Positions 1-64,000 of a stretch of DNA of 64,000 nucleotides are shown here, one piece after another. The stretch lies in assembly GCF_003261175.1 (NCBI RefSeq), contig NZ_QLNP01000105.1, positions 248,001-312,000 on the forward strand. Direction: 5' to 3'. The notes beneath the pieces are model-generated. The model saw nothing but the letters and a program-made list of their open reading frames with translations. It did not search any database and was not told the origin of the DNA. This DNA is from Arthrobacter globiformis. GTDB lineage: Bacteria; Actinomycetota; Actinomycetes; Actinomycetales; Micrococcaceae. Numbering within the stretch: the stretch's first letter is position 1; each line of letters begins with the position of its first letter. Made by a program: the position numbers and the translations under genes.

Positions 1-1
1 G

Positions 2-1213
2 GAGTACACCGAGGACCGTGAGGGCATCCGGCGCTCCAAGTCGGACTACACCTACGGCTACGGCAATGCGCTGCGTGACCACGTGGTGCGCCCGGTCATC
101 TTCATGGCCTATTCCGGGCAGATGCGCTGGCGCACCAGCGCCGGTGACGAGATGGCCGCCTCCCTCGGCGAGGCCGCGGTCACGAAGGACATCACGTCGC
201 AGGCCTGGCGGACCGCCCTGAACCCTGCGGGCGAATGGATTCCCGCCGTTCTGGCGGGAGCGGACAAGCGGCTCAGCGAGGTCCGTCGGTCCGTTCCGGA
301 CGCCGGCGGCCTGGTGATCGCCACTGACCACGAGGACGCCCGGGCGTACGCCGGCCAGCTCAAGAAGATCACGGGCGAGTCGCCGACCGTGATCCTGTCC
401 GATGATGCGAAGGCTTCAAACAAGATTGAGGAGTTCAGCGCGGGCAACCAGCGCTGGATGGTTGCCGTGCGAATGGTGTCCGAAGGCGTGGACGTGCCGC
501 GCCTTTCGGTGGGCGTCTACGCCACGTCGACCTCCACCCCCTTGTTCTTCGCCCAGGCAGTGGGTCGCTTCGTGCGTTCCCGGAAACGGGGCGAGACGGC
601 CTCGGTCTTCCTGCCGTCCGTTCCCCCGCTGATGGCGCTGGCCAACAGCATGGAGGCCGAACGTGACCATGCCCTGGACCGGCCGCAGAACGATGACGGG
701 GACGGCCTCATGGACCTCGAAGAGTCGCTGATGGACGAGGCGAACCGCGAGGAGAAGGCGTCGGACAGCCTGACCAAGGGCAAGTTTGAGGCGCTGGACT
801 CGCAGGCGTCGTTCGACCGCGTGCTGTTTGACGGCGGCGAGTTCGGCACCGGAGGCGACATCGGGTCCGAGGATGAACTGGACTTCCTCGGCATCCCGGG
901 CCTGCTGGACGCAGAGCAGGTGGGCATGCTGCTGCGCCAGCGCCAGCACGAGCAGCAGGGCCGCAAGAAACGCCAGGGCCCCGCGGCAGCGCCCGCCGCC
1001 CCCGCGGTACCCGACCACCGCATGCTGATGGACCTGCGCAATGAGTTGGCGAAGAACGTGGCGGCCTGGTCCGCACGGACGGGCACACCGCATGGCGTGG
1101 TGCACACGAAGCTGCGGACCGTCTGCGGCGGCCCTCCGGTGGCACAGGCGAATGAGGAGCAGCTCCAGTCCAGGCTGAAGAAGCTCCAGGACTGGTTCAT
1201 CGGCCGGACATAG
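2..1213 (+). CDS. DEAD/DEAH box helicase, C-terminal part (5' truncated by window edge)
   Basis: The reading frame is open from base 2 to a TAG at 1211-1213, so the start lies outside the window. The visible ~403 residues hold the C-terminal RecA-like half of a superfamily 2 helicase: a strand/helix segment beginning VIATDHEDARAYA, a motif V-like MVSEGVDVPRL and a motif VI QAVGRFVRSRK with the arginine finger. A less conserved acidic stretch and a Pro/Ala linker follow, then a short C-terminal domain. This combination suits an ATP-dependent nucleic-acid helicase of the UvrB/RecG-like restriction-helicase type common in Actinobacteria. The exact subfamily cannot be set without the N-terminal motifs. 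No neighbour on the same strand follows it. Confidence 0.85.
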   Translation, partial: EYTEDREGIRRSKSDYTYGYGNALRDHVVRPVIFMAYSGQMRWRTSAGDEMAASLGEAAVTKDITSQAWRTALNPAGEWIPAVLAGADKRLSEVRRSVPDAGGLVIATDHEDARAYAGQLKKITGESPTVILSDDAKASNKIEEFSAGNQRWMVAVRMVSEGVDVPRLSVGVYATSTSTPLFFAQAVGRFVRSRKRGETASVFLPSVPPLMALANSMEAERDHALDRPQNDDGDGLMDLEESLMDEANREEKASDSLTKGKFEALDSQASFDRVLFDGGEFGTGGDIGSEDELDFLGIPGLLDAEQVGMLLRQRQHEQQGRKKRQGPAAAPAAPAVPDHRMLMDLRNELAKNVAAWSARTGTPHGVVHTKLRTVCGGPPVAQANEEQLQSRLKKLQDWFIGRT

Positions 1214-1241
1214 CGGCGCCTGAAGGAGCCAGCCGCAAAAC

Positions 1242-1877
1242 CTACTCGAGGTCCACGCCGCCCAGCTCCATTTCGGCGTAGGTGTCGTCGAGGTCATCGG
1301 CGATGCCCGCCGTCAGCCGCTTAATCACGGTGACGGCGTAGCCGGCCTGGACGGCATCCAGTGACGTTGCCATGACGCAGTGGTCGGTGGCGAGGCCCAC
1401 CACCACGACGTCCTCCACGTCGTGGCTCTGGAGCCAGTCGTCGAGGCCGATCGCGTCTTCCTCGGGGGCGTAGCCGGGGTCGGCGGCTCCGGGCAGGGAA
1501 CCGGGCTGCCGCTCGCCGGTGGGGACGGCGTCCTCCGGTGCCAGCAGGCCTTCGAACCCGGAGTAGGCAGCGGTATACAGGCCCTTGTGGAAGTAGGCCT
1601 GGATGTGTTCGGTGTCGAGTTCCGGGTGCAGCTCGGCTCCCTGGCTCCCGGCCACGCAGTGCGGTGGCCAGGTGTCCTTGAAGTCCGGGGCTTCCGAGAA
1701 ATGGGCGCCCGGATCGATGTGCCAGTCCTGCGTGGCCACGATGTGGTCGAACTGGCCGTGGTGGTTCTCGACGTACTCGCTGATGGCCCCGGCCACGGAG
1801 GCCCCGCCCTCCACCGGCAGCGCGCCGCCCTCGCAGAAATCGTTCTGGACGTCGACGATGATGAGTGCCCGTGCCAT
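1242..1877 (-). CDS. pncA: Nicotinamidase (isochorismatase family)
   Basis: This enzyme deamidates nicotinamide to nicotinate in the NAD salvage (Preiss-Handler) route. The 211-residue protein shows the whole catalytic set of the family: Asp9 in VDVQNDF, Lys98 in FHKGLY and nucleophile Cys167 in TDHCV. Metal-ligand candidates are Asp51 and His53 in QDWH, His59 and His73. It starts at ATG 1877 with GAGGAG-type spacing just upstream. pncB ends 19 bp upstream on the same strand, so the two form an operon performing consecutive steps, nicotinamide to nicotinate to nicotinate mononucleotide. An insert of roughly 25 residues (about 115-140) before the Cys motif is longer than in compact PncA proteins. 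Confidence 0.93.
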   Translation of the reverse strand: MARALIIVDVQNDFCEGGALPVEGGASVAGAISEYVENHHGQFDHIVATQDWHIDPGAHFSEAPDFKDTWPPHCVAGSQGAELHPELDTEHIQAYFHKGLYTAAYSGFEGLLAPEDAVPTGERQPGSLPGAADPGYAPEEDAIGLDDWLQSHDVEDVVVVGLATDHCVMATSLDAVQAGYAVTVIKRLTAGIADDLDDTYAEMELGGVDLE

Positions 1878-1896
1878 CAGTTCTCCTCAGTTCCCA

Positions 1897-3225
1897 TCAG
1901 TTGTCCTCATAGAGCGTCGGAATAGCCGGCTCGCCGCGGTGCAGGCGGTGGACTACCGAGGGCAGTTCGGCCATGGAATCGGCGTGGCGCTGCCGGGCGC
2001 GCAGGACGCCTTCGTGGCCGGTCCAGCCCGGCAGGAGCTCGCCGTTCTTGATGAACTGCTGCAGCAGCGCACGGTCATTGCCGTCGTCCGCCGGCCGGTG
2101 GCCCACACCGATGAGCTCCTGGGTTGCCGTACCGTTGTCGTTGAGCCGGCGGAGAGCATACTTCCGCCCGCCCTTGCTCGTCTTGTTCTTGGCGGCCTTG
2201 GCCACCGATACGAACTCCCCGGCGTCGTTGGTGCGGCTGACCAGCTTATAGACCATGCTGGCGGTGGGTGCACCGGAGCCGGTCACGAGGGACGTGCCCA
2301 CCCCGTAGGAGTCGACAGGGGCGGACTGCAGGGCCGCAATCGCGTATTCGTCCAGGTCCGAGGTCACAGTGATGCGGGTGCGCTCGTTGCCGAGCTCGTC
2401 CAGCAGCTGCCGGACCCACTGCGCCTGCTCCACCAGGTCGCCGGAGTCCAGCCGCACGGCGCCCAACTTGTCCCCGGCGATGTCAACGGCCGTACGAACG
2501 GCGGTCTCGACGTCGTACGTGTCCACCAGCAGCGAGGTGCCGGCCCCCAGGGAGGCGATCTGCGCCTCAAAGGCGTCCCGCTCGGTGTCGTGGAGCAGCG
2601 TGAAGGAGTGGGCAGCGGTGCCCACCGTCTTGAGTCCGTACCGGAGCCCGGCCTCGAGGTTTGAGGTGCTGTCGAACCCGGCGATGACGGCGGCACGGGC
2701 GGCAGCGGTGGCTGATTCCTCCTGGGTCCGCCGGGACCCCATTTCGATGCAGGGCCGCTGGCCGGCCGCCATCACCATGCGCGAGGCCGCCGAGGCGATG
2801 GCGCTGTCGTGGTTGAGGACGGACAGGACGTACGTCTCCAGGATGCACGCCTCGGCGAACGTTGATTCGACGATCAGGATGGGGGAGTTGGGGAAGTAGG
2901 CCTCGCCCTCGGCGTATCCCCAGATGTCGCCGGTGAAGCGGAAGTCGGCCAGGTAGTCGAGCGTCTCCTTGTTAACCACGCCGGTGCGAGCCAGGAATTC
3001 GAGCTCCGCGTCGCCGAACCGGAACGCCATGATGCCTTCGAGCAGCCTGCCCGTCCCGCCTACAATTCCGTAGCGGCGCCCGTCCGGGAGCCGGCGCGCG
3101 AACGCCTCGAACACGGCCTTCCGGTGCGCGGCGCCGGAATGGAGGGCCCCCTGCAGCATGGTCAGCTCGTAATGGTCGGTGAACAGGGACGTGCGGGGCT
3201 GCTCCCAGCCGGCGGAGTTACTCAC
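1897..3225 (-). CDS. pncB: Nicotinate phosphoribosyltransferase
   Basis: This enzyme joins nicotinate to PRPP to give nicotinate mononucleotide, the committed step of nicotinate salvage. The 442-residue product opens with the typical SLFTDHYELTMLQ block (about residues 13-25) and carries the phosphate-binding VRLDSGDL and the conserved GTAAHS segment. I place the start at GTG 3225. The longer open frame to 3690 is produced only by tandem repeat DNA. A TAGAGT -10 box lies 7 nt before this GTG, suggesting a leaderless transcript. An in-frame GTG at 3234 is the only near alternative. It lies upstream of pncA with a 19-bp gap, giving a salvage operon. Confidence 0.93.
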   Translation of the reverse strand: MSNSAGWEQPRTSLFTDHYELTMLQGALHSGAAHRKAVFEAFARRLPDGRRYGIVGGTGRLLEGIMAFRFGDAELEFLARTGVVNKETLDYLADFRFTGDIWGYAEGEAYFPNSPILIVESTFAEACILETYVLSVLNHDSAIASAASRMVMAAGQRPCIEMGSRRTQEESATAAARAAVIAGFDSTSNLEAGLRYGLKTVGTAAHSFTLLHDTERDAFEAQIASLGAGTSLLVDTYDVETAVRTAVDIAGDKLGAVRLDSGDLVEQAQWVRQLLDELGNERTRITVTSDLDEYAIAALQSAPVDSYGVGTSLVTGSGAPTASMVYKLVSRTNDAGEFVSVAKAAKNKTSKGGRKYALRRLNDNGTATQELIGVGHRPADDGNDRALLQQFIKNGELLPGWTGHEGVLRARQRHADSMAELPSVVHRLHRGEPAIPTLYEDN

Positions 3226-3232
3226 AAAAATC

Positions 3233-3238
3233 ACTCTA
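3233..3238 (-). promoter_or_regulatory. -10 box of pncB (TAGAGT), leaderless
   Basis: Read on the minus strand, TAGAGT ends 7 nt before the GTG start of pncB. The first tandem repeat unit begins only about 4 bp further upstream, so the -35 region lies inside repeat DNA and has no TTGACA-like match. Confidence 0.6.
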
Positions 3239-3241
3239 GTC

Positions 3242-3593
3242 CCCACCGGCTCCCACGTCTCGCTTCGCTTCGCCGCGGGGCCCTCGCCGGCGTGGGCCCA
3301 CCCACCGGCTCCCACGTCTCGCTTCGCTTCGCCGCGGGCCCTCGCCGGCGTGGGCCCACCCACCGGCTCCCACGTCTCGCTTCGCTTCGCCGCGGGCCCC
3401 TTGCCGGCGTGGGCCCACCCACCGGCTCCCACGTCTCGCTTCGCTTCGCCGCGGGGCCCTCGCCGGCGTGGGCCCACCCACCGGCTCCCACGTCTCGCTT
3501 CGCTTCGCCGCGGGCCCTCGCCGGCGTGGGCCCACCCACCGGCTCCCACGTCTCGCTTCGCTTCGCCGCGGGCCCCTCGCCGGCGTGGGCCCA
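3242..3593. repeat. Six-copy 58-59 bp GC-rich tandem repeat
   Basis: Six near-identical head-to-tail units fill the pncB-clpS intergenic space. ACCGGCTCCCACG recurs at 3245, 3304, 3362, 3421, 3480 and 3538, so the period alternates between 58 and 59 bp. Units differ almost only in the number of G or C bases in the central GGG(G)CCC(C) tract, plus one C-to-T change in unit 3 (CTTGCCGG). Each unit has inverted arms CCCACG / CGTGGG and ends with the 8-bp palindrome TGGGCCCA, so each can fold as a hairpin. There are no variable spacers, so this is not a CRISPR. It abuts the promoters of both flanking genes. Confidence 0.95.
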
Positions 3594-3602
3594 TCATCGC
3601 CA

Positions 3603-3608
3603 TAGAAT
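3603..3608 (+). promoter_or_regulatory. -10 box of clpS (TAGAAT), leaderless
   Basis: TAGAAT ends 6 nt before the clpS ATG at 3615, and no Shine-Dalgarno sequence fits. Transcription would start at or next to the start codon. The upstream end of this promoter runs into the last tandem repeat unit. Confidence 0.65.
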
Positions 3609-3614
3609 GGACAG

Positions 3615-3992
3615 ATGACCTTAAGCGTTGCGCTCGGCCCTGACACCCAGGAGAGCACCCAGACCGGAACGGCGGTGTCCACCGACGCACTGACCGTCCC
3701 GGACGTCCCTTGGAACCTTGTCATCTGGAATGACCCCGTTAACCTCATGAGCTATGTCAGCTACGTGTTCCAGAGCTATTTCGGCTACTCGGAAACCAAA
3801 GCCAACAAGCTGATGCTTGAGGTCCACAGGAAGGGCCGGTCTATCGTTGCCCACGGCAGCAAGGAACAGGTGGAGCAGCACGCGGTCGCGATGCACGGGT
3901 TCGGCCTGTGGGCCACCGTGGAGAAGGCCACCGGCGGAGACAGCGGGGGCGGCAAACGCGGCCCGGGCAAGGGCAAGGGAAAACGTGGCTAA
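3615..3992 (+). CDS. clpS: ATP-dependent Clp protease adaptor ClpS
   Basis: ClpS binds the N-terminal domain of the Clp ATPase and delivers N-degron substrates. The 125-residue protein has the family core: PWNLVIWNDPVNLMSYV (about residues 32-48, with the NDP motif that caps the N-end-rule pocket), then AHGSKEQVEQHAVAMHGFGLWATVE. The C-terminal ~20 residues are a Gly/Lys tail beyond the fold. The N-terminal ~30 residues are a low-complexity extension, normal for the family. It overlaps the downstream DUF2017 gene by 8 bp, an arrangement typical of Actinobacteria. The ATG at 3615 is supported by the -10 box just upstream. Confidence 0.93.
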   Translation: MTLSVALGPDTQESTQTGTAVSTDALTVPDVPWNLVIWNDPVNLMSYVSYVFQSYFGYSETKANKLMLEVHRKGRSIVAHGSKEQVEQHAVAMHGFGLWATVEKATGGDSGGGKRGPGKGKGKRG

Positions 3993-4551
3993 GGCTTTCA
4001 AATACGGACTCAAAGGCATCTCCGGCTTTCTTGAACCGGCCGAGAGGGAACTGCTCCGCAGCCTCTTCGCCGATGTCATCTCCATGCTGGAGCCGGCGGA
4101 CCGCGGCTCCGAGGATCCGCTCGCCGCGATGATCGGACTGGACATGGAGGTCCGGGAACCGTCGGACCGCGCCCTCCGCCGGCTGCTGCCCAACGCAGTG
4201 AAGGACGACGCCGCGGCCTCGCTCGAGTTCCGCCAGCTCACCGAACGCTCACTGCGGGAAAGCAAAATCGGCGCGCTGCGCGCCGCCGCGCTGGGCCTGG
4301 ACAAGGACGAGCTCGTCCTGACGCCGGCTGATGCCCGGCACTGGTCCACAGCGCTCAACGACGTGCGGCTGGTGCTCGCCGAGCGGCTCGACATCCGGGA
4401 CGAGGCGGACGCGGACCACGTCCACCAGATGCAGGACTGGTCCCAGGCCGAGGACGTGGAAAGCTACCTCGCCTTGGTTTACAACTTCACCACGTGGCTG
4501 CAGGAATCCCTCGTGCAGGCGATGCTGCAGTCACTGGACACACGGTCCTGA
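3985..4551 (+). CDS. DUF2017 family protein
   Basis: The 188-residue protein begins at GTG 3985 (VAKAFKYGLKGISGFLEP), inside the last codons of clpS, so the two are translationally coupled. It matches the actinobacterial DUF2017 family that usually follows clpS. It is predicted cytoplasmic and largely helical, with acidic and Leu-rich helices and no signal peptide or membrane segment. The family has no assigned reaction. Its constant pairing with clpS suggests a role in Clp-dependent proteolysis, which is inference. The open frame extends upstream to 3817, but that part overlaps clpS entirely. Confidence 0.85.
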   Translation: MAKAFKYGLKGISGFLEPAERELLRSLFADVISMLEPADRGSEDPLAAMIGLDMEVREPSDRALRRLLPNAVKDDAAASLEFRQLTERSLRESKIGALRAAALGLDKDELVLTPADARHWSTALNDVRLVLAERLDIRDEADADHVHQMQDWSQAEDVESYLALVYNFTTWLQESLVQAMLQSLDTRS

Positions 4552-4677
4552 GCTGTTCCGGCGGTGAACTTTTCCGCCACTGGGCGGCTCCGCGGGTGAG
4601 CCGTTGCGGCCGCCGGATGTGACAAATTCGACATGAGTCGCCCGCCACAAGTGATGGCCGCACCTCACGGGAAGACC

Positions 4678-4683
4678 TATCCT
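4678..4683 (+). promoter_or_regulatory. -10 box of murI (TATCCT)
   Basis: TATCCT lies 9 nt before ATG 4693, so the transcript would have a leader of 0-3 nt. No ribosome binding site is visible in between. Confidence 0.5.
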
Positions 4684-4692
4684 CAAATAATC

Positions 4693-5718
4693 ATGACTTC
4701 AGCATCGAGCATGGATCCGGCAGCGGGAGCTGCAGCGGAGTCCGCAACGGCCGACGGCGTAAATGTGGGATCGCTGCCGATCGGCGTCTTCGACTCCGGG
4801 GTCGGCGGCCTCACCGTGGCGCGGTCGATCATCGACCAGCTGCCGAACGAATCCATCCTCTACGTCGGCGACACCGCCCACGGCCCGTACGGGCCGCTGC
4901 CCATCGCGGAGGTGCGCGCCAACGCCCTCGGCGTCATGGACGAACTCGTGGACTCCGGTGTCAAGCTGCTCACCATCGCCTGCAACTCGGCGTCGGCCGC
5001 GGTGCTCCGCGACGCACGCGAACGCTACACGGCGCGTTACGGCATTCCCGTCATCGAGGTGATCCAGCCGGCCGTGCGCCGCGCCGTCGCAGCCACCCGC
5101 AGCGGCCGGGTGGGCGTAATCGGCACCTCCGCCACCGTGGGCTCCCGGGCCTACGAGGACACCTTCGCCGCGGCGCCTGACCTGGTGATCACCTCCGTGG
5201 CCTGCCCTGCATTTGTGCCGTACGTGGAGGCGGGCATCACCACGGGGCCGGAACTGCTCGACGTCGCCCGCGAGTACCTTGAGCCGCTGAAAGCCGCGGG
5301 CGTGGACACTGTGGTGCTGGGCTGCACGCACTATCCGCTCCTGACCGGCGTGATCTCCTACGTCATGGGCGAGGACGTCACGCTGGTCTCCAGCGCCGAG
5401 GAAACCGCCAAGGACGTCTACCGGGCGCTGGCCAGCAACGGCCTCGAACGGACGGATCCGGCGCCGCCGGAGCACAGCTTCATCGCCACCGGCGATCCCG
5501 GCCAGTTCGAAGCGCTGGCCCGCAGGTTCCTCGGGCCGGAGGTGCTGAGCGTCAAGCACGTGGACCATGTCGCGGCGCAGTACCCCACGGGCAGCCTGGC
5601 GAGGATCACCCCCGAAATGATCGCCGCCGCACGGAACGCGGCCGCCCGCCCGCGCATCTCCAACTTCGTCGGGCAGGCCGCCGGCAGCGGGGCAGCCACC
5701 GGAGGTCCGTTCCAGTGA
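4693..5718 (+). CDS. murI: Glutamate racemase
   Basis: MurI makes D-glutamate for peptidoglycan. From ATG 4693 the protein has 341 residues. Both catalytic cysteines are present: Cys97 in the ACNSASA motif and Cys211 in GCTHYPLL. The substrate motif DSGVGGLTV is at residues 34-42 and the [10 protein letters not shown] block follows. The first ~26 residues are an Ala-rich extension before the fold. A frame extension to 4633 is possible, but the -10 box at 4678 favours 4693. The C-terminal ~30 residues are also extra. It overlaps the next gene by 4 bp (GTGA), so the two are co-expressed. Confidence 0.94.
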
Positions 5719-6512
5719 AGCTCACCATCGTCGGCTGCACGGGCTCATTTCCCGGCCCCGGATCGCCCGCATCCTGCTACCTGCTGACCGCCAACGACGG
5801 CGAACGCGTGTGGAAAGTGGTCATGGACCTCGGCAGCGGGGCCCTGGGCGCGATCCAGCGGTACACAGACCTCGAGGACATCGACGCGATTTTCCTCACC
5901 CACCTGCACCCCGACCACTGCATGGACCTCTGCGGCCTGCACGTGGCGGTCCGCTGGAAGCCCGGCGGCTGGGACCGGGGCAGGATCCCCGTCTGGGGCC
6001 CGGCCGCCACCGCCGACAGGATGGCAACCGCCTACGGGCTGGACCTGGATCCGGGGATGCACGAGGAGTTCGACTTCACGAACTGGACCGAGCGCCAGTC
6101 TGTCACCGTCGGCCCCTTCACCGTCACGCCCTTCGCCGTTAACCACCCTGTGGAGGAGGCCTATGCGCTGCGCGTGGAGGTCACCGAGCCGGACGCCGCC
6201 GGGAATGCCCTGACCCGCGTGCTGACATATTCAGGCGACACGGATTCGTGCCGCGGACTGGAGGAGGCGGCCAAGGACGCCGACCTCTTCCTCTGCGAGG
6301 CGGCCTTCGAGGAGGGCCGTGACGACGGCATCAAGGACGTCCATCTGACCGGCAAACGGGCGGCTGAAGCCGCCACGGCCGCCGGCGCACGCCGCCTTCT
6401 CCTTACCCACATTCCGGTGTGGACCTCTCAGACCAAGGTCATGACCGAGGCGCGTCCCGCCTTCGCCGGTGACGTGGCCGTGGCCGTGGCGGGCGTGCAC
6501 TACACCGTCTGA
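5715..6512 (+). CDS. MBL-fold metallo-hydrolase (phosphodiesterase-like)
   Basis: The 265-residue metallo-beta-lactamase-fold protein starts at GTG 5715, overlapping murI by 4 bp. The zinc motif HLHPDHCMD is at about residues 63-71. Further ligands appear in [15 protein letters not shown] and the late LLLTHIPVW. It resembles the murI-linked MBL proteins of Actinobacteria and RNase Z / cyclic-nucleotide phosphodiesterase relatives. The substrate is not known. It is cytoplasmic, with no signal peptide. In many actinobacterial genomes the order murI - MBL - rph - rdgB is conserved, and it is here too, hinting at a link to RNA or nucleotide turnover. Confidence 0.85.
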
Positions 6513-6548
6513 GCAGCTTCCTGGGGCGGGTGCAGCCCGATAAATCGA

Positions 6549-6554
6549 TAAGCT
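6549..6554 (+). promoter_or_regulatory. -10 box of rph (TAAGCT), leaderless
   Basis: TAAGCT ends 6 nt before ATG 6561. The AAAGG between box and start sits too close to the ATG to act as a ribosome binding site, so a leaderless message is the simplest reading. Confidence 0.55.
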
Positions 6555-6560
6555 AAAGGC

Positions 6561-7319
6561 ATGACTTCCGAAGCAACCACTGCCCCCGTCATCCGTGCCG
6601 ACGGCCGCACCCCGGACCAGCTCCGGCCCATCAGCATCACCCGTGGCTGGTCCAAGCAGGCCGAGGGATCGGCCCTCATCGAGTTCGGCAACACCCGGGT
6701 CCTGTGCACCGCTTCCCTCACCGAAGGTGTTCCGCGCTGGCTCAAGGGCGAAGGCCGCGGCTGGGTGACCGCCGAATACGCCATGCTCCCGCGTGCCACG
6801 AACACCCGCTCTGACCGCGAGTCCGTCAAGGGCAAGATCGGCGGCCGCACCCACGAGATCTCCCGCCTGATCGGGCGCTCGCTGCGGTCGATCATCGACA
6901 CCAAGGCCCTGGGGGAGAACACCATCGTGCTGGACTGCGACGTCCTGCAGGCCGACGGCGGCACGCGGACGGCGGCCATCACCGGCGCCTACGTGGCGCT
7001 CGCCGAGGCCATCCGCTTTGCCCGCGAGAACAAGATGATCGCCCGCAACGCCCAGCCGCTGGTGGACACCATCGCCGCCGTGTCCGTGGGGATCATCGAC
7101 GGTATTCCGATGCTGGACCTGCCGTACATCGAGGATGTGCGGGCCGAAACCGACATGAACGTCGTGGTGACCGGCTCCGGCAAGTTCGTGGAGGTCCAGG
7201 GCACGGCCGAGGGCGCCCCCTTCGACCGGGACGAGCTCAACAAGCTGCTGGACCTGGCACTGCTGGGGACGGAACAGCTGGCCGCGATCCAGCGCGAGAC
7301 CCTGGCCGAAGCTCCGTGA
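6561..7319 (+). CDS. rph: Ribonuclease PH
   Basis: This phosphorolytic 3'-5' exoribonuclease trims tRNA 3' ends. The 252-residue protein has full family length, with [13 protein letters not shown] (about residues 12-24), [27 protein letters not shown] and the phosphate-site region [18 protein letters not shown]. The C-terminus [16 protein letters not shown] is intact. The start ATG 6561 is set by the -10 box. rdgB begins inside its stop codon region (4-bp overlap), as in many actinobacteria. Confidence 0.95.
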
Positions 7320-7972
7320 GCGGCGTGTCGGCAACTGAGGCGGCACCCCGGCTGGTGCTGGCCACGCGCAACGCCGGAAAACTGCGGGAGCTGCGTGAGC
7401 TGCTGCGCGGGCAGATCCCCGGGCTCGACGTCGACACGCAGGTGGTGGACGCGGCCGCCGTCGGAGCCCCGGACGTCGCGGAAACCGGGGTGACCTTTGC
7501 GGAAAACTCGTTGCTGAAGGCGCGGGCAGTGGCCGAGGCAACGGGGCTGGTGGCCATCGCCGACGACTCCGGGCTGTCAGTGGATGTCCTCGGCGGCGCG
7601 CCGGGGATTTTCTCCGCGCGCTGGGCCGGCCGGCACGGTGACGACGACGCCAACCTGCATCTGCTGCTGGCCCAGCTGGCGGACGTGCCGGACGGCCACC
7701 GCGGTGCCGCCTTCGTGTGCGCGGCGGCGCTCGCCGTGCCGGCGTCGGCATCCGCGAACGGGGCCCGCGAAGTGGTGGAGTACGGCCAGCTGGCCGGCAC
7801 GCTGCTGCGTGAGCCGCGCGGCGAAGGCGGGTTCGGCTATGACCCCGTCCTGGAACCCGTGGGCCTGGACCGCAGCTGCGCCGAGCTCAGCCCCGAGGAG
7901 AAAAACGCCATCAGCCACCGGGGCCAGGCGTTCCGTGCATTGCTTCCCTCGATCGTCGAAGCCCTCCGGTAA
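7316..7972 (+). CDS. rdgB: XTP/dITP diphosphatase (non-canonical purine NTP pyrophosphatase)
   Basis: This enzyme hydrolyses dITP, XTP and similar nucleotides to the monophosphate, keeping deaminated purines out of DNA and RNA. The 218-residue protein shows the Ham1 signatures: [12 protein letters not shown] (about residues 15-26), [11 protein letters not shown], the metal-site [24 protein letters not shown] and GYDPV near 175. It starts at GTG 7316, overlapping rph by 4 bp. Its stop codon abuts a perfect 31-bp inverted repeat. Confidence 0.94.
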
Positions 7973-8044
7973 ACAGCAACGCGGGGTCACTTAGCGCCCA
8001 ATCCGGTCATCCCATTGGGCGCTAAGTGACCCCGCGTTGCTGTT
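7972..8044. repeat. Perfect 31-bp inverted repeat between convergent genes (probable bidirectional terminator)
   Basis: The arms 7972-8002 and 8014-8044 are exact reverse complements (AACAGCAACGCGGGG... / ...CCCCGCGTTGCTGTT), with an 11-nt loop at 8003-8013. The element starts at the last base of the rdgB stop codon and ends 10 bp before the dedA-family stop. There is no T-tract. A perfect match over 31 bp is far longer than a terminator needs, so a dispersed palindromic element doubling as a terminator is possible. Confidence 0.85.
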
Positions 8045-8053
8045 GAGCGCCGG

Positions 8054-8842
8054 TCAGTCGAGGTTGGTCTTGCGCTCGGCCTCGGGCTCGTGCTCCTCGA
8101 TGAACTCCTCCACCGGGTCCGTCCCGAAGGCCGCGGCCTCGCGCTTGGCGGTCATGCCGCGCACAACTTCAATCCCGATAGGAATCACCGAGAGCAGGAC
8201 GATGACGATGAAGATAATGTCGAGGTTTTCCCGCACCCACGGAATCTTGTCGCCCAGCACGTAGCCGAGAAGCGTCACGCCGCCGCCCCAGAGGAGGGCG
8301 CCAATGACGTTAAAGAGGAAGAACTTCCGCTTGTCCATCTGGGCAACGCCCACGATGACGGGGACAAAAGTACGGATGATGGGCACAAAGCGCGCCAGGA
8401 TCAGGGCCTTGCCGCCGTGCTTTTCGAAGAACTTGTGAGCACTGTCAACGTTCTCATGCTTGAAAAGCCTGGAGTCCGGCTTGTTGAAGATGGCGGGGCC
8501 AGCCTTGGACCCGATGAGATAGCCCGTCTGGTTGCCGATGATGGCGGACACGATGATCAGCGCGGCGAAGAGCCAGATGTTGAATTTGATCGTGTCCGTG
8601 GCCACGAGCAGGCCCGCCGTAAACAGCATGGAATCGCCCGGCAGGAAGAACCCGATCAGCAGCCCGGTTTCGGCGAAGATAATCCCGCACACCAGCAGAA
8701 CCACCCATGGGGCAAGGGCCGGGTCGGCGAGGAAGACCTGGGGGTTGAGCCAATCGGGCAGGAATGATGCCAGATGCGGCTGGACGGGGCCGGCGCCACC
8801 CAGCGCGGGCACGGCAAAGTCGCTCAATGCATTAAAGTTCAC
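8054..8842 (-). CDS. DedA family membrane protein (VTT domain)
   Basis: This 262-residue integral membrane protein has about five hydrophobic segments. It contains the DedA hallmarks ETGLLIGFFLPGDSMLFTAGLL (about residues 57-78), GNQTGYLIGSKAG and the amphipathic ARFVPIIRTFVPVIVGVAQM block with conserved arginines. Members of the family act in phospholipid or lipid-carrier translocation and membrane homeostasis. The exact substrate here is unknown. The last ~45 residues form a charged cytoplasmic tail rich in Glu. It starts at GTG 8842, with a TACCCT -10 box 6 nt upstream, so the message is probably leaderless. It is divergent from the exonuclease gene 53 bp away. Confidence 0.9.
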   Translation of the reverse strand: MNFNALSDFAVPALGGAGPVQPHLASFLPDWLNPQVFLADPALAPWVVLLVCGIIFAETGLLIGFFLPGDSMLFTAGLLVATDTIKFNIWLFAALIIVSAIIGNQTGYLIGSKAGPAIFNKPDSRLFKHENVDSAHKFFEKHGGKALILARFVPIIRTFVPVIVGVAQMDKRKFFLFNVIGALLWGGGVTLLGYVLGDKIPWVRENLDIIFIVIVLLSVIPIGIEVVRGMTAKREAAAFGTDPVEEFIEEHEPEAERKTNLD

Positions 8843-8848
8843 GTTTCA

Positions 8849-8854
8849 AGGGTA
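8849..8854 (-). promoter_or_regulatory. -10 box of the dedA-family gene (TACCCT), leaderless
   Basis: On the minus strand TACCCT ends 6 nt before GTG 8842. With the opposing box at 8883 it forms a compact divergent promoter pair in 53 bp. Confidence 0.5.
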
Positions 8855-8882
8855 CTTGACGGGCTCGGCGCCGCCGCCGGGC

Positions 8883-8888
8883 TACAGT
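8883..8888 (+). promoter_or_regulatory. -10 box of the exonuclease-BRCT gene (TACAGT), leaderless
   Basis: TACAGT ends 7 nt before GTG 8896 with no Shine-Dalgarno sequence between. Confidence 0.5.
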
Positions 8889-8895
8889 TGTCCCC

Positions 8896-9909
8896 GTGGG
8901 TTTGGACTTTACGGCGATCGACTTCGAGACCGCCAATGGCTTCCGCGGTTCGCCGTGCGCCGTTGGCCTCACCAAGGTCCGCGGCGGCGTCATCGTCGAG
9001 GAGGCCTCGTGGCTGATGCGGCCACCGGAAAACCACGACTCATTCGACTACCACAACGTCCGCGTCCACGGCATCAGGCCCGAGCAGGTGGCCGGCCGGC
9101 CCCGCTTTGGGGAGCTGTTCCCCGAGATCGGCGCGTTCATCGGCGGCGACATCCTCGCGGCCCACAACGCCGCCTTCGACCTCGGCGTCATTCGCTCCGG
9201 GCTGGAAGTCTCGGGGCTTCCCGGCCCCGCCTACGACTATGTGTGCACCGTGATGCTCTCCCGGCGCTGCTACTCCCTGGTTTCGAATTCCCTGCCCTTT
9301 GCCGCCGAGGAAGCGGGCGTGCCGCTGGTGAACCACCACGATGCCGCCGAGGACGCCCGGGCGTGCGCCGGCATCCTCATCGACATCGCGGGGCGCAACC
9401 GGGCCAACAGTATTGCCGAGCTCTACCTTTCGCTGGGGCTGTCCATACCGCAGCAGGCTGCGTTCGATCCATCCAGCGGTGAGCTTTCCAAGGCGACCGT
9501 CTCAGCCCTCGCCGCCGTGGGCGGCGACAGTGCGGACCGGGTGGTCCGGCCGTTCCGCAGCGGGTGGCCGGAGGAAGGGCCGAATCCCGAGCCCAATCCC
9601 GACGCCGAACCCGGGAACCCGCTGTTCGGCCAGACCGTCGTGTTCACCGGCCAGCTCGGGATGCCGCGGCCCGAGGCGAAGACCCGGTCCGCGGAACTGG
9701 GGGCGCGCCCGGAAAGCCGGGTCACGGCACGGACCAGCGTCCTCGTGGTGGGCGACGGCTTCGTGGCCGGCGACCTGCGCTCCGGCCGGCTCACCGGCAA
9801 GGCCAAACGGGTGCTGGAACTGCACGACCGCGGCCAGGCCATCGAGGTGATCTCCGAAGGTGAGTTCCTGCAGATGGTGGGCGGCGCGCCGGTACATATG
9901 GCGCACTAA
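8896..9909 (+). CDS. DnaQ-type 3'-5' exonuclease with C-terminal BRCT domain
   Basis: The 337-residue protein has an N-terminal DEDDh exonuclease domain. Exo I is AIDFETANG (Asp9, Glu11), Exo II is AHNAAFDLG (Asp95) and Exo III is HHDAAEDA (His148, Asp153). Residues ~240-330 form a BRCT domain (FGQTVVFTGQL ... SVLVVGDGF ... VISEGEFLQMVGG). The domain order resembles the epsilon-like exonuclease/BRCT proteins of Actinobacteria that act in DNA repair or proofreading outside the replicase. The ~60-residue linker is Pro/acidic. The start GTG 8896 is fixed by the -10 box 7 nt upstream. Substrate preference is not deducible. Confidence 0.9.
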   Translation: MGLDFTAIDFETANGFRGSPCAVGLTKVRGGVIVEEASWLMRPPENHDSFDYHNVRVHGIRPEQVAGRPRFGELFPEIGAFIGGDILAAHNAAFDLGVIRSGLEVSGLPGPAYDYVCTVMLSRRCYSLVSNSLPFAAEEAGVPLVNHHDAAEDARACAGILIDIAGRNRANSIAELYLSLGLSIPQQAAFDPSSGELSKATVSALAAVGGDSADRVVRPFRSGWPEEGPNPEPNPDAEPGNPLFGQTVVFTGQLGMPRPEAKTRSAELGARPESRVTARTSVLVVGDGFVAGDLRSGRLTGKAKRVLELHDRGQAIEVISEGEFLQMVGGAPVHMAH

Positions 9910-10150
9910 GGCTTCCCGGCGCCGCCGCCGAATGACTGCCCCTTCCTCACGTCCCGCGGAATCTTAGGGCGCCAAGATACGCCGCAGGATGTGAAGAGCG
10001 TTGCCGAAAGCTCCGTAGGATCTGATAGAGCGTTGCCAGGAATTCCGCAGGATCTGAGAGAGCGTCCTGAACAGCACGGGCCGCCTGGCTTATGCAGATG
10101 TGGATGGCGCGCCCGTACACATGGCGCAATAAAACTTCCCGGCGACGCCG
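9886..10150 (+). repeat. Imperfect repeats after the exonuclease gene: three ~32-bp units inside a duplicated ~45-bp block
   Basis: Between 9982 and 10075 a unit of about 31-32 bp (CCGCAGGATCTGAGAGAGCG-like) occurs three times with drift, starting near 9982, 10013 and 10045. The 3' end of the exonuclease gene plus following bases (about 9886-9930, with GTACATATGGCGCACTAA) recurs imperfectly at about 10105-10150 (GTACACATGGCGCAATAA, then CTTCCCGGCG). This suggests a past duplication of the gene's end around the small repeat. No coding potential is visible here. Confidence 0.7.
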
Positions 10151-10158
10151 CCGCTCCC

Positions 10159-10164
10159 TAGCCT
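10159..10164 (+). promoter_or_regulatory. -10 box of the DUF4395 gene (TAGCCT), leaderless
   Basis: TAGCCT ends 6 nt before ATG 10171. There is no ribosome binding site between. Confidence 0.5.
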
Positions 10165-10170
10165 TGCCCT

Positions 10171-10695
10171 ATGGGCAAACTGAGCGTTCCAAGTAAACCG
10201 GGTACACCGGGCAGATTGAGTGCTGCGTTCGCCTTTCCCAACCCTGTCAACGAATACGCGGCCCGTATCACCGCCGGGCTGGTGGTCCTGCTGGCTGCCG
10301 CGACGCTGCTCACGGGCTTCGGTTGGGGCCTAGCGGTCATTGCCGCCGGTTTTTGGCTGCGGGTGCTGTTCGGCCCGAGGATCTCCCCGCTTGCCCTGCT
10401 TTCGGTCAGGGTCCTCGCCCCGCGGCTGGGACGGGTAAAGCTGGTGCCCGGGCCGCCCAAGCGTTTCGCCCAGGGCATCGGCGCCGCGATGTCCACGGCC
10501 GCCGCCGTCCTGCTGGCGGCCGGCCTCGCGCCCGCCGCGTGGATTTTGCTGGCCGTGCTGATTGTTGCCGCCTCGCTGGAGGCCTTCGCGGGGTTCTGCC
10601 TTGGCTGTGCCATCTTCGGCCTGCTGCAGCGCCGGGGACTCATCCCCGAGGACGTCTGCGAGGCGTGCAACAACATTTCGCTCAGCCGGACGTGA
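10171..10695 (+). CDS. DUF4395 family membrane protein
   Basis: The 174-residue protein has about four hydrophobic helices and the DUF4395 pattern: NPVNEYAARITAGLVVLLA near the N-terminus, a Leu-rich middle, and EAFAGFCLGCAIFGLLQRRGLI with a Cys pair. It ends EDVCEACNN, a second Cys pair. The paired cysteines suggest metal binding or redox activity at the membrane, but the family has no settled function. Its 3' end overlaps the convergent ADP-ribosylglycohydrolase gene by 14 bp. Confidence 0.8.
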   Translation: MGKLSVPSKPGTPGRLSAAFAFPNPVNEYAARITAGLVVLLAAATLLTGFGWGLAVIAAGFWLRVLFGPRISPLALLSVRVLAPRLGRVKLVPGPPKRFAQGIGAAMSTAAAVLLAAGLAPAAWILLAVLIVAASLEAFAGFCLGCAIFGLLQRRGLIPEDVCEACNNISLSRT

Positions 10696-11800
10696 CGGCA
10701 ACCAGCTGCCCGGCCATGCCGCGGATCACCTCGGGTGCCTCGAGTGCCTCGAGCCAGTCCGCCGGCAGGCAGTCCGTGCCGTAGTACGCACCGAGGATGT
10801 TTCCCGCGATGGATCCGGTGGAATCGCTGTCGCCGCTGTGGTTGATGGCCACGGCGATTGCTGCCTTGAAATGCTCCACCGGATCGGGCGCGCCATCTCC
10901 CTCGGCGCGGTCTCCGGATACCGGGGCAGCAGTGGCCAGGACCGCGTAAAGGCCGACGGCGAGAGCCTCCTCCGCCACCCAGCCCTCACCCAGTTCACGG
11001 ACCAGGTCCTCCGGGCTGAGTACGGAGTCGGCGCCGGCAACACCGGCTTCGCCGGCGAGGCGGACCGCGGCTCCGAGCCGTTCGCGGAGTTCGGGCGCCG
11101 CCCCGTTATCTCCCAGCACACGGTCGAGGGCGGCCTGGGCTGCCTCGGCCAGGCCGCTGCCCTGCACCAGGGAGTAGATGAGCAGGCTGAAAGCGCCCGC
11201 GCTTTGCCGGGCGGAGGGATGCCCGTGCGTGAGCGACGCCGCGTCTGCGCTCAGCTTGTACACGGCGTCCGCCGGAATGTGCGGAACCAGCCCGAAGGGG
11301 GCGGAACGCATCACGGTTCCGCAGCCCTTCGACTCGGGATTGACCGGACGGGCGGCCGTTCCCATCTCCCCGGTGGACAGCCCGCTCAGGCAGGCGTTGC
11401 CGGGCGCCCGCCGGTGCCGAAGCACCTCCTGGCCGTCAATCCAGCGGGGCTGCGGCCGCGGCGCGGATTCGGGCACGTGCACGCCCTGCGTGTCCAGCCA
11501 GCGCAGGTAGGCAAGCCAGACGCAGGCGTTGGCGTCGGCGCCGACACCCGAGTTGGCCCACTCCAGGGCCTCGACGATCCCGTCGACTGTGTACAGCGTC
11601 ATCTGGGTGTCGTCCGAGAAGTGGGCCCCGCCGTCGAGCGCGGAAAAATCCCGGAGCCCCGCGGCGCCGAAACGGCGCCGGATCTCGTCTATGGAATCGA
11701 ACTCGACGGCGTAGCCGAGCGAGTCGCCCAGGGCACCCCCGAGCAGGCAGCCATGGATGCGGGACTCGGGGGACGGAACGGTGCCGGGAACATTGCTCAT
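10682..11800 (-). CDS. ADP-ribosylglycohydrolase family protein
   Basis: The 372-residue protein opens with SRIHGCLLGGALGDSLGYAVEF and carries HFSDDTQMTLYTVDGIVEA, the SDDT metal site of the DraG/ARH fold. A late HSGDSDSTGSIAGNILGA supplies the second pair of Asp ligands. These proteins remove ADP-ribose from arginine or other acceptors, or hydrolyse related ADP-ribosyl compounds. The acceptor here is unknown. I chose ATG 11800 because it begins the conserved domain and lies 7 nt after a TAAATT -10 box; the open frame to 12076 is not supported. It is convergent with DUF4395 and divergent from the aquaporin gene. Confidence 0.88.
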   Translation of the reverse strand: MSNVPGTVPSPESRIHGCLLGGALGDSLGYAVEFDSIDEIRRRFGAAGLRDFSALDGGAHFSDDTQMTLYTVDGIVEALEWANSGVGADANACVWLAYLRWLDTQGVHVPESAPRPQPRWIDGQEVLRHRRAPGNACLSGLSTGEMGTAARPVNPESKGCGTVMRSAPFGLVPHIPADAVYKLSADAASLTHGHPSARQSAGAFSLLIYSLVQGSGLAEAAQAALDRVLGDNGAAPELRERLGAAVRLAGEAGVAGADSVLSPEDLVRELGEGWVAEEALAVGLYAVLATAAPVSGDRAEGDGAPDPVEHFKAAIAVAINHSGDSDSTGSIAGNILGAYYGTDCLPADWLEALEAPEVIRGMAGQLVAVTSG

Positions 11801-11807
11801 GCAGGCA

Positions 11808-11813
11808 AATTTA
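11808..11813 (-). promoter_or_regulatory. -10 box of the ADP-ribosylglycohydrolase gene (TAAATT), leaderless
   Basis: On the minus strand TAAATT ends 7 nt before ATG 11800. The rest of the ~234-bp divergent region up to the aquaporin start shows no repeat or clear operator. Confidence 0.5.
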
Positions 11814-12034
11814 CCTTCCCGCGGGAGCTGTCCAGACTCTGTGATCGTGGATGCTGTGGTGTTGACCGCTGTGCCCGCGGACGGTGCTGTGATGTCGCAC
11901 TCGCAATGCCGGGGGTCCGGGCGCCGGACGATAAGCTCGGATTCAGCAACCGTCCAGACTTTGCTGCCAGACTGCTGGGGCCGGCTCCCGAAGCGAGCGG
12001 CATTCCACGCCGACAGAAACCAAAGGATTCCCCC

Positions 12035-12973
12035 ATGAGCACCCCTGTGTCCGTCCCCCCGACCGATGACCGGCATTCCGCCGGAGACAACGGATTCCGG
12101 CCCGGGCTCCTGTCCAGGCTCGGAGCGGAGGCGTTCGGAACGCTCTTTCTGGTGGTCGCCGGGCTGGGCGTGCCGCTCTTCACCCTGCCGCAGTCAAACC
12201 CGCTGCCCGGAGCACTCGCCGGAGGCCTTGCCGTGACGGCGGCGATGCTGGCTTTCGCTTACATCTCTGGCGGGCACTTCAACCCCGCAATCACCCTGGG
12301 CAACCTGGTGGCAGGCAGAATCGGCATCGCCGCCGCGGCTGCCTACGTCGGCGCACAGCTGGTCGGCGCGGCGGCAGGCGCGCTCGCCTTGTTCGGCATC
12401 CTCCGCACGGTGCCCAACATCCAGGACGCGCGCACCGCCTTCGACACTGTCACCGCCGGCTTCGGTGAGCACTCCGTGATCCAGACGTCGATGGCCGGCG
12501 TGCTGCTCGTGGAAGTGCTGGGAGCAGCCCTCCTGGTCGCGGTGTTCCTTGGCACGACGGCCCGCCGCAACAGCCACGCGGCCGCCGCGCCCTTCGCCGT
12601 CGGGCTGGCCTTTGCCGTGCTGCTGCAGCTGGGCCAGGCCCTTGGCAACGCGCCCTTCAACCCGGCCCGGGCCACGGCCTCCGCGCTCTTCAGCAGCAGC
12701 TGGGCGCTGGAACAGCTGTGGCTGTTCTGGGTGGCCCCGATCGTCGGTGCCGGTATCGCTGGCCTTGTTTTCCGTGGGTTCGCTGACGCCCAGGGCCGCG
12801 GTGCCGCCGCTGCGGACCACGCCGCCGCCGCCGATCCTGAGTCTGAGCTCGGGGACGACTTCGACGGCGCCTCGACGCAGGAGGCAGTCGAAAAGCCCGC
12901 CGCCGCAGCGCCTGGTGGCGGCGGCGACGACGCGCGCGACTTCTTCGACGGGCCGCGCAGCAAGGAGTCCTGA
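12035..12973 (+). CDS. Aquaporin / MIP family channel
   Basis: The 312-residue membrane channel has both half-helix motifs of the family, NPA at residues 83-85 (GGHFNPAITLG) and NPA at 209-211 (APFNPARATAS), and six hydrophobic segments. The second loop ends in Arg after NPA, as in water-selective channels. Glycerol transport cannot be excluded. The last ~70 residues form an acidic, Ala-rich cytoplasmic tail unusual for the short bacterial AqpZ type. The start is ATG 12035 with AAAGGA upstream. The much longer open frame starting at 10562 is a shadow across the opposite gene. Confidence 0.92.
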   Translation: MSTPVSVPPTDDRHSAGDNGFRPGLLSRLGAEAFGTLFLVVAGLGVPLFTLPQSNPLPGALAGGLAVTAAMLAFAYISGGHFNPAITLGNLVAGRIGIAAAAAYVGAQLVGAAAGALALFGILRTVPNIQDARTAFDTVTAGFGEHSVIQTSMAGVLLVEVLGAALLVAVFLGTTARRNSHAAAAPFAVGLAFAVLLQLGQALGNAPFNPARATASALFSSSWALEQLWLFWVAPIVGAGIAGLVFRGFADAQGRGAAAADHAAAADPESELGDDFDGASTQEAVEKPAAAAPGGGGDDARDFFDGPRSKES

Positions 12974-13016
12974 CGCGCCGAGGGCCGGGGTCGGCTATTT
13001 TGTCGGTGCCCGCGTC

Positions 13017-13022
13017 TAGCTT
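13017..13022 (+). promoter_or_regulatory. -10 box of sbcD (TAGCTT), leaderless
   Basis: TAGCTT ends 6 nt before the ATG at 13029 and 0 nt before an earlier in-frame ATG at 13023. This favours 13029 as the true, leaderless start. Confidence 0.55.
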
Positions 13023-13028
13023 ATGAAT

Positions 13029-14201
13029 ATGCGGTTATTGCACACTTCCGACTGGCATCTGGGCCGGTCCTTCCACGGCGTCGGCATGCTGGACGCCCAG
13101 CGCGACTTTGTCGACCAGCTGGTTGCCCGGGTCAGGGAACTGTCCGTCGACGTCGTGCTGATCGCCGGCGACGTCTACGACAGGGCACTGCCCGGCGTCG
13201 ATGTGGTCAACCTTCTGGACGATGCGCTGGTCCGGCTGACCGGGGCAGGCGCCCAGGTGGTGCTGACCAGCGGAAACCACGACTCCGCCATCCGGCTCGG
13301 CTTCGCCTCCCGGCTGCTGGAGAAGGGCGGCGTTCACCTGCGCACCCGCCTGCAGGAGCTGGACGTCCCCGTGGTCTTGCCGCTCGGCGGCACAGGGGCG
13401 GATTCGGTACTGGCCATTTATGGCATCCCTTGGCTCGAACCCCGGCTGGTCGCCGATGAGCTTGGAGTGGTCACCGCCAGCCACTTCGAAGTCACCCGTG
13501 CTGCCACGGAACGCATCAGGGCCGACATCGCCACGCGCAGCGAATCCCGGGTGGTCCATTCTGTTGTGCTGGCCCACACCTTCGCCAGCGGGGGCATCAG
13601 CTCCGACAGCGAACGCAATCTCAGCATCGGGGGAGTGGGTGCCGTGCCGCTGGACCTGTTTGATGGCTTCAGCTACACAGCACTTGGCCATCTGCACGGC
13701 CGGCAGTCCCTGTCCACGGAGGTGCGGTATTCGGGCTCGCCGCTGGCTTACTCGTTCTCCGAAGCAAAGCACCAGAAGGGCGGCTGGCTCGTTGACATTG
13801 ACGAGTCCGGTGCCACCGCCGTGGAGGAGATCCTCTGGGACGCGCCGCGGAAACTTGCCGTCCTCCGGGGGACCCTCGACGGGCTGCTGGAGTCCCCGGA
13901 GCACGCCTGGGCCGAGCAAGCCTACTGCCAGGTGACCCTGACGGACGCCCAGCGGCCGGCACAGGCCATGGAGCGGCTGCGTGCCAGGTTCCCGGATACG
14001 CTCGTCCTCGCTTTCGAGCCCGAGGGGGCACCCGCCGCCTCCCGGGCGAGCTACAGCAGCCGGCTGGCCGAGGCGGAGGATGACCTCGCCGTCTGCTGCG
14101 GATTCCTGGAACACGTCCGTGGCCGGGAGCCGGACACGGCGGAACAGGCCGCCCTCACCGAAGCTTTGGAGAACGTGCGTCTGCAGGAGGCATCACTGTG
14201 A
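13029..14201 (+). CDS. sbcD: Exonuclease SbcCD, nuclease subunit SbcD
   Basis: This is the Mre11-type nuclease of the SbcCD complex, which opens hairpins and cleans DNA ends. The 390-residue protein has the metallophosphoesterase motifs: DWH in LLHTSDWHLG (Asp8, His10), GDVYDR (Asp48), GNHDS (83-87), a later LAHTF and GHLHG. The start is at ATG 13029; an alternative ATG at 13023 adds two residues. sbcC follows with a 4-bp overlap (GTGA), giving the usual two-gene operon. Confidence 0.95.
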   Translation: MRLLHTSDWHLGRSFHGVGMLDAQRDFVDQLVARVRELSVDVVLIAGDVYDRALPGVDVVNLLDDALVRLTGAGAQVVLTSGNHDSAIRLGFASRLLEKGGVHLRTRLQELDVPVVLPLGGTGADSVLAIYGIPWLEPRLVADELGVVTASHFEVTRAATERIRADIATRSESRVVHSVVLAHTFASGGISSDSERNLSIGGVGAVPLDLFDGFSYTALGHLHGRQSLSTEVRYSGSPLAYSFSEAKHQKGGWLVDIDESGATAVEEILWDAPRKLAVLRGTLDGLLESPEHAWAEQAYCQVTLTDAQRPAQAMERLRARFPDTLVLAFEPEGAPAASRASYSSRLAEAEDDLAVCCGFLEHVRGREPDTAEQAALTEALENVRLQEASL

Positions 14202-17200
14202 GGATCCACCGTCTGGAAATCTCGGCGTTCGGGCCGTTTGCCGGAACCGAGGAAATCGATTTCGACCGGCTGAGCGCCCACGGGCTGTTCCTGCTTAACG
14301 GCCCCACCGGTGCCGGCAAGACCAGCGTGCTGGATGCCATCTGCTATGCCCTGTACGGGTCCGTGCCGGGCGCGCGGCAGGACGGAAAGAGACTGCGCAG
14401 CGACCATGCCGACCCGGCCGCCGAACCCCGCGTGACCTGCGAATTCACGGCCCGGGGCAGGCGTTTTGAGGTTACCCGCTCGCCGGCCTGGGACAAGCCC
14501 AGCGCCCGCGGACGGAACGGGTTCACCACACAGCAGGCCAAGACGCTGCTGCGTGAGCGGGTGGCACATGCGTGGGTGGAGAAGTCCGGCCGGAACGACG
14601 AAGCCGGGGCGGAGATCACCGAGCTCCTCGGCATGGACCGGGAGCAGTTCACCCGCGTGGTTCTGCTCCCCCAGGGGGACTTTGCCGCGTTCCTCCGGTC
14701 CAAGGCTTCGGACCGCCTCGACCTGCTGCAGAAGCTCTTCGGAACCGAACGGTTCGAGGCAGTGGAACGGGAGCTTGCGTTACAGGCCGCCGGGGCCGTC
14801 AGTGAAGTAGCCGATCTTGAGGGCAGGCTGGCCCTGCTGGTGGCGAGGGCCAGGACGGAGGCCACGGCCCTCGAAATCGACCCCGACGCGACGCCGGAAC
14901 CCGCCGGCGGTCCCGAACTGCTGTCTTGGCTGGAGTCTGCCGCCTCGGAGCGTGCCTCGGCCGTGGCCGGGGATGCAGCATCCGCCGAGGTGCAGCGCCG
15001 CGGGTGCGCGGAGCGGCTCGAAGCGGAGCTGGCCAGGGAGGGAAGGCGCCTGAAGCTTGCTGCTGCCCTGCGCCGGAGGGCAGATGCGGAGGCCACCGCC
15101 CCTCGACTGGCCAGCGCGGGAGCCGCGCTTGACCTGCACCGGAAGGCCGAGCTCCTGGGCGGCCAGCTGAACGCCGTGACCGCCGCCGAATCCTTGCTTG
15201 TACGGGCGGAAAGAGCCGCGGACCTCGCCTTTGCTGGCGTGCGGGAGGCAGCGAGCTCGAGCTCGGAACTGGCAGTGGTGGAACACGGCATTGCGGAACA
15301 CGGCACCGTGATTGAACACAGCGCCGTCGCACAGCACGCCGCTGTCGACGTGGCCACAGAGCTTTCGCGGCTGCGCTCGCTTGCCGCTGTGATCGGTGAA
15401 CGCCTTGCCGATGAGGACCGGCTGGGTGGCCTGCGCGCACGGGCCGCCGGGCTTGCGCAGCGGCGGCAGGAACTGACCCGTTCCGGAGATGACCACGCCG
15501 CCAGGCTGCTTTCCCTGCGCAGCGAGATGGAGGCCCTGCGTGCAGCGCTGCAGCCGCTTGAACAGCTGGCAGGGGAGTCCGTGCTGCGGACCAAGGAAGC
15601 CGCAGCTGCCGACGAGCTGGTGGATGTTGTCAGGCGCTACGGAATTGCTGCGGCAGGGTGCGCCGCCGTCACTGAGCGGCACCTCAAAGCCCGGGAACAC
15701 CACCAGGAACTGCGCCGGCAATGGCTGGACGTCCGGGAGGAACGCCTGTCCAATGCGGCGGCCGAATTGGCTTCGCGCCTGGAACACGGGGCGCCCTGTC
15801 CCGTCTGCGGCAGCTCGGAGCACCCCGATCCGGTTCCCGCCGGGGACTCCGTCCTGGGGCTTGCCGAGAAAGAGGAACGGGCCAAGGAGCGCAGCGAAGC
15901 GGCCGAAAGGGCGCTGGCTGCACTCGAAGCGGAGCTTTCCGAGGCCAGGCAGCTGGTCGCCGTTCTCGCCGGCCAGGACGGCGACACCGATCCCGCCCAA
16001 GCGGCGGAAGCCGCCCAGTCTGCCCGGGAAGCTGCTGCCGAGGCGGCTGCGGCCGTTGCGGAACTGGCAGCGAGCAGGAGCCGGCAGGAGGAACTGGCTG
16101 AGCGCATCGAGGCCACGAAGCAGCAGCGCGTGGACCTGTTGTCGCAGTTGGCGCAAACAGAGTCCGCCCTGGCCGAGATCGAGGGGCAGTCCGCCGCCTT
16201 GGAATCGTCGCTCGAAACGCTTCGTGCCGGCCATGCCCGTCTCGCTGTCCGCAGCGACGCCATCGCCAATCTTGTCGACATTCTCGAACAGGCAGACGCT
16301 GCCCGCTCGCAGCTGGAGCAGGCTGCCGCCCGGCTGGCTGAGGCCCGGACCGGGCTGGACCGCGCTCTTCCCGAGGCCGGATTCGCATCGGCCGCTGAGG
16401 CCCGCCAGGCCCTGCTGCCGGAGGCGGAGGCGGCGCGGCTGGAGTCTGCCGTCCAGTCCGGGCGTGACGAGGAGGTACGGCTGGAGGAACTGTTCGCCAG
16501 CGAAGAGCTCGTTGTCGCAGCAAAGGAACAGACCGCCAGGGAAGACGAAAGCGGCTCCGCGGCCACCCCAGCGGACCTGGACCTGCTGCGCACCGAAGCC
16601 GAACAGGCCGCCCGGGCAGCAAAGGACATCGAATTGGCGGCGGCCATGGCGCGTCAGGCGTCCCAGACCCTGGGACGCCTCCGTGCGGAGTACGGGGAAC
16701 TCGCTGAATCCGGCCGGGAGCCCCGGGAACGCGCTGAAATCCTGAAGGGCCTCGCCGAAGCGGCCCGCGGCTCCGGCGACAACACCTACCGCATGAGCCT
16801 TAACGCGTACGTCCTGGCGGCACGGCTCGAACAGGTTGCCATTGCCGCGTCGGAAAGGCTCGTCGCCATGAGCGACGGCCGCTACACGCTGCAGCACTCG
16901 GACGCGAGGGCAGCACGGAACGCCAAGTCAGGGCTGGGACTGGAAGTCGTGGACGAATGGACCGGCCGCCGCCGGGACACCTCGACCCTCTCCGGCGGGG
17001 AATCCTTCATGGCCTCGCTGTCGCTGGCCCTGGGCCTCGCTGACGTGGTGCAGCAGGAAGCCGGCGGTGTCGACATTGAAACGCTGTTCGTCGACGAGGG
17101 CTTCGGCAGCCTCGACGAGCAGGCACTGGAGCAGGTCATGGATGCACTGGAGGGCCTCCGCGACGGGGGCCGCGTGGTCGGACTCGTGAGCCACGTGGGG

Positions 17201-17293
17201 GAGATGAAGCAGCGCATCGGCAGCCAGCTCCAGGTGGTGAAGCAGCGCAACGGCTCCACGGTGCACATCGTTGATGCGCTCGTAACGGTCTAA
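14198..17293 (+). CDS. sbcC: Exonuclease SbcCD, ATPase subunit SbcC
   Basis: This Rad50/SMC-like ATPase partners SbcD. The 1031-residue protein has a Walker A GPTGAGKTS at residues 35-43, a long Ala/Glu/Arg-rich coiled coil, and the zinc-hook CPVC at residues 534-537 near the centre. The ABC signature LSGGESF is near residue 930 and Walker B LFVDEGFGSLD near 965. The length and the symmetric hook position fit a complete protein. It starts at GTG 14198 in the sbcD stop region. Confidence 0.95.
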   Translation: MRIHRLEISAFGPFAGTEEIDFDRLSAHGLFLLNGPTGAGKTSVLDAICYALYGSVPGARQDGKRLRSDHADPAAEPRVTCEFTARGRRFEVTRSPAWDKPSARGRNGFTTQQAKTLLRERVAHAWVEKSGRNDEAGAEITELLGMDREQFTRVVLLPQGDFAAFLRSKASDRLDLLQKLFGTERFEAVERELALQAAGAVSEVADLEGRLALLVARARTEATALEIDPDATPEPAGGPELLSWLESAASERASAVAGDAASAEVQRRGCAERLEAELAREGRRLKLAAALRRRADAEATAPRLASAGAALDLHRKAELLGGQLNAVTAAESLLVRAERAADLAFAGVREAASSSSELAVVEHGIAEHGTVIEHSAVAQHAAVDVATELSRLRSLAAVIGERLADEDRLGGLRARAAGLAQRRQELTRSGDDHAARLLSLRSEMEALRAALQPLEQLAGESVLRTKEAAAADELVDVVRRYGIAAAGCAAVTERHLKAREHHQELRRQWLDVREERLSNAAAELASRLEHGAPCPVCGSSEHPDPVPAGDSVLGLAEKEERAKERSEAAERALAALEAELSEARQLVAVLAGQDGDTDPAQAAEAAQSAREAAAEAAAAVAELAASRSRQEELAERIEATKQQRVDLLSQLAQTESALAEIEGQSAALESSLETLRAGHARLAVRSDAIANLVDILEQADAARSQLEQAAARLAEARTGLDRALPEAGFASAAEARQALLPEAEAARLESAVQSGRDEEVRLEELFASEELVVAAKEQTAREDESGSAATPADLDLLRTEAEQAARAAKDIELAAAMARQASQTLGRLRAEYGELAESGREPRERAEILKGLAEAARGSGDNTYRMSLNAYVLAARLEQVAIAASERLVAMSDGRYTLQHSDARAARNAKSGLGLEVVDEWTGRRRDTSTLSGGESFMASLSLALGLADVVQQEAGGVDIETLFVDEGFGSLDEQALEQVMDALEGLRDGGRVVGLVSHVGEMKQRIGSQLQVVKQRNGSTVHIVDALVTV

Positions 17294-17410
17294 CCCGGCG
17301 GAGCGCGCTGCCGCTCGCATGGACTTTCCTGTCCAGTACCATGGGACCGTTACCGGGTTCAGCGCATCGGGAGGAGGGACGATGCGCACGGACTGAACGA
17401 GCCCGCATAC

Positions 17411-18793
17411 ATGAGCACTTCAACGGCGCCCCAACCACCCGCCGACCCCCGTCCCATTGCCCCGTCCGACAACACTCAGGCGCCCATCCCGCAGTTCGGC
17501 GGCCGTTTCGCGCGCCTGCCGGCGATGGCGGGCAGGGGATTCCTGCCAGTCGGCCTGTTTGCCCGCCTGCCCCTCGCGATGCTGACCCTGGGAACCCTCA
17601 CCCTTGCCACGTCGGTTACCGGCTCCTACGCCGTAGGCGGGGCCGCTGCCGGCGCCGTCGGTATCGGCTCGGCCGTCGGTGCGCCGATCCTCGGCTGGTT
17701 GGCCGACCGGCTCGGCCAGCGCCCGGTGCTGCTGATCTCGGCCGTCCTGAACGTCCTGGCCGTACTTGCCGTCATCGCCACCGCATATCTGATTCCCGGC
17801 GTGCACGACGTCGGTGCCGCGTGGGGCGTCATCGCGGCCTCCTTGGCGGCGGGCCTTAGCTGCCCCCAGGTCGGCCCGCTGGCCCGTGTCCGGTGGATGG
17901 CGCTCACAGCCGAAAGCCGGCGCGCCGGGGACAGCGCCGATCTGGATGTCGCGCTGTCCTATGAGAGCACGGCTGACGAACTGACGTTCGTGCTGGGTCC
18001 GGCCCTCGTGGGCGTCCTGGCCAGCCTGGCCGCCCCATGGCTGCCGCTGGCCCTGGCCGCCGCGATCACCCTCACACTCGTTCCGGCCTTCGCCATGCAC
18101 CGTACCCACGCCGCTGTTCCGCGGCGGGCGGCCGTCGGCACCCGCGCCGGCAGCCGCGCAGTACGGGGAAATGCCGCCGGACAACATGCCGAAACCCGGG
18201 CCGGCAGCCGCATTGCCGGCGTGGCCCGCGTGGCACTTCCGGTCCTGGCCATGGTCTGCATGGGCACATTTTTCGGCTCCACGCAGGCAGCCTTGAGCGC
18301 GTTTGCCGCCACTTTCGCAACGTCAGAGGCGGCCGGACTCCTGTACGCCGTCATGGGAATCAGCTCGGCCGCGGCCGCGATCTCGGTGGCCTACTGGCCG
18401 GCCGGCTTCCCTGTGACTGCCCGCTGGGTGGCCGGGGCGGCAGCCATGGCTGGGCTGTCTGCCCTGCTGTTCCTTCCAACCGACGGCTGGGGCATGGTGC
18501 TGGTACTGCTTGCATTGGGCCTGCCGGTGGGACCGGTCATGGTCACGGTGTTTGCCATCGGCGCGCTCGTGGCGCCGGCGGGCCGGCTGGCCACTGTGAT
18601 GACGGCGCTCGCCAGCGGCATCGTCGCTGGCACCGCCTTGGGTTCGTCCCTCGGCGGCCAGTTGGCACAGCAAGGGGGCCACCACGCCGCCTTCCTCGTC
18701 TCGGCAGCCGCCGCGGCGGCGCTGTGCGCTCTCGGGGCGGCGGCCGCCGCCGCCGTCGTCCGTTCCCGGAAGCGGTCAGCTCAGGCGAGCTGA
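17411..18793 (+). CDS. MFS transporter
   Basis: The 460-residue protein is predicted to have about 12 membrane segments, with the MFS motif A-like GWLADRLGQRPVLL after the second helix (about residues 95-108). The first ~45 residues are a Pro/Ala-rich cytoplasmic extension. A charged central loop (HRTHAAVPRRAAVGTRAGSR) divides the two six-helix halves. It resembles the drug or metabolite exporters of Actinobacteria; no substrate is evident. The 3' end overlaps the convergent iclR-type gene by 13 bp. The start ATG 17411 has no strong ribosome binding site. Confidence 0.82.
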   Translation: MSTSTAPQPPADPRPIAPSDNTQAPIPQFGGRFARLPAMAGRGFLPVGLFARLPLAMLTLGTLTLATSVTGSYAVGGAAAGAVGIGSAVGAPILGWLADRLGQRPVLLISAVLNVLAVLAVIATAYLIPGVHDVGAAWGVIAASLAAGLSCPQVGPLARVRWMALTAESRRAGDSADLDVALSYESTADELTFVLGPALVGVLASLAAPWLPLALAAAITLTLVPAFAMHRTHAAVPRRAAVGTRAGSRAVRGNAAGQHAETRAGSRIAGVARVALPVLAMVCMGTFFGSTQAALSAFAATFATSEAAGLLYAVMGISSAAAAISVAYWPAGFPVTARWVAGAAAMAGLSALLFLPTDGWGMVLVLLALGLPVGPVMVTVFAIGALVAPAGRLATVMTALASGIVAGTALGSSLGGQLAQQGGHHAAFLVSAAAAAALCALGAAAAAAVVRSRKRSAQAS

Positions 18794-19515
18794 CTTTCGA
18801 TCCGGGCGGCGCTGGCGGTCAGGGCAGCGGCCACCTCGGCCGGATCCTCCGATGAGCGGATATAGACGACGGCGACAGCCGCCGGGCGTCCGCCGGGCAC
18901 ACGGACCGGCGCAGCAAGCGAGGAGACCCCCGCGATGACCTCGTCGTGGCTTGCCGCGTAACCGCGCTTCCGCGCCTCGCCTGCCTCGGGACGGTAGGGC
19001 ACGGCGGGAGCCAGCTGGCTCCACTCGTGCTCCGTCAGGGCGGACTGGATGGCTATCCCGGGCGCGCCGGAACTGATCGGATGGCGGGACCCCGGATGCT
19101 GCACCACGGTGGGGGCCGAATGCCGTGGTTCCACCGTCACCAGTGTCACGCATTCCTGGTGGTCCCACACCGCCACGAAGGCCGTCATGTTAAGTGTGTT
19201 GGCCAGCTGGGTCAGTTCCGGCAGGGCAGCGGTCTGGAGGTTCCGCGAAACGCTGCGCGCCAGAACTGCGAGGCCGGGGCCGGGCTGGACGCGCCCGGCG
19301 TCGTCGCGCACCAAGAGGGAGTGATCCTCCAGGGTCCGCAAGATCCGGTAGGCCACGGAACGGTGGACGCCCATGGCCTCCGCCAGCTCGGCGATGGTCA
19401 GCGGTCGGTCTGCCTCGGCGAGGATTTCCAAAGCGCGGATGCCCCGTGAGAGCGTCTGCGATGGCGAGGTCTGGGCGGGTGCAACCTGCGCTGCGGCACC
19501 GGCGTTGGGAGTCAT
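18781..19515 (-). CDS. IclR family transcriptional regulator
   Basis: The 244-residue regulator has an N-terminal winged helix-turn-helix (SRGIRALEILAEADRPLTIAELAEAMGVHRSVAYRILRTLE, in two parts, about residues 23-63) and a C-terminal IclR effector domain with the SSGAPGIAIQSAL pocket. I place the start at ATG 19515, 7 nt after a TAGGAT -10 box; an ATG at 19524 overlaps that box. It is divergent from the MHS-type transporter gene at 19765. Several inverted repeats lie between them, so it probably controls that transporter and itself. Confidence 0.88.
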   Translation of the reverse strand: MTPNAGAAAQVAPAQTSPSQTLSRGIRALEILAEADRPLTIAELAEAMGVHRSVAYRILRTLEDHSLLVRDDAGRVQPGPGLAVLARSVSRNLQTAALPELTQLANTLNMTAFVAVWDHQECVTLVTVEPRHSAPTVVQHPGSRHPISSGAPGIAIQSALTEHEWSQLAPAVPYRPEAGEARKRGYAASHDEVIAGVSSLAAPVRVPGGRPAAVAVVYIRSSEDPAEVAAALTASAARIESQLA

Positions 19516-19522
19516 GCTGTCC

Positions 19523-19528
19523 ATCCTA
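19523..19528 (-). promoter_or_regulatory. -10 box of the iclR-type gene (TAGGAT), leaderless
   Basis: On the minus strand TAGGAT ends 7 nt before ATG 19515. The alternative ATG 19524 lies inside the box itself. Confidence 0.5.
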
Positions 19529-19582
19529 GGCAGGTAAAACGGGGCGGCCGGCCAAAGGGCTCTACGTGCCGTTGCCGCCCGT

Positions 19583-19618
19583 CGTTCTCTATGAGATTTC
19601 CGTGTTCAAATATGGAAC
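19583..19618. promoter_or_regulatory. Candidate IclR operator half-sites
   Basis: Two short dyads lie side by side: TCTCTATGAGA (arms TCTC/GAGA) and GTTCAAATATGGAAC at 19604-19618 (arms GTTC/GAAC, nearly symmetric). IclR-family operators often look like this. Binding is inferred from position only. Confidence 0.4.
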
Positions 19619-19672
19619 AGTCTAGCCGTTTCCGCGCCTAACGGGGTGAGGGGTGCGCCAGATCACACTTCG

Positions 19673-19715
19673 TAGTATCCTCGCACTAACTGACCGTTCG
19701 ATCAGTAAATCGAAC
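19673..19715 (+). promoter_or_regulatory. Promoter and dyad upstream of the MHS transporter gene
   Basis: TAGTAT at 19673-19678 is a good -10 box, with transcription starting near 19685. A perfect 7-bp inverted repeat GTTCGAT / ATCGAAC (19696-19715, 6-nt spacer) lies just downstream of the start, where a bound regulator would block elongation. The GTTC/GAAC arms resemble the dyad at 19604-19618. Confidence 0.5.
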
Positions 19716-19764
19716 AGCTTCACATCAACTTCGGCAGTAGCACTGCCCTGGCCACGGAGTTTCA

Positions 19765-21096
19765 ATGACCGCAACTTCACCCGTAGATTCAGAGGTTGGC
19801 CCCAGCAGCAAGCGTGAGGAACGCAAAGTCCTCGCCGGCACGCTGGTGGGCACCACCATCGAATGGTACGACTTCTTCATCTTCGCCCAGCTGACGGCAA
19901 CCCTGCTGTCGCCGCTGTTCCTCGCCCCGCTCAACCAATCCAACCCGGGCCTGGCGCAGATCCTTTCCTTCGCACTGATTGGCATCAGCTTCCTGTTCCG
20001 CCCGCTCGGCGCCATCGTTGCCGGACACCTGGGCGACCGCCTGGGCCGCAAGGCGATGCTGGTGTTCACCCTCATCATGATGGGTGCCGCAACGGCCCTG
20101 ATCGGCATGCTGCCGACGTACGCCCAAATCGGCGCCTGGGCACCGATCCTGCTGATCCTCCTCCGTGTGCTGCAGGGCTTCTCTGCCGGCGGCGAATGGG
20201 GCGGGGCCGCCCTCATGGCCGTGGAGCACGCGCCGCTGCACAAGAGGGGGCTGTTCGGCGCCTACCCGCAGATCGGTGTTCCCGTCGGCATGATTCTGGC
20301 CACGGGGCTGCTGTTCTTCCTGAACTCCGGAATGTCGAAGGAAGACTTCGCCGCCTGGGGCTGGCGCGTTCCCTTCCTGCTCTCCATCGTCCTGATCGTG
20401 GTGGGCTACATCATCCGCCGCGCAGTCGGCGAAAGCCCGGTCTTCAAGGAAATGACCGCGCGCAAGGCCGAAAGCAAGGCGCCCCTCGGCGAGCTCATCC
20501 GCCACCACAAGAAGGCGGTACTGCACTCCACCCTGATCTTCATCGGCAACAACGCGGCAGGCTACCTCCTGATTGCCTTCTTCATCGCCTACGCCACCAG
20601 GACACTGAAGATGCCTACGCCGCAGATTCTGCTGGCCACCACGCTGGCATCCTTCGGGTGGCTGATCTTCACCCTGGTGGGCGGCTGGCTCTCGGACCGG
20701 ATCGGCCGGGTCAAGACCTTCCTGACCGGCTACGCGATTGTCTTCGCCTGGATGATCCCGATGTTCGCCCTCATCGACACGAGGGACATCGTGCTTTACG
20801 GCGTGGCGCTGTTTGTCCTCACGGTAGGCCTTGGCCTGTCCTACGGCCCCATGTCGGCCATGTACGCGGAGATGTTCCCCGCCCACGTCCGGTACTCGGG
20901 GATCTCGATCGGCTACGCGTTCGGCGCCATCCTGGGCGGCGCGTTTGCCGCCACCATCGCCGAGTCACTTCTGCAGAGCACCAAGTGGACAGGCTCCATC
21001 GGCATCTACATCATGGTGCTGTGCGTCATCTCAGCCATCGGCGTGATCCTGGCGAAGGAAACGCGGGGCCGGCCCCTCGGCGTGAGCCGGCACTAG
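19765..21096 (+). CDS. MHS-type MFS transporter (metabolite:H+ symporter family)
   Basis: The 443-residue 12-helix symporter belongs to the family that includes shikimate, alpha-ketoglutarate and proline/betaine carriers. It shows GTTIEWYDFFIFA in helix 1, motif A GHLGDRLGRKAML (about residues 88-100), the RVLQGFSAGGEWGGAALMAVEHAP block of the family, and the repeat motif GGWLSDRIGRVKT in the second half. The start is ATG 19765 with GGAG 5 nt upstream. Divergent pairing with an IclR regulator suggests a carboxylate or aromatic-acid substrate, which is inference. It overlaps the next convergent gene by 4 bp. Confidence 0.9.
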   Translation: MTATSPVDSEVGPSSKREERKVLAGTLVGTTIEWYDFFIFAQLTATLLSPLFLAPLNQSNPGLAQILSFALIGISFLFRPLGAIVAGHLGDRLGRKAMLVFTLIMMGAATALIGMLPTYAQIGAWAPILLILLRVLQGFSAGGEWGGAALMAVEHAPLHKRGLFGAYPQIGVPVGMILATGLLFFLNSGMSKEDFAAWGWRVPFLLSIVLIVVGYIIRRAVGESPVFKEMTARKAESKAPLGELIRHHKKAVLHSTLIFIGNNAAGYLLIAFFIAYATRTLKMPTPQILLATTLASFGWLIFTLVGGWLSDRIGRVKTFLTGYAIVFAWMIPMFALIDTRDIVLYGVALFVLTVGLGLSYGPMSAMYAEMFPAHVRYSGISIGYAFGAILGGAFAATIAESLLQSTKWTGSIGIYIMVLCVISAIGVILAKETRGRPLGVSRH

Positions 21097-21746
21097 ATGC
21101 GGGCGCCGTGCAGCAGGGCGATGGCGTCCTCGTCGCTCAGTTGCTCGAAGTGCCGGTAAAAGGCCCCCACTGCCCGGAATCTTCCGGGCAGGTGCAGACA
21201 CAGGACATTGCAGACCCGGGACAATGATTTCTCCGCCTCGATCGAACCGACGGGCGCGGCGGCCACTACCGCTGCCGCGCCCGCCATCCGAACGGCCTCC
21301 ACGGCCGCCCGCATGGTGGCCCCCGTGGCCAGGCCGTCGTCCACGAGCAGGGCGGTCTTGCCGTTGACGTCGGGGTGCACGGCCGGATAACTGTCGGCGC
21401 GGCGCATCAGTTCGGCCCGCTCCCGGTGCTCCACCTGGTCGAGCCACTCCTGCCGCACGCCGTCGTCCAGAATCCGCTCCACGAGCGGTCTGTTGAGTAG
21501 GCGGACGATCCTTCCGTCTGAATACGCGAGCGCGCCGTAGGCAGTCTCGTCATGGCCCGGGATGCCAAGCTTGCGGACCAGCAGGGCACCGAACGGCAGG
21601 TGCAGGACCTCGGCCGCGGCGGCGGCCACCGGAATGCCGCCCCGGGCCAGGCCCAGCACCAGGGTGTCCGGGCGCTCGCGGAACTGCGGAAGGGCGGCCG
21701 CAAGCTGCCGTCCTGCGTCTTCCCGGTCCTCAAAAACCATGCCCAT
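21093..21746 (-). CDS. Phosphoribosyltransferase-family protein
   Basis: The 217-residue protein carries the PRPP-binding motif ALLVDDGLATGATM (about residues 131-144) and an N-terminal GLARGGIPVAAAAAEVL. This is the architecture of the stand-alone PRTase-like proteins of Actinobacteria, often found near alpha/beta hydrolases. No base-specific hood can be identified, so the substrate is unknown. The start at ATG 21746 follows an AGAGGAA ribosome binding site; an upstream in-frame start at 21776 lacks one. A small intergenic gap separates it from the hydrolase gene on the same strand. Confidence 0.82.
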   Translation of the reverse strand: MGMVFEDREDAGRQLAAALPQFRERPDTLVLGLARGGIPVAAAAAEVLHLPFGALLVRKLGIPGHDETAYGALAYSDGRIVRLLNRPLVERILDDGVRQEWLDQVEHRERAELMRRADSYPAVHPDVNGKTALLVDDGLATGATMRAAVEAVRMAGAAAVVAAAPVGSIEAEKSLSRVCNVLCLHLPGRFRAVGAFYRHFEQLSDEDAIALLHGARI

Positions 21747-21874
21747 GGGTTCCTCTTCCGGTGTCTCCGCCCCCAAAGTCCAGCCTACGCCCGTCGGCTC
21801 CGGCGGGAGCCGGGGTATTCGACGGCGTTCGGGCGGGAGACTCGGGGTGCAGGAAAGCCGGGCCGATTCGCCGG

Positions 21875-22702
21875 CTAGTTGCCGAGGAACGTGATGGCCG
21901 CCTGCTTGAAGGCCCGGCTGGTGATGGCGTTGGTGTGTGTGCGGCCGGGCAGCACCAGCTGCTCGGCAGTGGAACCGGCCTTCAGTGCCAGTTCGGCAAG
22001 CTGCGGCATGGACGTGGCGCGTTCATCGTTTTCGCCGGCCACCAGCAGCACGGGCATGTGCGGCACGGCCTCGGCCGGGTCGTACGGTTCACCCTTGATC
22101 GCCTCCACCAGGGACAGCAGCGCGAAGATGTTGTTGCTCGGGAGCGCCTGAGCCATGCTGAGGAGCCCGGCCGTCGACGCGTCCGCAATAGGCGTGCCAT
22201 CGGCCAGGTAGCGCTGGGCAGCGACGAGGTCGAAGGCCGCCAGCGGATCAGCCATGTTCGGGCCGCCCAGAACCAGCCGGTGCACCAGCTCCGGCTGGGT
22301 GGCGCCGAACTCCCAGCCGAGCCGGGAACCCAGGGAATAGCCGATCACGTCCAGTCCGCTGGCGGGGTCACCGTCGCGCAAAGGCCGGGCTCCGGCGTCG
22401 AACGCGATCTGCAGCAGGTCCGCCCTGATTCGGCTGGGGGAGTAGGAGTCCATGTCCTCTGGCGCGCCGCTCCTGCCGTGTCCGGGGAGATCGATGGCGA
22501 TGACCCGGCGGCCGGCTTCCAGCAGCGCCGGGATCCAGCCGGTGTCTTCCCAGTTCAGCTTGCTCGACGCGGAGAAGCCGTGGATGAGCAGGATGGGACG
22601 GAGTCCGGCGTCGTTCTGGGGGTCGTGCACCGCGACGTACAGTTGCGGGTCGGTGCCCTCGACCGTGTGGGAGTGCTGTTCACCGGTGTGTCTGCCGCTC
22701 AT
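21875..22702 (-). CDS. Alpha/beta hydrolase
   Basis: The 275-residue serine hydrolase has the oxyanion-hole motif LLIHGFSAS, the nucleophile elbow GYSLGSRLG, an acid residue in AGENDERAT and a late histidine in GRTHTNAI, so the triad is complete. There is no signal peptide, so it acts in the cytoplasm. The substrate is unknown. The start at ATG 22702 is preceded by AGGA at good spacing; an in-frame TTG at 22720 is weaker. It lies upstream of the phosphoribosyltransferase gene on the same strand. Confidence 0.85.
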   Translation of the reverse strand: MSGRHTGEQHSHTVEGTDPQLYVAVHDPQNDAGLRPILLIHGFSASSKLNWEDTGWIPALLEAGRRVIAIDLPGHGRSGAPEDMDSYSPSRIRADLLQIAFDAGARPLRDGDPASGLDVIGYSLGSRLGWEFGATQPELVHRLVLGGPNMADPLAAFDLVAAQRYLADGTPIADASTAGLLSMAQALPSNNIFALLSLVEAIKGEPYDPAEAVPHMPVLLVAGENDERATSMPQLAELALKAGSTAEQLVLPGRTHTNAITSRAFKQAAITFLGN

Positions 22703-22823
22703 CGCCTCTGTCCTCGTCAAGTCTCAGTCCTCATCATGTACAGGGCTCGCCTGGACTGCTTCGTCGCCGGTCCGCCGTGGATGGGCACCACTCTACCTGC
22801 CGGCAGAGCGGGGAAATCCGCGG

Positions 22824-24206
22824 CTAGGAGCGCCGGGCGCGCCGGGATCCCGCAATCCGGGCACCTGCCCAGCAGGCGGCGGCGATGCCCGCAATCAGCA
22901 GCAGCGTGCTGATCAGCTGGATGCGGCTGCTCTCGGCGCTGAAGCCCACGGCAAACACCAGCCCCAGCAGAACGAGGCCGAACACGGTGAGCCCGGGGAA
23001 GCCCCGCATCCGCAGCGGCAGGGGGGTGCCGTCTCGGTCCGCCCGCCGGCGCAGGATGAACTGGGAGACCAGTGCCGAACCCCAGACCACGAGGCACGTA
23101 GACCCGACGAGCTGGAACAGGGCCGGCAGGATCCGCTCGGGGAACAGCAGTTCCAGGACCGTGGCGATGAAGCCGAACGCGACCGAGACGCCGACGGCGG
23201 CCACCGGCACGCCTGCGCCGCTGAGCCGGGACAGGAAGCCGGGAGCCTCGCCGCGCTCTGCCAGCGAGAACACCATGCGGGACGCCCCGTACAGGTTCGC
23301 GTTCAGGGCGGACAGCAGGGCGACGACGGCCACCAGGGTGATGGCGGTGGCGGCACCCGGGATGCGGGCGGCGTCCAGGACGCCCGCGAACGGGGACGAC
23401 AGCGCCTCCGAGGTGGCGGGAAGGACGGCTGCGATCACGAAGACGGAGCCGATGTAGAAGACGAGGATCCGCCACACGACCGTCCGGATGGCCTTGGTGA
23501 CGCTGTGCTCGGGGTTTTCGGTCTCCGCCGCTGCGACGCTGACGATCTCCGTACCGCCGAACGCAAAGATCACCACGAACAGTGCGGTTGCGATGCCGGC
23601 AAGGCCCGAGGGCGCGAAGTCTCCGGTGATGTTGGCCAGGCCCGGGGATGCCGCGTCCGGCAGCAGGCCCAGCAGCAACGCGGCGCCGATGGCCAGGAAC
23701 AGGACGATGGCGGTCACCTTGAGGATGGCAAACCAGAACTCGAACTCGCCGAAGTTTTTCACGCCGGCCAGATTGATGCCGGTGAACACCACCATGAACA
23801 CCAGGGAGAGCGCCCACACGGGAACCACCGGCCAGACCGAAAACAGCAGCCCCGCGGCGCCGAGCGCCTCTGCGGCGATGACCACCACCAGCTGCAGCCA
23901 CCAGAGCCAGCCCACTGTTGCCCCGGCGGTCTTGCCCATGGCGCGTTCGGCGTACACGGAGAAGGCGCCGCTGTTGGGGTTGGCTGCCGCCATTTCGCCC
24001 AGCGCCCACATGACCAGGATGATGAGCGTGCCGGCGACGAGGTAGGAAACCAGGACCGCTGGGCCGGCCGCCTGGACCCCGGCGCCGGAGCCGAGGAAGA
24101 GCCCGGCCCCTATGGCGCTGCCCAGGCCCATCATGGTGAGTTGCCGGGGCTTCATGCTGTGGCGGAGCTGTACTGCGGGTCGCTCTGCCGTGGACTTCGT
24201 CGTCAT
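22824..24206 (-). CDS. Amino acid permease (APC superfamily)
   Basis: The 460-residue permease has 12 predicted membrane helices. The helix-1 substrate motif GLGSAIGAGLFLGSG is at about residues 27-41, and EMAAANPNSGAFSVYAERAMG and FAFGGTEIVSVAAAETENP are present, all typical of AAT-family amino acid:proton symporters. The substrate amino acid cannot be read from sequence. The start ATG 24206 has AAGAAGG 8 nt upstream. It is divergent from the NAD operon; the NrtR-type operator lies 113 bp upstream. Confidence 0.9.
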   Translation of the reverse strand: MTTKSTAERPAVQLRHSMKPRQLTMMGLGSAIGAGLFLGSGAGVQAAGPAVLVSYLVAGTLIILVMWALGEMAAANPNSGAFSVYAERAMGKTAGATVGWLWWLQLVVVIAAEALGAAGLLFSVWPVVPVWALSLVFMVVFTGINLAGVKNFGEFEFWFAILKVTAIVLFLAIGAALLLGLLPDAASPGLANITGDFAPSGLAGIATALFVVIFAFGGTEIVSVAAAETENPEHSVTKAIRTVVWRILVFYIGSVFVIAAVLPATSEALSSPFAGVLDAARIPGAATAITLVAVVALLSALNANLYGASRMVFSLAERGEAPGFLSRLSGAGVPVAAVGVSVAFGFIATVLELLFPERILPALFQLVGSTCLVVWGSALVSQFILRRRADRDGTPLPLRMRGFPGLTVFGLVLLGLVFAVGFSAESSRIQLISTLLLIAGIAAACWAGARIAGSRRARRS

Positions 24207-24318
24207 GCTGCGTACCTTCTTGGGGTTGGGGAACTGGTCCTTTTGGGACCTTTCGAATTTACACCCACTTCCGGCGAAACATTTTGCATCCCGGGGGACC
24301 GGTCGTAGAATCAGTTTG

Positions 24319-24336
24319 AGTCAACTTGACTATAAC
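24319..24336 (+). promoter_or_regulatory. Palindromic operator on the -10 box of the nad operon (probable NrtR site)
   Basis: AGTCAACTTGACT at 24319-24331 is a perfect 13-bp palindrome. Its last base is the first base of the -10 box TATAAC (24331-24336), so a bound repressor would occlude RNA polymerase. The next gene is an NrtR-type regulator followed by nadABC, which makes NAD-dependent autoregulation the natural reading. Confidence 0.65.
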
Positions 24337-24382
24337 TAACCGAGGCCGGCACCAGACAGGCCGGCCGATCGCAGCGAAGCGG

Positions 24383-25102
24383 GTGATTACCGTGTACACC
24401 ACCTCAGCCAACGTGGCCGAGCGGCAGTCCGCGCCGCCGTCGCTCGCCATTTCCACTGTGATTTTCGCGCTCCGCCCCAGCGAGTCCTCCGGCCGGCCCA
24501 CCCTGTGGATTCCGTTGGTCCGGCGGATTCGGGAGCCCTTCAAGGGGCTCTGGGCCCTGCCCGGCGGTCCGCTGACCCACACTGAATCCCTGCAGGACGC
24601 CGCCTCGCGGAACCTGAGGGAAACGACCGGGCTGGCACCCAGCTACCTCGAGCAGCTCTACGCCTTCGGCGGCCTGCACCGCTCGCCTACGCAGCGCGTG
24701 GTGTCCATCGTCTACTGGGCGCTGGTCCAGCCCACCGAAGCGGCCCTCGCGGACGAATCCGAGAACGTCCGGTGGTTCCGCGCCGACAAGCTTGGCAGCC
24801 TGGCCTTCGACCACAACGGGATAGTGGACTACGCACTCTGGCGCCTGCGGAACAAGCTGGCGTACGGCCCCATCGCCTACCACTTCCTGGGGGAATACTT
24901 CACCCTCGCCCAGGTCCGCGAGGTCTACGAAGCCGTGCTGGACACGCAACTGGACCCCGCAAACTTCCGCCGCCAGATCAAGTCGACGCCGGAAATCGAA
25001 GAAACCGGTGAATATCTGCAGGGCGGCAAGCACCGCCCGCCGCGTCTTTACCGATTTACCGGCCGCCCCGGCCTTGACCCAGATAACAGGAGCACCCCAT
25101 GA
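24383..25102 (+). CDS. nrtR: NrtR-type Nudix-related transcriptional regulator of NAD synthesis
   Basis: NrtR proteins repress NAD genes and sense ADP-ribose or related metabolites. The ~239-residue protein has an N-terminal Nudix-like domain and a C-terminal winged-helix part (YFTLAQVREVYEAVLD ... NFRRQIKSTPEIEETGE). Its Nudix box keeps G-x5-E but reads RNLRETTGL instead of REUxEExGU. Two catalytic Glu positions are Asn and Thr, so it probably binds but does not hydrolyse. GTG 24383 or 24392 are both possible starts; the frame extends to 24326, but that part covers the operator. It overlaps nadA by 4 bp. Confidence 0.85.
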   Translation: MITVYTTSANVAERQSAPPSLAISTVIFALRPSESSGRPTLWIPLVRRIREPFKGLWALPGGPLTHTESLQDAASRNLRETTGLAPSYLEQLYAFGGLHRSPTQRVVSIVYWALVQPTEAALADESENVRWFRADKLGSLAFDHNGIVDYALWRLRNKLAYGPIAYHFLGEYFTLAQVREVYEAVLDTQLDPANFRRQIKSTPEIEETGEYLQGGKHRPPRLYRFTGRPGLDPDNRSTP

Positions 25103-26409
25103 GCAGCGTCAACACTGCCATCCAGCTGATCACGCGTGAACAGGCCGAGAAGGCCACGGCTGGCGGCGCCGGCGGCACCTGCAGCCCGGCGCTCGCCAAA
25201 GGTCCCTGGGAATACGACCTCGCGGAAACGCTCGCCGGCGTTCCCGCGTACGGTCCCGGCGCCTCCAGCACGGACGTCGCGCCTGCCTCCACGCCGCGCC
25301 AGGGCCAGCTTCCCGATGAGTACAAGCTGGCCGGCGAAGCTGAACTCGATGCCCGGATCCGGGCTGCCAAGGCGGCGCTGGGTGACCGCGCCGTCATCCT
25401 GGGCCATTTCTACCAGCGCGACGAGGTTGTCCAGTACGCCGACTTTGTCGGGGATTCATTCCAGCTGGCCAACGCCGCGCTGACCCGGCCCGATGCCGAA
25501 GCGATCGTTTTCTGCGGCGTGCACTTCATGGCGGAAACCGCTGACACGCTCTCCACACCGGAGCAGGCGGTCATCCTGCCCAACCTGGCAGCCGGCTGCT
25601 CCATGGCGGACATGGCCGACGCCGATTCCGTGGAGGACTGCTGGGAACAGTTGGAAGAGATCTTCGGCACCGAGCCCGACGCCGAAGGCCGCGTTCCCGT
25701 CATCCCGGTCACCTATATGAATTCCTCCGCGGCGCTGAAGGCGTTCTGCGGCCGGAACGGCGGCATCGTCTGTACGTCCTCCAACGCCAAGACGGTCCTC
25801 GAATGGGCCTTCGAGCGCGGCCAGCGCGTCCTGTTCTTCCCGGACCAGCACCTCGGCCGGAACACGGCCAAGGCGCTGGGCGTCCCGCTCGAGCAGATGC
25901 CCATGTGGAACCCGCGCAAGGAACTTGGCGGCAACGACGAGCAGGCGCTGCTGGATTCCCGGGTGATCCTCTGGCACGGATTCTGCTCGGTGCACAAGCG
26001 TTTCAGCGTGGCCCAGATTGAGAAGGCGCGCGCCGACTTCCCGGGCGTCAACGTCATTGTGCACCCCGAGTGCCCCATGGAAGTGGTGGACGCAGCCGAC
26101 TCCGCCGGATCGACGGACTTCATCCAGAAGGCCATCGCCGCAGCCACCGAACCCACGGTTTTCGCGATCGGAACCGAGATCAACATGGTGAACCGGCTGG
26201 CCGCCCAGTACCCGCAGCACACCATCTTCTGCCTGGACCCGGTCATCTGCCCGTGCAGCACCATGTACCGGATCCACCCCGGCTACCTGGCCTGGGTCCT
26301 CGAGGAGCTCGTCGCCGGCCGCATCGTCAACCGCATCACCGTGGACGATGACGTGCAGCAGGACGCCAGGACAGCACTCGAGCGCATGCTCGCCGCCAAG
26401 CCCCAATAG
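25099..26409 (+). CDS. nadA: Quinolinate synthase A
   Basis: NadA condenses iminoaspartate with dihydroxyacetone phosphate to quinolinate and needs a [4Fe-4S] cluster. The 436-residue protein is of the long actinobacterial type, with an N-terminal ~85-residue extension before AVILGHFYQRDEVVQYADFVGDS (split motifs). Cluster cysteine candidates are Cys139 in FCGVHFM, one in GGIVCTSSNA and one in DPVICPCSTM. HPECPM is also present. It is translationally coupled to nrtR and followed by nadB after 10 bp. Confidence 0.95.
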   Translation: MSSVNTAIQLITREQAEKATAGGAGGTCSPALAKGPWEYDLAETLAGVPAYGPGASSTDVAPASTPRQGQLPDEYKLAGEAELDARIRAAKAALGDRAVILGHFYQRDEVVQYADFVGDSFQLANAALTRPDAEAIVFCGVHFMAETADTLSTPEQAVILPNLAAGCSMADMADADSVEDCWEQLEEIFGTEPDAEGRVPVIPVTYMNSSAALKAFCGRNGGIVCTSSNAKTVLEWAFERGQRVLFFPDQHLGRNTAKALGVPLEQMPMWNPRKELGGNDEQALLDSRVILWHGFCSVHKRFSVAQIEKARADFPGVNVIVHPECPMEVVDAADSAGSTDFIQKAIAAATEPTVFAIGTEINMVNRLAAQYPQHTIFCLDPVICPCSTMYRIHPGYLAWVLEELVAGRIVNRITVDDDVQQDARTALERMLAAKPQ

Positions 26410-26419
26410 GGAGCCGACC

Positions 26420-28183
26420 ATGACCAGCGAAAACGGAACGGACGCACGGCGGCGGCTCGCCGTCGTCGGCAGCGGCATCGCCGGCCTGTACGCCGCGCTG
26501 CTGGCGGCTGAGGCAGGCGCCGATGTGGTGCTGCTGACCAAGGGCGCGCTCGCGGACAGCAACACGTACTTCGCCCAGGGCGGCATTTCCGCCGTTCTGG
26601 ACGAGCCGGCTCCCGGCGACACCGTGGCCGCCCACATCGCCGACACCCTGAAGGCCGGCGCCGGGCACTGCAACCCGGCTGCGGTCCGGGTGCTCTGCAC
26701 CGAGGCGCGCCGTGACATCGCCGGGCTCGGCCGCTTCGGCGTCCGCTTTGACCTGGACGACGACGGCGACCCCGCCTTGGGTCTCGAGGCCGCCCACTCC
26801 GCGCCACGGATCCTGCACGCCGGCGGCGACGCCACCGGCGCCGGCATCGCCAACGCCCTGATCTGCGCCGTGCTGGCCGCGCAGGCCACGGGCAGGATCC
26901 GGCTGCTGGGCCACGCCAGCGTCACCGCACTCCTCCAGCAGGGCCGGCGGGTCACCGGCGTTGAGTTCCTGCAGGACGGCCGGCCGGGCAGCATCCAGAC
27001 CGATGCTGTGCTGCTGGCCACCGGCGGGGCAGGGCAGCTGTTCGCACAGACCACCAACCCTGCCGTTGCCACTGCCGACGGCCTGGCACTCGCCTGGCGC
27101 GCCGGTGCCGCGGTCGCGGACCTGGAGTTCTTCCAGTTCCACCCCACCTGCCTGGTTAGGCCGGACCGGTCACGGACAACCGGGGGAGCAAAGCCGGACG
27201 ATGCCCAGGATCCGTTGCTGATCTCCGAGGCAGTGCGCGGCGAGGGGGCCATCCTCGTTGACGCGCAGGGCCACCGCTTCCTGGGTGCCTACCACCCCGA
27301 CGCCGAACTCGCCTCGCGCGACGTCGTTTCCCGCAGCATCGCCCTGCACCTTGCCGCGCTCGGCGACCCCAACGGCCACGTCTACCTGGACGCCCGGGCC
27401 ATCGAGGACGCCAGGGGACCAGGGTTCCTCAAGCGCCGCTTCCCGACCATCACACGGCGCACCCGGGAAGCCGGCATCGACTGGACCCGTGAGCTCGTCC
27501 CCGTCGCGCCGGCCGCGCACTACTGGATGGGCGGCGTCTCCACCGACCTGCACGGCCGCACCACCGTCCCCGGACTCTTCGCGGCCGGCGAAGTCGCCTG
27601 CACCGGCGTCCAGGGCGCCAACCGGCTGGCCAGCAACTCGCTATTGGAGGGACTAGTGTTCGGGCGGCGGGCTGTTGAGGCGTTCCTGACGGCCTCCGCC
27701 GATTCGGCGGGCAGTGATCCGGAAGCGTGCGTCAAGGGGAGGCCGCTTGCGGCCGTGGGCCCATGCGATCCGGGTTCCCTGGCCGAGCTTGCGAGGCGAG
27801 GGGGATCGCAGGGAGCACGCGGAGGATTGCCGTTCGTCGAAGCGCATGAACCCGGGGAGTTCTCTCGGGATGCCCTGCGGCGGCTGATGACTGCCAATGC
27901 CGGCGTGTTGCGCAGTGGGGGGCTGCTGCGGGAGGCGGGGGCCGCGCTTGCCCGCTGGGCCGCCGTCGTCCGTCCTGAAGCGGTGCCGCAGGCGGCGGAC
28001 CCGCGGACCCATGAGGACGCCAACCTGCTGCTCGCCGCGCAGCTGCTGGTCCACGCAGCGCGGGAGCGGCAGGTGTCGCTCGGCGCGCACTACCGGGATG
28101 ACAGCCAGCCGGCAGACCTTTCGGTCGGCGACCTAGACGAAGAATTCAGAATGAGCCCGAAAGCGAGCCTTGTCCATGACTAG
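26420..28183 (+). CDS. nadB: L-aspartate oxidase
   Basis: NadB oxidises aspartate to iminoaspartate, the substrate of NadA. The 587-residue flavoprotein has an N-terminal FAD motif VVGSGIAGLYAALLAAEAG, the substrate loop TYFAQGGISAVL, and LATGGAGQLFAQTTNP. The HPTCL and YHPDAELASRDVVSR blocks and the capping YWMGGVSTDLHGRT ... FAAGEVACTGVQGANRLASNSLLEG are also present. I use ATG 26420, after a GGAG-like site; the frame open to 26348 overlaps nadA. The C-terminal ~150 residues are more divergent and G-rich in codon use, but the frame is unbroken. nadC starts 8 bp before its stop. Confidence 0.95.
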   Translation: MTSENGTDARRRLAVVGSGIAGLYAALLAAEAGADVVLLTKGALADSNTYFAQGGISAVLDEPAPGDTVAAHIADTLKAGAGHCNPAAVRVLCTEARRDIAGLGRFGVRFDLDDDGDPALGLEAAHSAPRILHAGGDATGAGIANALICAVLAAQATGRIRLLGHASVTALLQQGRRVTGVEFLQDGRPGSIQTDAVLLATGGAGQLFAQTTNPAVATADGLALAWRAGAAVADLEFFQFHPTCLVRPDRSRTTGGAKPDDAQDPLLISEAVRGEGAILVDAQGHRFLGAYHPDAELASRDVVSRSIALHLAALGDPNGHVYLDARAIEDARGPGFLKRRFPTITRRTREAGIDWTRELVPVAPAAHYWMGGVSTDLHGRTTVPGLFAAGEVACTGVQGANRLASNSLLEGLVFGRRAVEAFLTASADSAGSDPEACVKGRPLAAVGPCDPGSLAELARRGGSQGARGGLPFVEAHEPGEFSRDALRRLMTANAGVLRSGGLLREAGAALARWAAVVRPEAVPQAADPRTHEDANLLLAAQLLVHAARERQVSLGAHYRDDSQPADLSVGDLDEEFRMSPKASLVHD

Positions 28184-29048
28184 CCTGACCCTCCCTGCAG
28201 CACCCGTCCGCGAGATCCTGGAGCGGGCCTTCGCGGAGGATGCGCCCAGTGGCGACATCACCTCGCAGCTGCTGATCCCGGCCCAGGCCAGCGCCACCGC
28301 GGTGCTCAACGCCCGCGTCCCTGGCGTCTTCAGCGGCGGCAGTGTGTTCCGCGACGCCATGCTGATGGTGGACCCCGATACGCAGGTGGAGCTGCTCGTG
28401 GCCGACGGCGAGGCGTTCGCCGCCGGAACAAAGCTGGCACGGGTCACCGGCCGGGCGCGCAGCGTGCTGCTGGCGGAGCGGGTGGGCCTGAACCTGGCAC
28501 AGCGGATGAGCGCCATCGCCACCAAGACGGCCGAATTCGTGGCTCTGGCCGCCGGCACCAAAGCCCGCATCACCGACACCCGCAAGACCACCCCCGGCCT
28601 GCGGGTCCTGGAACGGTACGCCGTCCGCTGCGGCGGTGGCGCCAACCACCGGTACAGCCTTTCCGACGCCGTGCTGGCCAAGGACAACCACCTGGCCGTC
28701 ATGACCGGGGGAGACCCGGCACGGCTGACCGCCCTCCTCGCCGACGCGAAGGCCCAGCTGGGGCACACCACGCACTTCGAGGTGGAGGTGGACAGCGCCG
28801 ACCAGATCGAACCCGTCCTGGCCGCCGGAGTGGACACCATCATGTTGGACAACTTCAGCCTGGAGGAACTCCGTGCCGGCGTCCGCCAGGTGGCCGGGAG
28901 GGCCATTGTGGAGGCCAGCGGCAACGTCAACCTCCGCACCGTGGCGGACATCGCCGCCGCCGGAGTGGACGTCATCTCGGTGGGCGCCCTGACACACAGC
29001 GTCACGGCGCTGGACCTCGGCCTGGACGTCGAACTGACAGTGGGATGA
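28176..29048 (+). CDS. nadC: Nicotinate-nucleotide pyrophosphorylase (quinolinate phosphoribosyltransferase)
   Basis: NadC converts quinolinate and PRPP to nicotinate mononucleotide with loss of CO2. The 290-residue protein shows AFAEDAPSGDITSQLL near the N-terminus, the conserved ERVGLNLAQRMSAIAT, the substrate-binding TRKTTPGLRVLERYAVRCGG (in two overlapping motifs) and NHRYSLSDAVLAKDNHL, and the C-terminal EASGNVNLRTV. It starts at ATG 28176, overlapping nadB by 8 bp. It is the third biosynthetic gene of the operon. Confidence 0.95.
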   Translation: MTSLTLPAAPVREILERAFAEDAPSGDITSQLLIPAQASATAVLNARVPGVFSGGSVFRDAMLMVDPDTQVELLVADGEAFAAGTKLARVTGRARSVLLAERVGLNLAQRMSAIATKTAEFVALAAGTKARITDTRKTTPGLRVLERYAVRCGGGANHRYSLSDAVLAKDNHLAVMTGGDPARLTALLADAKAQLGHTTHFEVEVDSADQIEPVLAAGVDTIMLDNFSLEELRAGVRQVAGRAIVEASGNVNLRTVADIAAAGVDVISVGALTHSVTALDLGLDVELTVG

Positions 29049-29055
29049 GCACGCC

Positions 29056-30219
29056 ATGATCTTCCTGGACGCAGCAGCCACATCACCCGTCTGCCGGGAG
29101 GTGCTGGAGGCCATGTGGCCCTACCTCACCGGCGAATTCGGCAACCCGTCAAGCCACCACTCGCTGGGCGATTCCGCCGCGGCGGCACTCGCGGACGCCC
29201 GCAAGACCGTGGCCGCGGTGCTGGGCTGCCGGCCCGGGGAGATCACCTTCACGTCGGGCGGCACGGAGGCGGACAACCTCGCCGTCAAGGGGATTGCCCT
29301 GGCGCGGCAGGCCGCGGACCCGGCGCTGAACCGGGTGGTGATCAGCGCCGTCGAGCACCCGGCCGTGGAGGAGTCCGCACGGTACCTCGAACGCTTCCAC
29401 GGCTTCATTGTGGACGTCGTACCCGTCGACGGGAACGGAACCGTGACCCCGGAGGCACTCGCCGCGGTGCTGCGGGACGAAACCGCGCTGGTCAGCATCA
29501 TGTACGCCAACAACGAGGTGGGGACCGTCCAGCCGGTGGCTGAGTTGGCGGATCTGGCGCGGGGGCGGGGGATCCCCTTCCATACCGACGCCGTGCAGGC
29601 CGCCGGCTGGCTGCCGCTGGATGTGCGGGCGCTCGGCGTGGACGCCCTGAGCATTTCCGGGCACAAGCTCGGGGCGCCCAAGGGCAACGGGGTCCTGTTC
29701 GTCCGGGGCCGGACCCGCATCGAGCCCCTGGTGCATGGCGGCGGCCAGGAACGCGGCCGGCGCTCGGGCACCGAAAACGTTGCCGGCGCGGTGGCCCTGG
29801 CCACCGCCCTCACCCTGGCGCGCGCCGACCGGCCCGCGCTCGCGGCCCGCGTCACCGGCCTGCGCGACCGTTTTATTGCCGCCGTGCTGGGAAGCATTCC
29901 GGGTGCGCTGCTGACCGGCCATCCGTCTGAGCGGCTGCCGTCCGTGGCGTCGTTCTGCTTCCCGGGCACCAGCGGGGAGTCGGTGCTCCTCGAACTCGAG
30001 CGCCAGGGCGTGGTGTGCTCCAGCGGCTCGGCGTGCGCGGCCGGCTCGGATGCGCCGTCGCCGGTGCTGGTGGCACTCGGCATCGAAACGGAGGTGGCGC
30101 AGACCGCAGTGAGGTTCAGCTTTGATTCGTCGGTGACCGCCGCCGACCTGGAGGCAGCTGCCGCGGCGGTGACAGCCGCCGTCGGAAGCGTCCGGCACCT
30201 GGGCCTGATTCCGGGTTAG
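29056..30219 (+). CDS. Cysteine desulfurase of the nad operon (NifS/IscS type)
   Basis: This PLP enzyme removes sulfur from cysteine for Fe-S assembly. The 387-residue protein has FTSGGTEADNLAV, NNEVGT, the PLP lysine Lys204 in SISGHKLGAPKG and the catalytic Cys327 in SSGSACAAGSD. It starts 7 bp after nadC, in the same operon. NadA carries an oxygen-sensitive cluster, and NAD operons in other bacteria (for example Bacillus) include a dedicated NifS, so supplying NadA is the likely job. The 3' end overlaps the convergent FAH-family gene by 4 bp. Confidence 0.92.
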   Translation: MIFLDAAATSPVCREVLEAMWPYLTGEFGNPSSHHSLGDSAAAALADARKTVAAVLGCRPGEITFTSGGTEADNLAVKGIALARQAADPALNRVVISAVEHPAVEESARYLERFHGFIVDVVPVDGNGTVTPEALAAVLRDETALVSIMYANNEVGTVQPVAELADLARGRGIPFHTDAVQAAGWLPLDVRALGVDALSISGHKLGAPKGNGVLFVRGRTRIEPLVHGGGQERGRRSGTENVAGAVALATALTLARADRPALAARVTGLRDRFIAAVLGSIPGALLTGHPSERLPSVASFCFPGTSGESVLLELERQGVVCSSGSACAAGSDAPSPVLVALGIETEVAQTAVRFSFDSSVTAADLEAAAAAVTAAVGSVRHLGLIPG

Positions 30220-31082
30220 GGTGCCGGTCGGCTAGCGGCCGTGACGGGGTTGGAAAGCTCTCCGATCCCGCCCACCCGGCAGGTGACGGTGTCGCCCGGC
30301 TGGATGCCGGCGCTCGCCGCCGGGAACCCGGTGAGCACCAGGTCGCCGGGGTGCAGGGTCATGAACGACGTCAGGTAGACCAGGATCTCGTCCACCTTCC
30401 AGCCGAGGTCCGCGGTGCTGGCGGCGGGCAGTTCGGTGCCGTTATGGACGACGCCGACGGGCAGGTCAGCATGGTCCAGCCCGGTGACGATCCAGGGACC
30501 GGCCGGCGTGAACGTGTCCTGGCTCTTTGCGCTCAGCCAGAGTTCATCGGACTTTTGCAGCTTGCGTGCGGTGACGTCGTTGCCGATGGTGTAGCCCAGG
30601 ACCGCCGTCCGTGCGTTGCCGAGGGTCAGGTTTTTCGCTGTCCGGCCGACGACGACGGCCAGTTCCGCCTCCGGCTCCACCAGTCCGATTCCGGCCGGCA
30701 GTTCAATCGCCTCGCCCGGTCCGATCACGCTGGTGGCCGCCTTGTGGAAGGCCTGTGCGGGAAGGTCCCGGCCGGCCTGCCCGGTGTTGTGGGCCATCCC
30801 GAGGACGTTGGCCGGGACGCTCGGCGCCAGGAACGTGAAGCTGTCTTCGGAGACTTCAGCTCCGGGTTCCCATCCCTTGCGGTGGGCGCTGCCGGCATTG
30901 GCGCGCGAGCCGGGGAAGGGAGACTCCACCACCGTCCAGGTCCGTCCCGCAGTGCCCAGGAAGTCGGCGGCGTCGTTGGCCACGAAGAACTGCTCGGGCA
31001 GCGGTGCTTTGTCCGAGTCTGGGTTTGGGGTAGGGGCGAGGGGGCGGACGCGGGCGATCCGCCGCTGGACGGGAGGAGTCAT
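30216..31082 (-). CDS. Fumarylacetoacetate hydrolase (FAH) family protein
   Basis: The 288-residue protein has the FAH catalytic fold with metal ligands in VEPEAELAVVVGR (paired Glu) and GNDVTARKLQ (Asp), then FTPAGPWIV and a closing LVLTGFPA ... PGDTVTCRVGGIGEL. Family members cleave C-C bonds or hydrate/decarboxylate acylpyruvates and other 2-oxo compounds. The exact reaction is unknown. The start ATG 31082 is 6 nt after a TACGAT -10 box. No related catabolic gene is adjacent. Confidence 0.88.
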   Translation of the reverse strand: MTPPVQRRIARVRPLAPTPNPDSDKAPLPEQFFVANDAADFLGTAGRTWTVVESPFPGSRANAGSAHRKGWEPGAEVSEDSFTFLAPSVPANVLGMAHNTGQAGRDLPAQAFHKAATSVIGPGEAIELPAGIGLVEPEAELAVVVGRTAKNLTLGNARTAVLGYTIGNDVTARKLQKSDELWLSAKSQDTFTPAGPWIVTGLDHADLPVGVVHNGTELPAASTADLGWKVDEILVYLTSFMTLHPGDLVLTGFPAASAGIQPGDTVTCRVGGIGELSNPVTAASRPAP

Positions 31083-31088
31083 TCAGCC

Positions 31089-31094
31089 ATCGTA
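31089..31094 (-). promoter_or_regulatory. -10 box of the FAH-family gene (TACGAT), leaderless
   Basis: On the minus strand TACGAT ends 6 nt before ATG 31082. No Shine-Dalgarno sequence lies between. Confidence 0.5.
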
Positions 31095-31142
31095 TGTGCC
31101 CTGCGGAGTGTTTCCTGCTGGGCGGCCCCGAACTGCGTGGCG

Positions 31143-31805
31143 TCAGTACAGCTCGCCGACAGGGATCTCCACAGCCAGCCGGTTGGCCGGGCCGGCGAGC
31201 GGGCAGGCCCAGGCCTCGTTGTAGGCGCACGAGGGGTTGTAGGCGAAGTTGAAGTCCAGTACGTACTGGGCGTCGGGTCCGGAGCCGCGGACGCCGTGGA
31301 ACGCGCCCTTGATGGTGTCCAGGAGATAGCGGCCGGCACCGTAGCTTCCGCCGGGCTTACCGGCGGTGGCATCGCGGAACGGGACGAAGATCCCGCCGCC
31401 GTAGCCCATCAGCTTCCACACGGCCAGTTGTCCCATTTCTGGAAGGTCGAACGTTCCCAGCCGGACAAACCTGACCAGCCCGTCCGTTCCCGTTTCGACG
31501 GTCATTTCCCGCCCGGCGCCTTCCTTGGTCAGGGGCACGTAGAAGCGGTAGATGGGATCGTAGTCGGCGGTCCTGAGTCCGTAGAAGGACGACTTGGCCT
31601 CCGCCGTCAGTGCCGATGCAGCATGTGTGCCGAACATGCGGTCGCGCTCCTGGCGCCAGTAGGCGTGCGCTTCCTCAGGGCTGTCCGCGGCAATCTTTCG
31701 CACCGTGTCGTAGAGGGCGAAGGTCCGCAGCCGCCAGTCGGCAATGTCGAGGGCGGACATGTTCGCCAGCGTCTGCTCTGCTTCGTCAAGCTCATGTTCG
31801 TCCAT
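31143..31805 (-). CDS. DUF1684 family protein
   Basis: The 220-residue cytoplasmic protein matches DUF1684: ADWRLRTFALYDTVR at the N-terminus, LPEMGQLAVWKLMGYGGGIFVPFRDATAG, RYLLDTIKGAF and the closing block LDFNFAYNPSCAYNEAWACPLAGPANRL (split motifs), which holds conserved Cys residues. The family has no proven reaction. The start ATG 31805 is 6 nt after TAGGCT. Confidence 0.85.
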   Translation of the reverse strand: MDEHELDEAEQTLANMSALDIADWRLRTFALYDTVRKIAADSPEEAHAYWRQERDRMFGTHAASALTAEAKSSFYGLRTADYDPIYRFYVPLTKEGAGREMTVETGTDGLVRFVRLGTFDLPEMGQLAVWKLMGYGGGIFVPFRDATAGKPGGSYGAGRYLLDTIKGAFHGVRGSGPDAQYVLDFNFAYNPSCAYNEAWACPLAGPANRLAVEIPVGELY

Positions 31806-31811
31806 GACCTC

Positions 31812-31817
31812 AGCCTA
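31812..31817 (-). promoter_or_regulatory. -10 box of the DUF1684 gene (TAGGCT), leaderless
   Basis: On the minus strand TAGGCT ends 6 nt before ATG 31805. The GAGG between them is too close to the ATG for a normal ribosome binding site. Confidence 0.5.
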
Positions 31818-31877
31818 GTTGCTAATTCATCGTCGAAACGCTGCCCGGCAACCCCCGGACGGGCCCGGCGTCCCGGC

Positions 31878-31883
31878 TAGGCT
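31878..31883 (+). promoter_or_regulatory. -10 box of the lipoprotein gene (TAGGCT), leaderless
   Basis: TAGGCT ends 6 nt before ATG 31890. The same hexamer at the same spacing serves the divergent DUF1684 gene 60 bp away. Confidence 0.5.
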
Positions 31884-31889
31884 GGAGCC

Positions 31890-32675
31890 ATGACAGGGAT
31901 CACCGCCTCTGGACGCATCGGGATCGCCGCCGTCGTGCTGTTGACGGCGGCACTGGCCGGCTGCAGCAGCGACGGCAAGGGCGCGCCCGTCTGGACGGCG
32001 GAGCCCGGCACGAGCCCTGCGAGCGGGGCAGCCTCGGGGTCCGCGAGTGCCTCCGCAAGCGCGTCCGCCGGTGCCTCTGCGACGGCCGGTGCCACGGCAG
32101 CGGCATGGAAGGTCTTCACCGACCCCGCCAAGACCGTGAGCTTCGAGCTTCCGCAGGACTGGATTGCCCAGTCGGTGGACCCGGACAAGGGAACCCTTCC
32201 CGGCGCGGTGAAGATCGAGGTCAAGGACGCGGAAGGCACCTATCTGGCCACCCTGCAGACCGGGCTGCCGGAGGCCGCGGCAGCCACGTGTGCCGCCTCC
32301 GCCCGCAAATCCTACGTCGTCGTCAGCAGTGTCCCCGTCGAGCTGCCGCACAGCGGCGGGCAGGGGACCATCGACCCGCACGTGGTGTTCAGGGTGATCC
32401 AGGGCTACCGCTACTTCGGCTCCTACGGCATCACCAACCTGGTGGGCGGCGCCGATTCCAAGGCCTGCCAGCTGCAGAACGTGGTGCAGGGCCTGGCCGG
32501 CAAGGGGAACTACTCGTTCAGCGACGTGCGCTCCCTGAAGGCGTTTGCTCCGGATGAAAAGGTGGCCCCGGCCAAGGCCTTCGACACGCTTGACCAGGCC
32601 GCCGGCTACGTCAACGACGGCTCCGAATTCGCCAATGTCCAGCGGATGCTAATGTCTCTGAAGATCAAAAACTAG
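31890..32675 (+). CDS. Secreted lipoprotein of unknown function
   Basis: The 261-residue protein has a signal peptide with lipobox LAGC (cleavage before about Cys25), then a ~45-residue low-complexity Ala/Ser linker (ASASASASAGASATAG). The C-terminal ~180-residue domain starts WKVFTDPAKTVSFELPQDWIAQ, a pattern seen in PsbP/LpqN-like actinobacterial lipoproteins. It should be anchored to the outer face of the membrane. I cannot assign a function. The start ATG 31890 is 6 nt from the -10 box. Confidence 0.8.
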   Translation: MTGITASGRIGIAAVVLLTAALAGCSSDGKGAPVWTAEPGTSPASGAASGSASASASASAGASATAGATAAAWKVFTDPAKTVSFELPQDWIAQSVDPDKGTLPGAVKIEVKDAEGTYLATLQTGLPEAAAATCAASARKSYVVVSSVPVELPHSGGQGTIDPHVVFRVIQGYRYFGSYGITNLVGGADSKACQLQNVVQGLAGKGNYSFSDVRSLKAFAPDEKVAPAKAFDTLDQAAGYVNDGSEFANVQRMLMSLKIKN

Positions 32676-32748
32676 TCCTGCTGCGCCTCCGGCACATCCC
32701 CCGTCCGCAGCCGCGACTGGCTGACGCCGCCTCACACCCCGGAGACCC

Positions 32749-33555
32749 ATGGAACGAACTGTTGCTGCCCGCCTGGTATTCAAGACCGTGGCCGACACCA
32801 AAGTGGCGATGGCCATCTCCGTGGCGAGGAACGCCGGCTACACGTCCTTCGAGGAGAACCTCAGCGTGACGGCGGACGGGGAACCGGTACCGCTGACTGA
32901 GATTTCGGACCACCATGGCGGCAGGTTCCACTACATGGAGTTCGCCGACCCCACGGACGTCACGGTGGATTACTCGGCGACCGTTGCGGGCCGCGCCGAA
33001 CCTGAGGATGCCGCGCTGATGGAGCTGATCCGCTACGTCCGGCCCAGCCGCTACGCGGAGTCTGACCGGCTGCTTCCCACGTCGTATGCGGAGTTCGGCG
33101 GACTCCAGGGCGAGGAGCTCCTGCACGCCGTCCGCAACTGGGTGTTCAACGAACTGCGCTATGTCAGCGGTTCCTCCCGGGGAACGGACGGCGCCGTGGA
33201 GACCCTCCTGAACCGGCGCGGCGTGTGCCGGGACTACGCGCACCTGGCCATCTCGCTGTTGCGTGCCAAGAACGTGCCTTCCCGGCTGGCGGCTGTCTAT
33301 GCGCCGGGCCTTTCCCCGATGGACTTCCATGCCGTGGCCGAGGCCCATATCAACGGGGCGTGGCACGTGATCGACCCCACTGGCCTAGCGCCCAGGGAGG
33401 CCATGCTGCGCATCACGGCCGGGCGCGACTCCTCGGACACAGCCTTCCTGTCCACCGTGGGCGGCAGCCTCTCCCTCCGGGAGATCCGGGTCTCCGCCAC
33501 GGTGGACGGCGACCTGCCGGCGGAGGATCCGGGCAAGCTGGCCGTCATCGGCTGA
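32749..33555 (+). CDS. Transglutaminase-like domain protein
   Basis: The 268-residue protein has an N-terminal beta-rich domain and a C-terminal transglutaminase core with Cys160 in RRGVCRDYAHL, His194 in DFHAVAEAHI and Asp209 in HVIDPTGLA, a complete papain-like triad. It has no signal peptide and is probably cytoplasmic. Such proteins can act as peptidases or amidases; no substrate is evident. The start ATG 32749 has GGAGA upstream. Two strong hairpins follow its stop. Confidence 0.87.
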   Translation: MERTVAARLVFKTVADTKVAMAISVARNAGYTSFEENLSVTADGEPVPLTEISDHHGGRFHYMEFADPTDVTVDYSATVAGRAEPEDAALMELIRYVRPSRYAESDRLLPTSYAEFGGLQGEELLHAVRNWVFNELRYVSGSSRGTDGAVETLLNRRGVCRDYAHLAISLLRAKNVPSRLAAVYAPGLSPMDFHAVAEAHINGAWHVIDPTGLAPREAMLRITAGRDSSDTAFLSTVGGSLSLREIRVSATVDGDLPAEDPGKLAVIG

Positions 33556-33581
33556 CCGGAACTACCCGCTTAGCTGGCCTC

Positions 33582-33635
33582 CCGCCGTCGGCCGTCCGAC
33601 GGCGGGGCCGCCTGCCGTCCCGCTAACGGGACGGC
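33582..33635. terminator. Two hairpins between convergent genes
   Basis: Arms CCGCCGTCGG / CCGACGGCGG (33582-33605, 4-nt loop) and GCCGTCCCG / CGGGACGGC (33614-33635, 4-nt loop) are perfect. They separate the transglutaminase gene from the oppositely oriented marR-type gene and could terminate in both directions. There is no T-tract. Confidence 0.6.
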
Positions 33636-33658
33636 AGCGACTAACGGGACGGCAGCGA
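33623..33658. repeat. 18-bp tandem duplication over the end of a marR-type gene
   Basis: CTAACGGGACGGCAGCGA occurs at 33623-33640 and again at 33641-33658. The second copy holds the last codons and stop of the marR-type gene; the first copy lies just past its stop. Confidence 0.8.
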
Positions 33659-34108
33659 CGCGCGCAGCTTCTCCGTGAGCCGCAGCAGTTCCCGCTGCTC
33701 TGCCGCCGTCAGTGCCGGGCCCACGAGCTCGGCGATGTCCCGCACATGCTCCCGGCCGATTTCCTTCTGCAGCGCGGCGCCCTCCTCGGTCAGTTTGAGC
33801 AACACGCCCCGGCCGTCGTCCGGGGCCGGCATGCGTTCCACGAGGCCGCGTTTCTCCAGCCGATCCACCAGCCTGCTCAGGCTGGACTGGCTCAGGAGCA
33901 CGTTGTCGTTCAGTTCGTTCAGGCGCAGCCAGCCGGACGGGCACCGCGACAGTGTGAACAGCACGTCGTACTCGTTCACCGCCAGGTCCCGGAAGGCAGG
34001 GCCGGACTGCAGCCGGCGCATCACAGCCACCTGCGCCCGGAACAGTGACTCCCAGGTTTCGGCGGCTAGCCGGACGGCGGACGTGCCCGACGCGGTCCGG
34101 GGTGTCAT
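33641..34108 (-). CDS. MarR family transcriptional regulator (with LLM oxidoreductase)
   Basis: The 155-residue winged-helix regulator shows the MarR core LAVNEYDVLFTLSRCPSGWLRLNEL ... LSQSSLSRLVDRLEKRGLVERMPAPDDGRGVLLKLTEEG (split motifs, about residues 40-110). It starts at ATG 34108, overlapping the stop of the upstream flavin oxidoreductase gene by 4 bp (ATGA), so the two are one operon. A 10-bp direct repeat with TGCATGCA palindromes sits at the operon promoter and is its likely operator. The open frame up to 34789 is a shadow across the oxidoreductase gene. Confidence 0.88.
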   Translation of the reverse strand: MTPRTASGTSAVRLAAETWESLFRAQVAVMRRLQSGPAFRDLAVNEYDVLFTLSRCPSGWLRLNELNDNVLLSQSSLSRLVDRLEKRGLVERMPAPDDGRGVLLKLTEEGAALQKEIGREHVRDIAELVGPALTAAEQRELLRLTEKLRASLPSR

Positions 34109-35217
34109 CGCGACTCCGTTGGGGAGGCAGCGGTTTCTTCGGCTGCGATCCGTGCGGCAACGCGTCCGGCGTGCGTGGGTGGAGCCGGGATGTGCGCCGG
34201 CGTGCGGTCTGCGTACTCCTTGCGCAGGACCGGCAGGACTTCCTCGCCGAACAGGTCCAGCTGCTCCAGGACAGTCTTCAGCGGCAGCCCTGCGTGGTCG
34301 ATCAGGAACAGCTGGCGCTGGTAGTCGCCGAAGAACTCGCGGAACGTGAGGGTCTTCTCGATGACCTCCTGCGGGCTGCCAACGGTCAGCGGGGTCTGGG
34401 ACGTGAAGTCCTCCAGCGACGGGCCGTGGCCGTAGACGGGGGCGTTGTCGAAGTACGGCCGGAACTCCTTCACGGCGTCCTGGGAGTTCTTCCTCATGAA
34501 GAACTGCCCGCCCAGCCCCACGATGGCCTGGTCCGCCTTGCCATGGCCGTAGTGCTCGTAGCGCTCGCGGTAAAGGCTGATCAGCTGCTGGTAGTGCTCC
34601 TTGGGCCAGAAGATGTTGTTCGCGAAGAAACCGTCGCCGTAGTAGGCCGCCACTTCCGCGATCTGCGGGCTGCGGATGGAGCCGTGCCAGACAAAGGGGG
34701 ACACGCCGTCGAGCGGTCGCGGGGTGGAGGTGAAGTTCTGCAGCGGCGTGCGGAACTTGCCGGACCAGTTGACGGTGTCCTCGTCCCACAGCTTGCGCAG
34801 GAGGCTGTAGTTCTCGATGGCGAGCTCGATGCCGTCCTGGATGTTCTTGCCGAACCAGGGGTAGACCGGGGCCGTGTTGCCGCGGCCCAATACCAGGTCC
34901 ACGCGGCCGTCGGCGAGGTGCTGCAGCATGGCGAAGTCCTCGGCGATCTTGACCGGATCGTTCGTGGTGATCAGCGTGGTGGCCGTGGACAGCGTGATGC
35001 GCTCGGTCTGGGCGGCGATGTACGCGAGCGTGGTGGTGGGGGAGGACGAGAAGAACGGCCGGTTGTGGTGCTCACCGATGGCGTAGACGTCCATGCCGAT
35101 TTCTTCGACCTTCTTGGCGATCGCCACGGATGCCTTGATGCGCTCGTGCTCGGTGGGCGTCCGGCCCGTGGTGGGGTCCTGGGTGATGTCGCTGACGCTG
35201 AATACGCCGATCTGCAT
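34105..35217 (-). CDS. LLM class flavin-dependent oxidoreductase
   Basis: The 370-residue protein belongs to the luciferase-like monooxygenase family that uses reduced flavin (FMN or F420). It begins MQIGVFSVSDITQDP and shows YAIGEHHNRPFFSSSPTT, the LSTATTLITTNDPVKIAEDFAMLQ block and DLVLGRGN. The substrate is unknown. I chose ATG 35217, with AAGG 7 nt upstream; the frame to 35301 covers the promoter. The marR-type gene follows with a 4-bp overlap. Confidence 0.9.
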   Translation of the reverse strand: MQIGVFSVSDITQDPTTGRTPTEHERIKASVAIAKKVEEIGMDVYAIGEHHNRPFFSSSPTTTLAYIAAQTERITLSTATTLITTNDPVKIAEDFAMLQHLADGRVDLVLGRGNTAPVYPWFGKNIQDGIELAIENYSLLRKLWDEDTVNWSGKFRTPLQNFTSTPRPLDGVSPFVWHGSIRSPQIAEVAAYYGDGFFANNIFWPKEHYQQLISLYRERYEHYGHGKADQAIVGLGGQFFMRKNSQDAVKEFRPYFDNAPVYGHGPSLEDFTSQTPLTVGSPQEVIEKTLTFREFFGDYQRQLFLIDHAGLPLKTVLEQLDLFGEEVLPVLRKEYADRTPAHIPAPPTHAGRVAARIAAEETAASPTESR

Positions 35218-35260
35218 GATGAGCCTTCCGTTCGCCGAAGTTGTTCGGGCCTGTGCTACC

Positions 35261-35290
35261 AGTGTACCCGATTTGCATGCATTTGCATGT
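35261..35290 (-). promoter_or_regulatory. Promoter and candidate MarR operator of the LLM-marR operon
   Basis: On the minus strand TACACT (plus 35261-35266) is a -10 box. Just upstream, 35271-35290 is two 10-bp copies of ATTTGCATG(C/T), containing the palindromes TGCATGCA and ATGCATTTGCAT. A dyad between -10 and -35 is the usual place for MarR-type autorepression. Confidence 0.55.
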
Positions 35291-35331
35291 ACTGCCCTCA
35301 ACGTCCCCGGCGCCAGGTTATTCCCGCCGCT

Positions 35332-35397
35332 CCCAACTGGGTAGCAGTTCAGGGCGTTCCCAGCGCTGGGAACCCTCTGAACTGCTACTCAGATGGG
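35332..35397. repeat. Palindromic element, copy 1 (66 bp)
   Basis: Core arms 35341-35364 and 35365-35388 match with two mismatches over 24 bp and meet at CCCAGCGCTGGG. Outer flanks CCCAACTGG / TCAGATGGG extend the symmetry to 66 bp. The element contains the stop codon of the DUF559 gene, so it supplies that protein's last residues. A related copy lies at 36411-36467. Confidence 0.85.
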
Positions 35398-36338
35398 GAC
35401 CAGCCGCGCGCCAGGAGCGCCAAGCGGACCTTTCGGACGGCCGCCCGCGCGTCGTTCTCCATGTGGGCTTTGCCGATCCGCACCAGGATCCAGTCCGCGG
35501 CCGCGAAATCCTCGTCGCGGCTTATATCCCTCAGCACCTGTGCTGGATCCGAATGCCCCTCGCCGTCATACTCCACGGCCACACGGAACTCCGGGTAGGC
35601 AAGATCGGGTTGGCGCACGACGCCGCCAACCAGCGTCACCGGGACGTTGACGTCCGCCTTGGGAAGGCCGCGGCGGTCCAAGGCAAGCCGGAGCCGTGTT
35701 TCAGGGGCAGAATCCGCGCCGACGCACGCCTGTTCCAGTGCCAGTCGGGCCTTTCTGATCCCGGGCGTTCCTTTGTGCCTGTCCAGCATGTCGGCGAGTT
35801 CTTCACGGGTGGCATGCGCTGCGGACCTACCCTCGAACTCGGGGCGGGGACGGCGCAGGAGGTGGTCAGCCACCACCGTCAGCTCGTCGATACTCATCCG
35901 CCGCGCGATGTCCAGCCATGTCCGGGCCCTGCTGGTCACGAACACCCCGTAGAGTTCCACGATTTCGTCCGGAAAGAACTGCCCGCGGTGGCCCACCACA
36001 CGCCGACGCCGGGCGATGGTAACGGTATCCGGACGGGAAATGTGGATGCCCGGCTTGTCAGCGCCCGGGAGAAAGCCGGGGAACTCCCACAGCAGGAATG
36101 CCGTGGCGTGTGACGCCGCCGAAAGGCGAGTAACCAGCGTGTGAGGCCTGGCCAACTGTGCAAGCTGCACCAGGCACTCCGGGCTGGTGCTGGCGCCTGA
36201 AGGCAACCGGATGCTCCGGCTGGGAGTCACGAGGCCGCCGTTCTTCAGCCGGTCCCGGGCAACTCCGGCGTTGAGCCCTTCATCCACGGTGAAGGGCACG
36301 CCCGAGAGATGCTCCGGCAAAGGGCTTGGATATTTCAT
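35385..36338 (-). CDS. DUF559 / endonuclease-like domain protein with AbiEi-type N-terminus
   Basis: The 317-residue protein has a C-terminal DUF559-type restriction-like domain (about residues 205-317): RQPDLAYPEFRVAVEYDGEGH with Asp and Glu at the PD-(D/E)xK positions, then ISRDEDFAAADWILVRI. The N-terminal part (LVTPSRSIRLPSG ... TWLDIARRMSIDELTVVADHLL) resembles the regulatory half of AbiEi-like proteins. Such multi-copy genes are frequent in Micrococcaceae; no role is proven. It starts at ATG 36338. It stands alone, bracketed by two related palindromes. The open frame to 36587 runs through one of them and is not used. Confidence 0.78.
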   Translation of the reverse strand: MKYPSPLPEHLSGVPFTVDEGLNAGVARDRLKNGGLVTPSRSIRLPSGASTSPECLVQLAQLARPHTLVTRLSAASHATAFLLWEFPGFLPGADKPGIHISRPDTVTIARRRRVVGHRGQFFPDEIVELYGVFVTSRARTWLDIARRMSIDELTVVADHLLRRPRPEFEGRSAAHATREELADMLDRHKGTPGIRKARLALEQACVGADSAPETRLRLALDRRGLPKADVNVPVTLVGGVVRQPDLAYPEFRVAVEYDGEGHSDPAQVLRDISRDEDFAAADWILVRIGKAHMENDARAAVRKVRLALLARGWSPSE

Positions 36339-36410
36339 GGCCCCATCGTGCCAAAAACGAGAGGCGGGATTTGGGTTATCCACAGGGCGCGCGACAGTCA
36401 CGTGATCTAG

Positions 36411-36467
36411 GTAGCAGCTGAGGGCGTTCCCAGCGCTGGGAACGCCCTGAAGTGCTACCCAGTTGGG
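36411..36467. repeat. Palindromic element, copy 2
   Basis: Core arms 36411-36434 and 36435-36458 match with three mismatches over 24 bp around the same CCCAGCGCTGGG centre as copy 1. The right flank CCAGTTGGG (36459-36467) matches the reverse complement of copy 1's left flank. It lies between the DUF559 start and the RND pump stop. Confidence 0.85.
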
Positions 36468-36495
36468 TGGGGAGGAGAAGTGGGGAGGCGCCGGG

Positions 36496-39400
36496 CTATT
36501 CGGGGGAGCCGGGGGCGGCGCGGCGTCCGCTGAGCTTGGGCACCATGCCGGTGGTCCAGTCCGCGAACTCTGCGTCGACGTCGTCATCGGCCGGGGAGAA
36601 ATTGGGTCGCTGCTTGAGCTGGCGCAAGAGCTCCTTTTTCTCCTTCCGCCCCTCCACCAGCCGGTACAGCACGGGGACGAGCACCAGCGTGAGCGCGGTG
36701 GAGGACACCAGGCCGCCGATCACCACAATGGCCAGCGGCTGCGAAATGAACCCGCCGCCGCCCGTCATGCCCAGGGCCATGGGGGTCAGCGCGAAGACCG
36801 TGGCCAGCGCGGTCATCAGGATGGGCCGGAGCCGCTGCCGGGCGCCGTGCATGATGGCGTCGGCAACACTCATGCCCGGGTTGCCGCCGCGTGGATTCCG
36901 GTACTGGTTGATCAGGTCGATCAGCACAATGGCGTTGGTCACCACGATGCCCACGAGCATCAGCATGCCGATCAGCGACGGCAGCCCCAGCGGCACCCGC
37001 GTGACCAGGAGCAGGGCAACTGCTCCTGTGGCGGCGAATGGCACCGACACGAGGAGGATCAGCGGCTGCACCAGCGACTTGAATGTCGCCACCATGATCA
37101 CGTAGACGATGGCGATGGCGGCCAGCAGTGCGAGGCCGAGCTGCCGGAAGGATTCTGCCTGCTGGGTGGTGGCGCCGCCGATCGCCGCGGTCACCCCGGC
37201 GGGAAGGTCCACGGCCTTGAGGCGCTGCTGCACCTCCGCGCTGACGGCACCCAGATTGGATCCCGACGGCGTGACGGACACCTGCGCGGTCCGCTGGCCG
37301 TTGCTGGAGGTGATGGAGACGGGGACGTCAACCTGTTCGACGGCGGCAATCCGGCTGAGCGGGACCGCGCCGGAGGCGGTGGGGAGCGGGATGTCGCGGA
37401 CGGCGGCAATGCTGGTGAAGCGTCTTCCTTCGCCGATCTGGACGGGGAAGTCGTCCGTGTCGATGCGCACGGTGCCTGCGGGCACGGGGCTGATGGTGGA
37501 GGCGAGGACGCCCGCCACCTGCTCTTCGGTCAGGCCGGCGGCAACGGCCTTGGCCCGGTCAACCTTCACCTGCACCACGGGCTGGCTGGCAGCCAGGTTG
37601 GTGGTCACTTCGCTGCTTCCGGGAACTCCGGCCATGGCCTTGACCATGGCGTCGCTGGCCTTCTTCAGATCTTCGGAGGTGGCCGCCTTCAGGGTGATGT
37701 CCACGGTGGAGGACGTTCCGAAGCCTCCCTGCTGGGAACCGACGGAGATCTTGCCGGCAGCACCCGCCGCCGCCAGTTCGCTGCGGACGGTGTCCTGCAG
37801 CTTGCCCTGGTTTGCTTTTTCCTCGGTGACCACGGTGAACGAGGAGTTGGAGGTGCCCGAGGACGTCAGCGCGGTGAAGCCCGCCTGTGCGTTGCCGGAG
37901 GTCACCTGGACGTCCCTGATGCCGTCGATGCCGAGGAGCACGTCCTCGACCTTCCGGGCCGCGGCGCTGGTGTCGTCGAGGCTCGTGCCGGCGGGAAGTT
38001 CCTGCTTGACCGTCATGCTGTTCTCGCCGGAGCGTCCCAGCAGGTCGGTGGCGAGCAGCGGCGTCATTGCAGCGGTCCCGCCGAGGACCAGGACCGCGGC
38101 GATCAGGGTGAGCACGGGGTGCTTCTGGGTCTTGGTCAGGACGGGAAGGTAGCCGCGCTGCAGGATGCTGCGCTGCTCGGCCTCGTGTGCCTGCGCCTGG
38201 ACTTCCCGGGCGGAGCGGGGGGCCTCGCCGGCTCCGTTGGCGGGGCTCTTCAGAAACCAGTACGCGAGCACGGGAACGATGGTCAGGGACACCAGGAGTG
38301 AGGAGAGCAGCGCAATGGTGACCGTCAGGGCGAACGGCCGGAACAGTTCCCCCGTGAGTTCGCCGACGAAGGCGATCGGGAGGAAGACGGCCACTGTCGT
38401 CAGCGTGGAGGCGGTGATGGCGCCGGCCACCTCGCGGATGGAGGTGAGGATCGCGGTGAGCTTGGCTTCGCCGTAGCTCAGGTGCCGCTTGATGTTCTCG
38501 ATCACCACGATCGAGTCATCCACTACCCGGCCGATGGCGATGGTCAGCGCCCCAAGAGTGAGGATGTTCAGCGAATACCCCGTGCCGGACAGGCCGATGA
38601 AGGTGATCAGCAGAGAGAGCGGAATGGAGACGGCGGTGACCAGGGTGGAGCGGACGGACATGAGGAAGAGGAGGATGACGGCCACCGCGAAACCGAGGCC
38701 CAGGAGGCCCTCCGTGGCGAGGTCCTTGATGGACTTCTCGATAAAGGGTGCCTGGTCGAAGACGGGGGTGAACTTGGCGTTCGAGCCAAGCTCCGCCTCG
38801 AGCTGTGGCAGCAGATCCTTCACCGCGTGCGAGATCGCCACGGTGTCGCCCTCGGGTTTCTTCGTCACCGAAATGGCAAGCGTTTCGAGGCCGTTCGTTC
38901 GGGTGATGGAGGTGCGCGCGTCATCCTTGATGCTGACGTCGGCCACAGAACCGATGGTGGTGCCGGCTTGCCCGCCGCTGAGCGGCAGGGACTTCACCGC
39001 GGCAACGGAGTCGACCGGGCTGCCGATCTGCAGGGAGAGGCTTTGGCCCTTCTCTTCAATCGTGCCTGCCGGAACGAGATCGCCGTTGTTGGTCAGGGCG
39101 TTCCGGATCGACTGGATGCTGGCACCGCCGGCGGCCATGCTGGCCGTGTTCGGCTGGATCAGGATGTGCCGGTTGGCACCGCCCGTAACGTCGGCGCCTC
39201 GGACGCCGTCGAGCTTCTGCAGCCTCGGTACCGATAACCGCTGAAGGTCCGTGTTCAGCTCGCTCAGCGGCTTGTCGGAGGAGACGGCGAGGAAGACGAT
39301 TGGAAAGTCGCTGATGCTGCCGGCGATGGCCTGGGGCTGGACGTCGTCCGGGAGCGTACGCTTCGCGTTGGAAATCGCCCGGTCGATCTGGTTCCGGGCC

Positions 39401-39711
39401 CGGTCCAGGTTGGAACCATAGGTGAACACCAGGCTGATCTGCGAGACGCCGTTGCGGGAGGTGGCCGATGTCGACTCCAGGCCTTCGACGCCGTTCAGCG
39501 CCGTCTCCAGCGGACGGCTGACCTGCTTGTCCACCACCTCGGGCGACGCCCCGGGCATCGACGTGATCACCGTGATCCTCGGGAACTCAACCGGGGGTAT
39601 GAGTTCCTGCTTCAGCGAGGACATGGTGATCACGCCGAACACCGAGGCGAAGATGGTGATCAGCGCGATGAGCGCGCGATTCCCGAGGGATAGTTGGGCC
39701 AGCCGGAACAT
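36496..39711 (-). CDS. RND family efflux transporter permease (AcrB/SwrC-like)
   Basis: The 1071-residue inner-membrane pump has the RND layout: an N-terminal helix (MFRLAQLSLGNRALIALITIF), a large extracytoplasmic loop, a helix bundle, a second loop and a second bundle. Proton-relay acids appear in GRVVDDSIVVIENIKRH. No adaptor protein or outer-membrane channel is nearby, as expected for a single-membrane Gram-positive, so it resembles SwrC. Substrates may be lipids, surfactants or drugs. The start ATG 39711 has AGGAG 8 nt upstream. It lies 88 bp downstream of mqo on the same strand. Confidence 0.92.
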   Translation of the reverse strand: MFRLAQLSLGNRALIALITIFASVFGVITMSSLKQELIPPVEFPRITVITSMPGASPEVVDKQVSRPLETALNGVEGLESTSATSRNGVSQISLVFTYGSNLDRARNQIDRAISNAKRTLPDDVQPQAIAGSISDFPIVFLAVSSDKPLSELNTDLQRLSVPRLQKLDGVRGADVTGGANRHILIQPNTASMAAGGASIQSIRNALTNNGDLVPAGTIEEKGQSLSLQIGSPVDSVAAVKSLPLSGGQAGTTIGSVADVSIKDDARTSITRTNGLETLAISVTKKPEGDTVAISHAVKDLLPQLEAELGSNAKFTPVFDQAPFIEKSIKDLATEGLLGLGFAVAVILLFLMSVRSTLVTAVSIPLSLLITFIGLSGTGYSLNILTLGALTIAIGRVVDDSIVVIENIKRHLSYGEAKLTAILTSIREVAGAITASTLTTVAVFLPIAFVGELTGELFRPFALTVTIALLSSLLVSLTIVPVLAYWFLKSPANGAGEAPRSAREVQAQAHEAEQRSILQRGYLPVLTKTQKHPVLTLIAAVLVLGGTAAMTPLLATDLLGRSGENSMTVKQELPAGTSLDDTSAAARKVEDVLLGIDGIRDVQVTSGNAQAGFTALTSSGTSNSSFTVVTEEKANQGKLQDTVRSELAAAGAAGKISVGSQQGGFGTSSTVDITLKAATSEDLKKASDAMVKAMAGVPGSSEVTTNLAASQPVVQVKVDRAKAVAAGLTEEQVAGVLASTISPVPAGTVRIDTDDFPVQIGEGRRFTSIAAVRDIPLPTASGAVPLSRIAAVEQVDVPVSITSSNGQRTAQVSVTPSGSNLGAVSAEVQQRLKAVDLPAGVTAAIGGATTQQAESFRQLGLALLAAIAIVYVIMVATFKSLVQPLILLVSVPFAATGAVALLLVTRVPLGLPSLIGMLMLVGIVVTNAIVLIDLINQYRNPRGGNPGMSVADAIMHGARQRLRPILMTALATVFALTPMALGMTGGGGFISQPLAIVVIGGLVSSTALTLVLVPVLYRLVEGRKEKKELLRQLKQRPNFSPADDDVDAEFADWTTGMVPKLSGRRAAPGSPE

Positions 39712-39799
39712 CGCATGATCTCCTGGGTCGACGGACTGTTTGCCTTCGTGGTGCCTGCCGCAACCCGCCGGTCAGCGCCTGACGGTCACCGCTGGAGGG

Positions 39800-41305
39800 T
39801 CACCGCTGAACGGCGGGCGATGCTTCCAGCTGGAGGCTCTTGGCGGTGGCCTTCTCGAGTTCCGCCGCCAGCTCCGGGTTTTCGTTGAGCTTGACGCCGT
39901 AGCCCGGCATCATTTCCTTGAGCTTGGACTGCCAGCCCTTGAAGTTCTTGGGGAAGGACTTCTGCAGGAGCTCGATCATGATGGGCACGGCCGTGGAGGC
40001 TCCCGGTGAAGCGCCGAGGAGGGCACCGACGGAACCGTCGCGGGCGGCGATCACCTCGGTGCCGAACTGCAGCACACCGCCCTTTTTCGGATCCTTCTTG
40101 ATGATCTGGACCCGCTGGCCGGCCGTGATGAGTTCCCAGTCGCCGTCCTTGGCCTCCGGGTAGTACTCGCGCAACGCCTCCACCTTGTCACCGTGCCGCT
40201 TGGCCACCTCTTTAACAAGGTAGGCGGTCAGGTCCATGTTGTCCTTGGCCACGGCGAGCATCGGGATGATGTTGCTCGGCCGGATGGACAGCGGAAGATC
40301 CAGGTAGCTGCCGTTCTTCAGGAAGTTCGTCGAGAAACCGGCATACGGGCCGAACAGGAGGGAACGCTTGCCGTTGACGTAGCGCGTGTCCAGGTGCGGC
40401 ACGGACATCGGCGGAGCACCCACGGAAGCCTGGCCGTAGACCTTGGCGTTGTGCTGGGACGCGAGGGACGGGTCCGTGCAGCGGAAGAACTGGCCGGAAA
40501 CCGGGAACCCGCCGAAGCCCTTGCTTTCGGGGATGCCGGAAGCCTGCAGCAGGTGCAGCGCTCCGCCGCCCGCGCCGACGAAGACGAACTTGGCCCGGAT
40601 GCTGCCGCGCTCACCGGAAGCGCGGTGCTTGAGCGAAAGGTCCCAGCCGCCGTCGGACGCCCTGCGGAGATCGGTGACGTCGTGGCCGTAGTTGATTTCA
40701 ACGCCGTTGTTGGCTAGGTATCCGGTCAGCTCGCGGGTCAGGGCACCGAAATCGACGTCGGTGCCTTCGGCGGCGCGGGTGGCGGCAACGCGCTGCTTCG
40801 TGTCGCGGCCCTTGACGATCAGCGGCGCCCACTTGGCGATCTGCGCGAAGTCCTCGGAGTACTCCATGCTCCGGAACAGGGTGTGCTCCTTGAGCGCGTT
40901 GTACCGGGTCTTGAGGAAGGTGGAGTTGTCGTCGCCGATGACGAAACTCATGTGCGGAACCGTGTTGATGAAGCCCTTGGGCGAGCCGATCAGGGAGTTG
41001 TCCACCAAGTGGGACCAGAACTGGCGGGACAGCTGGTACTGCTCGTTGATGTGCAGTGCCTTGGCGGGATTGACGGAGCCGTCTTTGGCTGCGGGGGAGT
41101 AATTAAGCTCACACAGCGCGGCGTGCCCCGTGCCGGCGTTGTTCCACGGTCCTGAGCTTTCCAGGCCGGCCTCGTCGAGCCGCTCGAACAGCGAGACGGT
41201 CCAGTTGGGTTCGAGCTGCTTGATGAACGCACCCAGCGTGGCGCTCATAATGCCGCCGCCAATAAGAACGACGTCGGCATGTTGGGTCTTGGAAATGAAG
41301 GTCAC
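39800..41305 (-). CDS. mqo: Malate:quinone oxidoreductase
   Basis: Mqo is a membrane-associated FAD enzyme that oxidises malate to oxaloacetate and reduces quinone in the TCA cycle. The 501-residue protein has an N-terminal [51 protein letters not shown] (split motifs), a [15 protein letters not shown] block and the late [20 protein letters not shown]. It starts at GTG 41305 with GGGAGA 6 nt upstream. Full length. Confidence 0.96.
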
Positions 41306-41381
41306 AATCAGTCTCCCGTAGGCGGCTCTGGCTGTCACAGAATATCCCTGTACCGCCTCTAACTGAAATTGCGCCCCGGCG

Positions 41382-43058
41382 TCAAGGCCTCAGCTGGACC
41401 TTCGTGAAAACTTCATTTAATACCGGCGAGGCGGGATAGCTGATCACCCGGTCGGACAGGGCCAGTGCGGAGATCGGGAAAGCGATGGGGACGGCGGGCA
41501 GGGACTCCGCGATCTGGGCGTTGATGGTCTGGTACTGCTGCGTGCGTTCCTGGCCGTCCGGGAGTCCGCGGGCGCGGTCGATCTTGGAGAACACCTGCGG
41601 GTCCTGGTAGCCGAACTCCCCGTTCTTCTCGCCGAAGAGCGGGGCGAGGAAGTTGTCCGCGTCGGAATAGGAACCGTTCCAGCCGAGTAGGTGCAGGGCA
41701 TGGTCGCCGGGGTTCTGCACCTTCTGCAGGTAGCCGTCCGTCCAGTCCACGGGGACGGGCTGGATGTTCAGGCCCACCGCCGTGAGCTGGCGGCTGATCT
41801 CCGCATAGACCTTCTCGGGGGTGGGCAGGTACGGCCGGGTGACGTTCATGGGGTAGTAGAACTTCAGTGCCTGGCCCCTGTAGCCGGCCTCTGCCAGGAG
41901 TTCCTTCGCCTTGCGGGGGTCATAGCCGAGTGCGGGTGCGTTGTTGTTGAACCCGCTCAGCTTGGGCGGAACGAACTGCGAAGCCTGGGCGGTGTTGTCG
42001 ATGAAGAAGCGCCTGATCAGCGTGTCCTTGTCGATGGCCAGCTCGATGGCCTGGCGGACCTTGAGGTCCTTCAGTACCGGAATTGCCTGGTTCATGCCGA
42101 GATACATCACCGAGAACGGGTCCCGCTGGATGATCTGCTTGCCGCGCTTGACCAGCTGGTCGAAGTTTCCCACCGTCACGGAGTCATAGCCGTCGATCCT
42201 GCCGTCCAGCAGGGCTTGCAGCCGCGTCTGCGGGTGGTCGTAGGTGACGAATTTGAGGGTGGCGATCTGTCCTCGGGTGCCCCAGTACTCCTTGTTGTCC
42301 GTGAGTGTGACTCCCGCGCTGTCCCAGGCGGAGAAGCGGAAGGGGCCGGTGCCCACGGGATGGGTGGCGTAGGCGGAAAGTGCCTGGCTGCCGCGCCGCA
42401 GGGTGGGCTGATCGGCCTTCCCGGCGGCGAGTGCCTTGGGGGAGGAGATGGCAAACGCGGGAAGCGTCAGCGCCTGCAGGAAGCCGGTGAAGCGTTCCGT
42501 GAGGTTGATCCGCACCCGCAGCGCCGACAGGGCGGTGCAGGATTTGAAGACGGACAGCTCCGGATGGTCGGCGTGCTCCTTGAAGACTCCCTTGAAGGTG
42601 GTTCCCGGAGCCTGCTTCCGAAGGGCCTCGGAAAAATTGAACCAACGGTCGAAGTTGGTGCAGACAGCGTCGGCGTTAAAAGGGGAACCGTCGTGAAACG
42701 TGACGCCGGGCCGAAGTGTGAACGTATAGGCCAGGCCGTCCGGCGACTCCGTCCACTGCGTTGCCAGCAATGGCGTGGGCTCGCCCGTTGTCTGGTCGAC
42801 GCCCACCAGCCCCTCCAGGATCTGCCGGGTGACCCGCTGCGATTCGACATCGTTGGCCAGGGCGGGGTCAAGGCCCAGCGGCTGCGAGGCCGTGCCGAAC
42901 GTGAAGGTTTCCGAGGGGTCAGTGGCTGCTGTTGTGGTGCTTGCCGCAACGGACGACGGGGTGGGCCGGGCTTCGCTCGTGCAGGAAGTGAGCGACAGGC
43001 CCAGAAGGACGGCGCCGGTCTTGAGGGCCGTACGGCGCGGGATACTGCTGCTGGGCAC
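41382..43058 (-). CDS. ABC transporter substrate-binding lipoprotein (peptide/nickel family 5), orphan
   Basis: The 558-residue protein starts at GTG 43058 with AGAGGTGG 7 nt upstream. The signal peptide ends in a lipobox-like LSLTSC, then a Ser/Thr/Ala linker leads to a family-5 solute-binding domain ([46 protein letters not shown]-like segment). Such proteins bind oligopeptides or related ligands outside the membrane. No permease or ATPase gene is adjacent, so it must rely on a transporter encoded elsewhere or be an orphan. The frame open to 43184 lacks a start signal. Confidence 0.88.
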
Positions 43059-43186
43059 TCGAATACCACCTCTGGACTGCTGGGGTGCGCGTGGGCGGCT
43101 GTTGCCCGCCACCCAGTCTAGTTGACGGATCGCGGACCCCTGGCTTATGCGTGAGCCAGGACACGCCGGGGCCCGGAGCAGCAAAA

Positions 43187-43222
43187 GGCCGCGGTCCGCA
43201 CTGTCGGGTGCGAACCGCGGCC
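43187..43222 (-). terminator. Terminator of the fasciclin gene
   Basis: The arms 43187-43200 and 43209-43222 pair with one mismatch over 14 bp and, read on the minus strand, are followed by TTTT. It lies about 35 bp after the fasciclin stop. Confidence 0.8.
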
Positions 43223-43256
43223 TCTGCCGGGACGACCCCCGGATCAGGCCCAGCGC

Positions 43257-43928
43257 CTACTTGGGCATCAGCACCGAGTCCACGAGGTAAACGGTGGCGT
43301 TCGCCGTCTGGACGCCGCCGCAGATCACGTTGGCGCCGTCCACCTTGAGGGCATCCTTGGTCCCGGTCACAGTTACCGATCCGCCCTGAACGGTCTTGTG
43401 CGTGCCCACGATCTTGTCCGGGGTGACCTGGCCGGGGACCACGTGGTAGGTGAGGATCTTGCTCAGGAGGGCATCGTCCTTCTTGAGGGTCTCGATCGTT
43501 GCGGCATCCACTTTGGCGAAAGCATCGTCAACGGGCGCGAACACCGTGAACTCGCTGCCGTTCAGGGTGTCGACGAGGTTGACCTTGGGGTTCAGCTTGC
43601 CGGAGACAGCGGCTGTCAGGGTCTTCAGCAACGGGTTGTTCGAGGCTGCGACGGCCACGGGGTCCAGGGCCATGCCTGCCACGGAACCCTTGCCGCTGGG
43701 GACCTGCTTGGCGTAGTCGGCACAACCCGGTCCGGCGAGGTTGGCCGCCGGATCCATGGCCGCCGTCGAGGTCTCCGACGGCGACGGCGCCATGCTGGAG
43801 GCAGACGGCTCGGCGGCCGCCGACGAGCTGCTGGTCGTGCCGGCGGAGCCGCCGCATGCGGTGAGGCTGAGCAGAGCTGCCGCTGCAATGCCTGCGACGG
43901 TGAAGGTTGAGCGCTTGAAAGACTGCAT
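43257..43928 (-). CDS. Fasciclin domain lipoprotein
   Basis: The 223-residue protein has a signal peptide with lipobox LTAC (about Cys25), a Ser/Ala/Pro linker and one fasciclin (FAS1) domain from about residue 85: [26 protein letters not shown] and [14 protein letters not shown] at the C-terminus. It is anchored on the outer membrane face and resembles mycobacterial MPT70/MPT83-type proteins, which mediate adhesion or surface interactions. It starts at ATG 43928 with AAGGAGA upstream; the longer frame reaching 44651 runs through a tRNA gene. Confidence 0.9.
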
Positions 43929-44120
43929 TTCGATTCTCCTTAGTTGTGCCGACGAACGGGATCGGAGGGGCTGGGGCCCTCCGGTGATCCTTTTCCGACT
44001 GTGGGGCACCGGCCTGTAGTTCCAGGCTGTTGGGCGGTGTCTCACTGGGTATTCGCCGGGCTGGCAGCAGCGGATGGGTGAACCGCGAAAAATTTTCTGG
44101 CGGCCTCGCGGGTTGCCCGT

Positions 44121-44157
44121 TAAAACGAAGAAATCCCGGGCCGCAACCCGGGATTTC
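44121..44157 (-). terminator. Terminator of tRNA-Leu
   Basis: Perfect 11-bp arms GAAATCCCGGG / CCCGGGATTTC (44130-44157, 6-nt loop) are followed on the minus strand by CGTTTTA, 17 bp beyond the tRNA 3' end. Confidence 0.85.
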
Positions 44158-44173
44158 CTACTCTTAACTTTTG

Positions 44174-44255
44174 TGCGCAAGGGGGGACTTGAACCCCCAC
44201 GCCCGAAGGCACAGGAACCTAAATCCTGCGTGTCTGCCAATTTCACCACTCGCGC
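44174..44255 (-). tRNA. tRNA-Leu (anticodon TAG)
   Basis: Read on the minus strand the gene begins GCGCGAGTGGTGAAATTGG and ends CTTGCGC plus discriminator A. The 7-bp acceptor stem pairs fully, with one G-T pair. The anticodon stem CAGGA / TCCTG closes the loop TTTAGGT, giving anticodon TAG (reads CUA). The extra variable arm and 82-nt length mark a class II leucine tRNA. CCA is not encoded. Confidence 0.95.
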
Positions 44256-44415
44256 CCGGCTCCGCCTGGTGCGTTCCGTGCCGGCATAAGCAGCAGGAAA
44301 ACGACGACGGCGGATGCCAGCCTCAATTGTACCGTTACCTGTGCGGTCCTTGCGGCAGGCGCCGGTTTCGCTGGGCTGTGTTGTTAGGCGCAGGTCCGGG
44401 TTGTTAGGCGCTGGG

Positions 44416-44895
44416 CTAACCAACCTCTTCGAGCTTGAGGTCCTTGCGCAGCTTGGCGACGTGCCCGGTGGCCCGGACGTTGTACTGGGCCACGGCAACT
44501 TTGCCGTCCTCATCCACCACGACGGTGGAACGGATGAGGCCCTCGTAGGTCCGGCCGTAGTTCTTCTTCTCGCCCCACGCGGCGTATGCCTCGGCAACGG
44601 CGTGGTCTTCGTCCGACAGGAGGGGAAAGGTGAGGCCCTCTGCGTCGGCAAAACTGGCCAGCTTGCCCACCGGGTCCGGCGAGATCCCCAGCACTTCGTA
44701 GCCGGCAGCCTGAAGGGTTGCCAGGCTGTCCCGGAAGTCGCAGGCCTGCTTGGTGCATCCGGGCGTGGCGGCGGCCGGGTAGAAATAAACTATGGTGTTC
44801 CGGCCGCGGAAGTCGCTGAGGCTGACGTCTGCTCCCGTGGCATCCTTCAGTGTGAAGCCCGGGGCGGTGTCGCCCGGCGTAAGTTTTTCAGCCAA
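44416..44895 (-). CDS. bcp: Thiol peroxidase Bcp (peroxiredoxin)
   Basis: The 159-residue cytoplasmic peroxiredoxin reduces hydroperoxides with a peroxidatic Cys47 in [12 protein letters not shown]; Cys52 five residues later is the usual resolving Cys of the BCP type. The fold pattern [27 protein letters not shown] is complete. It starts at TTG 44895 with an AAGGAGA ribosome binding site, a rare start codon. It is divergent from the marR-type gene 86 bp away, a layout that often reflects redox-responsive control. Confidence 0.93.
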
Positions 44896-44968
44896 CGTTC
44901 TCTCCTTGTTTTCGTGCAGGACATTCCAGCTTAGTGAGGCGTCGTGCCGGGTACTAATCAGGCTTAGT

Positions 44969-44974
44969 TATACT
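44969..44974 (+). promoter_or_regulatory. -10 box of the marR-type gene (TATACT), leaderless
   Basis: TATACT ends 7 nt before ATG 44982. AGGTGG sits directly against the ATG, too close for ribosome binding. Confidence 0.6.
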
Positions 44975-44981
44975 AGGTGGT

Positions 44982-45467
44982 ATGCCTGATATGGATCGCT
45001 GGCCCACAGGGCGCCTCTTGTCCACGGCGGCCCGCCTCGTAGAGCACTCCTGGAACGAGAAGCTGGGTGCCATTGGCCTGACCCATGCCGGCGTCATCGC
45101 CATCGAGGTGCTCTACAACAGCGGTCCGATGACGCAGGCGCAGCTTGCCCAGCTTGTCCGGGTGCAGGCCCAGACCATGGGCAAGACGCTGAGCCGCCTC
45201 GAGTCGCACGGGCACATTGTGCGCCAGCGCAGCACGTCGGACCGGCGCAGCCACGTCGTTTCGCTCACGGAGCGCGGCACCGAAGCTGTGATGGCAGCAG
45301 CAGACATGGAGCGGTCGGTCCTGGCCGCGGCATCCATCGACCCGGACCGGCTCCGCCAGGAACTCCAGGCCGTGGTCCGGGAGTTGGCCAAGCGCTTCGC
45401 ATCGCCGGAGACCAGCGCCATTGTGGCCGGAGCCGACGCCGGGCTGGCCGTCGAGGCAAATTCCTAG
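44982..45467 (+). CDS. MarR family transcriptional regulator (next to bcp)
   Basis: The 161-residue winged-helix protein has the MarR core GLTHAGVIAIEVLYNSGPMTQAQLAQLVRVQAQTMGKTLSRLESHGHIVRQRSTSDRRSHVVSLTERG (split motifs, about residues 32-97). It has no Cys in the DNA-binding region, so it is not an obvious OhrR-type thiol sensor. Divergence from bcp suggests mutual regulation. An 18-bp tandem duplication spans its stop codon. It converges on the lacI-type gene. Confidence 0.87.
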   Translation: MPDMDRWPTGRLLSTAARLVEHSWNEKLGAIGLTHAGVIAIEVLYNSGPMTQAQLAQLVRVQAQTMGKTLSRLESHGHIVRQRSTSDRRSHVVSLTERGTEAVMAAADMERSVLAAASIDPDRLRQELQAVVRELAKRFASPETSAIVAGADAGLAVEANS

Positions 45468-45487
45468 CCCGAGGCAAATTCCTTCAC
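45452..45487. repeat. 18-bp tandem duplication over the stop of the marR-type gene
   Basis: CGAGGCAAATTCCT occurs at 45452-45465 and 45470-45483, a tandem repeat of period 18. The first copy contains the start of the stop codon. Confidence 0.7.
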
Positions 45488-45493
45488 CGGCCG

Positions 45494-46492
45494 CTACCCG
45501 CCGGGGGCAGGAGCGGCCGTGGTCCTGCGCGCAACCAGGTGCGGGGTCCGGACAACGTGCCCAGGCGGCTGCGTTCCCTCAATCCGGGCCACAGCGCGGT
45601 CCACGGCTGCTGCTGCGAGAAGCGGAGCGTCCTGGCTGATCGAAGACAGCTGCACATAACTGAGCCGCGCGAACTGGCTGTCGTCGTAGCCCAGCACTGA
45701 CACATCTGCCGGGACTCTCAGGCCCTGTGCCCGGAGACTCTCGATAAGTCCCAGGGCTGACCTGTCGTTGAAGGCAATGACGGCCGTCGGCATGTCCGGG
45801 CCGAGGGAATTGCCGGCAGTCATCCCGTCTTCCTCCATCGCGCCCCCGGCAATGATGGCCGGCTCCAGGCCGCGTTGTTCCATCTCCGCCCGGAAGGCAG
45901 ACCGGCGCGGTTCGGCGGAAACCGCGGTGCCGCCGTCGACATGGATGATCCGCCGGTGCCCCAGGGACACGAGGTGTTCCACCGCCATCCGGATGCCCTC
46001 GTAATCGTCACTGCTCACGGAGTCGGTGAGTTCGCCGACGTCGTTGCGGAGCAGGCTCACCACCGGCACCTGGCCGGCGTACCGGGCCAGTTCGTCGCTG
46101 CTTAGCGTGGGTGAGATCAGGATCAGCGCCTCGGACCCGAAATCCAGCAGGGCCTCGATGGTCCGGGCCTCTGGCCTGCCGCTGGTGACGCCGCCCAGAG
46201 CGAGTTCATAACCCTTGGCACTGGCCTCGGCATACGCCGCGTCTACAATTTCGGCGTGGAACGCGTGGCCTGTGGAGAAGCTGAGACCCAGGAGTTTGGT
46301 CCGGGTGCTGCGCAGCAGCCGGGCACGGCTATCGGGCCGGTAGCCAAGTTCGCGTGCAGCGTCCAGCACTCTCTGCCGTGTGGCGACGGCTGCGCCGGGG
46401 GCGCCGCGCATCACGATGGAAACCAGGGCCCGCGATACGCCGGCCGCTTGGGCTACGTCCACGAGGGTCGGTCGCCGTTGCTGTTCAGACAT
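45494..46492 (-). CDS. LacI family transcriptional regulator (1)
   Basis: The 332-residue regulator has the LacI helix-turn-helix PTLVDVAQAAGVSRALVSIVMRG (residues 8-30) and hinge helix, then a periplasmic-binding-protein-like effector domain. It diverges from the Gfo/Idh/MocA gene at 46603, and two 12-bp dyads (TAGAACGATCTA) lie between them, so it likely represses that operon and itself. The start ATG 46492 has AAGGAGG upstream. The ligand is presumably the sugar or cyclitol of the island. Confidence 0.9.
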   Translation of the reverse strand: MSEQQRRPTLVDVAQAAGVSRALVSIVMRGAPGAAVATRQRVLDAARELGYRPDSRARLLRSTRTKLLGLSFSTGHAFHAEIVDAAYAEASAKGYELALGGVTSGRPEARTIEALLDFGSEALILISPTLSSDELARYAGQVPVVSLLRNDVGELTDSVSSDDYEGIRMAVEHLVSLGHRRIIHVDGGTAVSAEPRRSAFRAEMEQRGLEPAIIAGGAMEEDGMTAGNSLGPDMPTAVIAFNDRSALGLIESLRAQGLRVPADVSVLGYDDSQFARLSYVQLSSISQDAPLLAAAAVDRAVARIEGTQPPGHVVRTPHLVARRTTAAPAPGG

Positions 46493-46517
46493 GTGCCTCC
46501 TTGCTGACAGCAGTCTA

Positions 46518-46577
46518 TAGAACGATCTAGACAGATAGCCAAAAGCTGTGCCACGATCATGTGACTAGAACGATCTA
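46518..46577. promoter_or_regulatory. Twin operators of LacI regulator 1
   Basis: TAGAACGATCTA occurs twice, at 46518-46529 and 46566-46577, 48 bp apart centre to centre. Each has a central CG and is symmetric except at one position pair, the usual LacI-family form. The second copy overlaps the -10 region of the rightward promoter. Confidence 0.7.
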
Positions 46578-46602
46578 AATGCCCTGAGAAGAGGAGTGCA
46601 AC

Positions 46603-47766
46603 ATGACCTACGTCCAGCAAACGGCCGGCGACAACCGCCCCGTCCGCCTCGGCCTGATTGGAGCCGGCTGGATCGGCGCCTTCCACGCCGAGTCAGTGGC
46701 CCGCCGGATCCCCAATGCACGGCTGGATGCCATCGCCGACCCTGCTCTTCCCGCCGCCGAGGCACTGGCGGGCCAGCTCGGGGTAGCCAGAATCACCGCA
46801 GATCCGGCGGACGTGATCGGCGACCCGGACATTGACGCGGTCCTGGTGGCATCGCCGGCAAGGTTCCACTCAGGCCTCATCGCAGCTGCGGCCCGGGCCG
46901 GGAAAGACGTGTTCTGCGAAAAGCCGGGCGGCCGCACCGTCGAAGAACTGGATGAGGCGCTGGCCGCCGCGGACGCCGCCGGGGTCAACGTCCAGTTTGG
47001 CTTCAACCGGCGCTTCGCGGCGGACTTCGCCGCCGCCAGGAGACTCATCGACGACGGTGCCGTGGGCACCCCGCAGCTGCTGCGCTCCCTCACCCGGGAC
47101 CCGGGCACCGCGGCCGGAATCTCGTCCCCGGAGCGGATCGCGCCCGGAACGATCTTCCTGGAGACGCTGATCCATGACTTCGACACCCTGAACTGGCTGA
47201 ACCCGGGAGCGGTTCCGGTGAAGGTGCATGCAGTGGCTGACGCCCTGGTGGCGCCGGAAGCGAAAGCCGGGGGGCTGCTGGACACGGCGGTGGTCACGGT
47301 GACCTACAGTAACGGGGCCATCGCAGTGGCCGAAGCCAACTTCAACGCCCTCTATGGCTATGACGTGAGGGGTGAGGTGTTCGGATCCGCCGGCATGGTC
47401 GCCGTCGGCGGGCCGCAGGCATCCAGTGCCGTGAGCTACACCGCCGCAGGAATTGCCTCGGACACCGTGCGGCTGAACATCCACCTCTTCCACGACGCCT
47501 ACACCGCTGAACTCGCCCGCTTCGTCGAGGGCGTTGCGGCCCGCCGGGCCGGACGCGCAGCGGGAGCGGCTGTTCCGGGCGGCGTCGATGCCCGCAATGC
47601 GCTCGCCGTGGCACTGGCGGCGATCCGGTCGCATGAGAGCGGCCTCCCGGTGGACGTTTCGGCTGTGGCGCACCTGCAGGCCGCCGAGCCCGAGCTGCAG
47701 CCCACCGAACTGCATCTCACAGGGCTGCACTCCGCAGGGCTGCACTCCACAGGACAAGGCGCATGA
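46603..47766 (+). CDS. Gfo/Idh/MocA family oxidoreductase (1)
   Basis: This NAD(P)-dependent sugar or cyclitol dehydrogenase has 387 residues. The dinucleotide motif LGLIGAGWIGAFHAES is at about residues 16-31, the catalytic-region CEKPGGRTVEEL near 106, and a C-terminal beta-sheet substrate domain. Its His in LIHDFDTLNW matches the HDFD motif of inositol dehydrogenases. It starts at ATG 46603 with GAGGAG 6 nt upstream. The last residues are a 5-residue repeat (LHLTG, LHSAG, LHSTG) encoded by a 15-bp tandem duplication. It overlaps the isomerase gene by 4 bp. Confidence 0.88.
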   Translation: MTYVQQTAGDNRPVRLGLIGAGWIGAFHAESVARRIPNARLDAIADPALPAAEALAGQLGVARITADPADVIGDPDIDAVLVASPARFHSGLIAAAARAGKDVFCEKPGGRTVEELDEALAAADAAGVNVQFGFNRRFAADFAAARRLIDDGAVGTPQLLRSLTRDPGTAAGISSPERIAPGTIFLETLIHDFDTLNWLNPGAVPVKVHAVADALVAPEAKAGGLLDTAVVTVTYSNGAIAVAEANFNALYGYDVRGEVFGSAGMVAVGGPQASSAVSYTAAGIASDTVRLNIHLFHDAYTAELARFVEGVAARRAGRAAGAAVPGGVDARNALAVALAAIRSHESGLPVDVSAVAHLQAAEPELQPTELHLTGLHSAGLHSTGQGA

Positions 47767-48557
47767 GCTTCCGGCTGGCAGCATGCGCCGAAATGATCTA
47801 CGGCGAGTTGCCCCTCGTCGAGCGGGTGCAGCGAATTCATGGGCAGGGGTTCGAGGTGGAACTCTGGGACACGCGGAACCGGGACATTTCGGCGCTCGCC
47901 GCGACAGGTGCCCGTTTCTCCTCCATGAGCGGTTACTTCGGCGGCAGCCTCATTGACCCGGATAGCGCGGACCGGGTGGTTGAATCGGCCGAGAAACTCA
48001 TTCCGACTGCATTGGAGCTGGGGGTCGAGCGCATGGTGGTGCATCCGGCGGAACTCGGCGACGGCGGGGTTGCCGTGCGGCCCCTTCACCGCTCCACCGG
48101 CCAGATGTGGCTGACCGGCCTCCGCACTTTGGAGCGGCTGGGCCGGCTCGGTGAGCGGCATGGTGTGGTCTTTGCGCTTGAGAACCTCAACACGGTCGTG
48201 GACCACCAGGGCATACCGCTGGCCCGGGCCAAGGACACCCTGGCGCTGGTGTCCGCAGCCGACCACCCGCACGTAAGGATGATGCTGGATCTCTACCATG
48301 CCCAGATCGGCGAGGGAAACCTGATTGAACTTGTTCGCGGGGCTCAGCCCTGGATCGGGGAAATTCAGGTGGCCGATGTCCCGGGCCGCTTCGAGCCCGG
48401 AACGGGGGAGGTCAACTACAGTGCCGTCGCCAAGGCGCTCGCCGGCGTCGGCTACTCGGGCGTCATTGGCCTTGAGGCCGCTGCGTCGGGCGGTTCAGGA
48501 GTCGCCGCAGGGGACAAGGCTCTGGCAGCCTTCCGTCACGCCTTCACGGTCGAGTAG
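47763..48557 (+). CDS. Hydroxypyruvate isomerase-like TIM-barrel protein
   Basis: The 264-residue protein belongs to the xylose-isomerase-like TIM-barrel superfamily and matches the Hyi/OtnI branch: FALENLNTVVDH, MMLDLYHAQIGEGNLI and IQVADVPGRFEPGTGEVNY hold the usual metal-ligand acids and His. Members isomerise hydroxypyruvate or 2-oxo-tetronate compounds, though some relatives act on keto-sugars. It is translationally coupled to the oxidoreductase before it, so it likely acts on that enzyme's product or a later intermediate. Confidence 0.85.
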   Translation: MSFRLAACAEMIYGELPLVERVQRIHGQGFEVELWDTRNRDISALAATGARFSSMSGYFGGSLIDPDSADRVVESAEKLIPTALELGVERMVVHPAELGDGGVAVRPLHRSTGQMWLTGLRTLERLGRLGERHGVVFALENLNTVVDHQGIPLARAKDTLALVSAADHPHVRMMLDLYHAQIGEGNLIELVRGAQPWIGEIQVADVPGRFEPGTGEVNYSAVAKALAGVGYSGVIGLEAAASGGSGVAAGDKALAAFRHAFTVE

Positions 48558-48580
48558 GTCAGAGCTTTAGAACTAATATC

Positions 48581-48596
48581 GTCCTAATGTTAGGAC
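48581..48596. promoter_or_regulatory. Palindromic operator upstream of the ABC importer genes
   Basis: GTCCTAATGTTAGGAC has perfect 7-bp arms around TG. It ends 5 bp before a TTGACA -35 box. It differs from the TAGAACGATCTA sites of LacI 1 and the TGGACCGGTCCA site of LacI 2. Confidence 0.6.
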
Positions 48597-48601
48597 AAAC
48601 A

Positions 48602-48630
48602 TTGACAACTGTGACCAGAGTCACGATGAT
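48602..48630 (+). promoter_or_regulatory. Promoter of the ABC importer operon
   Basis: TTGACA at 48602-48607 and GATGAT at 48625-48630 have 17-bp spacing. A leader of about 60 nt follows, with the AAAGGAG ribosome binding site at 48684-48690. Confidence 0.55.
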
Positions 48631-48697
48631 CAGAGATATCAACCTTCCGACCGGTGCGGCGTGGCACGGCCGGATTCTGAATCAAAGGAGATTTTCG

Positions 48698-49693
48698 GTG
48701 AAGAAATTTTCATGGCGGAGGGCGGCGCTGGTAGCCGCCGTCGTGCCGATGATGGCCCTAAGTGCCTGTTCGTCCAGCGGTGGCAGGCCGGAGGAGAACG
48801 CAAACGCCGGAGGCGGCGGGCAGGCTGCGTCGACGCCGCGTATCAAGGTTGCCCTGATCACGCATGCCGCTCCCGGTGACACTTTCTGGGACATTGTCCG
48901 CAAGGGAGCTGAGGAAGCCGCCGCAAAGGACAATGTTGAGCTGCTCTACACCTCGGACCCCGAAGGCGGCCGTCAGGCCCAGCTGATCCAGCAGGCCGTG
49001 GACCAGAAAGTGGACGGCATCGCGGTGACCCTGGCGAAACCGGATGCGCTGAAAGACGCCCTGAAGAAGGCCACCGATGCCGGCATCCCCGTGGTTAGCC
49101 TCAACGCCGGTGAATCCGTTTTCGCCCAGCTCGGCGCGTTCACGCACTTCGGTTCGAACGAGAAGCTCGCCGGTGAAGCAGTGGGCGACAAGCTCAACTC
49201 CCTCGGGCTCAAGCACCCTGTCTGCGTCATCCAGGAGCAGGGGCACGTCGGCCTCGAAGCCCGCTGTGCGGGCGTGAAGTCGAAGGTCCCGGCCACCGAG
49301 ATCCTGTACGTGCAGGGCACGGACATGACCCAGGTGTCCTCCACAGTGACCGCCAAACTGCAGGCCACCGCTGATGCCGACGTCATCATCGGGCTGGGTG
49401 CGCCTTACACGCTGACCATCCTCAAGGCGGTGACCACGGCCGGCAGCAAAGCCAAGGTGGCCTCCTTCGACATGAACGCCGAGCTCGCCCAGAAGATCGC
49501 TGATGGCGCTGTTGAATTCACCGTTGACCAGCAGCCGTGGCTGCAGGGCTACGGCTCGGTGGACGCGCTGTGGCAGGCCAAGCGCGGCGGCTTCAAGCTC
49601 GGCGGCGGCCAGCCCGTCCTGACCGGCCCCACCATCGTGGACAAGGCCGGAGCAGCCAACGCCCTCACCTTCGCCCAGCAGGGTATCCGCTAG
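48698..49693 (+). CDS. Ribose-type ABC importer, substrate-binding lipoprotein
   Basis: The 331-residue protein starts at GTG 48698 with AAAGGAG 7 nt upstream; a frame extension to 48587 has no start signal. The signal peptide ends in lipobox LSAC. The mature part is a type I periplasmic binding fold (RbsB family): KVALITHAAPGDTFWDIVRKGAEEAA, VDGIAVTLAKPDALKDAL, FDMNAELAQKIADGAVEFTVDQQPWLQGY. It delivers a monosaccharide or cyclitol to the permease that follows after 56 bp. Confidence 0.92.
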   Translation: MKKFSWRRAALVAAVVPMMALSACSSSGGRPEENANAGGGGQAASTPRIKVALITHAAPGDTFWDIVRKGAEEAAAKDNVELLYTSDPEGGRQAQLIQQAVDQKVDGIAVTLAKPDALKDALKKATDAGIPVVSLNAGESVFAQLGAFTHFGSNEKLAGEAVGDKLNSLGLKHPVCVIQEQGHVGLEARCAGVKSKVPATEILYVQGTDMTQVSSTVTAKLQATADADVIIGLGAPYTLTILKAVTTAGSKAKVASFDMNAELAQKIADGAVEFTVDQQPWLQGYGSVDALWQAKRGGFKLGGGQPVLTGPTIVDKAGAANALTFAQQGIR

Positions 49694-49749
49694 CAGCCCG
49701 CCAGCCCGGTCCGGCGGAAACGCCGGACCGGGCAGCAAGGAGCATTCCA

Positions 49750-50805
49750 ATGACCATGACCCAGACCATGTCCAAACCGGCGGTGACCGACGAACGTGTC
49801 GGCAGGCGCAATCCATTGCAGAAGCTGCTTGGCCGTCCCGAGGTGGGCGCCCTTGTGGGAGCCATCGTCCTTTTCATATTCTTTGCGGCGGTGTCCCAGA
49901 CCTTTACCCAGCCGAACGCGTTCGCCACCGTGCTCTACGGGTCCTCGACCATCGGCATCATGGCGGTGGGGGTATCGCTGCTGATGATTGGCGGCGAGTT
50001 CGACCTGTCCACAGGCGTGGCAGTCATCAGCTCCGCACTCACGGCGTCGATGTTCAGCTGGTACTTCAGCATGAACGTCTGGATCGGCGTGCTCCTGGCG
50101 CTGGTGGTGTCGCTGAGCATCGGCTTCATCAACGGCTGGATCCTCATGAAGACCAAGCTCCCCAGCTTCATCGTCACGCTCGCCACGTTCCTGATGTTGA
50201 CCGGCCTGAACCTCGGTCTGACACGAATGATCGGCGGCGGCGTCTCATCACCGTCCATCTCCAACATGGACGGCTACGAGTCCGCGCAGGCCATCTTCTC
50301 CTCGTCGGTGAACATCGGCGGCGTGGACGTAAAGAACACCGTGTTCATCTGGATCGCCCTGGTTGCCATCGCCTCCTGGGTGCTGCTTCGCACGAAGGTG
50401 GGCAACTGGATCTTCGCCGTCGGCGGCGACGCCAACGCCGCCCGTGCCGTGGGCGTTCCCGTCAAGGCGACCAAGATCGGCCTCTTCATGGCCGTGGGCT
50501 TCTGCGGCTGGATCCTGGGCATGCACAATCTGTTCGCATTCGACGCCGTGCAGTCGGGCGAGGGCGTGGGCAACGAATTCCTGTACATCATCGCCGCCGT
50601 GATCGGGGGGTGCCTGCTGACCGGAGGCTACGGATCCGCGGTGGGCGGCGCGATCGGCGCCTTCATCTTCGGCATGGCCAACAAGGGCATCGTGTACGCG
50701 CAGTGGAACCCGGACTGGTTCAAGTTCTTCCTGGGCCTGATGCTGCTCCTGGCTACCATCGTGAACCTGATCGTCAAGCGCCGCGCAGACTCAAGTAAGG
50801 GCTGA
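49750..50805 (+). CDS. Ribose-type ABC importer, permease
   Basis: The 351-residue membrane protein has about nine to ten hydrophobic helices and the RbsC-family pattern [55 protein letters not shown] and the late [20 protein letters not shown]. It starts at ATG 49750 (or ATG 49756). It is 5 bp upstream of the ATPase gene. Confidence 0.93.
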
Positions 50806-50810
50806 ACACC

Positions 50811-51737
50811 ATGGACGCCAAACAAATCGACCAGCGGGAACTCCTTAGGGACGAGAAGGACCCGCTGACCCACACCCCGGTGCACCTGCTCTCGTTGGAG
50901 AGCGTGGGCAAGCACTACGGCAACATCGTCGCCCTCACGGACGTCACGATGGCCGTGGATAATGGCCGGGTCACCTGTGTGCTCGGCGACAACGGCGCGG
51001 GCAAGTCCACGCTGATCAAGATCATCGCCGGCCTGCACCAGCACGACGAAGGTGTCCTCCACATCATGGGCGAGGAGCGGAAATTCGATTCGCCCCGTGA
51101 CGCCCTGGATGCCGGCATCGCCACCGTCTACCAGGACCTCGCGGTCGTTCCCCTGATGCCCATCTGGCGCAACTTCTTCCTCGGCTCGGAGCTGACCACG
51201 GGCTTCGGTCCCTTCAAGCGCATGGACGTCCAAGCCATGAAGGACATCACCAAGAAGGAACTGGCGGACATGGGCATCGACCTGCGCGATGTCGAGCAGC
51301 CCATCGGCCAGCTCTCCGGCGGTGAACGCCAGTGTGTCGCGATCGCGCGCGCCGTGTACTTCGGTGCGAAGGTCCTGATCCTGGACGAGCCAACTGCAGC
51401 CCTGGGCGTGAAGCAGTCCGGCGTCGTGCTGCGCTACATCCTGCAGGCCCGCGACCGCGGACTGGGCGTCATCTTCATCACCCACAACCCCCACCATGCC
51501 TTCCCCGTCGGGGACCGGTTCCTGCTGCTCAAGCGCGGCAGGTCGATTGGCTACTACGACAAGAAGGACATCACCCTCGACGAACTCACCGCCCAGATGG
51601 CAGGCGGCGCCGAACTGGCCGAACTGGCCCACGAACTCGAACAGCTCGGCGGCCACGGGGACGTCGTCAAGCAGGTCCAGGCCGAGGTCGCCGGCGTGAC
51701 TGACTCCACGGCCGACACCAGCCGGGCATCGGGGTAG
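50811..51737 (+). CDS. Ribose-type ABC importer, single-domain ATPase
   Basis: The 308-residue ATPase has one nucleotide-binding domain: Walker [10 protein letters not shown] (about residues 59-67), Q-loop YQDLAVV, signature LSGGERQ and Walker [13 protein letters not shown], with His in the ITHNPHHAF switch. Ribose-type importers usually carry a double ATPase (RbsA, about 500 residues); this one has a single domain followed by a ~50-residue C-terminal tail rich in Gly, Glu and Leu, as in FrcA-like systems. Two copies would be needed per transporter. Confidence 0.92.
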
Positions 51738-51744
51738 GGGAGCC

Positions 51745-52794
51745 GTGACAAGAAGCAGCATTGAAGAAGTAACCCTTGGACTCGTGGGAGTCGGCCGGAT
51801 TGGTGCGATGCACGCACGCAACATCACCGGCCTGAACGGGCTGATGAAGCCGCAGGGCACCACGGTGCACCTCAAGCTGACCGACGTTGCGGCAGATCAC
51901 GCCCGCTCCCTGGCCGGCGGAATCGGCGCCGGGTTCCTTCCGTCCGTTGAAGCCTTGCTTGACTCGGGCGTCGACGGACTGGTCATCGCGACCGGAACGG
52001 CCACGCATCCGGACCTGATCAGGGCCGGAGTGGACGCGGGAATCCCGGTGTTCTGCGAAAAGCCCGTCGCCGTGAACGTCGAGGAATCACTGCCTGTGCT
52101 CGACCACATCCGGACCACGGGCGGCACTGTGCAGATCGGCCACCAGCGCCGGTTCGATCCGGGCTACCTGGCGGCCAAGCGCGCCTTCGACGCCGGGGAG
52201 CTGGGATGGCTCCACACGGTCAGGGCGGTCACCTGCGACATGACGCCGCCACCGGTGGAGTTCCTCGCGACGTCCGGCGGCCTCTTCCGCGATTGCTCCG
52301 TCCACGACTTCGACATCCTCCGATGGCTCACCGGCAAGGAAATCGTGGAGGTTTTCGCCAAGGGGTCCAACAACGGTGACCCGGCAATCGGTGCCGTGGG
52401 CGACGTCGATACCGCGCTGGCTGTGGTGACGTTCGACGACGGCAGCGTCGGAACGGTCTCGGCCACCCGCTACAACGGGGCGGGCCATGATGTCCGGCTG
52501 GAACTCCAGGGATCGGCAGGGTCCGTCATGGTGGGGATGGATGACCAGATGGCGATGGCTTCTGCCGAGCCCGGGATCGGTTTTCCGGCCGGGCCGCCGT
52601 ACATGACGTTCGCGGAGCGGTTCCACACGGCATACCGTGCCGAGATGGCGGCCTTCGTGGAAGTAGTGCTGGGGCAGCGGCAGAACCCCTGCACACCGGA
52701 GGACGCCGTCGCAGCGTCCATGGTGGCCGACGCTGCCCAGGCATCGCTGCAGTCCGGGGAGCCGGTGCGGGTGGCGCTCCAGGCGGCGGGCTGA
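51745..52794 (+). CDS. Gfo/Idh/MocA family oxidoreductase (2), inositol 2-dehydrogenase-like
   Basis: The 349-residue protein starts at GTG 51745, 7 bp after the ATPase gene, in the importer operon. It shows LGLVGVGRIGAMHARN, CEKPVAVNVEESL and GGLFRDCSVHDFDILRW, the lysine and HDFD residues of inositol 2-dehydrogenase-type enzymes. It would oxidise the imported sugar or cyclitol. An iolG assignment is plausible, but no iolB, C, D or E gene is near, so I leave the symbol empty. Confidence 0.88.
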   Translation: MTRSSIEEVTLGLVGVGRIGAMHARNITGLNGLMKPQGTTVHLKLTDVAADHARSLAGGIGAGFLPSVEALLDSGVDGLVIATGTATHPDLIRAGVDAGIPVFCEKPVAVNVEESLPVLDHIRTTGGTVQIGHQRRFDPGYLAAKRAFDAGELGWLHTVRAVTCDMTPPPVEFLATSGGLFRDCSVHDFDILRWLTGKEIVEVFAKGSNNGDPAIGAVGDVDTALAVVTFDDGSVGTVSATRYNGAGHDVRLELQGSAGSVMVGMDDQMAMASAEPGIGFPAGPPYMTFAERFHTAYRAEMAAFVEVVLGQRQNPCTPEDAVAASMVADAAQASLQSGEPVRVALQAAG

Positions 52795-52805
52795 CGGGGG
52801 AAGAG

Positions 52806-52843
52806 CCTGGCCCGGCACCTGCGGGGACCCGCCCCGGGCCTGG
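52806..52843 (+). terminator. Hairpin after the importer operon
   Basis: Outer arms CCTGGCCCGG / CCGGGCCTGG pair with one mismatch, and an inner GCGGG / CCCGC stem is perfect. It lies 12 bp after the oxidoreductase stop, with no T-tract. Confidence 0.5.
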
Positions 52844-52935
52844 ATGCCAAAGGAAAACATAGGGGCCCTCCCGTAGCCTCCCTGCATCGAACAAGCGGGG
52901 AGGCGGCTGCCCCAAGGTCAGGGAGGGGAACACAA

Positions 52936-53454
52936 ATGAAAACATTGCTGCGCGGGGGCGGGCTTCTGGTGCGTCTGGGGGGTGCTGCCGATGCCCGCCT
53001 CGTCCACGTGCTGCGCCCGGCGGCGTTGCCTTCACTGCGTATCCTGCTTGGCGTCCTGTTCATATGGTTCGGTGCGCTGAAAGTGGCAGGAGTATCGCCG
53101 GTTGCGGCTATGGTCGCCGGAACTCTGCCTTGGGCAGATCCGCACCTCGTAGTGCCTGTTCTCGGTGGGGTTGAAGTGTTGCTCGGCGCGGCGCTCGTCA
53201 CCGGGGTTGCCCTTCGCGTTGCCCTCCCGGTCCTGGCCGCGCACTTGTGCGGAACGTTCCTGACCTTCCTGATGCTGCCCGGGCTGATGTTTTCCGACGG
53301 CGACCCGCTGCTCCTTACAGGGGACGGTGAGTTTGTCATGAAGAATCTCGTCCTCATCGCCGCGACGCTGGCCTTGATTGCCCATGCTCCCGCCAGGACA
53401 CGTAACCGGGACGGAGCGCGGCAGCTGAGGGCCCGGGCGGCCGCTCAGAATTAG
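52936..53454 (+). CDS. DoxX family membrane protein
   Basis: The 172-residue protein has about four hydrophobic helices with the DoxX-like SLRILLGVLFIWFGALKVAG, WADPHLVVPVLGGVEVLLGAALVTG and a charged C-terminus. The family includes subunits of respiratory and redox membrane complexes, but its role is usually unclear. It starts at ATG 52936 with AGGGAGG upstream. It lies between convergent oxidoreductase genes and may have nothing to do with the sugar island. Confidence 0.8.
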   Translation: MKTLLRGGGLLVRLGGAADARLVHVLRPAALPSLRILLGVLFIWFGALKVAGVSPVAAMVAGTLPWADPHLVVPVLGGVEVLLGAALVTGVALRVALPVLAAHLCGTFLTFLMLPGLMFSDGDPLLLTGDGEFVMKNLVLIAATLALIAHAPARTRNRDGARQLRARAAAQN

Positions 53455-53473
53455 GAGCGGCTGCCTCAACGGC

Positions 53474-53515
53474 CGGGCAGACCCCTGCGCCCCTCGGGGC
53501 GCAGGGGTCTGCCCG
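53474..53515. terminator. Bidirectional terminator (20-bp perfect hairpin)
   Basis: The arms 53474-53493 and 53496-53515 are perfect reverse complements around TC, beginning CGGGCAGACCCC. It lies between the convergent doxX and oxidoreductase genes and ends on the base before the oxidoreductase stop codon. Confidence 0.85.
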
Positions 53516-54529
53516 TCAGTAGTGGATCGTCTCCGTCCTGCCGGTGCGCAGGGACAGCGTTGCCGCTTCGGCGATGGCCTGGGCCTTCAAACCATCCTCG
53601 AGTGACGGCGTAACGGATGAACCGCCGTCGCCCGCTTTTCCGTTCTCCAACGCAGCCACAAAGTGGGCCAGGGCGGCGGCGTAGGTCGGCTGGACCCGTT
53701 CAAACCAGCCGGGGTGCATGCCGTCGTCCACCACCTTCCCTGAGTAGTAGCGGGACACAGCCCCGGCGCGGTGGCGGCCGGCCTCGGCCATGCCAGCGGA
53801 GCCCATGATTTCGATCCGTTCGTCATAGCCGTAACCCGTGCGGCGCGCGCAGTCGATCTGGACCAGGGCGCCGCCGGGAAGCCGGAGCGACACCACGGAC
53901 GTATCCACATCGCCGTACTCGGCCAGCCGCGGTTCGGCCAGAGCGGACCCGGTGGCGAAGACCTCAACCGGGTCCGCTCCCGTCAGCCAGCGGACCAGGT
54001 CGAAGAAGTGAACGGTCTGGTCGCGCATCTGGCCGCCCGACGTGGCGATGTAGGAGAGCGGCGGCATGGCCGGGCCGCGGCTGGTGAGCTGGATAAGCTC
54101 TACATCTCCGATCTCCCCGGCGTCGACAATCCTTTTGAGCTCGGCGTAGTCACGGTCAAAGCGCCGGTTGAAGTCCACCATGACCGGCACCGCGTGCTTG
54201 GCTGCGAACGCCGCCGTCTCCCGAGCCTGCCCGAGGTCCAGGTCGATCGGCTTCTCGCACAGCACGGCCACGCCGGCCTCGGCGGCACGGCGGAGGTGGG
54301 CGGCATGGGTGTCGGTGGACGAGGCGATGAACACCGCGTCGATAGACGAGGAGTCGAAGACCTCCTCCAGGTTTGCGGCAGCACGTGTACCGTGCTTCAC
54401 GGCCAGGGCCTTCGCGCGGTCCTGGTCGACATCGAAGACCAAACGGAAGTCAACGTCCGGGTGGGCTGCGAGGTTGGCGGCGTGAACGGAGCCAATGTAG
54501 CCCGCCCCGACGAGCGCGAAGCGCTGCAT
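53516..54529 (-). CDS. Gfo/Idh/MocA family oxidoreductase (3), inositol 2-dehydrogenase-like
   Basis: The 337-residue enzyme shows FALVGAGYIGSVHAANL at the N-terminus, CEKPIDLDLGQA around residue 93, VDFNRRFDRDY and GGQMRDQTVHFFDLVRW. This pattern is close to bacterial inositol 2-dehydrogenases (IolG). It starts at ATG 54529, 2 bp downstream of the stop of the next oxidoreductase gene on the same strand, so the two form an operon driven from the promoter near 55750. Substrate not proven. Confidence 0.88.
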   Translation of the reverse strand: MQRFALVGAGYIGSVHAANLAAHPDVDFRLVFDVDQDRAKALAVKHGTRAAANLEEVFDSSSIDAVFIASSTDTHAAHLRRAAEAGVAVLCEKPIDLDLGQARETAAFAAKHAVPVMVDFNRRFDRDYAELKRIVDAGEIGDVELIQLTSRGPAMPPLSYIATSGGQMRDQTVHFFDLVRWLTGADPVEVFATGSALAEPRLAEYGDVDTSVVSLRLPGGALVQIDCARRTGYGYDERIEIMGSAGMAEAGRHRAGAVSRYYSGKVVDDGMHPGWFERVQPTYAAALAHFVAALENGKAGDGGSSVTPSLEDGLKAQAIAEAATLSLRTGRTETIHY

Positions 54530-54531
54530 AG

Positions 54532-55716
54532 TCAGACCCCCACCTTCACCGCGGCACCTGCCGGGATAACCCAGGCGGCATCCTGGGCATTTGAAGCGGC
54601 GACCGCCTCGACGAACCTGACGCCAACAAGGCCGTCGTAACCCGTGGGGAAGGACAGTTCCCGGGTCTCCGGCAGGGTGCCGTCCCGGCGGGCGCGCAGT
54701 TCGGCGGCCAGGTCGCGGTAAAAGTTGGCAAAGGCTTCGAGGAAACCCTCAGGATGCCCCAGCCCCACCCTGGTGAGCCGGGAGGCGTCGTCTGACAGGG
54801 AACTGAGCCCTTCCGTCAGGACCGTCGTGGTCCCGTCGAGGTCCTGCACTGCCAGGTGATGCGGGTCCTCATGCTGCCACTCGAGGTTTCCCTTTGTGCC
54901 GAAAACCCGGATCCGCAGGCCATGGTTGTGGCCGGCGGCGGCCATGCTGGCCCACAGCCGGCCCGGAATCTCACCGGTGAGCTGCAGTTCGACGGTAGCG
55001 TGATCGAAGACCCGCCTGCCCGGAACCAGGGTCTTCAGCCGTCCGGAGACCCTCTCGGCCTCGAGCCCGGTGATGTAGCGAAGCAGGTGGAAACCGTGCG
55101 TGCCGAGGTCGCCGACGACGCTGGGGAAGCCGGCGATGTCCGGGTCCGTCCGCCACGTGGCCTGCTTGTGCCCGCCTTGTTCCAGGGGAGTGGCCGCCCA
55201 GCCCGAGGCGTGCTCCACGTCCGCGAACGTGACGGCCCCGAGCTGGCCGTCGCGCACCATCCGGGCCGCGTGGCGCACCATGGCGTAGGCCGAGTAGCAG
55301 TGCGGAACCGCCAGGACGGCGCCATTGTCAGCGGCGGACCGCACCAGTTCCCCGGCGGTCACTGAGTCCCGGGTAAGCGGCTTCTCGCACACCACCGAGA
55401 TGCCGGCCTCGAGAAAAGTTCGGGCGATCTCGAAGTGGCTGTCGTTCGGCGTCGCAACAACCACCACATCGACGCCGTCCTTCCGGCCCGCTTCCTTTTC
55501 CGCCATCTCGCGGTATCCGGCGTAGTGCCGGTCTTCCGGGATGCCGAGTTGGGAGGCCACGGCAGCGGAGCGGGCGCGATCGCGGCCGAAGACGCCGGCC
55601 TGCAGGTCGTATTCGCCGTCCAGGCGCATCGCGCGGCGGTGCGTCTTGCCGATGTCTGCCCCTGCGCCGCCGCCAACCATTCCGGCCACAAGCTGCCGTG
55701 CGTGCGGTTCACTCAT
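54532..55716 (-). CDS. Gfo/Idh/MocA family oxidoreductase (4)
   Basis: The 394-residue enzyme starts at ATG 55716 with AGAGGAT upstream. It has GMVGGGAGADIGKTHRRAMRLDGEY, CEKPLTRDSVTAGEL and GDLGTHGFHLLRYITG, the longer-form layout of the family. The HGFHLL motif replaces the HDFD or HFFD of its neighbours, so it likely acts on a different substrate. The frame open to 55857 lacks a start. It lies upstream of oxidoreductase 3 in the same operon and divergent from LacI 2. Confidence 0.86.
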   Translation of the reverse strand: MSEPHARQLVAGMVGGGAGADIGKTHRRAMRLDGEYDLQAGVFGRDRARSAAVASQLGIPEDRHYAGYREMAEKEAGRKDGVDVVVVATPNDSHFEIARTFLEAGISVVCEKPLTRDSVTAGELVRSAADNGAVLAVPHCYSAYAMVRHAARMVRDGQLGAVTFADVEHASGWAATPLEQGGHKQATWRTDPDIAGFPSVVGDLGTHGFHLLRYITGLEAERVSGRLKTLVPGRRVFDHATVELQLTGEIPGRLWASMAAAGHNHGLRIRVFGTKGNLEWQHEDPHHLAVQDLDGTTTVLTEGLSSLSDDASRLTRVGLGHPEGFLEAFANFYRDLAAELRARRDGTLPETRELSFPTGYDGLVGVRFVEAVAASNAQDAAWVIPAGAAVKVGV

Positions 55717-55747
55717 AAGGATCCTCTTTGACTCTTTGGAATTTTCT

Positions 55748-55759
55748 TGGACCGGTCCA
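55748..55759. promoter_or_regulatory. Operator candidate of LacI regulator 2
   Basis: TGGACCGGTCCA is a perfect 12-bp palindrome with central CG, the LacI-family form. It lies 32 bp upstream of oxidoreductase 4 and 88 bp upstream of the divergent LacI 2 gene. Confidence 0.65.
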
Positions 55760-55847
55760 TAATCAACGGCATAGGGACGGTTCGTCAACCCCGTAGGCTG
55801 GTACCGGACTGGCGGCACCCGGCTGCCATGACCCGAAGAGGAGCACC

Positions 55848-56876
55848 GTGAGCCCATCGTTCCCCAGCAGCGGTCAGCCCGCGGCGAAGCCCACGATCCG
55901 TGACGTGGCAGACCGGGCCGGGGTGTCCAAGTCGCTCGTCTCGCTCGTTCTGCAGGGTTCCGGGAACGTCAGTGATTCCCGGCGTCGGGCGGTGCTTGAG
56001 GCGATGGACGAACTGGGTTACCGGCCCAACAAACTCGCCCGCGGGCTCTCGATGCCGCGCACCGGGACCGTTGGCGTTCTGCTCAACGATCTCCGGAACC
56101 CCTGGTTCATCGAGCTTCTGGAAGGTCTTTCCGCCTCCCTGCACGCCGCCGGCGTTTCCCCCGTCCTCGCCGATTCCTACACGGACCGCAGGATCGGCCG
56201 ACCGTCCGTCGAGGCGTTGCTGGAGCAGCGGATTGACGGCCTGGTGGTGGTGGGAACCACAACGGAGTCCGCCGCCATCAGGGCCGCCTCCGCCGTGGTT
56301 CCCGTGGTGCTGGCGGGTACGCTTGATCCAGAGCTGCCGGGTGTGGATGTGGTGGTTAACGACGACGCCGCGGGCGCGCGGAAGGCCACCGAGCATCTTA
56401 TTGCGCTTGGACACCAGCGCATCGCCCATCTCCAGGGCCCCGATGAGATTGGACGCTTGCGGCGGTCCGGTTACGAGCAGGCGATGCAGGCGGCCGGCCT
56501 GCAACCGCGAACGGTGGCGGGCGGCATGAGTGAGGAAAGCGGCTACGCTGCGGCCCGGACCCTGCTGGCAACCGGCACCCCGCCGACGGCGATTTTCGCT
56601 TTCAACGACATCGCCTGCATTGGCGTGCTGTCCGCCGCAGCAGACGCGGGTGTGACGGTGCCGGGGAACATTTCCCTGGTCGGCTACGACAACACGTATC
56701 TGGCGCGCATCCGCCACCTGTCCCTGACCTCGGTGGACAACGGCAATCTCGCGGTGGGGGTCCAGGCAGGCAAGTTCATTTTGGAGCGGCTGGGCACTCC
56801 GGATCTGCCGGGCCGGAGGCATCTGGTCAGCAGCGAGCTGCAGGTCAGGGGTTCCTCCGGCAGTGCGCCGGACTAG
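55848..56876 (+). CDS. LacI family transcriptional regulator (2)
   Basis: The 342-residue regulator has the helix-turn-helix PTIRDVADRAGVSKSLVSLVLQG (residues 15-37), the hinge LARGLSM and an effector-binding domain with FAFNDIACIGVLSAA and SLVGYDNTYLA. It starts at GTG 55848 after GAGGAG. It is divergent from oxidoreductases 4 and 3, with a palindromic site in between, so it likely controls that pair. Confidence 0.9.
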   Translation: MSPSFPSSGQPAAKPTIRDVADRAGVSKSLVSLVLQGSGNVSDSRRRAVLEAMDELGYRPNKLARGLSMPRTGTVGVLLNDLRNPWFIELLEGLSASLHAAGVSPVLADSYTDRRIGRPSVEALLEQRIDGLVVVGTTTESAAIRAASAVVPVVLAGTLDPELPGVDVVVNDDAAGARKATEHLIALGHQRIAHLQGPDEIGRLRRSGYEQAMQAAGLQPRTVAGGMSEESGYAAARTLLATGTPPTAIFAFNDIACIGVLSAAADAGVTVPGNISLVGYDNTYLARIRHLSLTSVDNGNLAVGVQAGKFILERLGTPDLPGRRHLVSSELQVRGSSGSAPD

Positions 56877-56928
56877 GGTTCCTCCACGGTCGCGCCGGGG
56901 GAGCCTGAGGCCAGGCCGAGGGAACGGG

Positions 56929-56970
56929 AAAGCCCCGCCTTCAGGCGTGTGGCCTTGAAGGCGGGGCTTC
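56929..56970 (-). terminator. Terminator of tRNA-Lys copy 1
   Basis: AAGCCCCGCCTT / AAGGCGGGGCTT arms form a 12-bp perfect stem directly after the tRNA 3' end on the minus strand. Confidence 0.85.
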
Positions 56971-56972
56971 GG

Positions 56973-57048
56973 TGGTGCACCCCCCGGGACTTGAACCCGG
57001 AACCCATTGATTAAGAGTCAATTGCTCTGCCAATTGAGCTAGAGGTGC
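56973..57048 (-). tRNA. tRNA-Lys (anticodon CTT), copy 1
   Basis: Read on the minus strand the gene runs GCACCTCTAGCTCAATTGG ... GGGGTGC, then discriminator A and an encoded CCA. The anticodon loop CTCTTAA between ATTGA / TCAAT stems gives anticodon CTT. The length is 76 nt including CCA. Confidence 0.97.
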
Positions 57049-57178
57049 ATCTGTTGTTTGTTCATCCGCGGGCTTTGGTTTCCCGCATTGACCTCCGCAA
57101 CGACATGAAACTCTACACGATGTTTTGGCTACGGCGTGCATGGCGGGCAGCCGGAATCACGCACAGTCCGGGAACGGG

Positions 57179-57220
57179 AAAGCCCCGCCTTCAGGCTTGT
57201 GGCCTTGAAGGCGGGGCTTC
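57179..57220 (-). terminator. Terminator of tRNA-Lys copy 2
   Basis: Same 12-bp stem as for copy 1, with a single base change in the loop. Confidence 0.85.
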
Positions 57221-57222
57221 GG

Positions 57223-57298
57223 TGGTGCACCCCCCGGGACTTGAACCCGGAACCCATTGATTAAGAGTCAATTGCTCTGCCAATTGAGCTAGAGGTGC
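57223..57298 (-). tRNA. tRNA-Lys (anticodon CTT), copy 2
   Basis: This is identical to copy 1 over all 76 nt including the encoded CCA, and lies 250 bp away. Both copies keep an intact cloverleaf and their own terminator and upstream flank, so both are probably expressed. Confidence 0.97.
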
Positions 57299-57414
57299 AT
57301 CTGCTGTTTCGTTCGTCCGGGGGCTTTTTATTTCCCCCGTTGACCTCCGCAACGACATGAAACTCTACACGAAGTTTCGGCCGGTGTGAAATCGGGGTGG
57401 ACGTGAGGTGCCGC

Positions 57415-58719
57415 TTAGCGTGGAATCCGCAAAATCAATGCGAAATCAGGGCTTTGGTTGTTGCTGAGAACCCATAAATCCCCGTTTGGGGCCACCGAAA
57501 CGTTCCTGATCCGCCCGAACTGCCGCGTGAAATAGCCCACAGGATTGGCGGCGTTTTCGCCGTCGAGCGGGATAGCCCAGAGGCGCTGGCCCCTCAGCGC
57601 GCCAAGGTACGCCGTGCTGCCAACGATCTCGAGTCCGCTGGGCGAGGAATCTGCGGTGGACGGCCAGACGACCTTGGCGTCGATGAATCCGTCGCGGTGG
57701 GGTGCTCCCGTGACTTCCGGCCAGCCATAGTTTCCGCCGGGCTGGATCAGGTTGAGTTCGTCATTGACGTCGGGGCCGAACTCGCTGGCCCAGAGCCGGC
57801 CCTGGCCGTCCCATGCCAGGCCCTGCACGTTCCGGTGGCCAAAGCTGTAGACGGGATTGTTCGGGAAGGGATTGCCGGGCGCGGGGGCGCCATCCTTGGT
57901 GAGCCGCAGGATCTTGCCGCCCAAAGCGTTCCGGTCCTGCGGCTGCTCCCGGCGCTGCGAATCTCCCGTGCCGACGTAGAGGAACCCATCCGGGCCGAAG
58001 CGGATCCTGCCGCCGTTGTGGGTGGAGGCCTTGGATATGCCGGAGAAGATCACCTCCGGCTCACCCAGCCGGAAGCCCGCACCGCCGGCTGCCCCGCTGC
58101 CTTCCAGGCGCATGCGGGCAATCCGGTTGTCATCGGCTGCGGTGAAGTAGGCATAGAGATAGCGGTCCGAGGCGAAGCCGGGCGACAGTGCCAGGCCCAG
58201 CAATCCGCCCTCACCGCCGGGAACAACGCCGGGGACGGCCCCGATGGTACTGACCTTGCCGTCCCGGACCGACCTGAGCAGGGCGGAATCCCGTTCGGAG
58301 ATGACGGCCGTGCCGTCCGGCAGGAACACCGTCGACCAGGGAATCTGCAGTCCCTCGATCCTGCTCCGCACTTCCGGCGCCCGCGGCGGTGCCGGAGCGG
58401 CGCTGGAAGCAGCCGGTGCACTCGTACCCGAGCTACCCGTTGCCCCCGAGCTCCCCGTTTCCGGCCTGCCGGGGCCGGGGGCGGATGTCCCGGGAACCCC
58501 GTTGGCAGGGGAGCCGGTGCTGCCCGGGGCAGGCTGACCGCCGTCGCCGGTGCAGCCGGACAGGGACAACGCGAGGGAGAGAGACAGCGCCAGGGACAGC
58601 GGCAATACGAAGCCGGAATACGCCCGTGCGGTCACGGCCGGGGGAGTGGCGGTGGCAGCCGTTGCAAATTTCCGGTGTTTGCGCCTCAACCGCCTGCTCC
58701 GTCCGCAATCTGCCGCCAC
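57415..58719 (-). CDS. PQQ-dependent sugar dehydrogenase (glucose/sorbosone dehydrogenase family) lipoprotein
   Basis: The 434-residue protein has a repetitive signal peptide (LPLSLALSLSLALSLSGC) ending in a lipobox, then a Gly/Ser/Pro linker of about 60 residues. A six-bladed propeller follows: GLQIPWSTVFLPDGTAVI, GGEGGLLGLALSP, STHNGGRIRFGPDGFLYVGTGD, EFGPDVNDELNLIQPGGNYGWPE. Members oxidise sugars outside the membrane, but many actinobacterial homologues have no shown PQQ dependence. It starts at GTG 58719, 9 bp after the next gene's stop; other starts further in are possible. Confidence 0.86.
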   Translation of the reverse strand: MAADCGRSRRLRRKHRKFATAATATPPAVTARAYSGFVLPLSLALSLSLALSLSGCTGDGGQPAPGSTGSPANGVPGTSAPGPGRPETGSSGATGSSGTSAPAASSAAPAPPRAPEVRSRIEGLQIPWSTVFLPDGTAVISERDSALLRSVRDGKVSTIGAVPGVVPGGEGGLLGLALSPGFASDRYLYAYFTAADDNRIARMRLEGSGAAGGAGFRLGEPEVIFSGISKASTHNGGRIRFGPDGFLYVGTGDSQRREQPQDRNALGGKILRLTKDGAPAPGNPFPNNPVYSFGHRNVQGLAWDGQGRLWASEFGPDVNDELNLIQPGGNYGWPEVTGAPHRDGFIDAKVVWPSTADSSPSGLEIVGSTAYLGALRGQRLWAIPLDGENAANPVGYFTRQFGRIRNVSVAPNGDLWVLSNNQSPDFALILRIPR

Positions 58720-58728
58720 CGCGTGGCG

Positions 58729-59757
58729 TTAGCGCCGGGACCGCCGAGGCGCCCGGAACCCGGCGGCCTCGGCGTGTGCCGGTGACTCGAACCAGACTTC
58801 CGCCCGGGCGTCGTCGTAGCCGGCACTGTCTTCGTCGTAATAGGTCATGGCGCTGACGTCGCCCTTGACGACGTATCCGTCCGGGGCGCTGCCGTCTGCC
58901 GCGGGCGCGGCGGATCCCTCGCCGTACGGCTGATCCCCTGCGGCTGCTTCACTCACATCGGCGACCCGTTCACGATGGATGGGCTGCTCGCCGAAACCAC
59001 GTTCGGCGCCGAAGCCCTGTTCCAGATGATGCGGCTGGGGTTCGCGGTGATGGGGCTGGGCCTCGTGGCTGGCCCCGGCTTCCGTGGCGGCCGAGGACTG
59101 GATCCGCTGCCGGGTTTCGGCCTCGGCGTCCATCGATTCGGCCGCCGCGGATTCCGCGCCCGGCAGGGTGGGAGCATGTGGCTCCGTGTACTCCGCGTGA
59201 TGCGTAGGGGCGGCAGGCTCTTGCACTGCGGGCTGGGTGGAACTGGCTGCTGCGGCACTGCCTGTTTCTGCACTGCCGGCATCCGACCACTCGGCATCCC
59301 ATTCGGCCTTATCTTGGTCGTCGTCCCAGTCGTCAACATCTCCTCCGGCGGGCCGTGCCGAGGAGGGGCGGGCGGTGGCGGCTTCCCAGGATTCGATGTC
59401 CGGTTCCACGTCCTCGGGGTCCGGGCGCGTCGATGCCGGGGCTGGCTGGCCTGCCAGCGGCGCGGCTTCCGCGGCCGCCGGCCCTGCGTCCGGCCCTGCG
59501 TCCGGCTCCGCCAGGCGGCCTGTTTCCGGTACGGTCCGTGTGGTGGCCGACGGCGGTTCTGCCGCCGCTGCTGCGGCGGAAACGGCCGACGGCGTCTCTT
59601 GCGTTCCGGTTGACGCTGCGGGAGAGGCTCCGGCACGGGGCGCCGCCTGTTCGGTCCGTGCCGCGTCGGCTGCCGTTGCCCGCGAGTTCCGGTTCAGCAG
59701 CCACCAGACAATGGCAATGATCAAAACAATGACAATGACCCAGATAATCCACTCCAT
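58729..59757 (-). CDS. Single-pass membrane protein with long acidic, low-complexity tail
   Basis: The 342-residue protein begins MEWIIWVIVIVLIIAIVWWLL, one strong membrane helix, followed by ~320 residues rich in Ala, Glu, Pro, Ser and Asp with no recognisable domain until a short ordered C-terminus (GYVVKGDVSAMTYYDEDSAGYDDARAEVWFESPAHAEAAGFRAPRR). That final block matches the C-terminal domain of actinobacterial proteins of unknown function annotated as channel accessory or membrane-stress proteins. I cannot name it. The start ATG 59757 has AAAGG 7 nt upstream, preferred over ATG 59772. It is in operon order before the sugar dehydrogenase. Confidence 0.7.
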   Translation of the reverse strand: MEWIIWVIVIVLIIAIVWWLLNRNSRATAADAARTEQAAPRAGASPAASTGTQETPSAVSAAAAAAEPPSATTRTVPETGRLAEPDAGPDAGPAAAEAAPLAGQPAPASTRPDPEDVEPDIESWEAATARPSSARPAGGDVDDWDDDQDKAEWDAEWSDAGSAETGSAAAASSTQPAVQEPAAPTHHAEYTEPHAPTLPGAESAAAESMDAEAETRQRIQSSAATEAGASHEAQPHHREPQPHHLEQGFGAERGFGEQPIHRERVADVSEAAAGDQPYGEGSAAPAADGSAPDGYVVKGDVSAMTYYDEDSAGYDDARAEVWFESPAHAEAAGFRAPRRSRR

Positions 59758-59969
59758 AGCAAAACCTTTCATCCGTCACACGAGGTTGCCGTTGCTTGAC
59801 GGTACGTCGGTGTCAATAGGGCTGTCTAGGCTTGTCAACGCCGATGGGGGAGGGGGCATGCAGCCCCTTCGTCTCAAAATGTGAGACCTGAGTCCACTAT
59901 TTGATCGAATTTTTCTGAAAATTGGGCCAAACCGGCCGCTTCCGGTCGTTGGCGGCCGTTCAGGAGTCA

Positions 59970-59975
59970 TAGACT
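59970..59975 (+). promoter_or_regulatory. -10 box of ilvD (TAGACT), leaderless
   Basis: TAGACT ends 7 nt before ATG 59983. A CAGGAG at 59961-59966 is too far upstream to serve as ribosome binding site. Confidence 0.55.
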
Positions 59976-59982
59976 TTGACCC

Positions 59983-61704
59983 ATGAGTGAGGACACCCAG
60001 ATCGCAACCGATAACAAGCCTGACATCAAGCCCCGGAGCCGGATTGTCACGGACGGCATTCACGCAGCTCCGGCCCGTGGAATGTTCCGGGCCGTAGGCA
60101 TGGGCGACGACGACTTCGCCAAGCCCCAGATCGGCGTCGCGAGCTCCTGGAATGAAATCACTCCCTGCAACCTGTCCCTGAACCGGCTGGCCCAGGGCGC
60201 CAAGGAAGGCGTCCACGCCGGCGGCGGCTTCCCGATGCAGTTCGGCACCATCTCCGTGTCCGACGGCATCTCCATGGGCCACGAGGGCATGCACTTCTCC
60301 CTGGTTTCCCGTGAAGTCATCGCCGACTCGGTGGAGACCGTCATGCAGGCAGAGCGCATCGACGGCTCCGTGCTGCTGGCCGGCTGCGACAAGTCGCTCC
60401 CGGGCATGCTTATGGCCGCTGCGCGCCTGGATCTCGCCAGCGTATTCCTCTACGCCGGCTCCATCATGCCGGGCTGGGTCAAGCTGGAGGACGGCTCCGA
60501 AAAGGAAGTCACCCTGATCGACGCCTTCGAAGCCGTCGGTGCGTGCGCCGCGGGCAAGATGAGCATGGAAGACCTCACCCGCATCGAGAAGGCCATCTGC
60601 CCCGGCGAAGGCGCCTGTGGCGGCATGTACACCGCGAACACCATGGCCTGCATCGGTGAGGCCCTGGGCATGTCCCTGCCCGGCTCGGCAGCCCCGCCCT
60701 CGGCAGACCGCCGTCGTGACGAATTCGCCCGCAAGTCCGGCGAAGCCGTGGTCAACCTGCTCCGCCACGGCATCACGGCCCGCGACATCATGACCAAGAA
60801 GGCCTTCGAAAACGCCATCGCCGTCACCATGGCCTTCGGCGGATCCACCAACGCCGTCCTGCACCTGCTGGCGATCGCCCGCGAGGCAGAGGTCGAACTG
60901 ACCCTGGACGACTTCAACCGCATCGGCGACAAGATCCCGCACCTGGGTGACCTGAAGCCCTTCGGCCGCTACGTCATGACCGACGTCGACAAGATCGGCG
61001 GCGTGCCGGTGATCATGAAGGCGCTGCTCGACGCCGGCCTGCTGCACGGTGACTGCCTCACCGTTACGGGCAAGACGGTTGCGGAAAACCTTGAGGCCAT
61101 CAACCCGCCGGACGTGGACGGCAAGATCCTCCGCGCACTGGACAACCCGATCCACAAGACCGGCGGCATCACGATCCTGCACGGTTCCATGGCTCCGGAA
61201 GGCGCCGTCGTGAAGAGCGCCGGCTTCGACGCCGACGTCTTCGAGGGCACTGCACGCGTGTTCGAGCGCGAGCAGGGTGCCCTGGACGCGCTGGACAAGG
61301 GCGAGATCCAGAAGGGCGACGTCGTCGTGATCCGCTACGAAGGCCCCAAGGGCGGTCCGGGCATGCGCGAGATGCTCGCCATTACCGGCGCCATCAAGGG
61401 TGCAGGCCTGGGCAAGGACGTCCTGCTGCTCACCGACGGCCGCTTCTCCGGGGGCACCACGGGCCTGTGCATCGGCCACGTCGCCCCCGAAGCGGTCGAC
61501 GGCGGCCCCATCGCCTTCGTCAAGGATGGCGACCGGATCCGCGTGGACATCGCCGCCCGCAGCTTCGACCTGCTCGTAGACGGCGCAGAACTCGAATCCC
61601 GCAAGGAAGGCTGGGCACCGCTGCCGGCCAAGTTCACCAAGGGTGTCCTGGCCAAGTACGCCAAGCTGGTGCACAGCGCCAGCACAGGGGCGTACTGCGG
61701 GTGA
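59983..61704 (+). CDS. ilvD: Dihydroxy-acid dehydratase
   Basis: IlvD dehydrates 2,3-dihydroxy-isovalerate and -methylvalerate in Val and Ile synthesis. The 573-residue protein carries the cluster Cys candidates Cys62 (TPCNLSL), Cys135 (GCDKSLPGM) and Cys212 ([14 protein letters not shown]), the spacing of [2Fe-2S]-type dehydratases. [20 protein letters not shown] near the C-terminus is intact. The start ATG 59983 is leaderless by the -10 box position. A 12-bp perfect hairpin follows its stop, so it is transcribed separately from ilvB. Confidence 0.96.
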
Positions 61705-61710
61705 TGCCTT

Positions 61711-61747
61711 CCCCTTGCGGGAGGCGCTGAGCGCTTCCCGCAAGGGG
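61711..61747 (+). terminator. Terminator of ilvD
   Basis: Perfect arms CCCCTTGCGGGA / TCCCGCAAGGGG with an inner GCGC / GCGC stem, 7 bp after the ilvD stop. There is no T-tract, so it may act with Rho. Confidence 0.75.
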
Positions 61748-61802
61748 ACCCTAGGCACCACCCTTATTAAGCCCTGCCGCCCCCAGTGGGCGGGTGCAGT
61801 TC

Positions 61803-61855
61803 GATCCCTTAGGGAAGGATCATCTCGTGGACACCGACGTCCACATGGTGAGATG
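61803..61855. other. Inverted repeats upstream of the ilvB leader promoter
   Basis: A hairpin at 61821-61855 pairs CATCTC with GAGATG and GTGGAC with GTCCAC (6-nt loop, with a 5-nt bulge). A smaller GATCC / GGATC pair lies at 61803-61821. They end 14 bp before the -35 box and could be a regulator site. The rest of the ilvD-ilvB gap (61748-61802) shows nothing clear. Confidence 0.5.
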
Positions 61856-61868
61856 GCGTGCCGCTTCG

Positions 61869-61897
61869 TTGACACGCTATCCACCAGAGGGAAAACT
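61869..61897 (+). promoter_or_regulatory. Promoter of the ilvB leader
   Basis: TTGACA at 61869-61874 is a perfect -35 box. With 17-bp spacing the -10 is AAAACT at 61892-61897. The first A of the leader peptide's ATG (61904) is 7 nt beyond, so transcription would start at or on the ATG. Confidence 0.6.
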
Positions 61898-61903
61898 GAA
61901 CGC

Positions 61904-61960
61904 ATGATCTTCGTTACCGTCGGCACCGTCGTCGTACTTACCAAGCGCGTGGCTCCATAG
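61904..61960 (+). CDS. ilvB leader peptide (18 residues, branched-chain attenuator)
   Basis: The small frame encodes MIFVTVGTVVVLTKRVAP. Six Val, one Leu and one Ile in 18 residues, with three consecutive Val codons (GTC GTC GTA) at positions 9-11, is the codon mix of a branched-chain leader. A terminator follows 27 bp after its stop. Ribosome stalling at the Val run when charged tRNA-Val is scarce would favour read-through into ilvB. Leader peptides upstream of ilvB are known in Corynebacterium. The frame is too short for ordinary gene finders. Confidence 0.85.
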   Translation: MIFVTVGTVVVLTKRVAP

Positions 61961-61987
61961 CCCGACTGGTAACGAACTGTCACGCGC

Positions 61988-62032
61988 AACCCCTCGAAAA
62001 GCCACCAGGCGGCTGAGGGGTTTTTTTATTTT
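61988..62032 (+). terminator. Attenuator terminator upstream of ilvB
   Basis: Arms AACCCCTC (61988-61995) and GAGGGGTT (62015-62022), with inner AGCC / GGCT, are followed by TTTTTTTATTTT (62021-62032), a strong intrinsic terminator between leader and ilvB. The bases GCGCGTG (61945-61951) in the leader's end pair exactly with CACGCGC (61981-61987) just before the terminator, giving a possible pause or protector hairpin. I do not resolve a single antiterminator. Confidence 0.85.
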
Positions 62033-62100
62033 CCGGGCGGGACGGAACGTTCAGTTTTCCTAGCACCACACCAATTCAAGATCCACTAAGGAAGAGTTCG

Positions 62101-64000
62101 ATGAGCAAAGGATCGCCCATCAGCCCCTCGCTGATGGCTTCAAAGTCCGCTGGAGCCGCCAAGGCTCCGGAACGCGTCGACAAGCCGGCTGAGGCCGGGG
62201 TCGACATTGCTGCAGCCGCCTCTCCTGTCCTTGGGCCGAACAACGTCGTACCCCCGACGGTGATGACCGGCTCAGAAGCAATTGTCCGTTCGCTCGAAGA
62301 ACTCGGCGTCGACGACATTTTCGGTTTGCCCGGTGGCGCGATCCTGCCCACCTACGACCCCTTGATGGCCTCCAAAATGAACCACGTTCTGGTCCGTCAC
62401 GAACAGGGAGCCGGCCACGCCGCGCAAGGCTACGCCATGGTCACCGGGCGGGTGGGCGTCTGCATCGCCACCTCGGGCCCGGGTGCCACCAATCTCGTTA
62501 CTGCCATCATGGATGCCCACATGGACTCCGTTCCGCTCGTGGCCATCACCGGCCAGGTCTCCAGCGGAGTGATCGGCACCGATGCCTTCCAGGAAGCCGA
62601 CATCGTGGGCATCACTATGCCCATCACCAAGCACTCGTTCCTGGTGACCGACCCCAACGACATTCCCCACGTCATGGCCGAGGCCTTCCACCTCGCCTCG
62701 ACGGGACGTCCGGGCCCGGTCCTGGTCGACATCGCCAAAGACGCCCAGCAGGGACAGATGACGTTCTCCTGGCCGCCGAAGATCGACCTGCCGGGCTACC
62801 GCCCCGTGGTCCGCGGCCACAACAAGCAGGTCCGTGAGGCCGCCAAGCTGATCTCCGCCGCCAGCAAGCCCGTGCTCTACGTGGGCGGCGGTGTGGTCAA
62901 GGCCCACGCCTCGGCTGAACTGCGCGAGCTGGCTGAACTGACCGGTGCACCCGTGGTCACGACGCTCATGGCCCGCGGTGTCTTCCCGGACTCGCACCCG
63001 CAGCACGTGGGCATGCCCGGCATGCACGGCACGGTTTCGGCTGTTACCGCGCTGCAGCAGGCGGACCTGCTGGTGACCTTGGGCGCGCGCTTTGACGACC
63101 GCGTCACCGGTGTCCTGAAGACCTTCGCGCCCAACGCCAAGGTCATCCACGCCGACATCGACCCCGCGGAAATCTCCAAGAACCGCACGGCCGACGTTCC
63201 CATCGTGGGCTCCGTGAAGGAGATCATTCCGGAACTGACGGAAGCTGTCCGGACCCAGTTCGGCACCTCCGGGACCCCGGACCTGGCGAACTGGTGGGCG
63301 TTCCTGAACAACCTGAAGGACACCTACCCGCTGGGCTGGACCGAACCCGAGGACGGCCTGACTGCACCGCAGCGGGTCATCGAGCGCATCGGCGCCCTGA
63401 CCGGCCCCGAAGGCATCTACGTTGCCGGCGTGGGACAGCACCAGATGTGGGCTGCGCAGTTCATCAAGTACGAGCGCCCGCACGCCTGGCTGAACTCCGG
63501 CGGCGCCGGCACTATGGGCTACGCCGTTCCGGCCGCCATGGGCGCCAAGGTGGGAGAGCCGGAGCGTGTGGTCTGGGCCATCGACGGCGACGGCTGCTTC
63601 CAGATGACCAACCAGGAACTGGCCACCTGCGCCATCAACAACATCCCCATCAAGGTTGCCGTCATCAACAACTCCTCGCTGGGCATGGTGCGCCAGTGGC
63701 AGACCCTTTTCTACGAGGGCCGCTACTCCAACACGGATCTGAACACGGGCCACGAGACCATCCGCATCCCGGACTTCGTCAAACTCGGCGAGGCCTACGG
63801 CTGCGCGTCCTTCCGGTGCGAGCGGGCCGAGGACATCGACGCAACAATCCAAAAGGCGCTGGAAATCAATGACCGCCCCGTGGTCATCGACTTCGTGGTC
63901 AGCCCCGACTCCATGGTGTGGCCGATGGTGCCCGCCGGAGTCAGCAACGACCAGATCCAGGTTGCCCGCAACATGACCCCGGAATGGGAAGAGGAGGACT
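62101..64000 (+). CDS. ilvB: Acetolactate synthase large subunit (3' end beyond window)
   Basis: IlvB is the ThDP- and FAD-dependent catalytic subunit that makes acetolactate or acetohydroxybutyrate for Val, Leu and Ile. The visible 633 codons start at ATG 62101 with AAGGAAG 6 nt upstream and run off the window, so the stop is not seen. The catalytic Glu101 lies in VRHEQGAGH, and the ThDP motif GDG sits at about residues 496-498 ([16 protein letters not shown]). The ~55-residue N-terminal extension ([10 protein letters not shown]...) before [14 protein letters not shown] is longer than in enterobacteria. The regulatory subunit ilvN is expected just beyond the window. Confidence 0.96.

Follow-up and report, generated by a model that had tools for sequence, protein, structure and literature searches.

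The closest described system is the ilvBNC operon of Corynebacterium glutamicum, where the transcription start site is reported to lie one nucleotide from the start codon of a leader that acts as an attenuator (PMC11857589). The leader peptide, MTIIRLVVVTARRLP, is placed within a three-hairpin model, in which the antiterminator (36-79) and the terminator (77-113) share a GCC that is called critical (PMC11857589). Among the mutants of that report, replacing leader Val with Ala abolished the valine dependence, and changing the leader ATG to AGG lowered expression by 80% (PMC11857589). With the exchange A73G, said to stabilise the antiterminator and leave the terminator unchanged, AHAS rose to 40.1 units from 13.0. 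G37A, a mutation of the antiterminator, gave 20.0 versus 13.0, a slight rise where a fall was expected (PMC11857589).

Several other leaders of actinobacteria are built in a related way. The ilvB-II motif, as defined in Corynebacterium, likewise has a uORF rich in branched-chain amino acids (BCAA) with a terminator and antiterminator 5' of ilvB, and its antiterminator takes part of the lower terminator stem (PMC10272879). The M. tuberculosis ilvB1NC leader and the leaders of Seliverstov et al. 2005 also comprise a BCAA-rich short ORF and a terminator, with proposed stalling; they are described as mutually exclusive structures, and are compared here by that description and not by their exact bases (PMC13236596, PMC1262725). 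In M. tuberculosis, mutation of the LVVI codons is reported to abolish induction (PMC13236596). According to Seliverstov et al., substituting codons 5' of ilvB in S. coelicolor was without effect (PMC1262725), a result that speaks against generalising. Leaderless leader peptides are already known in this setting, with C. glutamicum as the precedent. Canestrari, in 2020, reportedly described leaderless poly-cysteine uORFs of mycobacteria. These are also leaderless short ORFs that sense an amino acid, but a different one, and they are described as acting by attenuation of translation, not of transcription (PMC13236596). In our literature search, which covered few subscription journals, there was no report of an Arthrobacter ilvB leader peptide or of a Micrococcaceae leader-peptide attenuator, and no paper joining a leaderless short ORF, attenuation, a branched-chain amino acid and Actinobacteria.

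Here we consider the region in front of ilvB in a stretch of 64,000 nucleotides of Arthrobacter globiformis DNA (the window), together with its counterparts in related bacteria. Like C. glutamicum ilvBNC, it appears to have a (nearly) leaderless Val-rich leader, a terminator, an antiterminator and an anti-antiterminator in the same order; the difference is that the candidate antiterminator, helix B, ends 2 nt before the terminator, T, and shares no base with it (PMC11857589). We consider it very probable that ilvB is controlled here by ribosome-mediated transcription attenuation in response to BCAA, through a leaderless leader peptide.

Loci and selection rules

The family set comprised 143 Micrococcaceae loci, of which 138 had a candidate leader, representing 115 unique promoter-plus-leader types. 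Those without a leader were L190, L191, L193, L194 and L208; five more family loci (L007, L182, L187, L188 and L192) were left out as misassigned, and no terminator was obtained for L183. The leader rule called for TTGA(C/T) at a distance of 30-44 nt upstream and scored ATG 2 points above GTG or TTG; leaders were also chosen for Val/Ile/Leu runs. The presence of a -35 box and the preference for ATG are therefore partly selected, the distance from the -10 box to the ATG is not, and only the position of the run relative to helix B counts as evidence.

Outside the family, the rule gave no leader in 28 of the 57 loci L008-L064, among them every Microbacterium and Bifidobacterium locus. In at least two of these 28, L055 and L063, a leader can be made out by eye, so the rule missed it there. 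The ilvD stop of L009 apparently lies near ilvB (by eye), and the attenuator may be lost there. A class-wide sample comprised 68 loci out of 112 genomes with a match, and in its leader search a -35-like word earned a bonus of 5. Eleven of the 68 gave nothing and 57 gave a leader, a helix and a terminator, 49 of them with a -35-like word at 33-40 nt. Helix B was searched for without constraint, as the best helix between the leader end and the stretch running through the terminator 5' arm. Ribosome states were modelled with a partition function in which the ribosome footprints were masked.

Organisation of the ilvB leader region

Within the 64-kb window, the leader region sits between ilvD (59983-61704) and ilvB (Table 1). 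In L083, which is the same locus with more flank, the frames 3' of ilvB read by eye as ilvN and ilvC. A long hairpin without a T-run lies directly 3' of ilvD (61711-61747, by eye). The leader has 18 codons followed by TAG at 61958-61960, with Val at codons 4, 6, 9, 10, 11 and 16; the first-pass annotation had claimed just such a frame, with six Val codons and three in a row before a terminator and ilvB, and this can be read directly in the sequence. The terminator is a hairpin at 61988-62020, then seven T at 62021-62027. On comparison, the set of promoter, leader and terminator is conserved across Micrococcaceae, and is looser in many other families of the class.

Table 1. Features of the ilvB leader region, with positions in the window
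Feature	Position	Strand	Basis
Operator-like site GTCCACATGGTGAGA, upstream of promoter	61839..61853	+	Conserved in family upstream regions
-35 box TTGACA	61869..61874	+	Sequence; TTGA(C/T) in family
-10-like box AAAACT; predicted transcription start = A of leader ATG	61892..61897	+	Spacing to ATG
Leader peptide gene MIFVTVGTVVVLTKRVAP, stop included	61904..61960	+	Sequence; frame conserved 57/57
Helix A, 5' arm (putative anti-antiterminator) UUCGUUACCG	61910..61919	+	-10.7 kcal/mol, shuffle p 0.03
Control codons Val10 Val11 Leu12	61931..61939	+	Start 14, 11, 8 nt 5' of helix B
Helix B, 5' arm (putative antiterminator) GCGCGUGGC	61945..61953	+	Comparison, shuffles, covariation
Helix A, 3' arm UGGUAACGAA	61967..61976	+	Partner of 61910-61919
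Helix B, 3' arm GUCACGCGC	61979..61987	+	End 2 nt 5' of terminator GC stem
Intrinsic terminator T, AACCCCTC...GAGGGG + 7 T	61988..62027	+	Sequence, MFE fold
Shine-Dalgarno-like AAGGA of ilvB	62088..62092	+	Sequence; SD-like word before ilvB in 102/115
ilvB, acetolactate synthase large subunit	62101..63999	+	NF005860 1114.1 bits, cutoff 881; TIGR00118

The 147-nt RNA from the leader ATG folds with z = -1.98, but 7 of 200 shuffles were equally stable, so folding alone is weak evidence. A generic terminator scan listed two other hairpins and not T, presumably because its loop limit is 8. Rfam returned no family match for 61000-64000 at E up to 1, nor for eight relatives at gathering scores, and a riboswitch or other known RNA family was ruled out by the absence of a match.

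The leader peptide and its promoter

The distance from ATG to GCGCGTG keeps a single phase at eight lengths in all 57 unique leaders from the window genus and three named Arthrobacter/Paenarthrobacter loci, while the non-coding stretch from the stop to CACGCGC (23 unique) occurs in all three phases (12, 7 and 4). The leader frame is under coding constraint, because one phase is kept before GCGCGTG while the post-stop stretch drifts.

In 95 of the 115 unique family types, 6 nt separate the end of the -10-like box from the ATG (7 nt in 8, 12 nt in 1, no box in 11), and the -35/-10 spacer is 17 nt in 36 and 18 nt in 65 of the 104 types with a box. TTGA(C/T) is found 35-36 nt 5' of the leader ATG in 128/138 family loci with a candidate, where the rule itself asked for 30-44 nt, and all 138 candidate leaders begin with ATG, which the rule mildly favoured. 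Shine-Dalgarno (SD)-like words at -15 to -4 are absent from the leader in 110/115 types; the ilvB starts have one in 102/115. This geometry fits a predicted transcription start at the leader ATG itself, with no Shine-Dalgarno, and comparison supports a leader peptide that is translated, Val-rich and leaderless. Both points agree with the first-pass annotation, which had proposed such a start, and a Val-rich leader with an attenuator, in front of ilvB.

An upstream, longer frame of 105 aa was taken as chance, the promoter and ATG spacing being conserved. The -10 region has a 13-nt perfect inverted copy (GGAAAACTGAACG; 61890-61902 versus 62048-62060) just past the terminator. Inverted copies of at least 8 nt are found only in the window and its sister L084 (15 nt) among 133 family loci, and this could be a piece of an antisense promoter or chance.

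Control codons and helix B

Branched-chain codons start 14, 11 and 8 nt 5' of B in 97/97, 97/97 and 96/97 of the family loci in that phase. It had been suggested that Val codons 9-11 exert the control; three Val are indeed present there, but conservation of the control positions is highest at codons 10-12 (Val, Val, Leu), and the codon 9 position is branched-chain in 79/97 family loci. In L125 (MQFISVVVLI), the stop codon comes 5' of B, with the offsets unchanged and only the stop shifted. Class-wide, 39, 42 and 41 of 43 loci have a branched-chain codon at 7-9, 10-12 and 13-15 nt, against a background of 6/40 at 1-3 nt and 8/42 at 19-21 nt.

A ribosome has a footprint that extends ~12 nt past the start of its A-site codon. 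When waiting at the control codons, it would have its leading edge about where B begins. Stalled there, it would free B, while on the stop codon it would cover B; the footprint of a stop-codon ribosome covers the start of B in 42/43 class-wide loci.

The sequences GCGCGTG at 61945 and CACGCGC at 61981 lie where they had first been noticed, and the helix proposed between them beside the terminator is strongly supported by its position, by shuffles and by covariation. In 100 of the 115 unique family loci with a terminator, the B 3' arm is 0-5 nt 5' of the terminator stem (2 nt in 31, 3 nt in 56); the remaining loci overlap T (3), have the helix elsewhere (4) or have none (8). The gap is 0-2 nt in 19/28 other actinobacterial loci. 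By the rule, 9/115 family and 7/28 other loci have no B near T, some of them from T having been misplaced by the script. When the 20 nt preceding the terminator are shuffled, a B near T proves significant (p up to 0.05) in 101/106 family loci, and likewise in 19/21 other actinobacterial loci. Class-wide, B is -3 to 5 nt from the terminator in 43/49 loci of 25 families, without overlap and within 5 nt in 38/49 and with an overlap of 1-3 nt in 5/49, and 32 of the 43 helices are significant against shuffles. Among the mycobacterial loci, B is 2 nt before T in L038, L052 and L053, and none is found there by the rule in L036, L040, L041 and L056.

Covariation points the same way: there are 35 distinct arm pairs in 125 loci, and 286 of 315 cells are paired versus a shuffle mean of 247.6, a value reached in 0/2000 shuffles by a statistic that ignores relatedness. 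The arms read GCGCGTGGC/GTCACGCGC in the window, GCGCATGGC/GCCATGCGC in L181, GCGCCTGGC/GCCAGGCGC in L184 and GCGCGTCGC/GTGACGCGC in L211. Because the B 5' arm falls within codons Lys14-Ala17, the peptide varies (RVA, RMA, RLA) while the pairing is constant. From this comparison, B appears to be under strong selection, with clear compensatory changes. In L203 and L204, the loop of B folds into a strong hairpin of its own (CCCTCCG/CGGAGGG), while the helix is reduced to 5 pairs.

Helix A and the ribosome-state model

As expected of an anti-antiterminator, the leader of the window can pair with the segment just before the B 3' arm, helix A ending 2 nt 5' of that arm. A and B are taken as exclusive because the pairings cross and the link is so short. 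Helix A is less well supported than B: it is significant locus by locus in 45/106 family and 3/21 other loci, and its sequences differ by genus at a similar place (GTAGTCGTC/GACGACTAC in L215, CACCGAAGT/GCTTCGGTG in L203). UUACC(A) at 61938-61943 could also pair with (U)GGUAA as a pseudoknot in addition to B; the same UGGUAA fits helix A as well. In L124, L128, L131 and L138, the best helix of the A type joins ATGCAG, which contains the leader start codon, to CTGCAT just 5' of B (p 0.22-0.33), and could block leaderless initiation.

For the window locus, the modelled probability of B is 0.00 in free RNA, 0.87 with a stalled ribosome and 0.00 with a ribosome at the stop codon (the last by construction). 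The model thus reproduces the attenuation logic of the window: off when untranslated, off with fast translation and on when stalled. Medians over 106 family loci are 0.03, 0.83 and 0.00. The stalled value exceeds 0.5 in only 76/106 family loci, with 30/106 at or below 0.5, and free RNA already exceeds 0.5 in 25/106 family and 18/21 other loci, in which 'off without translation' is not reproduced.

The terminator behaves differently in the same model. Its mean probability in the family is 0.91 in the free, stalled and stop states, and in each state 105/106 loci exceed 0.5. Until the 3' arm exists, the 5' arm of T is largely unpaired, also in the stalled state (mean pairing 0.06; >0.5 in 2/106). 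Exclusion of antiterminator and terminator by shared bases, as in trp/his-type attenuators, is not found, nor is the 3-nt sharing of the C. glutamicum type in the window. With T at 0.91 in all states and its 5' arm hardly paired, base competition does not account for read-through once B has formed; and because T is thermodynamically equally likely with or without B, the ON step would need a steric or kinetic effect. GUGGCU (61949-61954) with AGCCAC (62001-62006) was considered as an antiterminator sharing terminator bases, and was rejected because an alignment, inspected by eye, shows a loop that differs among relatives.

Proposed mechanism and alternatives

We propose that RNA polymerase begins at or beside the leader ATG. 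If the leader is not translated, A would form and, crossing B, would keep B open, and T would end transcription. The first-pass annotation had also suggested that the attenuator may sense the availability of ribosomes competent for leaderless starts; none of our results supports this, and the one point related to it is the termination predicted for an untranslated leader. With ample Val- and Leu-tRNA, translation would run to the stop codon, where the ribosome would hide the B 5' arm, and T would again end transcription. When Val or Leu is short, the ribosome would stall at codons 10-12, breaking A; its edge would lie at about the first base of B, B would close, and RNA polymerase would read into ilvB. 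B, together with the ribosome halted at the end of B that adjoins T, would then hinder T sterically and not by taking its bases. We infer such a steric block because B shares no base with T yet its 3' arm ends 2 nt before it. A ribosome has been described as preventing terminator hairpins under tight coupling (PMC5021804). A more detailed version, which we offer tentatively and regard as doubtful, is a steric relay in which B would serve as a ruler, bringing the stalled ribosome up to the terminator's foot. With the start of the last control codon 8 nt before B, this ribosome would touch one strand of B, the other strand at the same end would enter the terminator after 0-5 nt, and with all of these packed end to end T could not close in the RNA polymerase exit channel. 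This arrangement would be ancestral in the class, and the 3-nt overlap of Corynebacterium derived.

A classical attenuator, with mutually exclusive structures and an antiterminator that takes terminator bases, would escape a simple helix search if the sharing involved bulges or pseudoknots, or if the antiterminator captured the A-tract with which the U-tract pairs. The 3 nt common to antiterminator and terminator in C. glutamicum (PMC11857589), the GCC that GGCGCTTG/CAAGCGCC of Corynebacterium L055 shares with its terminator (by eye), and the short overlaps in 5/49 class-wide loci with a -35-like word all fit this reading. It is nevertheless unlikely for the loci considered here, since the unconstrained search put the B 3' arm 0-5 nt before T in 100/115 and inside T in only 3, and the T 5' arm stays mostly unpaired, stalled too, before its partner exists. 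B might also be no antiterminator at all, and instead a pause, stability or processing hairpin, or an aid to T by stacking: it adjoins T and could stack on it, and both fold together in the model. As a stop-codon ribosome covers B and a control-codon ribosome frees it, starvation would lower ilvB if B helped T, the opposite of what has been described in C. glutamicum (PMC11857589) and M. tuberculosis (PMC13236596), and we hold such roles to be very unlikely. By analogy, the A73G result in C. glutamicum would favour B as the antiterminator, and the G37A result would not.

Two further readings concern the promoter. Control of ilvB chiefly at the level of transcription initiation, through an IclR-type (NdgR/LtbR-like) regulator acting at 61827-61853 and with T nearly constitutive, has in its favour the motif GTCC-N4-6-RTGAGA, whose start lies 65-67 nt 5' of the leader ATG in 109/131 unique family upstream regions, and the NdgR motif reported 5' of ilvB in S. 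coelicolor (PMC4340878). In the window, a palindrome GTGGAC-N6-GTCCAC at 61827-61844 overlaps the operator-like site and runs into ATGGTGAGA; GTCCANATNRTGAGA occurs once in its own genome, and the left half of the site is similar to the reported NdgR motif while the right half is not (PMC4340878). As the main explanation this is improbable, for it leaves the conserved leader, the control-codon spacing and helix B unexplained, but initiation control might coexist with attenuation, the operator-like site being a possible second layer. If the transcript instead began upstream of 61904, the leader would be untranslated or translated from a Shine-Dalgarno. The window genus has a GAGGG that ends 13 nt 5' of the ATG, just beyond the scanned -15 to -4; the generic promoter scan found no promoter at the locus, and the -10-like box is weak, AAAACT matching TATAAT at 3/6 positions. 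Against this stand the SD-like words in just 5/115 types at -15 to -4 and a -10-like box that keeps its distance from the ATG while the -35/-10 spacer varies; frame conservation argues against an untranslated leader, and an upstream start seems highly improbable.

Implications

Textbook attenuators switch through competition of antiterminator and terminator for the same RNA bases, whereas B adjoins T without overlap, at a fixed distance from the sensing codons, in most of the Micrococcaceae loci examined. If B antiterminates, the mechanism must involve more than base competition, and how a neighbouring helix or a ribosome stops an intrinsic terminator becomes a testable question. The ribosome-mediated attenuator favoured here would, as far as sequence comparison can tell, add a large group of soil bacteria to those with leaderless BCAA attenuation.
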